Positions 1 to 64,000 of a stretch of DNA of 64,000 nucleotides are shown here, piece after piece. The stretch is taken from positions 682,001 to 746,000 of the forward strand of contig JALAAN010000010.1 of the NCBI GenBank assembly GCA_023078555.1, given 5' to 3'. Source of the DNA: Ulva prolifera. Its lineage: Eukaryota; Chlorophyta; Ulvophyceae; Ulvales; Ulvaceae. The translations under genes and the position numbers were made by a program. The stretch's first letter is position 1. The number at the start of each line of letters is the position of its first letter. A model generated the notes under the pieces. That model worked only from the letters and a program-made list of their open reading frames with translations, was not told where the DNA came from and did no database searches.

Positions 1-170
1 GGCAGCGTGCTCCCATGCCACTCATGCAGAAATCCCGCGCCTCACAAAAACATGTTCACAACATCACGTTAGGGGCTGAATCTTTGCACATGATGCTCTC
101 TATGTCAAAGGAATGTGGTCTAGAAGTTTGGAGGCAATCAAGTGATAAGTCAGGGCTAGGGCTGCTATCA

Positions 171-349
171 ATGTTGAAATGGCAGCGTGCTCCCATGCCC
201 CTCATGCAGAAATCTCGCCCTCACAAAAACAGGTTCCCAACCTCACGTTCGGGGCTGAATCTTTGCACATGATGCTCTCTATGTCAAAGGAATGTGGTGT
301 AGAAGTTTGGAGGCAATCAAGTGATAAGTCAGGGCTAGGGCTGCTGTCA
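171..349 (+). repeat. 179-bp monomer form
   Basis: This form is one base shorter than the 180-bp form. The difference is at monomer position 49: 'tctcgccctcac' (or 'tctcgccctcgc') in place of 'tcccgcgcctcac' or 'tctcgcacctcac'. The missing base is the G/A of a variable CpG/CpA site. Two subtypes are common: '...ccctcacaaaaac', usually followed by 'gttcgggg' or 'gttagggg', and '...ccctcgcaaaaac', usually part of the 'aaattaatg' class. Each 179-bp unit shifts the reading frame of the array, so the order of 179- and 180-bp units sets where open frames begin and end. About a third of all monomers are of this form, and their order makes a useful bar code of the higher-order repeats. Confidence 0.92.
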
Positions 350-529
350 ATGTTGAAATGGCAGCGTGCTCCCATGCCCCTCATGCAGAAATCCCGCGCC
401 TCACAAAAACATGTTCCCAACCTCACGTTAGGGGCTGAATCTTTGCACATGATGCTCTCTATGTCAAAGGAATGTGGTGTAGAAGTTTGGAGGCCATCAA
501 GTGATAAGTCAGGGCAAGGGTTGCTATCA
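350..529 (+). repeat. Reference 180-bp monomer
   Basis: A full-length example used here for monomer coordinates 1-180. It starts at ATGTTGAAA. Main variable sites: 10 (t/a, 'aaatgg' or 'aaaagg'); 17-18 ('gcgtgc', 'gcgcgc', 'gcacgc'); 23, 25 and 26 ('cccatgcc' or 'ctcccgcc'); 30 (a/c); 45 and 49 ('tcccgcgcc' or 'tctcgcacc'); 54 (a/g); 63 ('caggtt' or 'catgtt'); 71, 73, 78 and 81 around 'aacctcacgttagg'; 105 ('gatgct' or 'gatact'); 112 ('ctatgtc' or 'ctttgtc'); 118 ('caaagg' or 'cacagg'); 127-130 ('tggtgtag', 'tggtctag', 'tgctctag', 'tcatgtag'); and the last 30 bases ('agggctagggctgct' or 'agggcaagggttgct'). The same few states are reshuffled throughout the array, which points to gene conversion and unequal exchange more than independent mutation. 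One strand reads as an open 60-codon frame, explained by the length being a multiple of three. Confidence 0.93.
441..469. other. Imperfect inverted repeat (hairpin-capable dyad) in each monomer
   Basis: Within the monomer, CTTTG-C-ACAT at 441-450 can pair with ATGT-CAAAG at 461-469. This gives nine base pairs with one bulged C and a ten-base loop (gatgctctct, 451-460), at monomer positions 92-120. The dyad is present in most units. It is weakened in the 'ctttgtc' state (monomer 112 a to t), the 'cacagg' state (118 a to c) and the 'aaattaatg' class (120 g to t). Dyads and other non-B structures are enriched in many centromeric satellites that lack CENP-B boxes (established observation). Any role here is inference. 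Confidence 0.6.
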
Positions 530-2683
530 ATTTTGAAATGGCAGCGCGCTCTCCCGCCACTCATGCAGAAATCCCGCGCTTCACAAAAACAGGTTCCCAA
601 CCTCATGTTAGGGGCTGAATCTTTGCACATGATGCTCTCTATGTCAAAGGAATGTGGTGTAGAAGTTTGGAGGCAATCAATTGATAAGTCAGGGCTAGGG
701 CTGCTATCAATGTTGAAATGGCAGCACGCTCTCCCGCCACTCATGCAGAAATCTCGCCCTCGCAAAAACATGTTCCCAACCTCACGTTAGGGGCTGAATC
801 TTTGCACATGATGCTCTCTATGTCAAAGGAATGTGGTGTAGAAGTTTGGAGGCAATCAAGTGATAAGTCAGGGCTAGGGCTGCTATCAATGTTGAAATGG
901 CAGCACGCTCTCCCGCCACTCATGCAGAAATCTCGCCCTCGCAAAAACAGGTTCCCAACCTCACGTTAGGGGCTGAATCTTTGCACATGATGCTCTCTAT
1001 GTCAAAGGAATGTGGTCTAGAAGTTTGGAGGCAATCAAGTGACAAGTCAGGGCAAGGGCTGCTATCAATGTTGAAATGGCAGCGCGCTCTCCCGCCACAC
1101 ATGCAGAAATCCCGCGCCTCACAAAAACATGTTCCCAACCTCACGTTAGGGGCTGAATCTTTGCACATGATGCTCTCTATGTCAAAGGAATGTGGTCTAG
1201 AAGTTTGGAGGCAATCAAGTGATAAGTCAGGGCTAGGGCGGCCATCAATGTTGAAATGGCAGCGTGCTCCCATGCCACTCATGCAGAAATCCCGCGCCTC
1301 ACAAAAACATGTTCACAACATCACGTTAGGGGCTGAATCTTTGCACATGATGCTCTCTATGTCAAAGGAATGTGGTCTAGAAGTTTGGAGGCAATCAAGT
1401 GATAAGTCAGGGCTAGGGCTGCTATCAATGTTGAAATGGCAGCGTGCTCCCATGCCCCTCATGCAGAAATCTCGCCCTCACAAAAACAGGTTCCCAACCT
1501 CACGTTCGGGGCTGAATCTTTGCACATGATGCTCTCTATGTCAAAGGAATGTGGTGTAGAAGTTTGGAGGCAATCAAGTGATAAGTCAGGGCTAGGGCTG
1601 CTGTCAATGTTGAAATGGCAGCGTGCTCCCATGCCCCTCATGCAGAAATCCCGCGCCTCACAAAAACATGTTCCCAACCTCACGTTAGGGGCTGAATCTT
1701 TGCACATGATGCTCTCTATGTCAAAGGAATGTGGTGTAGAAGTTTGGAGGCCATCAAGTGATAAGTCAGGGCAAGGGTTGCTATCAATTTTGAAAAGGCA
1801 GCGCGCTCTCCCGCCCCTCATGCAGAAATCCCGCGCCTCACAAAAACAGGTTCCCAACCTCACATTAGGGGCTGAATCTTTGCACATGATACTCTCTATG
1901 TCACAGGAATGTGGTCTAGAAGTTTGGAGGCAATCAAGTGATAAGTCAGGGCAAGGGCTCCTATCAATGTTGAAATGGCAGCGCGCTCTCCCGCCACTCA
2001 TGCAGAAATCTCGCCCTCACAAAAACAGGTTCCCAACCTCACGTTAGGGGCTGAATCTTTGCACATGATGCTCTCTATGTCAAAGGAATGTGGTCTAGAA
2101 GTTTGGAGGCAATCAAGTGACAAGTCAGGGCAAGGGTTGCTATCAATGTTGAAATGGCAGCGCGCTCTCCCGCCCCTCATGCAGAAATCTCGCCCTCACA
2201 AAAACAGGTTCCCAACCTCACGTTCGGGGCTGAATCTTTGCACATGATGCTCTCTATGTCAAAGGAATGTGGTGTAGAAGTTTGGAGGCAATCAAGTGAT
2301 AAGTCAGGGCAAGGGTTGCTATCAATGTTGAAAAGGCAGCGCGCTCTCCCGCCCCTCATGCAGAAATCCCGCGCCTCACAAAAACAGGTTCCCAACCTCA
2401 CGTTTGGGGCTGAATCTTTGCACATGATACTCTCTATGTCAAAGGAATGTCATGTAGAAGTTTGGAGGCAATCAAGTGATAAGTCAGGGCTAGGGCTGCT
2501 ATCAATGTTGAAATGGCAGCACGCTCTCCCGCCACTCATGCAGAAATCTCGCCCTCGCAAAAACAGGTTCCCAACCTCACTTTAGGGGCTGAATCTTTGC
2601 ACATGATGCTATCTATGTCAAATTAATGTGATGTGATGGTTTGGAGGCAATCAAGTGATAACTCAGGGCTAGGGCTGCTTTAA

Positions 2684-2863
2684 ATGTTGAAATGGCAGCG
2701 TGCTCCCATGCCACTCATGCAGAATTCTCGCACCTCACCAAAACAGGTTCCCAACCTCACCTTAGGGGCTGAATCTTTGCACATGATGCTCTCTATGTCA
2801 AAGGAATGTGGTGTAGAAGTTTGGAGGCAATCAAGTGATAAGTCAGGGCTAGGGCTGCTATCA
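2684..2863 (+). repeat. EcoRI-site monomer (example)
   Basis: This 180-bp monomer reads 'gcagaattctcgcacctcac' followed by 'caaaac' instead of 'aaaaac'. It carries the only EcoRI sites I find: 2722, 4697, 35601, 39015, 46204, 50697 and 62917 (first base of GAATTC). The predicted internal fragments are 1975, 30904, 3414, 7189, 4493 and 12220 bp. The monomer occurs only in domains 1 and 3, never between 4.7 and 35.6 kb. It usually follows an 'aaattaatg' monomer of the 'gatgg' subtype, which itself follows a monomer with 'aatgtcatgtag'. That makes a multi-monomer block, though at 39.0 kb the upstream part is replaced by a recombination joint. Confidence 0.9.
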
Positions 2864-3042
2864 ATGTTGAAATGGCAGTACGCTCTCCCGCCACTCATGC
2901 AGAAATCTCGCCCTCGCAAAAACAGGTTCCCAACCTCACGTTAGGGGCTGAATCTTTGCACATGATGCTATCTATGTCAAATTAATGTGATGTGAGGGTT
3001 TGGAGGCAATCAAGTGATAACTCAGGGCTAGGGCTGCTTTAA
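2864..3042 (+). repeat. 'aaattaatg' monomer class (example)
   Basis: About 45 monomers share a distinct right half: 'ctatctatgtcaaattaatg', then 'tgatgtgagggtttgg', then 'gataactcag', usually ending 'gctttaaatg' (a DraI site). The example is 179 bp with the 'ccctcgcaaaaac' left half. Members put stop codons in the forward frame and so end most forward open frames. Other members lie for example near 2621, 4596, 7106, 9978, 13034, 17345, 20216, 24707, 29916, 33880, 36215, 43766, 48437, 52391, 57603 and 63173. A subtype reads 'tgatgtgatggtttgg' and precedes the EcoRI-site monomer at 2.6, 4.6, 35.5, 46.1, 50.6 and 62.8 kb. Because the changes travel together over about 70 bp, this looks like one divergent ancestral variant that has been spread through the array. 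Confidence 0.88.
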
Positions 3043-3222
3043 ATGTTGAAATGGCAGCGTGCTCCCAAGCCACTCATGCAGAAATCTCGCACCTCACAAA
3101 AACAGGTTCCCATCCTCACCTTAGGGGCTGAATCTTTGCACATGATGCTCTCTATGTCAAAGGAATGTGGTGTAGAAGTTTGGAGGCAATCAAGTGATAA
3201 GTCAGGGCTAGGGCTGCCATCA
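3043..3222 (+). repeat. 'cccaagcc' monomer (example)
   Basis: This 180-bp monomer has 'gctcccaagccactc' (monomer 26 t to a) and usually 'ttcccatcctcacc' (71 a to t). It nearly always follows an 'aaattaatg' monomer. It is present in all three domains, for example at 3043, 5018, 10043, 13096, 17405, 19920, 22435, 24771, 29981, 35922, 39336, 46525, 51018, 52455 and 53892. In 44.6-54.0 kb its copies carry 'caccctagggg' (an AvrII site CCTAGG) instead of 'caccttagggg', which marks a young sub-lineage. Exceptions are the copies at 7.16 kb (left half only, then a different right half) and 14.17 kb ('cccaacc'). Confidence 0.85.
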
Positions 3223-3659
3223 ATGTTGAAATGGCAGCGTGCTCCCATGCCACTCATGCAGAAATCTCGCCCTCGCAAAAACAGGTTCCCAACCTCACGT
3301 TAGGGGCTGAATCTTTGCACATGATGCTCTCTATGTCAAAGGAATGTGCTCTAGAAGTTTGGAGGCAATCAAGTGATAAGTCAGGGCTAGGGCTGCTATC
3401 AATGTTGAAATGGCAGCGTGCTCCCATGCCCCTCATGCAGAAATCCCGCGCCTCACAAAAACATGTTCCCAACCTCACGTTAGGGGCTGAATCTTTGCAC
3501 ATGATGCTCTCTATGTCAAAGGAATGTGGTGTAGAAGTTTGGAGGCCATCAAGTGATAAGTCAGGGCAAGGGTTGCTATCAATTTTGAAAAGGCAGCGCG
3601 CTCTCCCGCCCCTCATGCAGAAATCCCGCGCCTCACAAAAACAGGTTCCCAACCTCACA

Positions 3660-5420
3660 TTAGGGGCTGAATCTTTGCACATGATGCTCTCTATGTCAAA
3701 GGAATGTGGTGTAGAAGTTTGGAGGCCATCAAGTGATAAGTCAGGGCAAGGGTTGCTATCAATTTTGAAAAGGCAGCGCGCTCTCCCGCCCCTCATGCAG
3801 AAATCCCGCGCCTCACAAAAACAGGTTCCCAACCTCACATTAGGGGCTGAATCTTTGCACATGATACTCTCTATGTCACAGGAATGTGGTCTAGAAGTTT
3901 GGAGGCAATCAAGTGATAAGTCAGGGCAAGGGCTCCTATCAATGTTGAAATGGCAGCGCGCTCTCCCGCCACTCATGCAGAAATCTCGCCCTCACAAAAA
4001 CAGGTTCCCAACCTCACGTTAGGGGCTGAATCTTTGCACATGATGCTCTCTATGTCAAAGGAATGTGGTCTAGAAGTTTGGAGGCAATCAAGTGACAAGT
4101 CAGGGCAAGGGTTGCTATCAATGTTGAAATGGCAGCGCGCTCTCCCGCCCCTCATGCAGAAATCTCGCCCTCACAAAAACAGGTTCCCAACCTCACGTTC
4201 GGGGCTGAATCTTTGCACATGATGCTCTCTATGTCAAAGGAATGTGGTGTAGAAGTTTGGAGGCAATCAAGTGATAAGTCAGGGCAAGGGTTGCTATCAA
4301 TGTTGAAAAGGCAGCGCGCTCTCCCGCCCCTCATGCAGAAATCCCGCGCCTCACAAAAACAGGTTCCCAACCTCACGTTTGGGGCTGAATCTTTGCACAT
4401 GATACTCTCTATGTCAAAGGAATGTCATGTAGAAGTTTGGAGGCAATCAAGTGATAAGTCAGGGCTAGGGCTGCTATCAATGTTGAAATGGCAGCACGCT
4501 CTCCCGCCACTCATGCAGAAATCTCGCCCTCGCAAAAACAGGTTCCCAACCTCACTTTAGGGGCTGAATCTTTGCACATGATGCTATCTATGTCAAATTA
4601 ATGTGATGTGATGGTTTGGAGGCAATCAAGTGATAACTCAGGGCTAGGGCTGCTTTAAATGTTGAAATGGCAGCGTGCTCCCATGCCACTCATGCAGAAT
4701 TCTCGCACCTCACCAAAACAGGTTCCCAACCTCACCTTAGGGGCTGAATCTTTGCACATGATGCTCTCTATGTCAAAGGAATGTGGTGTAGAAGTTTGGA
4801 GGCAATCAAGTGATAAGTCAGGGCTAGGGCTGCTATCAATGTTGAAATGGCAGTACGCTCTCCCGCCACTCATGCAGAAATCTCGCCCTCGCAAAAACAG
4901 GTTCCCAACCTCACGTTAGGGGCTGAATCTTTGCACATGATGCTATCTATGTCAAATTAATGTGATGTGAGGGTTTGGAGGCAATCAAGTGATAACTCAG
5001 GGCTAGGGCTGCTTTAAATGTTGAAATGGCAGCGTGCTCCCAAGCCACTCATGCAGAAATCTCGCACCTCACAAAAACAGGTTCCCATCCTCACCTTAGG
5101 GGCTGAATCTTTGCACATGATGCTCTCTATGTCAAAGGAATGTGGTGTAGAAGTTTGGAGGCAATCAAGTGATAAGTCAGGGCTAGGGCTGCCATCAATG
5201 TTGAAATGGCAGCGTGCTCCCATGCCACTCATGCAGAAATCTCGCCCTCGCAAAAACAGGTTCCCAACCTCACGTTAGGGGCTGAATCTTTGCACATGAT
5301 GCTCTCTATGTCAAAGGAATGTGCTCTAGAAGTTTGGAGGCAATCAAGTGATAAGTCAGGGCTAGGGCTGCTATCAATGTTGAAATGGCAGCGTGCTCCC
5401 ATGCCCCTCATGCAGAAATC
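3660..5420 (+). repeat. 1975-bp-offset duplication, right copy
   Basis: Second copy of the block at 1685-3445. It ends at the transition to domain 2. The last monomers (from 5198) already carry 'aatgtgctctag', the state that dominates domain 2, and it first appears in the left copy near 3348. The domain 1 to domain 2 change is therefore gradual, not a sharp joint. Confidence 0.86.
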
Positions 5421-5734
5421 TCGCCCTCACAAAAACAGGTTCCCAACCTCACGTTCGGGGCTGAATCTTTGCACATGATGCTCTCTATGTCAAAGGAATG
5501 TGCTCTAGAAGTTTGGAGGCAATCAAGTGATAAGTCAGGGCTAGGGCTGCTATCAATGTTGAAATGGCAGCGTGCTCCCATGCCCCTCATGCAGAAATCT
5601 CGCCCTCACAAAAACAGGTTCCCAACCTCACGTTCGGGGCTGAATCTTTGCACATGATGCTCTCTATGTCAAAGGAATGTGCTCTAGAAGTTTGGAGGCA
5701 ATCAAGTGATAAGTCAGGGCTAGGGCTGCTATCA
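5377..5734 (+). repeat. Single-monomer tandem duplication
   Basis: Two consecutive 179-bp monomers (5377-5555 and 5556-5734) are identical base for base. Both have 'cccatgcccctc', 'ccctcacaaaaac', 'gttcgggg' and 'aatgtgctctag'. The monomer before them (5198) has the same right half. This is the smallest-scale duplication seen and suggests slippage or unequal exchange by one unit. Confidence 0.9.
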
Positions 5735-5913
5735 ATGTTGAAATGGCACGCGCTCTCCCGCCACTCATGCAGAAATCCCGCGCCTCACAAAAACAGGTTC
5801 CCAACCTCACCTTAGGGGCTGAATCTTTGCACATGATGCTCTCTATGTCAAAGGAATGTGGTGTAGAAGTTTGGAGGCAATCAAGTGATAAGTCAGGGCT
5901 AGGGCTGCTTTAA
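5735..5913 (+). repeat. 1-bp-deleted monomer 'ggcacgcgctc' (first of five)
   Basis: 'aaatggcacgcgctctcc' replaces 'aaatggcagcgcgctctcc', a one-base loss near monomer position 15, so this monomer is 179 bp by a different route from the common short form. Further copies start at 15969, 21357, 23513 and 28005. All lie in domain 2 and all share the flanking order: a 'gttcgggg' short monomer before, and a monomer ending 'gctttaaatg' then 'tctcgcacctcac' after. The marker therefore descends from one event and tags five copies of the same higher-order block (offsets 10234, 5388, 2156 and 4492 bp). Confidence 0.9.
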
Positions 5914-7914
5914 ATGTTGAAATGGCAGCGTGCTCCCATGCCACTCATGCAGAAATCTCGCACCTCACAAAAACAGGTTCCCAACCTCACCTTAGGGGCT
6001 GAATCTTTGCACATGATGCTCTCTATGTCAAAGGAATGTGGTGTAGAAGTTTGGAGGCAATCAAGTGATAAGTCAGGGCTAGGGCTGCTATCAATGTTGA
6101 AATGGCAGCGCGCTCTCCCGCCACTCATGCAGAAATCCCGCGCCTCACAAAAACAGGTTCCCAACCTCACGTTAGGGGCTGAATCTTTGCACATGATGCT
6201 CTCTTTGTCAAAGGAATGTGGTCTAGAAGTTTGGAGGCAATCAAGTGATAAGTCAGGGCAAGGGTTGCTATCAATGTTGAAAAGGCAGCGCGCTCTCCCG
6301 CCCCTCATGCAGAAATCCCGCGCCTCACAAAAACAGGTTCCCAACCTCACGTTTGGGGCTGAATCCATGCACATGATACTCTCTATGTCAAAGGAATGTG
6401 GTGTAGAAGTTTGGAGGCAATCAAGTGATAAGTCAGGGCAAGGGCTGCTATCAATGTTGAAAAGGCAGCGCGCTCTCCCGCCCCTCATGCAGAAATCTCG
6501 CCCTCACAAAAACAGGTTCCCAACCTCACGTTAGGTGCTGAATCTTTGCACATGATGCTCTCTATGTCAAAGGAATGTGGTGTAGAAGTTTGGAGGCAAT
6601 CAAGTGATAAGTCAGGGCTAGGGCTGCCATCAATGTTGAAATGGCAGCGTGCTCCCATGCCACTCATGCAGAAATCCCGCGCCTCACAAAAACATGTTCC
6701 CAACATCACGTTAGGGGCTGAATCTTTGCACATGATGCTCTCTATGTCAAAGGAATGTGGTGTAGAAGTTTGGAGGCAATCAAGTGATAAGTCAGGGCTA
6801 GGGCTGCCATCAATGTTGAAATGGCAGCGTGCTCCCATGCCACTCATGCAGAAATCTCGCCCTCGCAAAAACAGGTTCCCAACCTCACGTTAGGGGCTGA
6901 ATCTTTGCACATGATGCTCTCTATGTCAAAGGAATGTGCTCTAGAAGTTTGGAGGCAATCAAGTGATAAGTCAGGGCTAGGGCTGCTATCAATGTTGAAA
7001 TGGCAGCGCGCTCTCCCGCCACTCATGCAGAAATCTCGCCCTCGCAAAAACAGGTTCCCAACCTCACGTTAGGGGCTGAATCTTTGCACATGATGCTATC
7101 TATGTCAAATTAATGTGATGTGAGGGTTTGGAGGCAATCAAGTGCTAACTCAGGGCTAGGGCTGCTTTAAATGTTGAAATGGCAGCGTGCTCCCAAGCCA
7201 CTCATGCAGAAATCTCGCCCTCACAAAAACAGGTTCCCAACCTCACGTTAGGGGCTGAATCTTTGCACATGATGCTCTCTATGTCAAAGGAATGTGGTGT
7301 AGAAGTTTGGAGGCAATCAAGTGATAAATCAGGGCTAGGGCTGCCATCAATGTTGAAATGGCAGCGTGCTCCCATGCCACTCATGCAGAAATCCCGCGCC
7401 TCACAAAAACATTTTCCCAACATCACGTTAGGGGCTGAATCTTTGCACATGATGCTCTCTATGTCAAAGGAATGTGCTCTAGAAGTTTGGAGGCAATCAA
7501 GTGATAAGTCAGGGCTAGGGCTGCTATCAATGTTGAAATGGCAGCGTGCTCCCATGCCCCTCATGCAGAAATCTCGCCCTCACAAAAACAGGTTCCCAAC
7601 CTCACGTTCGGGGCTGAATCTTTGCACATGATGCTCTCTATGTCAAAGGAATGTGGTGTAGAAGTTTGGAGGCAATCAAGTGATAAGTCAGGGCAAGGGC
7701 TGCTATCAATGTTGAAAAGGCAGCGCGCTCTCCCGCCCCTCATGCAGAAATCTCGCCCTCACAAAAACAGGTTCCCAACCTCACGTTAGGGGCTGAATCT
7801 TTGCACATGATGCTCTCTATGTCAAAGGAATGTGGTGTAGAAGTTTGGAGGCAATCAAGTGATAAGTCAGGGCTAGGGCTGCCATCAATGTTGAAATGGC
7901 AGCGTGCTCCCATG
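5914..7914 (+). repeat. Domain 2 monomers, unduplicated stretch
   Basis: These are ordinary monomers of the domain 2 repertoire: 'tctcgcacctcac', then 'ctctttgtc', then 'aaaaggcag' with 'gtttgggg' and 'gatactc', then short forms. The order is also seen near 16148, 20279, 21536, 23692 and 26029. Private substitutions are 'gaatccatgcac' near 6362 (normally 'gaatctttgcac'), 'gttaggtgctg' near 6533 and 'agtgctaactc' near 7141. No full-length duplicate of this stretch was found within the window. Confidence 0.7.
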
Positions 7915-10900
7915 CCACTCATGCAGAAATCCCGCGCCTCACAAAAACATGTTCCCAACATCACGTTAGGGGCTGAATCTTTGCACATGATGCTCTCTAT
8001 GTCAAAGGAATGTGCTCTAGAAGTTTGGAGGCAATCAAGTGATAAGTCAGGGCAAGGGTTGCTATCAATGTTGAAAAGGCAGCGCGCTCTCCCGCCCCTC
8101 ATGCAGAAATCCCGCGCCTCACAAAAACAGGTTCCCAACCTCACGTTTGGGGCTGAATCTTTGCACATGATACTCTCTATGTCAAAGGAATGTGGTGTAG
8201 AAGTTTGGAGGCAATCAAGTGATAAGTCAGGGCAAGGGCTGCTATCAATGTTGAAAAGGCAGCGCGCTCTCCCGCCCCTCATGCAGAAATCTCGCCCTCA
8301 CAAAAACAGGTTCCCAACCTCACGTTAGGGGCTGAATCTTTGCACATGATGCTCTCTATGTCAAAGGAATGTGGTGTAGAAGTTTGGAGGCAATCAAGTG
8401 ATAAGTCAGGGCTAGGGCTGCCATCAATGTTGAAATGGCAGCGTGCTCCCATTCCACTCATGCAGAAATCCCGCGCCTCACAAAAACAGGTTCCCAACCT
8501 CACGTTTGGGGCTGAATCTTTGCACATGATACTCTCTATGTCAAAGGAATGTGGTGTAGAAGTTTGGAGGCAATCAAGTGATAAGTCAGGGCAAGGGCTG
8601 CTATCAATGTTGAAAAGGCAGCGCGCTCTCCCGCCCCTCATGCAGAAATCTCGCCCTCACAAAAACAAGTTCCCAACCTCACGTTAGGGGCTGAATCTTT
8701 GCACATGATGCTCTCTATGTCAAAGGAATGTGGTGTAGAAGTTTGGAGGCAATCAAGTGATAAGTCAGGGCTAGGGCTGCCATCAATGTTGAAATGGCAG
8801 CGTGCTCCCATGCCACTCATGCAGAAATCCCGCGCCTCACAAAAACATTTTCCCAACATCACGTTAGGGGCTGAATCTTTGCACATGATGCTCTCTATGT
8901 CAAAGGAATGTGCTCTAGAAGTTTGGAGGCAATCAAGTGATAAGTCAGGGCTAGGGCTGCTATCAATGTTGAAATGGCAGCGCGCTCTCCCGCCACTCAT
9001 GCAGAAATCCCGCGCCTCACAAAAACAGGTTCCCAACCTCACGTTAGGGGCTGAATCTTTGCACATGATGCTCTCTTTGTCAAAGGAGAGTGGTCTAGAA
9101 GTTTGGAGGCAATCAAGTGATAAGTCAGGGCAAGGGTTGCTATCAATGTTGAAAAGGCAGCGCGCTCTCCCGCCCCTCATGCAGAAATCCCGCGCCTCAC
9201 AAAAACAGGTTCCCAACCTCACGTTTGGGGCTGAATCTTTGCACATGATACTCTCTATGTCAAAGGAATGTGGTGTAGAAGTTTGGAGGCAATCAAGGGA
9301 TAAGTCAGGGCAAGGGCTGCTATCAATGTTGAAAAGGCAGCGCGCTCTCCCGCCCCTCATGCAGAAATCGGGCCCTCACAAAAACAGGTTCCCAACCTCA
9401 CGTTAGGGGCTGAATCTTTGCACATGATGCTCTCTATGTCAAAGGAATGTGGTGTAGAAGTTTGGAGGCAATCAAGTGATAAGTCAGGGCTAGGGCTGCC
9501 ATCAATGTTGAAATGGCAGCGTGCTCCCATGCCACTCATGCAGAAATCCCGCGCCTCACAAAAACATGTTCCCAACATCACGTTAGGGGCTGAATCTTTG
9601 CACATGATGCTCTCTATGTCAAAGGAATGTGCTCTAGAAGTTTGGAGGCAATCAAGTGATAAGTCAGGGCTAGGGCTGCTATCAATGTTGAAATGGCAGC
9701 GTGCTCCCATGCCCCTCATGCAGAAATCTCGCCCTCACAAAAACAGGTTCCCAACCGCACGTTCGGGGCTGAATCTTTGCACATGATGCTCTCTATGTCA
9801 AAGGAATGTGGTGTAGAAGTTTGGAGGCAATCAAGTGATAAGTCAGGGCTAGGGCTGCTATCAATGTTGAAATGGCAGCGCGCTCTCCCGCCACTCATGC
9901 AGAAATCTCGCCCTCGCAAAAACAGGTTCCCAACCTCACGTTAGGGGCTGAATCTTTGCACATGATGCTATCTATGTCAAATTAATGTGATGTGAGGGTT
10001 TGGAGGCAATCAAGTGATAACTCAGGGCTAGGGCTGCTTTAAATGTTGAAATGGCAGCGTGCTCCCAAGCCACTCATGCAGAAATCTCGCACCTCACAAA
10101 AACAGGTTCCCATCCTCACCTTAGGGGCTGAATCTTTGCACATGATGCTCTCTATGTCAAAGGAATGTGGTGTAGAAGTTTGGAGGCAATCAAGTGATAA
10201 GTCAGGGCTAGGGCTGCTATCAATGTTGAAATGGCAGCACGCTCTCCCGCCACTCATGCAGAAATCTCGCCCTCGCAAAAACAGGTTCCCAACCTCACGT
10301 TAGGGGCTGAATCTTTGCACATGATGCTATCTATGTCAAATTAATGTGATGTGAGGGTTTGGAGGCAATCAAGTGATAACTCAGGGCTAGGGCTGCTTTA
10401 AATGTTGAAATGGCAGCGTGCTCCCATGCCACTCATGCAGAAATCTCGCCCTCACAAAAACAGGTTCCCAACCTCACGTTAGGGGCTGAATCTTTGCACA
10501 TGATGCTCTCTATGTCAAAGGAATGTGGTGTAGAAGTTTGGAGGCAATCAAGTGATAAGTCAGGGCTAGGGCTGCCATCAATGTTGAAATGGCAGCGTGC
10601 TCCCATGCCACTCATGCAGAAATCCCGCGCCTCACAAAAACATGTTCCCAACATCACGTTAGGGGCTGAATCTTTGCACATGATGCTCTCTATGTCAAAG
10701 GAATGTGCTCTAGAAGTTTGGAGGCAATCAAGTGATAAGTCAGGGCTAGGGCTGCTTTAAATGTTGAAATGGCAGCGTGCTCCCATGCCACTCATGCAGA
10801 AATCTCGCACCTCACAAAAACAGGTTCCCAACCTCACCTTAGGGGCTGAATCTTTGCACATGATGCTCTCTATGTCAAAGGAATGTGGTGTAGAAGTTTG

Positions 10901-10957
10901 GAGGCAATCAAGTGATAAGTCAGGGCTAGGGCTGCTATCAATGTTGAAATGGCAGCG
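7915..10957 (+). repeat. 3053-bp tandem duplication, left copy (17 monomers)
   Basis: This matches 10968-14010 at offset 3053 with no difference found. The copies share several otherwise rare states: 'cccattcc' (about 8451 and 11504), 'ggagagtgg' (about 9086 and 12139), 'caagggataag' (about 9295 and 12348), 'atcgggccctc' (an ApaI site at 9370 and 12423) and 'ccaaccgcacg' (about 9753 and 12806). The edges are 7914 (g) against 10967 (t), and 10958 (t) against 14011 (c). The copies therefore abut with the joint inside 10958-10967. Confidence 0.92.
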
Positions 10958-10967
10958 TGCTCCCATT

Positions 10968-13900
10968 CCACTCATGCAGAAATCCCGCGCCTCACAAAAA
11001 CATGTTCCCAACATCACGTTAGGGGCTGAATCTTTGCACATGATGCTCTCTATGTCAAAGGAATGTGCTCTAGAAGTTTGGAGGCAATCAAGTGATAAGT
11101 CAGGGCAAGGGTTGCTATCAATGTTGAAAAGGCAGCGCGCTCTCCCGCCCCTCATGCAGAAATCCCGCGCCTCACAAAAACAGGTTCCCAACCTCACGTT
11201 TGGGGCTGAATCTTTGCACATGATACTCTCTATGTCAAAGGAATGTGGTGTAGAAGTTTGGAGGCAATCAAGTGATAAGTCAGGGCAAGGGCTGCTATCA
11301 ATGTTGAAAAGGCAGCGCGCTCTCCCGCCCCTCATGCAGAAATCTCGCCCTCACAAAAACAGGTTCCCAACCTCACGTTAGGGGCTGAATCTTTGCACAT
11401 GATGCTCTCTATGTCAAAGGAATGTGGTGTAGAAGTTTGGAGGCAATCAAGTGATAAGTCAGGGCTAGGGCTGCCATCAATGTTGAAATGGCAGCGTGCT
11501 CCCATTCCACTCATGCAGAAATCCCGCGCCTCACAAAAACAGGTTCCCAACCTCACGTTTGGGGCTGAATCTTTGCACATGATACTCTCTATGTCAAAGG
11601 AATGTGGTGTAGAAGTTTGGAGGCAATCAAGTGATAAGTCAGGGCAAGGGCTGCTATCAATGTTGAAAAGGCAGCGCGCTCTCCCGCCCCTCATGCAGAA
11701 ATCTCGCCCTCACAAAAACAAGTTCCCAACCTCACGTTAGGGGCTGAATCTTTGCACATGATGCTCTCTATGTCAAAGGAATGTGGTGTAGAAGTTTGGA
11801 GGCAATCAAGTGATAAGTCAGGGCTAGGGCTGCCATCAATGTTGAAATGGCAGCGTGCTCCCATGCCACTCATGCAGAAATCCCGCGCCTCACAAAAACA
11901 TTTTCCCAACATCACGTTAGGGGCTGAATCTTTGCACATGATGCTCTCTATGTCAAAGGAATGTGCTCTAGAAGTTTGGAGGCAATCAAGTGATAAGTCA
12001 GGGCTAGGGCTGCTATCAATGTTGAAATGGCAGCGCGCTCTCCCGCCACTCATGCAGAAATCCCGCGCCTCACAAAAACAGGTTCCCAACCTCACGTTAG
12101 GGGCTGAATCTTTGCACATGATGCTCTCTTTGTCAAAGGAGAGTGGTCTAGAAGTTTGGAGGCAATCAAGTGATAAGTCAGGGCAAGGGTTGCTATCAAT
12201 GTTGAAAAGGCAGCGCGCTCTCCCGCCCCTCATGCAGAAATCCCGCGCCTCACAAAAACAGGTTCCCAACCTCACGTTTGGGGCTGAATCTTTGCACATG
12301 ATACTCTCTATGTCAAAGGAATGTGGTGTAGAAGTTTGGAGGCAATCAAGGGATAAGTCAGGGCAAGGGCTGCTATCAATGTTGAAAAGGCAGCGCGCTC
12401 TCCCGCCCCTCATGCAGAAATCGGGCCCTCACAAAAACAGGTTCCCAACCTCACGTTAGGGGCTGAATCTTTGCACATGATGCTCTCTATGTCAAAGGAA
12501 TGTGGTGTAGAAGTTTGGAGGCAATCAAGTGATAAGTCAGGGCTAGGGCTGCCATCAATGTTGAAATGGCAGCGTGCTCCCATGCCACTCATGCAGAAAT
12601 CCCGCGCCTCACAAAAACATGTTCCCAACATCACGTTAGGGGCTGAATCTTTGCACATGATGCTCTCTATGTCAAAGGAATGTGCTCTAGAAGTTTGGAG
12701 GCAATCAAGTGATAAGTCAGGGCTAGGGCTGCTATCAATGTTGAAATGGCAGCGTGCTCCCATGCCCCTCATGCAGAAATCTCGCCCTCACAAAAACAGG
12801 TTCCCAACCGCACGTTCGGGGCTGAATCTTTGCACATGATGCTCTCTATGTCAAAGGAATGTGGTGTAGAAGTTTGGAGGCAATCAAGTGATAAGTCAGG
12901 GCTAGGGCTGCTATCAATGTTGAAATGGCAGCGCGCTCTCCCGCCACTCATGCAGAAATCTCGCCCTCGCAAAAACAGGTTCCCAACCTCACGTTAGGGG
13001 CTGAATCTTTGCACATGATGCTATCTATGTCAAATTAATGTGATGTGAGGGTTTGGAGGCAATCAAGTGATAACTCAGGGCTAGGGCTGCTTTAAATGTT
13101 GAAATGGCAGCGTGCTCCCAAGCCACTCATGCAGAAATCTCGCACCTCACAAAAACAGGTTCCCATCCTCACCTTAGGGGCTGAATCTTTGCACATGATG
13201 CTCTCTATGTCAAAGGAATGTGGTGTAGAAGTTTGGAGGCAATCAAGTGATAAGTCAGGGCTAGGGCTGCTATCAATGTTGAAATGGCAGCACGCTCTCC
13301 CGCCACTCATGCAGAAATCTCGCCCTCGCAAAAACAGGTTCCCAACCTCACGTTAGGGGCTGAATCTTTGCACATGATGCTATCTATGTCAAATTAATGT
13401 GATGTGAGGGTTTGGAGGCAATCAAGTGATAACTCAGGGCTAGGGCTGCTTTAAATGTTGAAATGGCAGCGTGCTCCCATGCCACTCATGCAGAAATCTC
13501 GCCCTCACAAAAACAGGTTCCCAACCTCACGTTAGGGGCTGAATCTTTGCACATGATGCTCTCTATGTCAAAGGAATGTGGTGTAGAAGTTTGGAGGCAA
13601 TCAAGTGATAAGTCAGGGCTAGGGCTGCCATCAATGTTGAAATGGCAGCGTGCTCCCATGCCACTCATGCAGAAATCCCGCGCCTCACAAAAACATGTTC
13701 CCAACATCACGTTAGGGGCTGAATCTTTGCACATGATGCTCTCTATGTCAAAGGAATGTGCTCTAGAAGTTTGGAGGCAATCAAGTGATAAGTCAGGGCT
13801 AGGGCTGCTTTAAATGTTGAAATGGCAGCGTGCTCCCATGCCACTCATGCAGAAATCTCGCACCTCACAAAAACAGGTTCCCAACCTCACCTTAGGGGCT

Positions 13901-14010
13901 GAATCTTTGCACATGATGCTCTCTATGTCAAAGGAATGTGGTGTAGAAGTTTGGAGGCAATCAAGTGATAAGTCAGGGCTAGGGCTGCTATCAATGTTGA
14001 AATGGCAGCG
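10968..14010 (+). repeat. 3053-bp tandem duplication, right copy
   Basis: Right-hand copy of the block at 7915-10957. Its right part has itself been copied again: 11969-14242 matches 16278-18551 at offset 4309. That third copy has 'atctcgccctc' instead of the ApaI variant at the position of 12423, so the ApaI change is confined to the first two copies. The nested pattern gives an order of events: the long-offset duplication is older than the ApaI change, and the tandem 3053-bp duplication came after it. Confidence 0.9.
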
Positions 14011-16277
14011 CGCTCTCCCGCCACTCATGCAGAAATCTCGCCCTCGCAAAAACAGGTTCCCAACCTCACGTTAGGGGCTGAATCTTTGCACATGATGCTA
14101 TCTATGTCAAATTAATGTGATGTGAGGGTTTGGAGGCAATCAAGTGATAACTCAGGGCTAGGGCTGCTTTAAATGTTGAAATGGCAGCGTGCTCCCAAGC
14201 CACTCATGCAGAAATCTCGCACCTCACAAAAACAGGTTCCCAACCTCACCTTAGGGGCTGAATCTTTGCACATGATGCTCTCTATGTCAAAGGAATGTGG
14301 TGTAGAAGTTTGGAGGCAATCAAGTGATAAGTCAGGGCTAGGGCTGCTTTAAATGTTGAAATGGCAGCGTGCTCCCATGCCACTCATGCAGAAATCTCGC
14401 CCTCACAAAAACAGGTTCCCAACCTCACGTTAGGGGCTGAATCTTTGCACATGATGCTCTCTATGTCAAAGGAATGTGGTGTAGAAGTTTGGAGGCAATC
14501 AAGTGATAAGTCAGGGCTAGGGCTGCCATCAATGTTGAAATGGCAGCGTGCTCCCATGCCACTCATGCAGAAATCCCGCGCCTCACAAAAACATGTTCCC
14601 AACATCACGTTAGGGGCTGAATCTTTGCACATGATGCTCTCTATGTCAAAGGAATGTGCTCTAGAAGTTTGGAGGCAATCAAGTGATAAGTCAGGGCTAG
14701 GGCTGCCATCAATGTTGAAATGGCAGCGTGCTCCCATGCCACTCATGCAGAAATCCCGCGCCTCACAAAAACATGTTCCCAACATCACGTTAGGGGCTGA
14801 ATCTTTGCACATGATGCTCTCTATGTCAAAGGAATGTGCTCTAGAAGTTTGGAGGCAATCAAGTGATAAGTCAGGGCAAGGGTTGCTATCAATGTTGAAA
14901 AGGCAGCGCGCTCTCCCGCCCCTCATGCAGAAATCCCGCGCCTCACAAAAACAGGTTCCCAACCTCACGTTTGGGGCTGAATCTTTGCACATGATACTCT
15001 CTATGTCAAAGGAATGTGGTGTAGAAGTTTGGAGGCAATCAAGTGATAAGTCAGGGCAAGGGCTGCTATCAATGTTGAAAAGGCAGCGCGCTCTCCCGCC
15101 CCTCATGCAGAAATCTCGCCCTCACAAAAACAGGTTCCCAACCTCACGTTAGGGGCTGAATCTTTGCACATGATGCTCTCTATGTCAAAGGAATGTGGTG
15201 TAGAAGTTTGGAGGCAATCAAGTGATAAGTCAGGGCTAGGGCTGCCATCAATGTTGAAATGGCAGCGTGCTCCCATGCCACTCATGCAGAAATCCCGCGC
15301 CTCACAAAAACAGGTTCCCAACCTCACGTTTGGGGCTGAATCTTTGCACATGATACTCTCTATGTCAAAGGAATGTGGTGTAGAAGTTTGGAGGCAATCA
15401 AGTGATAAGTCAGGGCAAGGGCTGCTATCAATGTTGAAAAGGCAGCGCGCTCTCCCGCCCCTCATGCAGAAATCTCGCCCTCACAAAAACAAGTTCCCAA
15501 CCTCACGTTAGGGGCTGAATCTTTGCACATGATGCTCTCTATGTCAAAGGAATGTGGTGTAGAAGTTTGGAGGCAATCAAGTGATAAGTCAGGGCTAGGG
15601 CTGCCATCAATGTTGAAATGGCAGCGTGCTCCCATGCCACTCATGCAGAAATCCCGCGCCTCACAAAAACATTTTCCCAACATCACGTTAGGGGCTGAAT
15701 CTTTGCACATGATGCTCTCTATGTCAAAGGAATGTGCTCTAGAAGTTTGGAGGCAATCAAGTGATAAGTCAGGGCTAGGGCTGCTATCAATGTTGAAATG
15801 GCAGCGTGCTCCCATGCCCCTCATGCAGAAATCTCGCCCTCACAAAAACAGGTTCCCAACCTCACGTTCGGGGCTGAATCTTTGCACATGATGCTCTCTA
15901 TGTCAAAGGAATGTGGTGTAGAAGTTTGGAGGCAATCAAGTGATAAGTCAGGGCTAGGGCTGCTATCAATGTTGAAATGGCACGCGCTCTCCCGCCACTC
16001 ATGCAGAAATCCCGCGCCTCACAAAAACAGGTTCCCAACCTCACCTTAGGGGCTGAATCTTTGCACATGATGCTCTCTATGTCAAAGGAATGTGGTGTAG
16101 AAGTTTGGAGGCAATCAAGTGATAAGTCAGGGCTAGGGCTGCTTTAAATGTTGAAATGGCAGCGTGCTCCCATGCCACTCATGCAGAAATCTCGCACCTC
16201 ACAAAAACAGGTTCCCAACCTCACCTTAGGGGCTGAATCTTTGCACATGATGCTCTCTATGTCAAAGGAATGTGGTG
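14011..16277 (+). repeat. Domain 2 monomers between duplications
   Basis: Mixed block. The 'cccaagcc' monomer at about 14175 unusually has 'cccaacctcacc'. Two successive 180-bp monomers at about 14529-14888 are near-identical ('acatgttcccaacatc' with 'aatgtgctctag'), a second case of single-monomer duplication. About 14.9-15.6 kb corresponds to about 8.1-8.8 kb at offset 6824, including the 'aaaacaagttccc' variant (about 8665, 11718 and 15488). The second 'ggcacgcgctc' monomer lies at 15969. Confidence 0.75.
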
Positions 16278-18551
16278 TAGAAGTTTGGAGGCAATCAAGT
16301 GATAAGTCAGGGCTAGGGCTGCTATCAATGTTGAAATGGCAGCGCGCTCTCCCGCCACTCATGCAGAAATCCCGCGCCTCACAAAAACAGGTTCCCAACC
16401 TCACGTTAGGGGCTGAATCTTTGCACATGATGCTCTCTTTGTCAAAGGAGAGTGGTCTAGAAGTTTGGAGGCAATCAAGTGATAAGTCAGGGCAAGGGTT
16501 GCTATCAATGTTGAAAAGGCAGCGCGCTCTCCCGCCCCTCATGCAGAAATCCCGCGCCTCACAAAAACAGGTTCCCAACCTCACGTTTGGGGCTGAATCT
16601 TTGCACATGATACTCTCTATGTCAAAGGAATGTGGTGTAGAAGTTTGGAGGCAATCAAGGGATAAGTCAGGGCAAGGGCTGCTATCAATGTTGAAAAGGC
16701 AGCGCGCTCTCCCGCCCCTCATGCAGAAATCTCGCCCTCACAAAAACAGGTTCCCAACCTCACGTTAGGGGCTGAATCTTTGCACATGATGCTCTCTATG
16801 TCAAAGGAATGTGGTGTAGAAGTTTGGAGGCAATCAAGTGATAAGTCAGGGCTAGGGCTGCCATCAATGTTGAAATGGCAGCGTGCTCCCATGCCACTCA
16901 TGCAGAAATCCCGCGCCTCACAAAAACATGTTCCCAACATCACGTTAGGGGCTGAATCTTTGCACATGATGCTCTCTATGTCAAAGGAATGTGCTCTAGA
17001 AGTTTGGAGGCAATCAAGTGATAAGTCAGGGCTAGGGCTGCTATCAATGTTGAAATGGCAGCGTGCTCCCATGCCCCTCATGCAGAAATCTCGCCCTCAC
17101 AAAAACAGGTTCCCAACCGCACGTTCGGGGCTGAATCTTTGCACATGATGCTCTCTATGTCAAAGGAATGTGGTGTAGAAGTTTGGAGGCAATCAAGTGA
17201 TAAGTCAGGGCTAGGGCTGCTATCAATGTTGAAATGGCAGCGCGCTCTCCCGCCACTCATGCAGAAATCTCGCCCTCGCAAAAACAGGTTCCCAACCTCA
17301 CGTTAGGGGCTGAATCTTTGCACATGATGCTATCTATGTCAAATTAATGTGATGTGAGGGTTTGGAGGCAATCAAGTGATAACTCAGGGCTAGGGCTGCT
17401 TTAAATGTTGAAATGGCAGCGTGCTCCCAAGCCACTCATGCAGAAATCTCGCACCTCACAAAAACAGGTTCCCATCCTCACCTTAGGGGCTGAATCTTTG
17501 CACATGATGCTCTCTATGTCAAAGGAATGTGGTGTAGAAGTTTGGAGGCAATCAAGTGATAAGTCAGGGCTAGGGCTGCTATCAATGTTGAAATGGCAGC
17601 ACGCTCTCCCGCCACTCATGCAGAAATCTCGCCCTCGCAAAAACAGGTTCCCAACCTCACGTTAGGGGCTGAATCTTTGCACATGATGCTATCTATGTCA
17701 AATTAATGTGATGTGAGGGTTTGGAGGCAATCAAGTGATAACTCAGGGCTAGGGCTGCTTTAAATGTTGAAATGGCAGCGTGCTCCCATGCCACTCATGC
17801 AGAAATCTCGCCCTCACAAAAACAGGTTCCCAACCTCACGTTAGGGGCTGAATCTTTGCACATGATGCTCTCTATGTCAAAGGAATGTGGTGTAGAAGTT
17901 TGGAGGCAATCAAGTGATAAGTCAGGGCTAGGGCTGCCATCAATGTTGAAATGGCAGCGTGCTCCCATGCCACTCATGCAGAAATCCCGCGCCTCACAAA
18001 AACATGTTCCCAACATCACGTTAGGGGCTGAATCTTTGCACATGATGCTCTCTATGTCAAAGGAATGTGCTCTAGAAGTTTGGAGGCAATCAAGTGATAA
18101 GTCAGGGCTAGGGCTGCTTTAAATGTTGAAATGGCAGCGTGCTCCCATGCCACTCATGCAGAAATCTCGCACCTCACAAAAACAGGTTCCCAACCTCACC
18201 TTAGGGGCTGAATCTTTGCACATGATGCTCTCTATGTCAAAGGAATGTGGTGTAGAAGTTTGGAGGCAATCAAGTGATAAGTCAGGGCTAGGGCTGCTAT
18301 CAATGTTGAAATGGCAGCGCGCTCTCCCGCCACTCATGCAGAAATCTCGCCCTCGCAAAAACAGGTTCCCAACCTCACGTTAGGGGCTGAATCTTTGCAC
18401 ATGATGCTATCTATGTCAAATTAATGTGATGTGAGGGTTTGGAGGCAATCAAGTGATAACTCAGGGCTAGGGCTGCTTTAAATGTTGAAATGGCAGCGTG
18501 CTCCCAAGCCACTCATGCAGAAATCTCGCACCTCACAAAAACAGGTTCCCA
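16278..18551 (+). repeat. Copy of 11969-14242 at offset 4309 (24 monomers)
   Basis: Except for the 'tctcgccctc' against 'tcgggccctc' difference near 16732, I found no mismatch with 11969-14242. Shared rare states are 'ggagagtgg' (about 16448), 'caagggataag' (about 16657) and 'ccaaccgcacg' (about 17115). Part of it is reused once more: about 16.72-17.64 kb matches about 19.23-20.16 kb at offset 2515, where the 'ccgcacg' change is absent. Confidence 0.87.
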
Positions 18552-19642
18552 TCCTCACCTTAGGGGCTGAATCTTTGCACATGATGCTCTCTATGTCAAA
18601 GGAATGTGGTGTAGAAGTTTGGAGGCAATCAAGTGATAAGTCAGGGCTAGGGCTGCTTTAAATGTTGAAATGGCAGCGTGCTCCCATGCCACTCATGCAG
18701 AAATCTCGCACCTCACAAAAACAGGTTCCCAACCTCACCTTAGGGGCTGAATCTTTGCACATGATGCTCTCTATGTCAAAGGAATGTGGTGTAGAAGTTT
18801 GGAGGCAATCAAGTGATAAGTCAGGGCTAGGGCTGCTATCAATGTTGAAATGGCAGCGCGCTCTCCCGCCACTCATGCAGAAATCCCGCGCCTCACAAAA
18901 ACAGGTTCCCAACCTCACGTTAGGGGCTGAATCTTTGCACATGATGCTCTCTTTGTCAAAGGAATGTGGTCTAGAAGTTTTCGAGGCAATCAAGTGATAA
19001 GTCAGGGCAAGGGTTGCTATCAATGTTGAAAAGGCAGCGCGCTCTCCCGCCCCTCATGCAGAAATCCCGCGCCTCACAAAAACAGGTTCCCAACCTCACG
19101 TTGGGGGCTGAATCTTTGCACATGATACTCTCTATGTCAAAGGAATGTGGTGTAGAAGTTTGGAGGCAATCAAGTGATAAGTCAGGGCAAGGGCTGCTAT
19201 CAATGTTGAAAAGGCAGCGCGCTCTCCCGCCCCTCATGCAGAAATCTCGCCCTCACAAAAACAGGTTCCCAACCTCACGTTAGGGGCTGAATCTTTGCAC
19301 ATGATGCTCTCTATGTCAAAGGAATGTGGTGTAGAAGTTTGGAGGCAATCAAGTGATAAGTCAGGGCTAGGGCTGCCATCAATGTTGAAATGGCAGCGTG
19401 CTCCCATGCCACTCATGCAGAAATCCCGCGCCTCACAAAAACATGTTCCCAACATCACGTTAGGGGCTGAATCTTTGCACATGATGCTCTCTATGTCAAA
19501 GGAATGTGCTCTAGAAGTTTGGAGGCAATCAAGTGATAAGTCAGGGCTAGGGCTGCTATCAATGTTGAAATGGCAGCGTGCTCCCATGCCCCTCATGCAG
19601 AAATCTCGCCCTCACAAAAACAGGTTCCCAACCTCACGTTCG
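18552..19642 (+). repeat. Monomers with a private indel
   Basis: Ordinary domain 2 monomers except for one at about 18840-19020. It reads 'gaagttttcgaggcaatc' at 18974-18991 instead of 'gaagtttggaggcaatc', a one-base gain plus substitution that also creates a CpG in the otherwise CpG-free half. The next monomer has 'cacgttgggggctg' (about 19097). This is the only irregular indel found outside 28.1-32.0 kb apart from the inherited 'ggcacgcgctc' deletion. Confidence 0.75.
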
Positions 19643-21124
19643 GGGCTGAATCTTTGCACATGATGCTCTCTATGTCAAAGGAATGTGGTGTAGAAGTTTG
19701 GAGGCAATCAAGTGATAAGTCAGGGCTAGGGCTGCTATCAATGTTGAAATGGCAGCGCGCTCTCCCGCCACTCATGCAGAAATCTCGCCCTCGCAAAAAC
19801 AGGTTCCCAACCTCACGTTAGGGGCTGAATCTTTGCACATGATGCTATCTATGTCAAATTAATGTGATGTGAGGGTTTGGAGGCAATCAAGTGATAACTC
19901 AGGGCTAGGGCTGCTTTAAATGTTGAAATGGCAGCGTGCTCCCAAGCCACTCATGCAGAAATCTCGCACCTCACAAAAACAGGTTCCCATCCTCACCTTA
20001 GGGGCTGAATCTTTGCACATGATGCTCTCTATGTCAAAGGAATGTGGTGTAGAAGTTTGGAGGCAATCAAGTGATAAGTCAGGGCTAGGGCTGCTATCAA
20101 TGTTGAAATGGCAGCACGCTCTCCCGCCACTCATGCAGAAATCTCGCCCTCGCAAAAACAGGTTCCCAACCTCACGTTAGGGGCTGAATCTTTGCACATG
20201 ATGCTATCTATGTCAAATTAATGTGATGTGAGGGTTTGGAGGCAATCAAGTGATAACTCAGGGCTAGGGCTGCTTTAAATGTTGAAATGGCAGCGTGCTC
20301 CCATGCCACTCATGCAGAAATCTCGCACCTCACAAAAATAGGTTCCCAACCTCACCTTAGGGGCTGAATCTTTGCACATGATGCTCTCTATGTCAAAGAA
20401 ATGTGGTGTAGAAGTTTGGAGGCAATCAAGTGATAAGTCAGGGCTAGGGCTGCTATCAATGTTGAAATGGCAGCGCGCTCTCCCGCCACTCATGCAGAAA
20501 TCCCGCGCCTCACAAAAACAGGTTCCCAACCTCACGTTAGGGGCTGAATCTTTGCACATGATGCTCTCTTTGTCAAAGGAATGTGGTCTAGAAGTTTGGA
20601 GGCAATCAAGTGATAAGTCAGGGCAAGGGTTGCTATCAATGTTGAAAAGGCAGCGCGCTCTCCCGCCCCTCATGCAGAAATCCCGCGCCTCACAAAAACA
20701 GGTTCCCAACCTCACGTTTGGGGCTGAATCTTTGCACATGATACTCTCTATGTCAAAGGAATGTGGTGTAGAAGTTTGGAGGCAATCAAGTGATAAGTCA
20801 GGGCAAGGGCTGCTATCAATGTTGAAAAGGCAGCGCGCTCTCCCGCCCCTCATGCAGAAATCTCGCCCTCACAAAAACAGGTTCCCAACCTCACGTTAGG
20901 GGCTGAATCTTTGCACATGATGCTCTCTATGTCAAAGGAATGTGGTGTAGAAGTTTGGAGGCAATCAAGTGATAAATCAGGGCTAGGGCTGCCATCAATG
21001 TTGAAATGGCAGCGTGCTCCCATGCCACTCATGCAGAAATCCCGCGCCTCACAAAAACATTTTCCCAACATCACGTTAGGGGCTGAATCTTTGCACATGA
21101 TGCTCTCTATGTCAAAGGAATGTG
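19643..21124 (+). repeat. 4851-bp-offset duplication, left copy
   Basis: This matches 24494-25975 at offset 4851 (27 monomers), with shared rare states 'cacaaaaataggttcc' (about 20332 and 25183) and 'gtcaaagaaatg' (about 20394 and 25245). The edges are 19641 (c against a) and 21125 (c against g). Overlap with the 2156-bp repeat below shows that successive exchanges of different register hit the same region. Confidence 0.87.
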
Positions 21125-22233
21125 CTCTAGAAGTTTGGAGGCAATCAAGTGATAAGTCAGGGCTAGGGCTGCTATCAATGTTGAAATGGCAGCGTGCTCC
21201 CATGCCCCTCATGCAGAAATCTCGCCCTCACAAAAACAGGTTCCCAACCTCACGTTCGGGGCTGAATCTTTGCACATGATGCTCTCTATGTCAAAGGAAT
21301 GTGGTGTAGAAGTTTGGAGGCAATCAAGTGATAAGTCAGGGCTAGGGCTGCTATCAATGTTGAAATGGCACGCGCTCTCCCGCCACTCATGCAGAAATCC
21401 CGCGCCTCACAAAAACAGGTTCCCAACCTCACCTTAGGGGCTGAATCTTTGCACATGATGCTCTCTATGTCAAAGGAATGTGGTGTAGAAGTTTGGAGGC
21501 AATCAAGTGATAAGTCAGGGCTAGGGCTGCTTTAAATGTTGAAATGGCAGCGTGCTCCCATGCCACTCATGCAGAAATCTCGCACCTCACAAAAACAGGT
21601 TCCCAACCTCACCTTAGGGGCTGAATCTTTGCACATGATGCTCTCTATGTCAAAGGAATGTGGTGTAGAAGTTTGGAGGCAATCAAGTGATAAGTCAGGG
21701 CTAGGGCTGCTATCAATGTTGAAATGGCAGCGCGCTCTCCCGCCACTCATGCAGAAATCCCGCGCCTCACAAAAACAGGTTCCCAACCTCACGTTAGGGG
21801 CTGAATCTTTGCACATGATGCTCTCTTTGTCAAAGGAATGTGGTCTAGAAGTTTGGAGGCAATCAAGTGATAAGTCAGGGCAAGGGTTGCTATCAATGTT
21901 GAAAAGGCAGCGCGCTCTCCCGCCCCTCATGCAGAAATCCCGCGCCTCACAAAAACAGGTTCCCAACCTCACGTTTGGGGCTGAATCTTTGCACATGATA
22001 CTCTCTATGTCAAAGGAATGTGGTGTAGAAGTTTGGAGGCAATCAAGTGATAAGTCAGGACAAGGGTTGCTATCAATGTTGAAAAGGCAGCGCGCTCTCC
22101 CGCCCCTCATGCAGAAATCCCGCGCCTCACAAAAACAGGTTCCCAACCTCACGTTAGGGGCTGAATCTTTGCACATGATGCTCTCTATGTCAAAGGAATG
22201 TGGTGTAGAAGTTTGGAGGCAATCAAGTGATAA
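20401..22233 (+). repeat. 2156-bp, 12-monomer repeat, copy 1
   Basis: This matches 22557-24389 at offset 2156. The unit is twelve monomers with lengths summing to 2156 (seven of 180 bp, five of 179 bp, counted from 20279). Two substitutions were seen: 'ctcctgcag' at 22645-22653 in copy 2, giving the only PstI site in the window, and 'gttaagggctg' near 23052 against 'gttaggggctg'. Both copies carry 'ggcacgcgctc' (21357, 23513) and 'tcaggacaagg' (about 22056, 24212). Confidence 0.9.
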
Positions 22234-22556
22234 GTCAGGGCTAGGGCTGCTATCAATGTTGAAATGGCAGCGCGCTCTCCCGCCACTCATGCAGAAATCT
22301 CGCCCTCGCAAAAACAGGTTCCCAACCTCACGTTAGGGGCTGAATCTTTGCACATGATGCTATCTATGTCAAATTAATGTGATGTGAGGGTTTGGAGGCA
22401 ATCAAGTGATAACTCAGGGCTAGGGCTGCTTTAAATGTTGAAATGGCAGCGTGCTCCCAAGCCACTCATGCAGAAATCTCGCACCTCACAAAAACAGGTT
22501 CCCATCCTCACCTTAGGGGCTGAATCTTTGCACATGATGCTCTCTATGTCAAAGGA

Positions 22557-24389
22557 ATGTGGTGTAGAAGTTTGGAGGCAATCAAGTGATAAGTCAGGGC
22601 TAGGGCTGCTATCAATGTTGAAATGGCAGCGCGCTCTCCCGCCACTCCTGCAGAAATCCCGCGCCTCACAAAAACAGGTTCCCAACCTCACGTTAGGGGC
22701 TGAATCTTTGCACATGATGCTCTCTTTGTCAAAGGAATGTGGTCTAGAAGTTTGGAGGCAATCAAGTGATAAGTCAGGGCAAGGGTTGCTATCAATGTTG
22801 AAAAGGCAGCGCGCTCTCCCGCCCCTCATGCAGAAATCCCGCGCCTCACAAAAACAGGTTCCCAACCTCACGTTTGGGGCTGAATCTTTGCACATGATAC
22901 TCTCTATGTCAAAGGAATGTGGTGTAGAAGTTTGGAGGCAATCAAGTGATAAGTCAGGGCAAGGGCTGCTATCAATGTTGAAAAGGCAGCGCGCTCTCCC
23001 GCCCCTCATGCAGAAATCTCGCCCTCACAAAAACAGGTTCCCAACCTCACGTTAAGGGCTGAATCTTTGCACATGATGCTCTCTATGTCAAAGGAATGTG
23101 GTGTAGAAGTTTGGAGGCAATCAAGTGATAAATCAGGGCTAGGGCTGCCATCAATGTTGAAATGGCAGCGTGCTCCCATGCCACTCATGCAGAAATCCCG
23201 CGCCTCACAAAAACATTTTCCCAACATCACGTTAGGGGCTGAATCTTTGCACATGATGCTCTCTATGTCAAAGGAATGTGCTCTAGAAGTTTGGAGGCAA
23301 TCAAGTGATAAGTCAGGGCTAGGGCTGCTATCAATGTTGAAATGGCAGCGTGCTCCCATGCCCCTCATGCAGAAATCTCGCCCTCACAAAAACAGGTTCC
23401 CAACCTCACGTTCGGGGCTGAATCTTTGCACATGATGCTCTCTATGTCAAAGGAATGTGGTGTAGAAGTTTGGAGGCAATCAAGTGATAAGTCAGGGCTA
23501 GGGCTGCTATCAATGTTGAAATGGCACGCGCTCTCCCGCCACTCATGCAGAAATCCCGCGCCTCACAAAAACAGGTTCCCAACCTCACCTTAGGGGCTGA
23601 ATCTTTGCACATGATGCTCTCTATGTCAAAGGAATGTGGTGTAGAAGTTTGGAGGCAATCAAGTGATAAGTCAGGGCTAGGGCTGCTTTAAATGTTGAAA
23701 TGGCAGCGTGCTCCCATGCCACTCATGCAGAAATCTCGCACCTCACAAAAACAGGTTCCCAACCTCACCTTAGGGGCTGAATCTTTGCACATGATGCTCT
23801 CTATGTCAAAGGAATGTGGTGTAGAAGTTTGGAGGCAATCAAGTGATAAGTCAGGGCTAGGGCTGCTATCAATGTTGAAATGGCAGCGCGCTCTCCCGCC
23901 ACTCATGCAGAAATCCCGCGCCTCACAAAAACAGGTTCCCAACCTCACGTTAGGGGCTGAATCTTTGCACATGATGCTCTCTTTGTCAAAGGAATGTGGT
24001 CTAGAAGTTTGGAGGCAATCAAGTGATAAGTCAGGGCAAGGGTTGCTATCAATGTTGAAAAGGCAGCGCGCTCTCCCGCCCCTCATGCAGAAATCCCGCG
24101 CCTCACAAAAACAGGTTCCCAACCTCACGTTTGGGGCTGAATCTTTGCACATGATACTCTCTATGTCAAAGGAATGTGGTGTAGAAGTTTGGAGGCAATC
24201 AAGTGATAAGTCAGGACAAGGGTTGCTATCAATGTTGAAAAGGCAGCGCGCTCTCCCGCCCCTCATGCAGAAATCCCGCGCCTCACAAAAACAGGTTCCC
24301 AACCTCACGTTAGGGGCTGAATCTTTGCACATGATGCTCTCTATGTCAAAGGAATGTGGTGTAGAAGTTTGGAGGCAATCAAGTGATAA
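22557..24389 (+). repeat. 2156-bp, 12-monomer repeat, copy 2
   Basis: Second copy of 20401-22233. It ends in a hybrid monomer. At 24361-24405 the sequence runs 'gtgtagaagtttggagg' and then 'gataactcagg', which joins the common right half to the 'aaattaatg'-class ending within one unit. One monomer is skipped relative to copy 1. This is the expected product of unequal exchange or conversion between an ordinary and an 'aaattaatg' monomer. A third, damaged copy of about 23.69-25.25 kb is present at 28.90-30.47 kb. Confidence 0.88.
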
Positions 24390-24493
24390 CTCAGGGCTAG
24401 GGCTGCTTTAAATGTTGAAATGGCAGCGTGCTCCCAAGCCACTCATGCAGAAATCTCGCACCTCACAAAAACAGGTTCCCATCCTCACCTTAG

Positions 24494-25975
24494 GGGCTGA
24501 ATCTTTGCACATGATGCTCTCTATGTCAAAGGAATGTGGTGTAGAAGTTTGGAGGCAATCAAGTGATAAGTCAGGGCTAGGGCTGCTATCAATGTTGAAA
24601 TGGCAGCGCGCTCTCCCGCCACTCATGCAGAAATCTCGCCCTCGCAAAAACAGGTTCCCAACCTCACGTTAGGGGCTGAATCTTTGCACATGATGCTATC
24701 TATGTCAAATTAATGTGATGTGAGGGTTTGGAGGCAATCAAGTGATAACTCAGGGCTAGGGCTGCTTTAAATGTTGAAATGGCAGCGTGCTCCCAAGCCA
24801 CTCATGCAGAAATCTCGCACCTCACAAAAACAGGTTCCCATCCTCACCTTAGGGGCTGAATCTTTGCACATGATGCTCTCTATGTCAAAGGAATGTGGTG
24901 TAGAAGTTTGGAGGCAATCAAGTGATAAGTCAGGGCTAGGGCTGCTATCAATGTTGAAATGGCAGCACGCTCTCCCGCCACTCATGCAGAAATCTCGCCC
25001 TCGCAAAAACAGGTTCCCAACCTCACGTTAGGGGCTGAATCTTTGCACATGATGCTATCTATGTCAAATTAATGTGATGTGAGGGTTTGGAGGCAATCAA
25101 GTGATAACTCAGGGCTAGGGCTGCTTTAAATGTTGAAATGGCAGCGTGCTCCCATGCCACTCATGCAGAAATCTCGCACCTCACAAAAATAGGTTCCCAA
25201 CCTCACCTTAGGGGCTGAATCTTTGCACATGATGCTCTCTATGTCAAAGAAATGTGGTGTAGAAGTTTGGAGGCAATCAAGTGATAAGTCAGGGCTAGGG
25301 CTGCTATCAATGTTGAAATGGCAGCGCGCTCTCCCGCCACTCATGCAGAAATCCCGCGCCTCACAAAAACAGGTTCCCAACCTCACGTTAGGGGCTGAAT
25401 CTTTGCACATGATGCTCTCTTTGTCAAAGGAATGTGGTCTAGAAGTTTGGAGGCAATCAAGTGATAAGTCAGGGCAAGGGTTGCTATCAATGTTGAAAAG
25501 GCAGCGCGCTCTCCCGCCCCTCATGCAGAAATCCCGCGCCTCACAAAAACAGGTTCCCAACCTCACGTTTGGGGCTGAATCTTTGCACATGATACTCTCT
25601 ATGTCAAAGGAATGTGGTGTAGAAGTTTGGAGGCAATCAAGTGATAAGTCAGGGCAAGGGCTGCTATCAATGTTGAAAAGGCAGCGCGCTCTCCCGCCCC
25701 TCATGCAGAAATCTCGCCCTCACAAAAACAGGTTCCCAACCTCACGTTAGGGGCTGAATCTTTGCACATGATGCTCTCTATGTCAAAGGAATGTGGTGTA
25801 GAAGTTTGGAGGCAATCAAGTGATAAATCAGGGCTAGGGCTGCCATCAATGTTGAAATGGCAGCGTGCTCCCATGCCACTCATGCAGAAATCCCGCGCCT
25901 CACAAAAACATTTTCCCAACATCACGTTAGGGGCTGAATCTTTGCACATGATGCTCTCTATGTCAAAGGAATGTG
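24494..25975 (+). repeat. 4851-bp-offset duplication, right copy
   Basis: Right copy of 19643-21124. It ends within the monomer at about 25.97 kb, where 'aatgtgctctag' in the left copy is replaced by 'aatgtggtgtag' followed by 'gctttaaatg'. Confidence 0.85.
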
Positions 25976-28110
25976 GTGTAGAAGTTTGGAGGCAATCAAG
26001 TGATAAGTCAGGGCTAGGGCTGCTTTAAATGTTGAAATGGCAGCGTGCTCCCATGCCACTCATGCAGAAATCTCGCACCTCACAAAAACAGGTTCCCAAC
26101 CTCACCTTAGGGGCTGAATCTTTGCACATGATGCTCTCTATGTCAAAGGAATGTGGTGTAGAAGTTTGGAGGCAATCAAGTGATAAGTCAGGGCTAGGGC
26201 TGCTATCAATGTTGAAATGGCAGCGCGCTCTCCCGCCACTCATGCAGAAATCCCGCGCCTCACAAAAACAGGTTCCCAACCTCACGTTAGGGGCTGAATC
26301 TTTGCACATGATGCTCTCTTTGTCAAAGGAATGTGGTCTAGAAGTTTGGAGGCAATCAAGTGATAAGTCAGGGCAAGGGTTGCTATCAATGTTGAAAAGG
26401 CAGCGCGCTCTCCCGCCCCTCATGCAGAAATCCCGCGCCTCACAAAAACAGGTTCCCAACCTCACGTTTGGGGCTGAATCTTTGCACATGATACTCTCTA
26501 TGTCAAAGGAATGTGGTGTAGAAGTTTGGAGGCAATCAAGTGATAAGTCAGGACAAGGGCTGCTATCAATGTTGAAAAGGCAGCGCGCTCTCCCGCCCCT
26601 CATGCAGAAATCTCGCCCTCACAAAAACAGGTTCCCAACCTCACGTTAGGGGCTGAATCTTTGCACATGATGCTCTCTATGTCAAAGGAATGTGGTGTAG
26701 AAGTTTGGAGGCAATCAAGTGATAAGTCAGGGCTAGGGCTGCTATCAATGTTGAAATGGCAGCGTGCTCCCATGCCACTCATGCAGAAATCTCGCACCTC
26801 ACAAAAACAGGTTCCCAACCTCACCTTAGGGGCTGAATCTTTGCACATGATGCTCTCTATGTCAAAGGAATGTGGTGTAGAAGTTTGGAGGCAATCAAGT
26901 GATAAGTCAGGGCTAGGGCTGCTATCAATGTTGAAATGGCAGCGCGCTCTCCCGCCACTCATGCAGAAATCTCGCCCTCGCAAAAACAGGTTCCCAACCT
27001 CACGTTAGGGGCTGAATCTTTGCACATGATGCTATCTATGTCAAATTAATGTGATGTGAGGGTTTGGAGGCAATCAAGTGATAACTCAGGGCTAGGGCTG
27101 CTTTAAATGTTGAAATGGCAGCGTGCTCCCAAGCCACTCATGCAGAAATCTCGCACCTCACAAAAACAGGTTCCCATCCTCACCTTAGGGGCTGAATCTT
27201 TGCACATGATGCTCTCTATGTCAAAGGAATGTGGTGTAGAAGTTTGGAGGCAATCAAGTGATAAGTCAGGGCTAGGGCTGCTTTAAATGTTGAAATGGCA
27301 GCGTGCTCCCATGCCACTCATGCAGAAATCTCGCACCTCACAAAAACAGGTTCCCAACCTCACCTTAGGGGCTGAATCTTTGCACATGATGCTCTCTATG
27401 TCAAAGGAATGTGGTGTAGAAGTTTGGAGGCAATCAAGTGATAAGTCAGGGCTAGGGCTGCTTTAAATGTTGAAATGGCAGCGTGCTCCCATGCCACTCA
27501 TGCAGAAATCTCGCCCTCACAAAAACAGGTTCCCAACCTCACGTTAGGGGCTGAATCTTTGCACATGATGCTCTCTATGTCAAAGGAATGTGGTGTAGAA
27601 GTTTGGAGGCAATCAAGTGATAAATCAGGGCTAGGGCTGCCATCAATGTTGAAATGGCAGCGTGCTCCCATGCCACTCATGCAGAAATCCCGCGCCTCAC
27701 AAAAACACTTTCCCAACATCACGTTAGGGGCTGAATCTTTGCACATGATGCTCTCTATGTCAAAGGAATGTGCTCTAGAAGTTTGGAGGCAATCAAGTGA
27801 TAAGTCAGGGCTAGGGCTGCTATCAATGTTGAAATGGCAGCGTGCTCCCATGCCCCTCATGCAGAAATCTCGCCCTCACAAAAACAGGTTCCCAACCTCA
27901 CGTTCGGGGCTGAATCTTTGCACATGATGCTCTCTATGTCAAAGGAATGTGGTGTAGAAGTTTGGAGGCAATCAAGTGATAAGTCAGGGCTAGGGCTGCT
28001 ATCAATGTTGAAATGGCACGCGCTCTCCCGCCACTCATGCAGAAATCCCGCGCCTCACAAAAACAGGTTCCCAACCTCACCTTAGGGGCTGAATCTTTGC
28101 ACATGATGCT
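25976..28110 (+). repeat. Last regular domain 2 monomers
   Basis: The order 'tctcgcacctcac', 'ctctttgtc', 'gtttgggg/gatactc' (with 'tcaggacaagg' near 26549) is followed by short and 'aaattaatg' monomers. Two successive monomers at 27113-27472 both end 'gctttaaatg' without the 'aaattaatg' change, showing that the ending can be separated from the rest of that class. 'cactttccc' near 27706 is a private form of the domain 2 'cattttccc' state. The last 'ggcacgcgctc' monomer starts at 28005 and leads into the irregular zone. Confidence 0.75.
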
Positions 28111-31100
28111 CTCTTGTCAAAGGAATGTGGTGTAGAAGTTTGGAGGCAATCAAGTGATAAGTCAGGGCTAGGGCTGCTTTAAATGTTGAAATGGCAGCGT
28201 GCTCCCATGCCACTCATGCAGAAATCTCGCACCTCACAAAAACAGGTTCCCAACCTCACCTTAGGGGCTGAATCTTTGCACATGATGCTCTCTATGTCAA
28301 AGGAATGTGGTGTAGAAGTTTGGAGGCAATCAAGTGATAAGTCAGGGCTAGGGCTGCTATCAATGTTGAAATGGCAGCGCGCTCTCCCGCCACTCATGCA
28401 GAAATCCCGCGCCTCACAAAAACAGGTTCCCAACCTCACGTTAGGGGCTGAATCTTTGCACATGATGCTCTCTATGTCAAAGGAATGTGGTGTAGAAGTT
28501 TGGAGGCAATCAAGTGATAAGTCAGGGCTAGGGCTGCTATCAATGTTGAAATGGCAGCGCGCTCTCCCGCCACTCATGCAGAAATCTCGCCCTCACAAAA
28601 ACAGGTTCCCAACCTCACGTTCGGGGCTGAATCTTTGCACATGATGCTCTCTATGTCAAAGGAATGTGGTGTAGAAGTTTGGAGGCAATCAAGTGATAAG
28701 TCAGGGCTAGGGCTGCTATCAATGTTGAAATGGCAGCGCGCTCTCCCGCCACTCATGCAGAAATCCCGCGCCTCACAAAAACAGGTTCCCAACCTCACCG
28801 TTAGGGGCTGAATCTTTGCACATGATGCTCTCTATGTCAAAGGAATGTGGTGTAGAAGTTTGGAGGCAATCAAGTGATAAGTCAGGGCTAGGGCTGCTTT
28901 AAATGTTGAAATGGCAGCGTGCTCCCATGCCACTCATGCAGAAATCTCGCACCTCACAAAAACAGGTTCCCAACCTCACCTTAGGGGCTGAATCTTTGCA
29001 CATGATGCTCTCTATGTCAAAGGAATGTGGTGTAGAAGTTTGGAGGCAATCAAGTGATAAGTCAGGGCTAGGGCTGCTATCAATGTTGAAATGGCAGCGC
29101 GCTCTCCCGCCACTCATGCAGAAATCCCGCGCCTCACAAAAACAGGTTCCCAACCTCACGTTAGGGGCTGAATCTTTGCACATGATGCTCTCTTTGTCAA
29201 AGGAATGTGGTCTAGAAGTTTGGAGGCAATCAAGTGATAAGTCAGGGCAAGGGTTGCTATCAATGTTGAAAAGGCAGCGCGCTCTCCCGCCCCTCATGCA
29301 GAAATCCCGCGCCTCACAAAAACAGGTTCCCAACCTCACGTTTGGGGCTGAATCTTTGCACATGATACTCTCTATGTCAAAGGAATGTGGTGTAGAAGTT
29401 TGGAGGCAATCAAGTGATAAGTCAGGACAAGGGTTGCTATCAATGTTGAAAGGCAGCGCGCTCTCCCGCCCCTCATGCAGAAATCCCGCGCCTCACAAAA
29501 ACAGGTTCCCAACCTCACGTTAGGGGCTGAATCTTTGCACATGATGCTCTCTATGTCAAAGTAATGTGGTGTAGAAGTTTGGAGGCAATCAAGTGATAAC
29601 TCAGGGCTAGGGCTGCTTTAAATGTTGAAATGGCAGCGTGCTCCCAAGCCACTCATGCAGAAATCTCGCACCTCACAAAAACAGGTTCCCATCCTCACCT
29701 TAGGGGCTGAATCTTTGCACATGATGCTCTCTATGTCAAAGGAATGTGGTGTAGAAGTTTGGAGGCAATCAAGTGATAAGTCAGGGCTAGGGCTGCTATC
29801 AATGTTGAAATGGCAGCGCGCTCTCCCGCCACTCATGCAGAAATCTCGCCCTCGCAAAAACAGGTTCCCAACCTCACGTTAGGGGCTGAATCTTTGCACA
29901 TGATGCTATCTATGTCAAATTAATGTGATGTGAGGGTTTGGAGGCAATCAAGTGATAACTCAGGGCTAGGGCTGCTTTAAATGTTGAAATGGCAGCGTGC
30001 TCCCAAGCCACTCATGCAGAAATCTCGCACCTCACAAAAACAGGTTCCCATCCTCACCTTAGGGGCTGAATCTTTGCACATGATGCTCTCTATGTCAAAG
30101 GAATGTGGTGTAGAAGTTTGGAGGCAATCAAGTGATAAGTCAGGGCTAGGGCTGCTATCAATGTTGAAATGGCAGCACGCTCTCCCGCCACTCATGCAGA
30201 AATCTCGCCCTCGCAAAAACAGGTTCCCAACCTCACGTTAGGGGCTGAATCTTTGCACATGATGCTATCTATGTCAAAGTAATGTGATGTAGAGGTTTGG
30301 AGGCAATCAAGTGATAAGCTCAGGGCTAGGGCTGCTTATAAATGTTGAAATGGCAGCGTGCTCCCATGCCACTCATGCAGAAATCTCGCACCTCACAAAA
30401 ATAGGTTCCCAACCTCACCTTAGGGGCTGAATCTTTGCACATGATGCTCTCTATGTCAAAGAATGTGGTGTAGAAGTTTGGAGGCAATCAAGTGATAAGT
30501 CAGGGCTAGGGCTGCTATCAATGTTGAAATGGCAGCGCGCTCTCCCGCCACTCATGCAGAAATCCCGCACCTCACAAAAACAGGTTCCCAACCTCACCTT
30601 AGGGGCTGAATCTTTGCACATGATGCTCTCTATGTCAAAGGAATGTGGTGTAGAAGTTTGGAGGCAATCAAGTGATAAGTCAGGGCTAGGGCTGCTATCA
30701 ATGTTGAAATGGCAGCGCGCTCTCCCGCCACTCATGCAGAAATCCCGCGCCTCACAAAAACAGGTTCCCAACCTCACGTTAGGGGCTGAATCTTTGCACA
30801 TGATGCTCTCTATGTCAAAGGAATGTGGTCTAGAAGTTTGGAGGCAATCAAGTGATAAGTCAGGGCTAGGGCTTGCTATCAATGTTGAAATGGCAGCGTG
30901 CTCTCCCATGCCACTCATGCAGAAATCCCGCGCCTCACAAAAACATGTTCCCAACCTCACGTTAGGGGCTGAATCTTTGCACATGATGCTCTCTATGTCA
31001 AAGGAATGTGGTCTAGAAGTTTGGAGGCAATCAAGTGATAAGTCAGGGCTAGGGCTGCTATCAATGTTGAAATGGCAGCGTGCTCCCATGCCCCTCATGC

Positions 31101-32015
31101 AGAAATCTCGCCCTCACAAAAACAGGTTCCCAACCTCACGTTCGGGGCTGAATCTTTGCACATGATGCTCTCTATGTCAAAGGAATGTGGTGTAGAAGTT
31201 TGGAGGCAATCAAGTGATAAGTCAGGGCTAGGGCTGCTATCAATGTTGAAATGGCAGCGTGCTCCCATGCCCCTCATGCAGAAATCTCGCGCCTCACAAA
31301 AACAGGTTCCCAACCTCACCGTTAGGGGCTGAATCTTTGCACATGATGCTCTCTATGTCAAAGGAATGTGGTGTAGAAGTTTGGAGGCAATCAAGTGATA
31401 AGTCAGGGCTAGGGCTGCTATCAATGTTGAATGGCAGCGCGCTCTCCCGCCACTCATGCAGAAATCTCCGCGCTTCACAAAAACAGGTTCCCAACCTCAC
31501 GTTAGGGGCTGAATCTTTGCACATGATACTCTCTATGTCACAGTAATGTGATGTAGAGGTTTGGAGGCAATCAAGTGATAAGCTCAGGGCTAGGGCTGCT
31601 ATCAATGTTGAAATGGCAGCGCGCTCTCCCAGCCACTCATGCAGAAATCCCGCGCCTCACAAAAACAGGTTCCCAACCTCACCGTTAGGGGCTGAATCTT
31701 TGCACATGATACTCTCTATGTCAAAGGAATGTGGTCTAGAAGTTTGGAGGCAATCAAGTGATAAGTCAGGGCAAGGGCTCCTATCAATGTTGAAATGGCA
31801 GCGCGCTCTCCCGCCACTCATGCAGAAATCTCGCCCTCACAAAAACAGGTTCCCAACCTCACGTTAGGGGCTGAATCTTTGCACATGATGCTCTCTATGT
31901 CAAAGGAATGTGGTCTAGAAGTTTGGAGGCAATCAAGTGACAAGTCAGGGCAAGGGTTGCTATCAATGTTGAAATGGCAGCGCGCTCTCCCGCCCCTCAT
32001 GCAGAAATCCTCGCC
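28111..32015 (+). repeat. Irregular zone of merged-variant monomers
   Basis: About seventeen odd changes fall in under 4 kb. Base-dropping cases: 'ctctcttgtc' (28109-28118, from ctctaTgtc/ctctTtgtc), 'ttgaaaggc' (near 29446, from aaaAgg/aaaTgg), 'tcaaagaatg' (near 30456) and 'ttgaatggc' (near 31426). Base-keeping cases: 'cctcaccgttagg' (near 28793, 31313 and 31676), 'gataagctcagg' (near 30313 and 31577), 'gctgcttataaatg' (near 30331), 'gggcttgct' (near 30869), 'gctctcccatgcc' (near 30900), 'aatctccgcgc' (near 31463), 'ctcccagcc' (near 31625) and 'aatcctcgccc' (near 32007). Mixed cases: 'caaagtaatg' (near 29557 and 30275), 'cagtaatgtgatgtagagg' (near 31541). About 28.90-30.47 kb is otherwise a copy of about 23.69-25.25 kb (offset 5210-5211), where none of these changes exist. 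The monomer order switches from domain 2 to domain 3 type at about 30.5-30.9 kb. Confidence 0.85.
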
Positions 32016-34590
32016 CTCACAAAAACAGGTTCCCAACCTCACGTTCGGGGCTGAATCTTTGCACATGATGCTCTCTATGTCAAAGGAATGTGGTCTAGAA
32101 GTTTGGAGGCAATCAAGTGATAAGTCAGGGCTAGGGCTGCTATCAATGTTGAAAAGGCAGCGCGCTCTCCCGCCCCTCATGCAGAAATCCCGCGCCTCAC
32201 AAAAACAGGTTCCCAACCTCACGTTAGGGGCTGAATCTTTGCACATGATACTCTCTATGTCACAGGAATGTGGTCTAGAAGTTTGGAGGCAATCAAGTGA
32301 TAAGTCAGGGCTAGGGCTGCTATCAATGTTGAAATGGCAGCGTGCTCCCATGCCACTCATGCAAAAATCTCGCACCTCACAAAAACAGGTTCCCAACCTC
32401 ACCTTAGGGGCTGAATCTTTGCACATGATGCTCTCTATGTCAAAGGAATGTGGTGTAGAAGTTTGGAGGCAATCAAGTGATAAGTCAGGGCTAGGGCTGC
32501 TATCAATGATGAAATGGCAGCGCGCTCTCCCGCCACTCATGCAGAAATCCCGCGCCTCACAAAAACAGGTTCCCAACCTCACGTTAGGGGCTGAATCTTT
32601 GCACATGATGCTCTCTTTGTCAAAGGAATGTGGTCTAGAAATTTGGAGGCAATCAAGTGATAAGTCAGGGCTAGGGCTGCTATCAATGTTGAAATGGCAG
32701 CGCGCTCTCCCGCCACACATGCAGAAATCCCGCGCCTCACAAAAACATGTTCCCAACCTCACGTTAGGGGCTGAATCTTTGCACATGATGCTCTCTATGT
32801 CAAAGGAATGTGGTGTAGAAGTTTGGAGGCAATCAAGTGATAAGTCAGGGCTAGGGCTGCCATCAATGTTGAAATGGCAGCGTGCTCCCATGCCACTCAT
32901 GCAGAAATCCCGCGCCTCACAAAAACATGTTCCCAACATCACGTTAGGGGCTGAATCTTTGCACATGATGCTCTCTATGTCAAAGGAATGTGGTCTAGAA
33001 GTTTGGAGGCAATCAAGTGATATGTCAGGGCTAGGGCTGCTATCAATGTTGAAATGGCAGCGTGCTCCCATGCCCCTCATGCAGAAATCTCGCCCTCACA
33101 AAAACAGGTTCCCAACCTCACGTTCGGGGCTGAATCTTTGCACATGATGCTCTCTATGTCAAAGGAATGTGGTGTAGAAGTTTGGAGGCAATCAAGTGAT
33201 AAGTCAGGGCTAGGGCTGCTATCAATGTTGAAATGGCAGCGCGCTCTCCCGCCACTCATGCAGAAATCCCGCGCCTCACAAAAACATGTTCCCAACCTCA
33301 CGTTAGGGGCTGAATCTTTGCACATGATGCTCTCTTTGTCAAAGGAATGTGGTCTAGAAGTTTGGAGGCAATCAAGTGATAAGTCAGGGCAAGGGTTGCT
33401 ATCAATGTTGAAAAGGCAGCGCGCTCTCCCGCCCCTCATGCAGAAATCCCGCGCCTCACAAAAACAGGTTCCCAACCTCACGTTAGGGGCTGAATCTTTG
33501 CACATGATGCTCTCTATGTCAAAGGAATGTGGTCTAGAAGTTTGGAGGCAATCAAGTGACAAGTCAGGGCAAGGGCTGCTATCAATGTTGAAATGGCAGC
33601 GCGCTCTCCCGCCACTCATGCAGAAATCCCGCGCTTCACAAAAACAGGTTCCCAACCTCACGTTAGGGGCTGAATCTTTGCACATGATACTCTCTATGTC
33701 ACAGGAATGTGGTCTAGAAGTTTGGAGGCAATCAAGTGATAAGTCAGGGCAAGGGCTCCTATCAATGTTGAAATGGCAGCGCGCTCTCCCGCCACTCATG
33801 CAGAAATCTCGCCCTCACAAAAACAGGTTCCCAACCTCACGTTAAGGGCTGAATCTTTGCACATGATGCTATCTATGTCAAATTAATGTGATGTGAGGGT
33901 TTGGAGGCAATCAAGTGATAACTCAGGGCTAGGGCTGCTTTAAATGTTGAAATGGCAGCGTGCTCCCATGCCACTCATGCAGAAATCTCGCACCTCACAA
34001 AAACAGGTTCCCAACCTCACCTTAGGGGCTGAATCTTTGCACATGATGCTCTCTATGTCAAAGGAATGTGGTGTAGAAGTTTGGAGGCAATCAAGTGATA
34101 AGTCAGGGCTAGGGCTGCTATCAATGATGAAATGGCAGCGCGCTCTCCCGCCACTCATGCAGAAATCCCGCGCCTCACAAAAACAGGTTCCCAACCTCAC
34201 GTTAGGGGCTGAATCTTTGCACATGATGCTCTCTTTGTCAAAGGAATGTGGTCTAGAAATTTGGAGGCAATCAAGTGATAAGTCAGGGCTAGGGCTGCTA
34301 TCAATGTTGAAATGGCAGCGTGCTCCCATGCCACTCATGCAAAAATCTCGCGCCTCACAAAAACATGTTCCCAACCTCATTTTTGAGGCTGAATCTTTGC
34401 ACATGATGCTCTCTATGTCACAGGAATGTGGTCTAGAAGTTTGGAGGCAATCAAGTGACAAGTCAGGGCAAGGGCTGCTATCAATGTTGAAATGGCAGCG
34501 CGCTCTCCCGCCACACATGCAGGAATCCCGCGCCTCACAAAAACATGTTCCCAACCTCACGTTAGGGGCTGAATCTTTGCACATGATGCT
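32012..34590 (+). repeat. 9885-bp-offset duplication, left copy
   Basis: This is colinear with 41897-44475 at offset 9885 (55 monomers). Similarity continues left of 32012 to about 31.7 kb once the extra base near 32010 is allowed for. At least one substitution is visible: 'aaaacatgttccc' near 33285 against 'aaaacaggttccc' near 43170. It contains domain 3 states 'atgatgaaatgg', 'gaaatttgg' and 'gatatgtcag' and ends in the five-monomer block described at 33765. The right edge is 34591 (c) against 44476 (a). Confidence 0.86.
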
Positions 34591-34663
34591 CTCTATGTCA
34601 AAGGAATGTGGTCTAGAAGTTTGGAGGCAATCAAGTGATAAGTCAGGGCTAGGGCTGCCATCA
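33765..34663 (+). repeat. Five-monomer block with 'catttttgag' (copy 1 of 7)
   Basis: An 899-bp block of one 179-bp and four 180-bp monomers. In order: a short monomer with 'gttaagggctg' and 'aaattaatg'; a 'tctcgcacctcac' monomer; a monomer starting 'atgatgaaatgg' with 'ctctttgtc' and 'gaaatttgg'; a 'gcaaaaatctcgcgcc' monomer with 'catttttgaggctg'; and a 'ccgccacacatgcag' monomer. Copies start at 33765, 43650, 48323, 56049, 57488, 59825 and 63059, spaced by 55, 26, 43, 8, 13 and 18 monomers. Copies 1, 2, 3, 6 and 7 have 'atgcaggaatcc'; copies 4 and 5 have 'atgcagaaatcc' and share 'gctttaattg' at about 56221 and 57660. Copy 4 alone has 'tttttgtggc'. Copy 2 is recombined at its right end into an 'aaattaatg' ending. 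Confidence 0.9.
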
Positions 34664-35517
34664 ATGTTGAAATGGCAGCGTGCTCCCATGCCACTCATGC
34701 AGAAATCCCGCGCCTCACAAAAACATGTTCACAACATCACGTTAGGGGCTGAATCTTTGCACATGATGCTCTCTATGTCAAAGGAATGTGGTGTAGAAGT
34801 TTGGAGGCCATCAAGTGACAAGTCAGGGCAAGGGCTGCTATCAATGTTGAAATGGCAGCGCGCTCTCCCGCCACTCATGCAGAAAACCCGCGCTTCACAA
34901 AAACAGGTTCCCAACCTCACGTTAGGGGCTGAATCTTTGCACATGATACTCTCTATGTCACAGGAATGTGGTCTAGAAGTTTGGAGGCAATCAAGTGATA
35001 AGTCAGGGCTAGGGCTGCTATCAATGTTGAAAAGGCAGCGCGCTCTCCCGCCCCTCATGCAGAAATCCCGCGCCTCACAAAAACAGGTTCCCAACCTCAC
35101 GTTAGGGGCTGAATCTTTGCACATGATGCTCTCTATGTCAAAGGAATGTGGTCTAGAAGTTTGGAGGCAATCAAGTGATAAGTCAGGGCAAGGGTTGCTA
35201 TCAATGTTGAAAAGGCAGCGCGCTCTCCCGCCCCTCATGCAGAAATCCCGCGCCTCACAAAAACAGGTTCCCAACCTCACGTTTGGGGCTGAATCTTTGC
35301 ACATGATACTCTCTATGTCAAAGGAATGTCATGTAGAAGTTTGGAGGCAATCAAGTGATAAGTCAGGGCTAGGGCTGCTATCAATGTTGAAATGGCAGCA
35401 CGCTCTCCCGCCACTCATGCAGAAATCTCGCCCTCGCAAAAACAGGTTCCCAACCTCACTTTAGGGGCTGAATCTTTGCACATGATGCTATCTATGTCAA
35501 ATTAATGTGATGTGATG
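34591..35517 (+). repeat. Domain 3 monomers leading to the 3414-bp duplication
   Basis: A monomer with 'ttcacaacatc' (near 34728) is followed by 'aggccatcaag', then a monomer with 'agaaaacccgcgcttcac' (near 34882), two 'aaaaggcag' monomers, and an 'aatgtcatgtag' monomer (near 35324). It ends with an 'aaattaatg' monomer of the 'gatgg' subtype. The same order of states recurs around 44.9-46.1, 49.3-50.6 and 60.8-62.1 kb with deletions or insertions of whole monomers. Confidence 0.75.
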
Positions 35518-38500
35518 GTTTGGAGGCAATCAAGTGATAACTCAGGGCAAGGGTTGCTATCAATGTTGAAATGGCAGCGTGCTCCCATGCCACTCATGCA
35601 GAATTCTCGCACCTCACCAAAACAGGTTCCCAACCTCACCTTAGGGGCTGAATCTTTGCACATGATGCTCTCTATGTCAAAGGAATGTGGTGTAGAAGTT
35701 TGGAGGCAATCAAGTGATAAGTCAGGGCTAGGGCTGCTATCAATGTTGAAATGGCAGCACGCTCTCCCGCCACTCATGCAGAAATCTCGCCCTCGCAAAA
35801 ACAGGTTCCCAACCTCACGTTAGGGGCTGAATCTTTGCACATGATGCTATCTATGTCAAATTAATGTGATGTGAGGGTTTGGAGGCAATCAAGTGATAAC
35901 TCAGGGCTAGGGCTGCTTTAAATGTTGAAATGGCAGCGTGCTCCCAAGCCACTCATGCAGAAATCTCGCACCTCACAAAAACAGGTTCCCATCCTCACCT
36001 TAGGGGCTGAATCTTTGCACATGATGCTCTCTATGTCAAAGGAATGTGGTGTAGAAGTTTGGAGGCAATCAAGTGATAAGTCAGGGCTAGGGCTGCTATC
36101 AATGTTGAAATGGCAGCACGCTCTCCCGCCACTCATGCAGAAATCTCGCCCTCGCAAAAACAGGTTCCCAACCTCACGTTAGGGGCTGAATCTTTGCACA
36201 TGATGCTATCTATGTCAAATTAATGTGATGTGAGGGTTTGGAGGCAATCAAGTGATAACTCAGGGCTAGGGCTGCTTTAAATGTTGAAATGGCAGCGTGC
36301 TCCCATGCCACTCATGCAGAAATCTCGCACCTCACAAAAACAGGTTCCCAACCTCACCTTAGGGGCTGAATCTTTGCACATGATGCTCTCTATGTCAAAG
36401 GAATGTGGTGTAGAAGTTTGGAGGCAATCAAGTGATAAGTCAGGGCTAGGGCTGCTATCAATGTTGAAATGGCAGCGCGCTCTCCCGCCACTCATGCAGA
36501 AATCCCGCGCCTCACAAAAACATGTTCCCAACCTCACGTTAGGGGCTGAATCTTTGCACATGATGCTCTCTTTGTCAAAGGAATGTGGTCTAGAAGTTTG
36601 GAGGCAATCAAGTGATAAGTCAGGGCAAGGGTTGCTATCAATGTTGAAAAGGCAGCGCGCTCTCCCGCCCCTCATGCAGAAATCCCGCGCCTCACAAAAA
36701 CAGGTTCCCAACCTCACGTTTGGGGCTGAATCTTTGCACATGATACTCTCTATGTCAAAGGAATGTGGTGTAGAAGTTTGGAGGCAATCAAGTGATAAGT
36801 CAGGGCAAGGGCTGCTATCAATGTTGAAATGGCAGCGTGCTCCCATGCCACTCATGCAGAAATCCCGCGCCTCACAAAAACAGGTTCCCAACCTCACGTT
36901 AGGGGCTGAATCTTTGCACATGATGCTCTCTATGTCAAAGGAATGTGGTCTAGAAGTTTGGAGGCAATCAAGTGATATGTCAGGGCTAGGGCTGCTATCA
37001 ATGTTGAAATGGCAGCGTGCTCCCATGCCCCTCATGCAGAAATCCCGCCCTCACAAAAACAGGTTCCCAACCTCACGTTCGGGGCTGAATCTTTGCACAT
37101 GATGCTCTCTATGTCAAAGGAATGTGGTGTAGAAGTTTGGAGGCAATCAAGTGATAAGTCAGGGCTAGGGCTGCTATCAATGATGAAATGGCAGCGCGCT
37201 CTCCCGCCACTCATGCAGAAATCCCGCGCCTCACAAAAACAGGTTCCCAACCTCACGTTCGGGGCTGAATCTTTGCACATGATGCTCTCTATGTCACAGG
37301 AATGTGGTCTAGAAGTTTGGAGGCAATCAAGTGACAAGTCAGGGCAAGGGCTGCTATCAATGTTGAAATGGCAGCGCGCTCTCCCGCCACACATGCAGAA
37401 ATCCCGCGCCTCACAAAAACATGTTCCCAACCTCACGTTAGGGGCTGAATCTTTGCACATGATGCTCTCTATGTCAAAGGAATGTGGTCTAGAAGTTTGG
37501 AGGCAATCAAGTGATAAGTCAGGGCTAGGGCTGCCATCAATGTTGAAATGGCAGCGTGCTCCCATGCCACTCATGCAGAAATCCCGCGCCTCACAAAAAC
37601 ATGTTCACAACATCACGTTAGGGGCTGAATCTTTGCACATGATGCTCTCTATGTCAAAGGAATGTGGTCTAGAAGTTTGGAGGCAATCAAGTGATAAGTC
37701 AGGGCTAGGGCTGCTATCAATGTTGAAATGGCAGCGTGCTCCCATGCCCCTCATGCAGAAATCTCGCCCTCACAAAAACAGGTTCCCAACCTCACGTTCG
37801 GGGCTGAATCTTTGCACATGATGCTCTCTATGTCAAAGGAATGTGGTGTAGAAGTTTGGAGGCAATCAAGTGATAAGTCAGGGCTAGGGCTGCTATCAAT
37901 GTTGAAATGGCAGCGTGCTCCCATGCCCCTCATGCAGAAATCCCGCGCTTCACAAAAACAGGTTCCCAACCTCACGTTAGGGGCTGAATCTTTGCACATG
38001 ATACTCTCTATGTCACAGGAATGTGGTCTAGAAGTTTGGAGGCAATCAAGTGATAAGTCAGGGCTAGGGCTGCTATCAATGTTGAAAAGGCAGCGCGCTC
38101 TCCCGCCCCTCATGCAGAAATCCCGCGCCTCACAAAAACAGGTTCCCAACCTCACGTTAGGGGCTGAATCTTTGCACATGATACTCTCTATGTCACAGGA
38201 ATGTGGTCTAGAAGTTTGGAGGCAATCAAGTGATAAGTCAGGGCAAGGGCTCCTATCAATGTTGAAATGGCAGCGCGCTCTCCCGCCACTCATGCAGAAA
38301 TCTCGCCCTCACAAAAACAGGTTCCCAACCTCACGTTAGGGGCTGAATCTTTGCACATGATGCTCTCTATGTCAAAGGAATGTGGTCTAGAAGTTTGGAG
38401 GCAATCAAGTGACAAGTCAGGGCAAGGGTTGCTATCAATGTTGAAATGGCAGCGCGCTCTCCCGCCCCTCATGCAGAAATCTCGCCCTCACAAAAACAGG

Positions 38501-38925
38501 TTCCCAACCTCACGTTCGGGGCTGAATCTTTGCACATGATGCTCTCTATGTCAAAGGAATGTGGTCTAGAAGTTTGGAGGCAATCAAGTGATAAGTCAGG
38601 GCTAGGGCTGCTATCAATGTTGAAAAGGCAGCGCGCTCTCCCGCCCCTCATGCAGAAATCCCGCGCCTCACAAAAACAGGTTCCCAACCTCACGTTAGGG
38701 GCTGAATCTTTGCACATGATACTCTCTATGTCACAGGAATGTGGTCTAGAAGTTTGGAGGCAATCAAGTGATAAGTCAGGGCTAGGGCTGCTATCAATGT
38801 TGAAATGGCAGCGTGCTCCCATGCCACTCATGCAAAAATCTCGCACCTCACAAAAACAGGTTCCCAACCTCACCTTAGGGGCTGAATCTTTGCACATGAT
38901 GCTCTCTATGTCAAAGGAATGTGGT
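35518..38925 (+). repeat. 3414-bp tandem duplication, left copy (19 monomers)
   Basis: This matches 38932-42339 at offset 3414. I saw one difference over 3408 bp ('gtgataag' near 35715 against 'gtgacaag' near 39129). The edges are 35517 (g) against 38931 (a), and 38926 (c) against 42340 (g), so the two copies abut and the joint lies in 38926-38931. The near identity marks a recent event. Confidence 0.93.
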
Positions 38926-38931
38926 CTAGAA

Positions 38932-41900
38932 GTTTGGAGGCAATCAAGTGATAACTCAGGGCAAGGGTTGCTATCAATGTTGAAATGGCAGCGTGCTCCC
39001 ATGCCACTCATGCAGAATTCTCGCACCTCACCAAAACAGGTTCCCAACCTCACCTTAGGGGCTGAATCTTTGCACATGATGCTCTCTATGTCAAAGGAAT
39101 GTGGTGTAGAAGTTTGGAGGCAATCAAGTGACAAGTCAGGGCTAGGGCTGCTATCAATGTTGAAATGGCAGCACGCTCTCCCGCCACTCATGCAGAAATC
39201 TCGCCCTCGCAAAAACAGGTTCCCAACCTCACGTTAGGGGCTGAATCTTTGCACATGATGCTATCTATGTCAAATTAATGTGATGTGAGGGTTTGGAGGC
39301 AATCAAGTGATAACTCAGGGCTAGGGCTGCTTTAAATGTTGAAATGGCAGCGTGCTCCCAAGCCACTCATGCAGAAATCTCGCACCTCACAAAAACAGGT
39401 TCCCATCCTCACCTTAGGGGCTGAATCTTTGCACATGATGCTCTCTATGTCAAAGGAATGTGGTGTAGAAGTTTGGAGGCAATCAAGTGATAAGTCAGGG
39501 CTAGGGCTGCTATCAATGTTGAAATGGCAGCACGCTCTCCCGCCACTCATGCAGAAATCTCGCCCTCGCAAAAACAGGTTCCCAACCTCACGTTAGGGGC
39601 TGAATCTTTGCACATGATGCTATCTATGTCAAATTAATGTGATGTGAGGGTTTGGAGGCAATCAAGTGATAACTCAGGGCTAGGGCTGCTTTAAATGTTG
39701 AAATGGCAGCGTGCTCCCATGCCACTCATGCAGAAATCTCGCACCTCACAAAAACAGGTTCCCAACCTCACCTTAGGGGCTGAATCTTTGCACATGATGC
39801 TCTCTATGTCAAAGGAATGTGGTGTAGAAGTTTGGAGGCAATCAAGTGATAAGTCAGGGCTAGGGCTGCTATCAATGTTGAAATGGCAGCGCGCTCTCCC
39901 GCCACTCATGCAGAAATCCCGCGCCTCACAAAAACATGTTCCCAACCTCACGTTAGGGGCTGAATCTTTGCACATGATGCTCTCTTTGTCAAAGGAATGT
40001 GGTCTAGAAGTTTGGAGGCAATCAAGTGATAAGTCAGGGCAAGGGTTGCTATCAATGTTGAAAAGGCAGCGCGCTCTCCCGCCCCTCATGCAGAAATCCC
40101 GCGCCTCACAAAAACAGGTTCCCAACCTCACGTTTGGGGCTGAATCTTTGCACATGATACTCTCTATGTCAAAGGAATGTGGTGTAGAAGTTTGGAGGCA
40201 ATCAAGTGATAAGTCAGGGCAAGGGCTGCTATCAATGTTGAAATGGCAGCGTGCTCCCATGCCACTCATGCAGAAATCCCGCGCCTCACAAAAACAGGTT
40301 CCCAACCTCACGTTAGGGGCTGAATCTTTGCACATGATGCTCTCTATGTCAAAGGAATGTGGTCTAGAAGTTTGGAGGCAATCAAGTGATATGTCAGGGC
40401 TAGGGCTGCTATCAATGTTGAAATGGCAGCGTGCTCCCATGCCCCTCATGCAGAAATCCCGCCCTCACAAAAACAGGTTCCCAACCTCACGTTCGGGGCT
40501 GAATCTTTGCACATGATGCTCTCTATGTCAAAGGAATGTGGTGTAGAAGTTTGGAGGCAATCAAGTGATAAGTCAGGGCTAGGGCTGCTATCAATGATGA
40601 AATGGCAGCGCGCTCTCCCGCCACTCATGCAGAAATCCCGCGCCTCACAAAAACAGGTTCCCAACCTCACGTTCGGGGCTGAATCTTTGCACATGATGCT
40701 CTCTATGTCACAGGAATGTGGTCTAGAAGTTTGGAGGCAATCAAGTGACAAGTCAGGGCAAGGGCTGCTATCAATGTTGAAATGGCAGCGCGCTCTCCCG
40801 CCACACATGCAGAAATCCCGCGCCTCACAAAAACATGTTCCCAACCTCACGTTAGGGGCTGAATCTTTGCACATGATGCTCTCTATGTCAAAGGAATGTG
40901 GTCTAGAAGTTTGGAGGCAATCAAGTGATAAGTCAGGGCTAGGGCTGCCATCAATGTTGAAATGGCAGCGTGCTCCCATGCCACTCATGCAGAAATCCCG
41001 CGCCTCACAAAAACATGTTCACAACATCACGTTAGGGGCTGAATCTTTGCACATGATGCTCTCTATGTCAAAGGAATGTGGTCTAGAAGTTTGGAGGCAA
41101 TCAAGTGATAAGTCAGGGCTAGGGCTGCTATCAATGTTGAAATGGCAGCGTGCTCCCATGCCCCTCATGCAGAAATCTCGCCCTCACAAAAACAGGTTCC
41201 CAACCTCACGTTCGGGGCTGAATCTTTGCACATGATGCTCTCTATGTCAAAGGAATGTGGTGTAGAAGTTTGGAGGCAATCAAGTGATAAGTCAGGGCTA
41301 GGGCTGCTATCAATGTTGAAATGGCAGCGTGCTCCCATGCCCCTCATGCAGAAATCCCGCGCTTCACAAAAACAGGTTCCCAACCTCACGTTAGGGGCTG
41401 AATCTTTGCACATGATACTCTCTATGTCACAGGAATGTGGTCTAGAAGTTTGGAGGCAATCAAGTGATAAGTCAGGGCTAGGGCTGCTATCAATGTTGAA
41501 AAGGCAGCGCGCTCTCCCGCCCCTCATGCAGAAATCCCGCGCCTCACAAAAACAGGTTCCCAACCTCACGTTAGGGGCTGAATCTTTGCACATGATACTC
41601 TCTATGTCACAGGAATGTGGTCTAGAAGTTTGGAGGCAATCAAGTGATAAGTCAGGGCAAGGGCTCCTATCAATGTTGAAATGGCAGCGCGCTCTCCCGC
41701 CACTCATGCAGAAATCTCGCCCTCACAAAAACAGGTTCCCAACCTCACGTTAGGGGCTGAATCTTTGCACATGATGCTCTCTATGTCAAAGGAATGTGGT
41801 CTAGAAGTTTGGAGGCAATCAAGTGACAAGTCAGGGCAAGGGTTGCTATCAATGTTGAAATGGCAGCGCGCTCTCCCGCCCCTCATGCAGAAATCTCGCC

Positions 41901-42339
41901 CTCACAAAAACAGGTTCCCAACCTCACGTTCGGGGCTGAATCTTTGCACATGATGCTCTCTATGTCAAAGGAATGTGGTCTAGAAGTTTGGAGGCAATCA
42001 AGTGATAAGTCAGGGCTAGGGCTGCTATCAATGTTGAAAAGGCAGCGCGCTCTCCCGCCCCTCATGCAGAAATCCCGCGCCTCACAAAAACAGGTTCCCA
42101 ACCTCACGTTAGGGGCTGAATCTTTGCACATGATACTCTCTATGTCACAGGAATGTGGTCTAGAAGTTTGGAGGCAATCAAGTGATAAGTCAGGGCTAGG
42201 GCTGCTATCAATGTTGAAATGGCAGCGTGCTCCCATGCCACTCATGCAAAAATCTCGCACCTCACAAAAACAGGTTCCCAACCTCACCTTAGGGGCTGAA
42301 TCTTTGCACATGATGCTCTCTATGTCAAAGGAATGTGGT
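38932..42339 (+). repeat. 3414-bp tandem duplication, right copy
   Basis: Right copy of 35518-38925. The monomer holding the joint reads 'aatgtggtctagaagtttgg' and then 'gataactcagggcaaggg'. Its left part is an ordinary monomer and its ending belongs to the 'aaattaatg/gatgg' class. It is the clearest recombinant monomer in the window and leads straight into the EcoRI monomer at 38977. Confidence 0.92.
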
Positions 42340-45300
42340 GTAGAAGTTTGGAGGCAATCAAGTGATAAGTCAGGGCTAGGGCTGCTATCAATGATGAAAT
42401 GGCAGCGCGCTCTCCCGCCACTCATGCAGAAATCCCGCGCCTCACAAAAACAGGTTCCCAACCTCACGTTAGGGGCTGAATCTTTGCACATGATGCTCTC
42501 TTTGTCAAAGGAATGTGGTCTAGAAATTTGGAGGCAATCAAGTGATAAGTCAGGGCTAGGGCTGCTATCAATGTTGAAATGGCAGCGCGCTCTCCCGCCA
42601 CACATGCAGAAATCCCGCGCCTCACAAAAACATGTTCCCAACCTCACGTTAGGGGCTGAATCTTTGCACATGATGCTCTCTATGTCAAAGGAATGTGGTG
42701 TAGAAGTTTGGAGGCAATCAAGTGATAAGTCAGGGCTAGGGCTGCCATCAATGTTGAAATGGCAGCGTGCTCCCATGCCACTCATGCAGAAATCCCGCGC
42801 CTCACAAAAACATGTTCCCAACATCACGTTAGGGGCTGAATCTTTGCACATGATGCTCTCTATGTCAAAGGAATGTGGTCTAGAAGTTTGGAGGCAATCA
42901 AGTGATATGTCAGGGCTAGGGCTGCTATCAATGTTGAAATGGCAGCGTGCTCCCATGCCCCTCATGCAGAAATCTCGCCCTCACAAAAACAGGTTCCCAA
43001 CCTCACGTTCGGGGCTGAATCTTTGCACATGATGCTCTCTATGTCAAAGGAATGTGGTGTAGAAGTTTGGAGGCAATCAAGTGATAAGTCAGGGCTAGGG
43101 CTGCTATCAATGTTGAAATGGCAGCGCGCTCTCCCGCCACTCATGCAGAAATCCCGCGCCTCACAAAAACAGGTTCCCAACCTCACGTTAGGGGCTGAAT
43201 CTTTGCACATGATGCTCTCTTTGTCAAAGGAATGTGGTCTAGAAGTTTGGAGGCAATCAAGTGATAAGTCAGGGCAAGGGTTGCTATCAATGTTGAAAAG
43301 GCAGCGCGCTCTCCCGCCCCTCATGCAGAAATCCCGCGCCTCACAAAAACAGGTTCCCAACCTCACGTTAGGGGCTGAATCTTTGCACATGATGCTCTCT
43401 ATGTCAAAGGAATGTGGTCTAGAAGTTTGGAGGCAATCAAGTGACAAGTCAGGGCAAGGGCTGCTATCAATGTTGAAATGGCAGCGCGCTCTCCCGCCAC
43501 TCATGCAGAAATCCCGCGCTTCACAAAAACAGGTTCCCAACCTCACGTTAGGGGCTGAATCTTTGCACATGATACTCTCTATGTCACAGGAATGTGGTCT
43601 AGAAGTTTGGAGGCAATCAAGTGATAAGTCAGGGCAAGGGCTCCTATCAATGTTGAAATGGCAGCGCGCTCTCCCGCCACTCATGCAGAAATCTCGCCCT
43701 CACAAAAACAGGTTCCCAACCTCACGTTAAGGGCTGAATCTTTGCACATGATGCTATCTATGTCAAATTAATGTGATGTGAGGGTTTGGAGGCAATCAAG
43801 TGATAACTCAGGGCTAGGGCTGCTTTAAATGTTGAAATGGCAGCGTGCTCCCATGCCACTCATGCAGAAATCTCGCACCTCACAAAAACAGGTTCCCAAC
43901 CTCACCTTAGGGGCTGAATCTTTGCACATGATGCTCTCTATGTCAAAGGAATGTGGTGTAGAAGTTTGGAGGCAATCAAGTGATAAGTCAGGGCTAGGGC
44001 TGCTATCAATGATGAAATGGCAGCGCGCTCTCCCGCCACTCATGCAGAAATCCCGCGCCTCACAAAAACAGGTTCCCAACCTCACGTTAGGGGCTGAATC
44101 TTTGCACATGATGCTCTCTTTGTCAAAGGAATGTGGTCTAGAAATTTGGAGGCAATCAAGTGATAAGTCAGGGCTAGGGCTGCTATCAATGTTGAAATGG
44201 CAGCGTGCTCCCATGCCACTCATGCAAAAATCTCGCGCCTCACAAAAACATGTTCCCAACCTCATTTTTGAGGCTGAATCTTTGCACATGATGCTCTCTA
44301 TGTCACAGGAATGTGGTCTAGAAGTTTGGAGGCAATCAAGTGACAAGTCAGGGCAAGGGCTGCTATCAATGTTGAAATGGCAGCGCGCTCTCCCGCCACA
44401 CATGCAGGAATCCCGCGCCTCACAAAAACATGTTCCCAACCTCACGTTAGGGGCTGAATCTTTGCACATGATGCTATCTATGTCAAATTAATGTGATGTG
44501 AGGGTTTGGAGGCAATCAAGTGATAACTCAGGGCTAGGGCTGCTTTAAATGTTGAAATGGCAGCGTGCTCCCAAGCCACTCATGCAGAAATCTCGCACCT
44601 CACAAAAACAGGTTCCCATCCTCACCCTAGGGGCTGAATCTTTGCACATGATGCTCTCTATGTCAAAGGAATGTGGTGTAGAAGTTTGGAGGCAATCAAG
44701 TGATAAGTCAGGGCTAGGGCTGCTATCAATGTTGAAATGGCAGCGTGCTCCCATGCCCCTCATGCAGAAATCTCGCACCTCACAAAAACAGGTTCCCATC
44801 CTCACCCTAGGGGCTGAATCTTTGCACATGATGCTCTCTATGTCAAAGGAATGTCATGTAGAAGTTTGGAGGCAATCAAGTGATAAGTCAGGGCTAGGGC
44901 TGCTATCAATGTTGAAATGGCAGCGTGCTCCCATGCCCCTCATGCAGAAATCCCGCGCCTCACAAAAACATGTTCCCAACCTCACGTTAGGGGCTGAATC
45001 TTTGCACATGATGCTCTCTATGTCAAAGGAATGTGGTGTAGAAGTTTGGAGGCCATCAAGTGACAAGTCAGGGCAAGGGCTGCTATCAATGTTGAAATGG
45101 CAGCGCGCTCTCCCGCCACTCATGCAGAAAACCCGCGCTTCACAAAAACAGGTTCCCAACCTCACGTTAGGGGCTGAATCTTTGCACATGATACTCTCTA
45201 TGTCACAGGAATGTGGTCTAGAAGTTTGGAGGCAATCAAGTGATAAGTCAGGGCTAGGGCTGCTATCAATGTTGAAAAGGCAGCGCGCTCTCCCGCCCCT

Positions 45301-45820
45301 CATGCAGAAATCCCGCGCCTCACAAAAACAGGTTCCCAACCTCACGTTAGGGGCTGAATCTTTGCACATGATACTCTCTATGTCACAGGAATGTGGTCTA
45401 GAAGTTTGGAGGCAATCAAGTGATAAGTCAGGGCAAGGGCTCCTATCAATGTTGAAATGGCAGCGCGCTCTCCCGCCACTCATGCAGAAATCTCGCCCTC
45501 ACAAAAACAGGTTCCCAACCTCACGTTAGGGGCTGAATCTTTGCACATGATGCTCTCTATGTCAAAGGAATGTGGTCTAGAAGTTTGGAGGCAATCAAGT
45601 GACAAGTCAGGGCAAGGGTTGCTATCAATGTTGAAATGGCAGCGCGCTCTCCCGCCCCTCATGCAGAAATCTCGCCCTCACAAAAACAGGTTCCCAACCT
45701 CACGTTCGGGGCTGAATCTTTGCACATGATGCTCTCTATGTCAAAGGAATGTGGTCTAGAAGTTTGGAGGCAATCAAGTGACAAGTCAGGGCAAGGGTTG
45801 CTATCAATGTTGAAATGGCA
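42340..45820 (+). repeat. Domain 3 monomers, copy of 32.5-34.6 kb and novel joint
   Basis: Up to 44475 this repeats 32455-34590 (offset 9885). At 44471-44548 the copy switches within a monomer to 'ctatctatgtcaaattaatg'. Two successive monomers with 'cccatcctcaccctagggg' follow (44549 and 44729), the second combining 'cccatgcccctc' with that sequence, a hybrid seen only once. About 43.65-45.6 kb corresponds to 48.32-50.2 kb at offset 4672-4673, with one extra monomer at about 45.6-45.8 kb here. Confidence 0.8.
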
Positions 45821-47795
45821 GCGCGCTCTCCCGCCCCTCATGCAGAAATCCCGCGCCTCACAAAAACAGGTTCCCAACCTCACGTTTGGGGCTGAATCTT
45901 TGCACATGATACTCTCTATGTCAAAGGAATGTCATGTAGAAGTTTGGAGGCAATCAAGTGATAAGTCAGGGCTAGGGCTGCTATCAATGTTGAAATGGCA
46001 GCACGCTCTCCCGCCACTCATGCAGAAATCTCGCCCTCGCAAAAACAGGTTCCCAACCTCACTTTAGGGGCTGAATCTTTGCACATGATGCTATCTATGT
46101 CAAATTAATGTGATGTGATGGTTTGGAGGCAATCAAGTGATAACTCAGGGCAAGGGTTGCTATCAATGTTGAAATGGCAGCGTGCTCCCATGCCACTCAT
46201 GCAGAATTCTCGCACCTCACCAAAACAGGTTCCCAACCTCACCTTAGGGGCTGAATCTTTGCACATGATGCTCTCTATGTCAAAGGAATGTGGTGTAGAA
46301 GTTTGGAGGCAATCAAGTGACAAGTCAGGGCTAGGGCTGCTATCAATGTTGAAATGGCAGCACGCTCTCCCGCCACTCATGCAGAAATCTCGCCCTCGCA
46401 AAAACAGGTTCCCAACCTCACGTTAGGGGCTGAATCTTTGCACATGATGCTATCTATGTCAAATTAATGTGATGTGAGGGTTTGGAGGCAATCAAGTGAT
46501 AACTCAGGGCTAGGGCTGCTTTAAATGTTGAAATGGCAGCGTGCTCCCAAGCCACTCATGCAGAAATCTCGCACCTCACAAAAACAGGTTCCCATCCTCA
46601 CCCTAGGGGCTGAATCTTTGCACATGATGCTCTCTATGTCAAAGGAATGTGGTGTAGAAGTTTGGAGGCAATCAAGTGATAAGTCAGGGCTAGGGCTGCT
46701 ATCAATGTTGAAATGGCAGCACGCTCTCCCGCCACTCATGCAGAAATCTCGCCCTCGCAAAAACAGGTTCCCAACCTCACGTTAGGGGCTGAATCTTTGC
46801 ACATGATGCTATCTATGTCAAATTAATGTGATGTGAGGGTTTGGAGGCAATCAAGTGATAACTCAGGGCTAGGGCTGCTTTAAATGTTGAAATGGCAGCG
46901 TGCTCCCATGCCACTCATGCAGAAATCTCGCACCTCACAAAAACAGGTTCCCAACCTCACCTTAGGGGCTGAATCTTTGCACATGATGCTCTCTATGTCA
47001 AAGGAATGTGGTGTAGAAGTTTGGAGGCAATCAAGTGATAAGTCAGGGCTAGGGCTGCTATCAATGTTGAAATGGCAGCGCGCTCTCCCGCCACTCATGC
47101 AGAAATCCCGCGCCTCACAAAAACATGTTCCCAACCTCACGTTAGGGGCTGAATCTTTGCACATGATGCTCTCTTTGTCAAAGGAATGTGGTCTAGAAGT
47201 TTGGAGGCAATCAAGTGATAAGTCAGGGCAAGGGTTGCTATCAATGTTGAAAAGGCAGCGCGCTCTCCCGCCCCTCATGCAGAAATCCCGCGCCTCACAA
47301 AAACAGGTTCCCAACCTCACGTTTGGGGCTGAATCTTTGCACATGATACTCTCTATGTCAAAGGAATGTGGTGTAGAAGTTTGGACGCAATCAAGTGATA
47401 AGTCAGGGCAAGGGCTGCTATCAATGTTGAAATGGCAGCGTCCTCCCATGCCACTCATGCAGAAATCCCGCGCCTCACAAAAACAGGTTCCCAACCTCAC
47501 GTTAGGGGCTGAATCTTTGCACATGATGCTCTCTATGTCAAAGGAATGTGGTCTAGAAGTTTGGAGGCAATCAAGTGATATGTCAGGGCTAGGGCTGCTA
47601 TCAATGTTGAAATGGCAGCGTGCTCCCATGCCCCTCATGCAGAAATCCCGCCCTCACAAAAACAGGTTCCCAACCTCACGTTCGGGGCTGAATCTTTGCA
47701 CATGATGCTCTCTATGTCAAAGGAATGTGGTGTAGAAGTTTGGAGGCAATCAAGTGATAAGTCAGGGCTAGGGCTGCTATCAATGTTGAAATGGC
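45821..47795 (+). repeat. 4493-bp-offset duplication, left copy (25 monomers)
   Basis: This matches about 50314-52288 at offset 4493. Differences seen: 'gtgacaag' near 46318 (against 'gtgataag'), 'ttggacgcaatc' near 47381 and 'gcgtcctccc' near 47438. The last two are private substitutions of this copy. It carries an EcoRI monomer (46166) and an AvrII-type 'cccaagcc' monomer (46525). Confidence 0.85.
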
Positions 47796-50239
47796 AGCGC
47801 GCTCTCCCGCCACTCATGCAGAAATCCCGCGCCTCACAAAAACAGGTTCCCAACCTCACGTTAGGGGCTGAATCTTTGCACATGATGCTCTCTTTGTCAA
47901 AGGAATGTGGTCTAGAAGTTTGGAGGCAATCAAGTGATAAGTCAGGGCAAGGGTTGCTATCAATGTTGAAAAGGCAGCGCGCTCTCCCGCCCCTCATGCA
48001 GAAATCCCGCGCCTCACAAAAACAGGTTCCCAACCTCACGTTAGGGGCTGAATCTTTGCACATGATGCTCTCTATGTCAAAGGAATGTGGTCTAGAAGTT
48101 TGGAGGCAATCAAGTGACAAGTCAGGGCAAGGGCTGCTATCAATGTTGAAATGGCAGCGCGCTCTCCCGCCACTCATGCAGAAATCCCGCGCTTCACAAA
48201 AACAGGTTCCCAACCTCACGTTAGGGGCTGAATCTTTGCACATGATACTCTCTATGTCACAGGAATGTGGTCTAGAAGTTTGGAGGCAATCAAGTGATAA
48301 GTCAGGGCAAGGGCTCCTATCAATGTTGAAATGGCAGCGCGCTCTCCCGCCACTCATGCAGAAATCTCGCCCTCACAAAAACAGGTTCCCAACCTCACGT
48401 TAAGGGCTGAATCTTTGCACATGATGCTATCTATGTCAAATTAATGTGATGTGAGGGTTTGGAGGCAATCAAGTGATAACTCAGGGCTAGGGCTGCTTTA
48501 AATGTTGAAATGGCAGCGTGCTCCCATGCCACTCATGCAGAAATCTCGCACCTCACAAAAACAGGTTCCCAACCTCACCTTAGGGGCTGAATCTTTGCAC
48601 ATGATGCTCTCTATGTCAAAGGAATGTGGTGTAGAAGTTTGGAGGCAATCAAGTGATAAGTCAGGGCTAGGGCTGCTATCAATGATGAAATGGCAGCGCG
48701 CTCTCCCGCCACTCATGCAGAAATCCCGCGCCTCACAAAAACAGGTTCCCAACCTCACGTTAGGGGCTGAATCTTTGCACATGATGCTCTCTTTGTCAAA
48801 GGAATGTGGTCTAGAAATTTGGAGGCAATCAAGTGATAAGTCAGGGCTAGGGCTGCTATCAATGTTGAAATGGCAGCGTGCTCCCATGCCACTCATGCAA
48901 AAATCTCGCGCCTCACAAAAACATGTTCCCAACCTCATTTTTGAGGCTGAATCTTTGCACATGATGCTCTCTATGTCACAGGAATGTGGTCTAGAAGTTT
49001 GGAGGCAATCAAGTGACAAGTCAGGGCAAGGGCTGCTATCAATGTTGAAATGGCAGCGCGCTCTCCCGCCACACATGCAGGAATCCCGCGCCTCACAAAA
49101 ACATGTTCCCAACCTCACGTTAGGGGCTGAATCTTTGCACATGATGCTCTCTATGTCAAAGGAATGTGGTCTAGAAGTTTGGAGGCAATCAAGTGATAAG
49201 TCAGGGCTAGGGCTGCCATCAATGTTGAAATGGCAGCGTGCTCCCATGCCACTCATGCAGAAATCCCGCGCCTCACAAAAACATGTTCACAACATCACGT
49301 TAGGGGCTGAATCTTTGCACATGATGCTCTCTATGTCAAAGGAATGTGGTCTAGAAGTTTGGAGGCAATCAAGTGATAAGTCAGGGCTAGGGCTGCTATC
49401 AATGTTGAAATGGCAGCGTGCTCCCATGCCCCTCATGCAGAAATCTCGCCCTCACAAAAACAGGTTCCCAACCTCACGTTCGGGGCTGAATCTTTGCACA
49501 TGATGCTCTCTATGTCAAAGGAATGTGGTGTAGAAGTTTGGAGGCAATCAAGTGATAAGTCAGGGCTAGGGCTGCTATCAATGTTGAAATGGCAGCGTGC
49601 TCCCATGCCCCTCATGCAGAAATCCCGCGCCTCACAAAAACATGTTCCCAACCTCACGTTAGGGGCTGAATCTTTGCACATGATGCTCTCTATGTCAAAG
49701 GAATGTGGTGTAGAAGTTTGGAGGCCATCAAGTGACAAGTCAGGGCAAGGGCTGCTATCAATGTTGAAATGGCAGCGCGCTCTCCCGCCACTCATGCAGA
49801 AAACCCGCGCTTCACAAAAACAGGTTCCCAACCTCACGTTAGGGGCTGAATCTTTGCACATGATACTCTCTATGTCACAGGAATGTGGTCTAGAAGTTTG
49901 GAGGCAATCAAGTGATAAGTCAGGGCTAGGGCTGCTATCAATGTTGAAAAGGCAGCGCGCTCTCCCGCCCCTCATGCAGAAATCCCGCGCCTCACAAAAA
50001 CAGGTTCCCAACCTCACGTTAGGGGCTGAATCTTTGCACATGATACTCTCTATGTCACAGGAATGTGGTCTAGAAGTTTGGAGGCAATCAAGTGATAAGT
50101 CAGGGCAAGGGCTCCTATCAATGTTGAAATGGCAGCGCGCTCTCCCGCCACTCATGCAGAAATCTCGCCCTCACAAAAACAGGTTCCCAACCTCACGTTA
50201 GGGGCTGAATCTTTGCACATGATGCTCTCTATGTCAAAG
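47645..50239 (+). repeat. 11502-bp-offset duplication, left copy (64 monomers)
   Basis: This matches 59147-61741 at offset 11502 with about five substitutions, all but one private to the right copy: 'aaatggaagcg' (near 59291), 'cccctcgtgcag' (near 59493), 'ggggctaaatc' (near 60985) and 'gtagaaatttgg' (near 61032). The 'agaaaacccgcg' of the left copy (near 49799) reads 'agaaatcccgcg' on the right. It includes the five-monomer block at 48323. Confidence 0.85.
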
Positions 50240-50739
50240 GAATGTGGTGTAGAAGTTTGGAGGCAATCAAGTGATAAGTCAGGGCAAGGGTTGCTATCAA
50301 TGTTGAAAAGGCAGCGCGCTCTCCCGCCCCTCATGCAGAAATCCCGCGCCTCACAAAAACAGGTTCCCAACCTCACGTTTGGGGCTGAATCTTTGCACAT
50401 GATACTCTCTATGTCAAAGGAATGTCATGTAGAAGTTTGGAGGCAATCAAGTGATAAGTCAGGGCTAGGGCTGCTATCAATGTTGAAATGGCAGCACGCT
50501 CTCCCGCCACTCATGCAGAAATCTCGCCCTCGCAAAAACAGGTTCCCAACCTCACTTTAGGGGCTGAATCTTTGCACATGATGCTATCTATGTCAAATTA
50601 ATGTGATGTGATGGTTTGGAGGCAATCAAGTGATAACTCAGGGCAAGGGTTGCTATCAATGTTGAAATGGCAGCGTGCTCCCATGCCACTCATGCAGAAT
50701 TCTCGCACCTCACCAAAACAGGTTCCCAACCTCACCTTA

Positions 50740-53700
50740 GGGGCTGAATCTTTGCACATGATGCTCTCTATGTCAAAGGAATGTGGTGTAGAAGTTTGGA
50801 GGCAATCAAGTGATAAGTCAGGGCTAGGGCTGCTATCAATGTTGAAATGGCAGCACGCTCTCCCGCCACTCATGCAGAAATCTCGCCCTCGCAAAAACAG
50901 GTTCCCAACCTCACGTTAGGGGCTGAATCTTTGCACATGATGCTATCTATGTCAAATTAATGTGATGTGAGGGTTTGGAGGCAATCAAGTGATAACTCAG
51001 GGCTAGGGCTGCTTTAAATGTTGAAATGGCAGCGTGCTCCCAAGCCACTCATGCAGAAATCTCGCACCTCACAAAAACAGGTTCCCATCCTCACCCTAGG
51101 GGCTGAATCTTTGCACATGATGCTCTCTATGTCAAAGGAATGTGGTGTAGAAGTTTGGAGGCAATCAAGTGATAAGTCAGGGCTAGGGCTGCTATCAATG
51201 TTGAAATGGCAGCACGCTCTCCCGCCACTCATGCAGAAATCTCGCCCTCGCAAAAACAGGTTCCCAACCTCACGTTAGGGGCTGAATCTTTGCACATGAT
51301 GCTATCTATGTCAAATTAATGTGATGTGAGGGTTTGGAGGCAATCAAGTGATAACTCAGGGCTAGGGCTGCTTTAAATGTTGAAATGGCAGCGTGCTCCC
51401 ATGCCACTCATGCAGAAATCTCGCACCTCACAAAAACAGGTTCCCAACCTCACCTTAGGGGCTGAATCTTTGCACATGATGCTCTCTATGTCAAAGGAAT
51501 GTGGTGTAGAAGTTTGGAGGCAATCAAGTGATAAGTCAGGGCTAGGGCTGCTATCAATGTTGAAATGGCAGCGCGCTCTCCCGCCACTCATGCAGAAATC
51601 CCGCGCCTCACAAAAACATGTTCCCAACCTCACGTTAGGGGCTGAATCTTTGCACATGATGCTCTCTTTGTCAAAGGAATGTGGTCTAGAAGTTTGGAGG
51701 CAATCAAGTGATAAGTCAGGGCAAGGGTTGCTATCAATGTTGAAAAGGCAGCGCGCTCTCCCGCCCCTCATGCAGAAATCCCGCGCCTCACAAAAACAGG
51801 TTCCCAACCTCACGTTTGGGGCTGAATCTTTGCACATGATACTCTCTATGTCAAAGGAATGTGGTGTAGAAGTTTGGAGGCAATCAAGTGATAAGTCAGG
51901 GCAAGGGCTGCTATCAATGTTGAAATGGCAGCGTGCTCCCATGCCACTCATGCAGAAATCCCGCGCCTCACAAAAACAGGTTCCCAACCTCACGTTAGGG
52001 GCTGAATCTTTGCACATGATGCTCTCTATGTCAAAGGAATGTGGTCTAGAAGTTTGGAGGCAATCAAGTGATATGTCAGGGCTAGGGCTGCTATCAATGT
52101 TGAAATGGCAGCGTGCTCCCATGCCCCTCATGCAGAAATCCCGCCCTCACAAAAACAGGTTCCCAACCTCACGTTCGGGGCTGAATCTTTGCACATGATG
52201 CTCTCTATGTCAAAGGAATGTGGTGTAGAAGTTTGGAGGCAATCAAGTGATAAGTCAGGGCTAGGGCTGCTATCAATGTTGAAATGGCAGCACGCTCTCC
52301 CGCCACTCATGCAGAAATCTCGCCCTCGCAAAAACAGGTTCCCAACCTCACGTTAGGGGCTGAATCTTTGCACATGATGCTATCTATGTCAAATTAATGT
52401 GATGTGAGGGTTTGGAGGCAATCAAGTGATAACTCAGGGCTAGGGCTGCTTTAAATGTTGAAATGGCAGCGTGCTCCCAAGCCACTCATGCAGAAATCTC
52501 GCACCTCACAAAAACAGGTTCCCATCCTCACCCTAGGGGCTGAATCTTTGCACATGATGCTCTCTATGTCAAAGGAATGTGGTGTAGAAGTTTGGAGGCA
52601 ATCAAGTGATAAGTCAGGGCTAGGGCTGCTATCAATGTTGAAATGGCAGCACGCTCTCCCGCCACTCATGCAGAAATCTCGCCCTCGCAAAAACAGGTTC
52701 CCAACCTCACGTTAGGGGCTGAATCTTTGCACATGATGCTATCTATGTCAAATTAATGTGATGTGAGGGTTTGGAGGCAATCAAGTGATAACTCAGGGCT
52801 AGGGCTGCTTTAAATGTTGAAATGGCAGCGTGCTCCCATGCCACTCATGCAGAAATCTCGCACCTCACAAAAACAGGTTCCCAACCTCACCTTAGGGGCT
52901 GAATCTTTGCACATGATGCTCTCTATGTCAAAGGAATGTGGTGTAGAAGTTTGGAGGCAATCAAGTGATAAGTCAGGGCTAGGGCTGCTATCAATGTTGA
53001 AATGGCAGCGCGCTCTCCCGCCACTCATGCAGAAATCCCGCGCCTCACAAAAACATGTTCCCAACCTCACGTTAGGGGCTGAATCTTTGCACATGATGCT
53101 CTCTTTGTCAAAGGAATGTGGTCTAGAAGTTTGGAGGCAATCAAGTGATAAGTCAGGGCAAGGGTTGCTATCAATGTTGAAAAGGCAGCGCGCTCTCCCG
53201 CCCCTCATGCAGAAATCCCGCGCCTCACAAAAACAGGTTCCCAACCTCACGTTTGGGGCTGAATCTTTGCACATGATACTCTCTATGTCAAAGGAATGTG
53301 GTGTAGAAGTTTGGAGGCAATCAAGTGATAAGTCAGGGCAAGGGCTGCTATCAATGTTGAAATGGCAGCGTGCTCCCATGCCACTCATGCAGAAATCCCG
53401 CGCCTCACAAAAACAGGTTCCCAACCTCACGTTAGGGGCTGAATCTTTGCACATGATGCTCTCTATGTCAAAGGAATGTGGTCTAGAAGTTTGGAGGCAA
53501 TCAAGTGATATGTCAGGGCTAGGGCTGCTATCAATGTTGAAATGGCAGCGTGCTCCCATGCCCCTCATGCAGAAATCCCGCCCTCACAAAAACAGGTTCC
53601 CAACCTCACGTTCGGGGCTGAATCTTTGCACATGATGCTCTCTATGTCAAAGGAATGTGGTGTAGAAGTTTGGAGGCAATCAAGTGATAAGTCAGGGCTA

Positions 53701-55165
53701 GGGCTGCTATCAATGTTGAAATGGCAGCACGCTCTCCCGCCACTCATGCAGAAATCTCGCCCTCGCAAAAACAGGTTCCCAACCTCACGTTAGGGGCTGA
53801 ATCTTTGCACATGATGCTATCTATGTCAAATTAATGTGATGTGAGGGTTTGGAGGCAATCAAGTGATAACTCAGGGCTAGGGCTGCTTTAAATGTTGAAA
53901 TGGCAGCGTGCTCCCAAGCCACTCATGCAGAAATCTCGCACCTCACAAAAACAGGTTCCCATCCTCACCCTAGGGGCTGAATCTTTGCACATGATGCTCT
54001 CTATGTCAAAGGAATGTGGTGTAGAAGTTTGGAGGCAATCAAGTGATAAGTCAGGGCTAGGGCTGCTATCAATGTTGAAATGGCAGCACGCTCTCCCGCC
54101 ACTCATGCAGAAATCTCGCCCTCGCAAAAACAGGTTCCCAACCTCACGTTAGGGGCTGAATCTTTGCACATGATGCTATCTATGTCAAATTAATGTGATG
54201 TGAGGGTTTGGAGGCAATCAAGTGATAACTCAGGGCTAGGGCTGCTTTAAATGTTGAAATGGCAGCGTGCTCCCATGCCACTCATGCAGAAATCTCGCAC
54301 CTCACAAAAACAGGTTCCCAACCTCACCTTAGGGGCTGAATCTTTGCACATGATGCTCTCTATGTCAAAGGAATGTGGTGTAGAAGTTTGGAGGCAATCA
54401 AGTGATAAGTCAGGGCTAGGGCTGCTATCAATGTTGAAATGGCAGCGCGCTCTCCCGCCACTCATGCAGAAATCCCGCGCCTCACAAAAACATGTTCCCA
54501 ACCTCACGTTAGGGGCTGAATCTTTGCACATGATGCTCTCTTTGTCAAAGGAATGTGGTCTAGAAGTTTGGAGGCAATCAAGTGATAAGTCAGGGCAAGG
54601 GTTGCTATCAATGTTGAAAAGGCAGCGCGCTCTCCCGCCCCTCATGCAGAAATCCCGCGCCTCACAAAAACAGGTTCCCAACCTCACGTTTGGGGCTGAA
54701 TCTTTGCACATGATACTCTCTATGTCAAAGGAATGTGGTGTAGAAGTTTGGAGGCAATCAAGTGATAAGTCAGGGCAAGGGCTGCTATCAATGTTGAAAT
54801 GGCAGCGTGCTCCCATGCCACTCATGCAGAAATCCCGCGCCTCACAAAAACAGGTTCCCAACCTCACGTTAGGGGCTGAATCTTTGCACATGATGCTCTC
54901 TATGTCAAAGGAATGTGGTCTAGAAGTTTGGAGGCAATCAAGTGATATGTCAGGGCTAGGGCTGCTATCAATGTTGAAATGGCAGCGTGCTCCCATGCCC
55001 CTCATGCAGAAATCCCGCCCTCACAAAAACAGGTTCCCAACCTCACGTTCGGGGCTGAATCTTTGCACATGATGCTCTCTATGTCAAAGGAATGTGGTGT
55101 AGAAGTTTGGAGGCAATCAAGTGATAAGTCAGGGCTAGGGCTGCTATCAATGTTGAAATGGCAGC
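50740..55165 (+). repeat. 1437-bp, 8-monomer higher-order repeat, 3.1 copies
   Basis: Positions x and x+1437 agree from 50740 to 53728 (against 52177 to 55165) with no mismatch found. In monomer terms the unit is 51018-52454, 52455-53891, and 53892 to 55165 for the partial third. Unit order: 'cccaagcc' with an AvrII site (180); 'gcacgc' short, 'aaattaatg' (179); 'tctcgcacctcac' (180); 'acatgttccc' with 'ctctttgtc' (180); 'aaaaggcag' with 'gtttgggg' and 'gatactc' (180); 'gatatgtcag' (180); 'tcccgccctcac' short with 'gttcgggg' (179); 'gcacgc' short, 'aaattaatg' (179). It ends where 'gcacgc' becomes 'gcgcgc' at 55166. This is the most regular and probably the youngest repeat of the window. Confidence 0.95.
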
Positions 55166-55769
55166 GCGCTCTCCCGCCACTCATGCAGAAATCCCGCGCC
55201 TCACAAAAACAGGTTCCCAACCTCACGTTAGGGGCTGAATCTTTGCACATGATGCTCTCTTTGTCAAAGGAATGTGGTCTAGAAGTTTGGAGGCAATCAA
55301 GTGATAAGTCAGGGCAAGGGTTGCTATCAATGTTGAAAAGGCAGCGCGCTCTCCCGCCCCTCATGCAGAAATCCCGCGCCTCACAAAAACAGGTTCCCAA
55401 CCTCACGTTAGGGGCTGAATCTTTGCACATGATGCTCTCTATGTCAAAGGAATGTGGTGTAGAAGTTTGGAGGCAATCAAGTGATAAGTCAGGGCTAGGG
55501 CTGCCATCAATGTTGAAATGGCAGCGTGCTCCCATGCCACTCATGCAGAAATCCCGCGCCTCACAAAAACATGTTCACAACATCACGTTAGGGGCTGAAT
55601 CTTTGCACATGATGCTCTCTATGTCAAAGGAATGTGGTCTAGAAGTTTGGAGGCAATCAAGTGATAAGTCAGGGCTAGGGCTGCTATCAATGTTGAAATG
55701 GCAGCGTGCTCCCATGCCCCTCATGCAGAAATCTCGCCCTCACAAAAACAGGTTCCCAACCTCACGTTC

Positions 55770-56896
55770 GGGGCTGAATCTTTGCACATGATGCTCTCTA
55801 TGTCAAAGGAATGTGGTCTAGAAGTTTGGAGGCAATCAAGTGACAAGTCAGGGCAAGGGCTGCTATCAATGTTGAAATGGCAGCGCGCTCTCCCGCCACT
55901 CATGCAGAAATCCCGCGCTTCACAAAAACAGGTTCCCAACCTCACGTTAGGGGCTGAATCTTTGCACATGATACTCTCTATGTCACAGGAATGTGGTCTA
56001 GAAGTTTGGAGGCAATCAAGTGATAAGTCAGGGCAAGGGCTCCTATCAATGTTGAAATGGCAGCGCGCTCTCCCGCCACTCATGCAGAAATCTCGCCCTC
56101 ACAAAAACAGGTTCCCAACCTCACGTTAAGGGCTGAATCTTTGCACATGATGCTATCTATGTCAAATTAATGTGATGTGAGGGTTTGGAGGCAATCAAGT
56201 GATAACTCAGGGCTAGGGCTGCTTTAATTGTTGAAATGGCAGCGTGCTCCCATGCCACTCATGCAGAAATCTCGCACCTCACAAAAACAGGTTCCCAACC
56301 TCACCTTAGGGGCTGAATCTTTGCACATGATGCTCTCTATGTCAAAGGAATGTGGTGTAGAAGTTTGGAGGCAATCAAGTGATAAGTCAGGGCTAGGGCT
56401 GCTATCAATGATGAAATGGCAGCGCGCTCTCCCGCCACTCATGCAGAAATCCCGCGCCTCACAAAAACAGGTTCCCAACCTCACGTTAGGGGCTGAATCT
56501 TTGCACATGATGCTCTCTTTGTCAAAGGAATGTGGTCTAGAAATTTGGAGGCAATCAAGTGATAAGTCAGGGCTAGGGCTGCTATCAATGTTGAAATGGC
56601 AGCGTGCTCCCATGCCACTCATGCAAAAATCTCGCGCCTCACAAAAACATGTTCCCAACCTCATTTTTGTGGCTGAATCTTTGCACATGATGCTCTCTAT
56701 GTCACAGGAATGTGGTCTAGAAGTTTGGAGGCAATCAAGTGACAAGTCAGGGCAAGGGCTGCTATCAATGTTGAAATGGCAGCGCGCTCTCCCGCCACAC
56801 ATGCAGAAATCCCGCGCCTCACAAAAACATGTTCCCAACCTCACGTTAGGGGCTGAATCTTTGCACATGATGCTCTCTATGTCAAAGGAATGTGGT
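55770..56896 (+). repeat. 1439-bp-offset duplication, left copy
   Basis: This matches 57209-58335 at offset 1439 (eight monomers: seven of 180 bp, one of 179 bp) with one substitution, 'tttttgtggc' near 56665 against 'tttttgaggc' near 58104. Both copies have the otherwise unique 'gctttaattgttg' (56221 and 57660) in place of 'gctttaaatgttg', which removes the DraI site. The shared private change proves common descent of these two. Confidence 0.9.
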
Positions 56897-57208
56897 GTAG
56901 AAGTTTGGAGGCAATCAAGTGATAAGTCAGGGCTAGGGCTGCTATCAATGTTGAAATGGCAGCGCGCTCTCCCGCCACTCATGCAGAAATCCCGCGCCTC
57001 ACAAAAACAGGTTCCCAACCTCACGTTAGGGGCTGAATCTTTGCACATGATGCTCTCTTTGTCAAAGGAATGTGGTCTAGAAGTTTGGAGGCAATCAAGT
57101 GATAAGTCAGGGCAAGGGTTGCTATCAATGTTGAAAAGGCAGCGCGCTCTCCCGCCCCTCATGCAGAAATCCCGCGCCTCACAAAAACAGGTTCCCAACC
57201 TCACGTTA

Positions 57209-58335
57209 GGGGCTGAATCTTTGCACATGATGCTCTCTATGTCAAAGGAATGTGGTCTAGAAGTTTGGAGGCAATCAAGTGACAAGTCAGGGCAAGGGCT
57301 GCTATCAATGTTGAAATGGCAGCGCGCTCTCCCGCCACTCATGCAGAAATCCCGCGCTTCACAAAAACAGGTTCCCAACCTCACGTTAGGGGCTGAATCT
57401 TTGCACATGATACTCTCTATGTCACAGGAATGTGGTCTAGAAGTTTGGAGGCAATCAAGTGATAAGTCAGGGCAAGGGCTCCTATCAATGTTGAAATGGC
57501 AGCGCGCTCTCCCGCCACTCATGCAGAAATCTCGCCCTCACAAAAACAGGTTCCCAACCTCACGTTAAGGGCTGAATCTTTGCACATGATGCTATCTATG
57601 TCAAATTAATGTGATGTGAGGGTTTGGAGGCAATCAAGTGATAACTCAGGGCTAGGGCTGCTTTAATTGTTGAAATGGCAGCGTGCTCCCATGCCACTCA
57701 TGCAGAAATCTCGCACCTCACAAAAACAGGTTCCCAACCTCACCTTAGGGGCTGAATCTTTGCACATGATGCTCTCTATGTCAAAGGAATGTGGTGTAGA
57801 AGTTTGGAGGCAATCAAGTGATAAGTCAGGGCTAGGGCTGCTATCAATGATGAAATGGCAGCGCGCTCTCCCGCCACTCATGCAGAAATCCCGCGCCTCA
57901 CAAAAACAGGTTCCCAACCTCACGTTAGGGGCTGAATCTTTGCACATGATGCTCTCTTTGTCAAAGGAATGTGGTCTAGAAATTTGGAGGCAATCAAGTG
58001 ATAAGTCAGGGCTAGGGCTGCTATCAATGTTGAAATGGCAGCGTGCTCCCATGCCACTCATGCAAAAATCTCGCGCCTCACAAAAACATGTTCCCAACCT
58101 CATTTTTGAGGCTGAATCTTTGCACATGATGCTCTCTATGTCACAGGAATGTGGTCTAGAAGTTTGGAGGCAATCAAGTGACAAGTCAGGGCAAGGGCTG
58201 CTATCAATGTTGAAATGGCAGCGCGCTCTCCCGCCACACATGCAGAAATCCCGCGCCTCACAAAAACATGTTCCCAACCTCACGTTAGGGGCTGAATCTT
58301 TGCACATGATGCTCTCTATGTCAAAGGAATGTGGT
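57209..58335 (+). repeat. 1439-bp-offset duplication, right copy
   Basis: Right copy of 55770-56896. It diverges where 'aatgtggtgtag' of the left copy is 'aatgtggtctag'. Between the copies (56897-57208) are monomers with 'ctctttgtc' and 'aaaaggcag'. Confidence 0.88.
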
Positions 58336-59146
58336 CTAGAAGTTTGGAGGCAATCAAGTGATAAGTCAGGGCTAGGGCTGCCATCAATGTTGAAATGGCA
58401 GCGTGCTCCCATGCCACTCATGCAGAAATCCCGCGCCTCACAAAAACATGTTCACAACATCACGTTAGGGGCTGAATCTTTGCACATGATGCTCTCTATG
58501 TCAAAGGAATGTGGTCTAGAAGTTTGGAGGCAATCAAGTGATAAGTCAGGGCTAGGGCTGCTATCAATGTTGAAATGGCAGCGTGCTCCCATGCCCCTCA
58601 TGCAGAAATCTCGCCCTCACAAAAACAGGTTCCCAACCTCACGTTCGGGGCTGAATCTTTGCACATGATGCTCTCTATGTCAAAGGAATGTGGTGTAGAA
58701 GTTTGGAGGCAATCAAGTGATAAGTCAGGGCTAGGGCTGCTATCAATGTTGAAATGGCAGCGCGCTCCCATGCCCCTCATGCAGAAATCCCGCGCCTCAC
58801 AAAAACATGTTCCCAACCTCACGTTAGGGGCTGAATCTTTGCACATGATGCTCTCTATGTCAAAGGAATGTGGTGTAGAAGTTTGGAGGCAATCAAGTGA
58901 TAAGTCAGGGCTAGGGCTGCCATCAATGTTGAAATGGCAGCGTGCTCCCATGCCACTCATGCAGAAATCCCGCGCCTCACAAAAACATGTTCCCAACATC
59001 ACGTTAGGGGCTGAATCTTTGCACATGATGCTCTCTATGTCAAAGGAATGTGGTCTAGAAGTTTGGAGGCAATCAAGTGATATGTCAGGGCTAGGGCTGC
59101 TATCAATGTTGAAATGGCAGCGTGCTCCCATGCCCCTCATGCAGAA
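58336..59146 (+). repeat. Domain 3 monomers, mixed
   Basis: This stretch contains 'ttcacaacatc' (near 58450), a short 'gttcgggg' monomer, a monomer with the hybrid start 'gcgcgctcccatgcc' (near 58760) and one with 'gatatgtcag' (near 59079). The hybrid start, 'gcgcgc' with 'cccatgcc', is rare, since 'cccatgcc' otherwise follows 'gcgtgc'. It may be a reversion of a CpG decay site or a short conversion tract. Confidence 0.7.
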
Positions 59147-61741
59147 ATCTCGCCCTCACAAAAACAGGTTCCCAACCTCACGTTCGGGGCTGAATCTTTG
59201 CACATGATGCTCTCTATGTCAAAGGAATGTGGTGTAGAAGTTTGGAGGCAATCAAGTGATAAGTCAGGGCTAGGGCTGCTATCAATGTTGAAATGGAAGC
59301 GCGCTCTCCCGCCACTCATGCAGAAATCCCGCGCCTCACAAAAACAGGTTCCCAACCTCACGTTAGGGGCTGAATCTTTGCACATGATGCTCTCTTTGTC
59401 AAAGGAATGTGGTCTAGAAGTTTGGAGGCAATCAAGTGATAAGTCAGGGCAAGGGTTGCTATCAATGTTGAAAAGGCAGCGCGCTCTCCCGCCCCTCGTG
59501 CAGAAATCCCGCGCCTCACAAAAACAGGTTCCCAACCTCACGTTAGGGGCTGAATCTTTGCACATGATGCTCTCTATGTCAAAGGAATGTGGTCTAGAAG
59601 TTTGGAGGCAATCAAGTGACAAGTCAGGGCAAGGGCTGCTATCAATGTTGAAATGGCAGCGCGCTCTCCCGCCACTCATGCAGAAATCCCGCGCTTCACA
59701 AAAACAGGTTCCCAACCTCACGTTAGGGGCTGAATCTTTGCACATGATACTCTCTATGTCACAGGAATGTGGTCTAGAAGTTTGGAGGCAATCAAGTGAT
59801 AAGTCAGGGCAAGGGCTCCTATCAATGTTGAAATGGCAGCGCGCTCTCCCGCCACTCATGCAGAAATCTCGCCCTCACAAAAACAGGTTCCCAACCTCAC
59901 GTTAAGGGCTGAATCTTTGCACATGATGCTATCTATGTCAAATTAATGTGATGTGAGGGTTTGGAGGCAATCAAGTGATAACTCAGGGCTAGGGCTGCTT
60001 TAAATGTTGAAATGGCAGCGTGCTCCCATGCCACTCATGCAGAAATCTCGCACCTCACAAAAACAGGTTCCCAACCTCACCTTAGGGGCTGAATCTTTGC
60101 ACATGATGCTCTCTATGTCAAAGGAATGTGGTGTAGAAGTTTGGAGGCAATCAAGTGATAAGTCAGGGCTAGGGCTGCTATCAATGATGAAATGGCAGCG
60201 CGCTCTCCCGCCACTCATGCAGAAATCCCGCGCCTCACAAAAACAGGTTCCCAACCTCACGTTAGGGGCTGAATCTTTGCACATGATGCTCTCTTTGTCA
60301 AAGGAATGTGGTCTAGAAATTTGGAGGCAATCAAGTGATAAGTCAGGGCTAGGGCTGCTATCAATGTTGAAATGGCAGCGTGCTCCCATGCCACTCATGC
60401 AAAAATCTCGCGCCTCACAAAAACATGTTCCCAACCTCATTTTTGAGGCTGAATCTTTGCACATGATGCTCTCTATGTCACAGGAATGTGGTCTAGAAGT
60501 TTGGAGGCAATCAAGTGACAAGTCAGGGCAAGGGCTGCTATCAATGTTGAAATGGCAGCGCGCTCTCCCGCCACACATGCAGGAATCCCGCGCCTCACAA
60601 AAACATGTTCCCAACCTCACGTTAGGGGCTGAATCTTTGCACATGATGCTCTCTATGTCAAAGGAATGTGGTCTAGAAGTTTGGAGGCAATCAAGTGATA
60701 AGTCAGGGCTAGGGCTGCCATCAATGTTGAAATGGCAGCGTGCTCCCATGCCACTCATGCAGAAATCCCGCGCCTCACAAAAACATGTTCACAACATCAC
60801 GTTAGGGGCTGAATCTTTGCACATGATGCTCTCTATGTCAAAGGAATGTGGTCTAGAAGTTTGGAGGCAATCAAGTGATAAGTCAGGGCTAGGGCTGCTA
60901 TCAATGTTGAAATGGCAGCGTGCTCCCATGCCCCTCATGCAGAAATCTCGCCCTCACAAAAACAGGTTCCCAACCTCACGTTCGGGGCTAAATCTTTGCA
61001 CATGATGCTCTCTATGTCAAAGGAATGTGGTGTAGAAATTTGGAGGCAATCAAGTGATAAGTCAGGGCTAGGGCTGCTATCAATGTTGAAATGGCAGCGT
61101 GCTCCCATGCCCCTCATGCAGAAATCCCGCGCCTCACAAAAACATGTTCCCAACCTCACGTTAGGGGCTGAATCTTTGCACATGATGCTCTCTATGTCAA
61201 AGGAATGTGGTGTAGAAGTTTGGAGGCCATCAAGTGACAAGTCAGGGCAAGGGCTGCTATCAATGTTGAAATGGCAGCGCGCTCTCCCGCCACTCATGCA
61301 GAAATCCCGCGCTTCACAAAAACAGGTTCCCAACCTCACGTTAGGGGCTGAATCTTTGCACATGATACTCTCTATGTCACAGGAATGTGGTCTAGAAGTT
61401 TGGAGGCAATCAAGTGATAAGTCAGGGCTAGGGCTGCTATCAATGTTGAAAAGGCAGCGCGCTCTCCCGCCCCTCATGCAGAAATCCCGCGCCTCACAAA
61501 AACAGGTTCCCAACCTCACGTTAGGGGCTGAATCTTTGCACATGATACTCTCTATGTCACAGGAATGTGGTCTAGAAGTTTGGAGGCAATCAAGTGATAA
61601 GTCAGGGCAAGGGCTCCTATCAATGTTGAAATGGCAGCGCGCTCTCCCGCCACTCATGCAGAAATCTCGCCCTCACAAAAACAGGTTCCCAACCTCACGT
61701 TAGGGGCTGAATCTTTGCACATGATGCTCTCTATGTCAAAG
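59147..61741 (+). repeat. 11502-bp-offset duplication, right copy
   Basis: Right copy of 47645-50239. It has the higher number of private substitutions, two of which are G to A or C to T transitions. The sixth five-monomer block starts at 59825. Confidence 0.85.
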
Positions 61742-62684
61742 GAATGTGGTCTAGAAGTTTGGAGGCAATCAAGTGACAAGTCAGGGCAAGGGTTGCTATC
61801 AATGTTGAAATGGCAGCGCGCTCTCCCGCCCCTCATGCAGAAATCTCGCCCTCACAAAAACAGGTTCCCAACCTCACGTTCGGGGCTGAATCTTTGCACA
61901 TGATGCTCTCTATGTCAAAGGAATGTGGTGTAGAAGTTTGGAGGCAATCAAGTGATAAGTCAGGGCAAGGGTTGCTATCAATGTTGAAAAGGCAGCGCGC
62001 TCTCCCGCCCCTCATGCAGAAATCCCGCGCCTCACAAAAACAGGTTCCCAACCTCACGTTTGGGGCTGAATCTTTGCACATGATACTCTCTATGTCAAAG
62101 GAATGTCATGTAGAAGTTTGGAGGCAATCAAGTGATAAGTCAGGGCAAGGGCTGCTATCAATGTTGAAATGGCAGCGCGCTCTCCCGCCACTCATGCAGA
62201 AATCCCGCGCTTCACAAAAACAGGTTCCCAACCTCACGTTAGGGGCTGAATCTTTGCACATGATGCTCTCTATGTCAAAGGAATGTGGTCTAGAAGTTTG
62301 GAGGCAATCAAGTGACAAGTCAGGGCAAGGGTTGCTATCAATGTTGAAATGGCAGCGCGCTCTCCCGCCCCTCATGCAGAAATCTCGCCCTCACAAAAAC
62401 AGGTTCCCAACCTCACGTTCGGGGCTGAATCTTTGCACATGATGCTCTCTATGTCAAAGGAATGTGGTGTAGAAGTTTGGAGGCAATCAAGTGATAAGTC
62501 AGGGCAAGGGTTGCTATCAATGTTGAAAAGGCAGCGCGCTCTCCCGCCCCTCATGCAGAAATCCCGCGCCTCACAAAAACAGGTTCCCAACCTCACGTTT
62601 GGGGCTGAATCTTTGCACATGATACTCTCTATGTCAAAGGAATGTCATGTAGAAGTTTGGAGGCAATCAAGTGATAAGTCAGGG
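61672..62684 (+). repeat. 539-bp, 3-monomer tandem duplication
   Basis: About 61672-62145 matches about 62211-62684 at offset 539. Each copy has a short 'gttcgggg' monomer, an 'aaaaggcag' monomer with 'gtttgggg' and 'gatactc', and 'aatgtcatgtag'. In the left copy the last monomer ends 'agggcaagggctgct', in the right copy 'agggctagggctgct'. Confidence 0.85.
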
Positions 62685-63957
62685 CTAGGGCTGCTATCAA
62701 TGTTGAAATGGCAGCACGCTCTCCCGCCACTCATGCAGAAATCTCGCCCTCGCAAAAACAGGTTCCCAACCTCACTTTAGGGGCTGAATCTTTGCACATG
62801 ATGCTATCTATGTCAAATTAATGTGATGTGATGGTTTGGAGGCAATCAAGTGATAACTCAGGGCAAGGGTTGCTATCAATGTTGAAATGGCAGCGTGCTC
62901 CCATGCCACTCATGCAGAATTCTCGCACCTCACCAAAACAGGTTCCCAACCTCACCTTAGGGGCTGAATCTTTGCACATGATGCTCTCTATGTCAAAGGA
63001 ATGTGGTGTAGAAGTTTGGAGGCAATCAAGTGATAAGTCAGGGCAAGGGCTCCTATCAATGTTGAAATGGCAGCGCGCTCTCCCGCCACTCATGCAGAAA
63101 TCTCGCCCTCACAAAAACAGGTTCCCAACCTCACGTTAAGGGCTGAATCTTTGCACATGATGCTATCTATGTCAAATTAATGTGATGTGAGGGTTTGGAG
63201 GCAATCAAGTGATAACTCAGGGCTAGGGCTGCTTTAAATGTTGAAATGGCAGCGTGCTCCCATGCCACTCATGCAGAAATCTCGCACCTCACAAAAACAG
63301 GTTCCCAACCTCACCTTAGGGGCTGAATCTTTGCACATGATGCTCTCTATGTCAAAGGAATGTGGTGTAGAAGTTTGGAGGCAATCAAGTGATAAGTCAG
63401 GGCTAGGGCTGCTATCAATGATGAAATGGCAGCGCGCTCTCCCGCCACTCATGCAGAAATCCCGCGCCTCACAAAAACAGGTTCCCAACCTCACGTTAGG
63501 GGCTGAATCTTTGCACATGATGCTCTCTTTGTCAAAGGAATGTGGTCTAGAAATTTGGAGGCAATCAAGTGATAAGTCAGGGCTAGGGCTGCTATCAATG
63601 TTGAAATGGCAGCGTGCTCCCATGCCACTCATGCAAAAATCTCGCGCCTCACAAAAACATGTTCCCAACCTCATTTTTGAGGCTGAATCTTTGCACATGA
63701 TGCTCTCTATGTCACAGGAATGTGGTCTAGAAGTTTGGAGGCAATCAAGTGACAAGTCAGGGCAAGGGCTGCTATCAATGTTGAAATGGCAGCGCGCTCT
63801 CCCGCCACACATGCAGGAATCCCGCGCCTCACAAAAACATGTTCCCAACCTCACGTTAGGGGCTGAATCTTTGCACATGATGCTCTCTATGTCAAAGGAA
63901 TGTGGTCTAGAAGTTTGGAGGCAATCAAGTGATAAGTCAGGGCTAGGGCTGCCATCA
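62685..63957 (+). repeat. EcoRI block fused to a five-monomer block
   Basis: The 'gatgg' subtype 'aaattaatg' monomer (62700) and EcoRI monomer (62879) are followed directly by the seventh five-monomer block (63059-63957). In the other long copies the EcoRI monomer leads to a 'gcacgc' (or, in domain 1, 'gtacgc') short monomer and a 'cccaagcc' monomer. The joint lies inside the monomer at 62879, whose right end reads 'agggcaagggctcct' in place of 'agggctagggctgct'. Confidence 0.82.
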
Positions 63958-64000
63958 ATGTTGAAATGGCAGCGTGCTCCCATGCCACTCATGCAGAAAT
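63958..64000 (+). repeat. Partial monomer at window end
   Basis: The first 43 bases of a further monomer ('gcgtgctcccatgccactc' form). The array continues beyond the window. The first 170 bases of the window are likewise the tail of a monomer. Confidence 0.95.

Follow-up and report, generated by a model that had tools for sequence, protein, structure and literature searches.

A 3.9-kb patch of satellite DNA (positions 28,111–32,015; C10:710,111–714,015) very probably represents a mixed-copy consensus artefact at an assembly join within an array of ~180-bp monomers, as judged from the sequence, and in all likelihood it does not correspond to any true biological feature. This patch, here called the zone, lies within a window of 64,000 bases (C10:682,001–746,000) from an 88.9-Mb assembly of 44 contigs, which its size and satellite suggest to be eukaryotic; positions given without a contig are those of the window. 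All 64,000 bases form a single tandem array with a 180-base unit, as determined by Tandem Repeats Finder. A 44-base satellite word has 2,308 forward-strand matches and no reverse-strand matches, and the first places listed are on C10. We cut 355 units lying between 356 anchors from the window and aligned them.

The 355 aligned monomers contain 22 rows with irregular indels. Five of these rows carry the same deletion, ggcacgcgc, which recurs throughout the left domain (5,749, 15,983, 21,371, 23,527 and, on the forward strand as a control outside the artefact, 28,019). This deletion occurs at seven places in the genome, six at C10:678–710 kb and one at C10:826,474, and, rather than being an artefact, seems to be a variant genuinely inherited in the left domain. 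When it is set aside, 16 of the remaining 17 indel rows fall within 28,111–32,015, a segment that makes up 6.1% of the window, in agreement with the original prediction that nearly all irregular indels of the window are confined to 3.9 kb. The 16 rows span 28,115–32,009 and represent 15 events, one of which involves two bases. The chance of finding 15 of 16 events in the zone is ~1e-17 by a hand-calculated binomial, which takes the events as independent and uses zone limits set post hoc from the data. Some of the irregular strings repeat, within the window only inside the zone. The lone other indel outside the zone, at 18,978–18,982, reads gtttTCgagg and combines an inserted base with a private substitution close by.

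Scored as runs, the zone contains 14 simple indels, 4 substitutions and 3 complex runs. The remainder of the window contains no simple indel, 49 substitution and 7 complex runs, with the ggcacgcgc deletion scored as a common word and the 18,978 event as complex. This composition bears on an alternative in which the zone is a real boundary between two higher-order repeat domains, built from older and more diverged monomers. The monomer repertoire does shift at the zone, as this alternative would have it. Older monomers, however, predict an excess of private substitutions, and 4 substitution runs in 3.9 kb against 49 in the other 60 kb are no clear excess, while simple indel runs occur in the zone and nowhere else in the window. 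Two of the four substitution runs recur in other copies. The other two, at C10:711,548 and 712,555, are unique in the sequence examined and could be private, but by eye both are combinations of common states. Considering also that the same signature appears at all 11 of the other marker places described below, we regard a boundary of older monomers as highly improbable.

Most indels of the zone had been predicted to keep both or neither of two alleles that distinguish common monomers. We defined an insertion as a union when 15-mers common in the clean array (at least 5 occurrences) can be recovered by either of two different one-base deletions, and a deletion as a drop when the same holds for two different insertions. 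This strict test covers 14 of the 15 zone events and omits the two-base insertion near 30,902. Six of the 10 insertions are unions, compared with 6.8% of 2,999 random insertions placed in clean parts of a 144-kb stretch around the window (C10:642,001–786,000). Three of the four deletions are drops, compared with 13.2% of 2,995 random deletions and 19.9% of 3,000 homopolymer deletions. Shortening the words to 11 or 9 leaves these six unions and three drops unchanged, against null rates of 8.5–10.5% for unions and 18–31% for drops. Both classes thus exceed their null rates, as predicted. The remaining 5 of 14 events do not qualify under the strict definition: three are plain insertions, one is a plain deletion and one is unclassed, and several of them resemble mixtures by eye.

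All events are given on the forward strand from the indel rows and class assignments, and the six strings quoted in the original prediction are all present at their predicted positions, with gap placement shifting by a few bases between alignments. The first event, at 28,115 in the aligned monomers, is a drop in which ctctAtgtc and ctctTtgtc become ctcttgtc (quoted as ctctcttgtc). At 28,799–28,800, and again at 31,320 and 31,683, cacGtt and cacCtt are united as cacCGtt (cctcaccgttagg), a string found at 8 places genome-wide, every one on C10. A drop at 29,452 converts gaaaTggc and gaaaAggc to gaaaggc (quoted as ttgaaaggc); its string has 7 places genome-wide, again exclusively on C10. The union of aaGtcagg and aaCtcagg as aaGCtcagg (gataagctcagg) occurs at 30,318–30,319 and 31,582, and at 3 places genome-wide, all on C10. 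At 32,009–32,011, atcCcg and atcTcg are united as atcCTcg (quoted as aatcctcgccc). The drop at 31,430, gaaatggc to gaatggc, is also a homopolymer shortening and is a weak case.

Other events look like mixtures by eye and are classed differently by the strict test. An extra base at 30,333–30,338 resembles a mix of gctTTAaatg and gctATCaatg and is classed as a plain insertion; its string is also found near C10:447,119 and 846,586. The caaagaatg at 30,461–30,462 appears to have lost a base at a G/T site and is classed as a plain deletion. At 30,873, gggcttgc resembles a mix of gggCtgc and gggTtgc, and at 31,625–31,631, cccGcc appears merged with cccAtgcc or cccAagcc to give cccAGcc, a string also present near C10:824,699; both are plain insertions in the strict test. 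The same class is assigned to atcTCcg at 31,466–31,469, derived from atcTcg and atcCcg, and this string is classed as a union at two other places, C10:649,002 and C10:343,115. Finally, the two-base insertion at 30,902–30,910 appears to join cgctctcccgcc and cgtgctcccatgcc; it lies outside the strict test and is complex.

The 144-kb stretch contains four indel patches, at 648.5–649.1, 710.1–714.0 (the zone), 749.0–752.7 and 779.2–785.9 kb, and the array between them is nearly free of indels. Outside the four patches, with an inserted element left out, simple indels number 4, split evenly between drops and plain deletions, alongside 104 substitution and 14 complex runs. Errors gathered into patches with accurate sequence between them are what a mixed-copy artefact would leave. 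Such an artefact should also place indels at sites that vary between copies, which is the case in the zone; elsewhere it holds for unions and not clearly for drops. Of 7 events in the 649-kb patch, 2 are unions and 1 is a drop, and the rest are plain insertions and plain deletions, 2 of each. The 17 events of the 750-kb patch include 5 unions and 2 drops; a further 4 are unclassed and 6 are plain, 5 of these being deletions and 1 an insertion. The 782-kb patch has 15 events, namely 5 unions, 2 drops and 8 plain indels, of which 6 are deletions and 2 insertions. Unions are in excess in these patches, and drops are near the null rate, as at 782 kb, where they account for 2 of 8 deletions tested.

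This stretch of the array also carries a 2.3-kb insertion at C10:653,822–656,136 (L005:1822–4136). It has 37-bp terminal inverted repeats that are 84% complementary and begin with CACTACAAGG, and by eye is flanked by a 3-bp TAT duplication. We take it to resemble a non-autonomous CACTA-type DNA transposon.

Homopolymer shortenings, such as aaaa for aaaaa, are also present in the 750- and 782-kb patches. Errors of this kind would be expected had the indels arisen from inaccurate reads in a patch left unpolished, say from a single noisy long read serving as gap filler, without any mixing of copies. Such ordinary deletions indicate that mixing is not the sole source of error at these two places. 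In the zone, however, five A are kept in 21 of 21 caaaaa-type runs, so homopolymer error is not dominant there. Low accuracy also fails to account for the unions, which make up 6 of 10 insertions in the zone rather than the few per cent seen for random indels, and which number 3 among 122 runs when purely noisy reads are simulated with an indel-only vote (see below). We therefore consider low read accuracy without mixing a very unlikely origin of the zone.

To follow the signature along C10, we searched six marker strings, of which four originate in the zone and two in patches elsewhere. They have 8, 3, 7, 3, 15 and 10 places, or 46 in all, every one on C10 between 331 and 847 kb; none of the 46 falls in C10:1–331,000. 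With a 5-kb join these form 15 clusters, four of them a single match and one of them the zone. The median nearest-neighbour distance of marker places is 684 bp, compared with a mean of 4,110 and a minimum of 1,317 in 5,000 uniform draws, which span 331–860 kb, a range chosen after the matches were known. Thirty-nine of the 46 places lie in examined sequence and are located in indel patches. All 11 further places chosen by marker have 5–18 non-substitution runs per 2–4 kb, and because they were picked by marker, the evidence lies in their remaining events. These 11 together with the four known patches cover all 15 clusters, some inspected in part.

A marker-free sample consists of 16 satellite stretches of 10 kb picked before the markers existed. 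It also contributed to the definition of common words, which introduces a mild bias. Eight of the stretches adjoin the window (L004–L011) and include the 649-, 750- and 782-kb patches. The eight scattered samples (L002, L003, L012, L013 and L016–L019, with L002 and L017 satellite only in part) contain no union. L012 has one drop, L002 and L013 have one plain deletion each, and L018 has one plain insertion. In L017 there are 12 complex runs, 2 drops and 4 plain indels (3 insertions and 1 deletion), together with an interruption by non-satellite sequence and one N at C10:302,438. Of four other loci, L015 has satellite at its start only, and L014, L020 and L021 have no satellite. A solitary diverged relative of the monomer, with 81% identity, is found on the minus strand at C7:1,985,163–1,985,333 (L001); sequence near it looks by eye like an intron-bearing gene that we presume to be of the leishmanolysin-type metalloprotease family.

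Unions could also arise by slipped recombination or conversion, in which a crossover between two monomer types falls one base out of register and keeps both bases. A slipped crossover would indeed yield a union. Under this mechanism the left flank should carry the haplotype of the first base and the right flank that of the second, a switch that we examined in 42 unions from nine patches. Twelve of these are informative on both flanks: 1 agrees with the prediction, 1 is reversed and 10 show no switch, so that the predicted pattern is not seen. In the other 30 of 42 one flank or both are mixed or uninformative, which limits the reach of the test. Inherited unions would moreover be expected on clean haplotypes, like the recurrent left-domain deletion ggcacgcgc, but throughout the sequence examined the unions are located in indel patches. 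Slipped recombination is, in our judgement, barely credible as the source of these strings.

Runs of N occur inside 2 of the 11 fetched marker patches; the one at C10:344,117 is 374 long and the one at C10:581,595 exactly 500. The zone itself (28,111–32,015) is free of N. The anchors around the 374-N run are 484 bases apart, leaving a remainder of 124 of 180, and those around the 500-N run are 1,125 bases apart, leaving 45. Both runs are out of monomer register and therefore fit padded gaps better than masked array, with the register of the 500-N run a weak sign, as its patch is very dirty. We infer that they are assembly gaps rather than withheld stretches, which also read N. Through these N runs, the association with gaps expected of a mixed-copy artefact is seen in 2 of the 11 fetched patches.

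The zone had also been placed at a switch of monomer type, and the repertoire does change there. Self-similarity scans are confounded by the zone indels, and we therefore prefer 180-mer sharing with the zone treated as a separate block. With the zone left out, 690–710 kb shares 14% of 180-mers with 714–730 kb and 14% with 730–748.9 kb, while the latter two segments have 65% in common. This fits a false join and suggests that the two sides of the zone may be non-neighbours. Domain change and patch are not always coupled: 690–710 kb and 681–688 kb have 13% of 180-mers in common with no intervening patch, whereas the flanks of the 649-kb patch (642–648 and 649–653.7 kb) have 68% in common. In the self-similarity scan, left–right similarity dips to 0.34–0.37 at window positions 5,000–8,000, where there is no indel patch, probably at a natural domain boundary.

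Two further features of array organisation were observed. Sets of rare substitutions at 8,669–17,119 of the window reappear at a spacing of 3,053 bases, one set also at +4,309 bases, and are probably recent local duplications of multi-monomer blocks. The segment C10:753–779 kb has 54–68% of 180-mers in common with C10:400,001–410,000 (L016) and only 38–40% with its left neighbour at 730–748.9 kb, a likeness that could reflect either a distant duplication or a misplaced segment.

Taken together, the recurrence in 11 of 11 patches, the N runs and the simulation described here support the proposal that the zone is a consensus of reads from different copies. In our model, the zone would be a weak assembly join within the ~180-bp satellite array, at which reads belonging to distinct monomers or segments of the array were averaged, probably for want of reads with a unique placement. 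A gap-preferring aligner would render a substitution between copies as an insertion plus a deletion, and a vote near 50:50 would then leave both bases in place, giving a union, or remove both, giving a drop. The model presumes the involvement of an assembler or gap filler, as well as low coverage at the join.

We simulated this process over ~54 kb in 60 replicates, where each tract was represented by ten reads with error rates of 4% for insertions, 4% for deletions and 1% for substitutions, drawn either from one tract or as five plus five from two tracts. Under indel-only alignment with a majority vote, unmixed reads give 3 unions and 15 drops, and mixed reads 155 and 115. The other classes grow as well, with unmixed and mixed counts of 6 and 91 for plain insertions, 80 and 150 for plain deletions, 2 and 62 for substitutions, and 16 and 398 for complex runs. 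Complex runs are thus 398 of 972 in the mixed simulation, compared with 3 of 21 in the zone. With MAFFT and a column majority, mixing changes unions from 23 to 41 and drops from 11 to 7, and other errors swamp both. Judging by the difference between the two consensus methods, the signature seems to need reads of mixed origin as well as an aligner in which a substitution is rendered as paired gaps. O(ND) alignment uses insertions and deletions only. An excerpt of the Canu description states that read correction employs O(ND) alignment and a DAG (PMC5411767).

The patches might instead flag two true arrangements of the array, carried by homologues or mixed cells that differ by unequal exchange, a reading we hold to be unlikely. 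Were it true, the averaged sequence would be wrong, yet its position would mark a real structural polymorphism of the satellite. For the mixed-copy artefact that we favour, the consequences are practical. The 15 marker clusters, spread over about half a megabase of one array, should not be given a biological reading, and across them it is unsafe to rely on array length, on domain order or on any analysis of higher-order repeats. The useful outcome is the union/drop signature together with a map of unsafe joins. As the signature is detectable from sequence alone, it could act as a read-free warning of mixed-copy joins elsewhere.

In the open-licence literature, covered mainly by title and in general assembly papers, we found no description of unions or drops between copies as a marker. 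The zone is nevertheless comparable to several known situations. It resembles the collapsed or mis-threaded repeats of long-read assemblies, in the portions of that literature consulted, in that errors arise where near-identical copies resist unique read placement. For the DXZ1 satellite, the excerpt available describes placing reads for polishing by unique markers (PMC7484160), and part of the Canu paper notes possible indel errors where the contig template has read boundaries (PMC5411767). A section of PMC10320752 reports contigs separated by 500 Ns once 3D-DNA, a Hi-C method, had been used for scaffolding; one C10 patch is alike, with exactly 500 N, while the zone differs in having no N and would correspond to a closed or filled join. 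Like natural domain boundaries in higher-order satellite arrays, the zone has a shift of monomer repertoire nearby, but the change at 5–8 kb of the window takes place without an indel patch.
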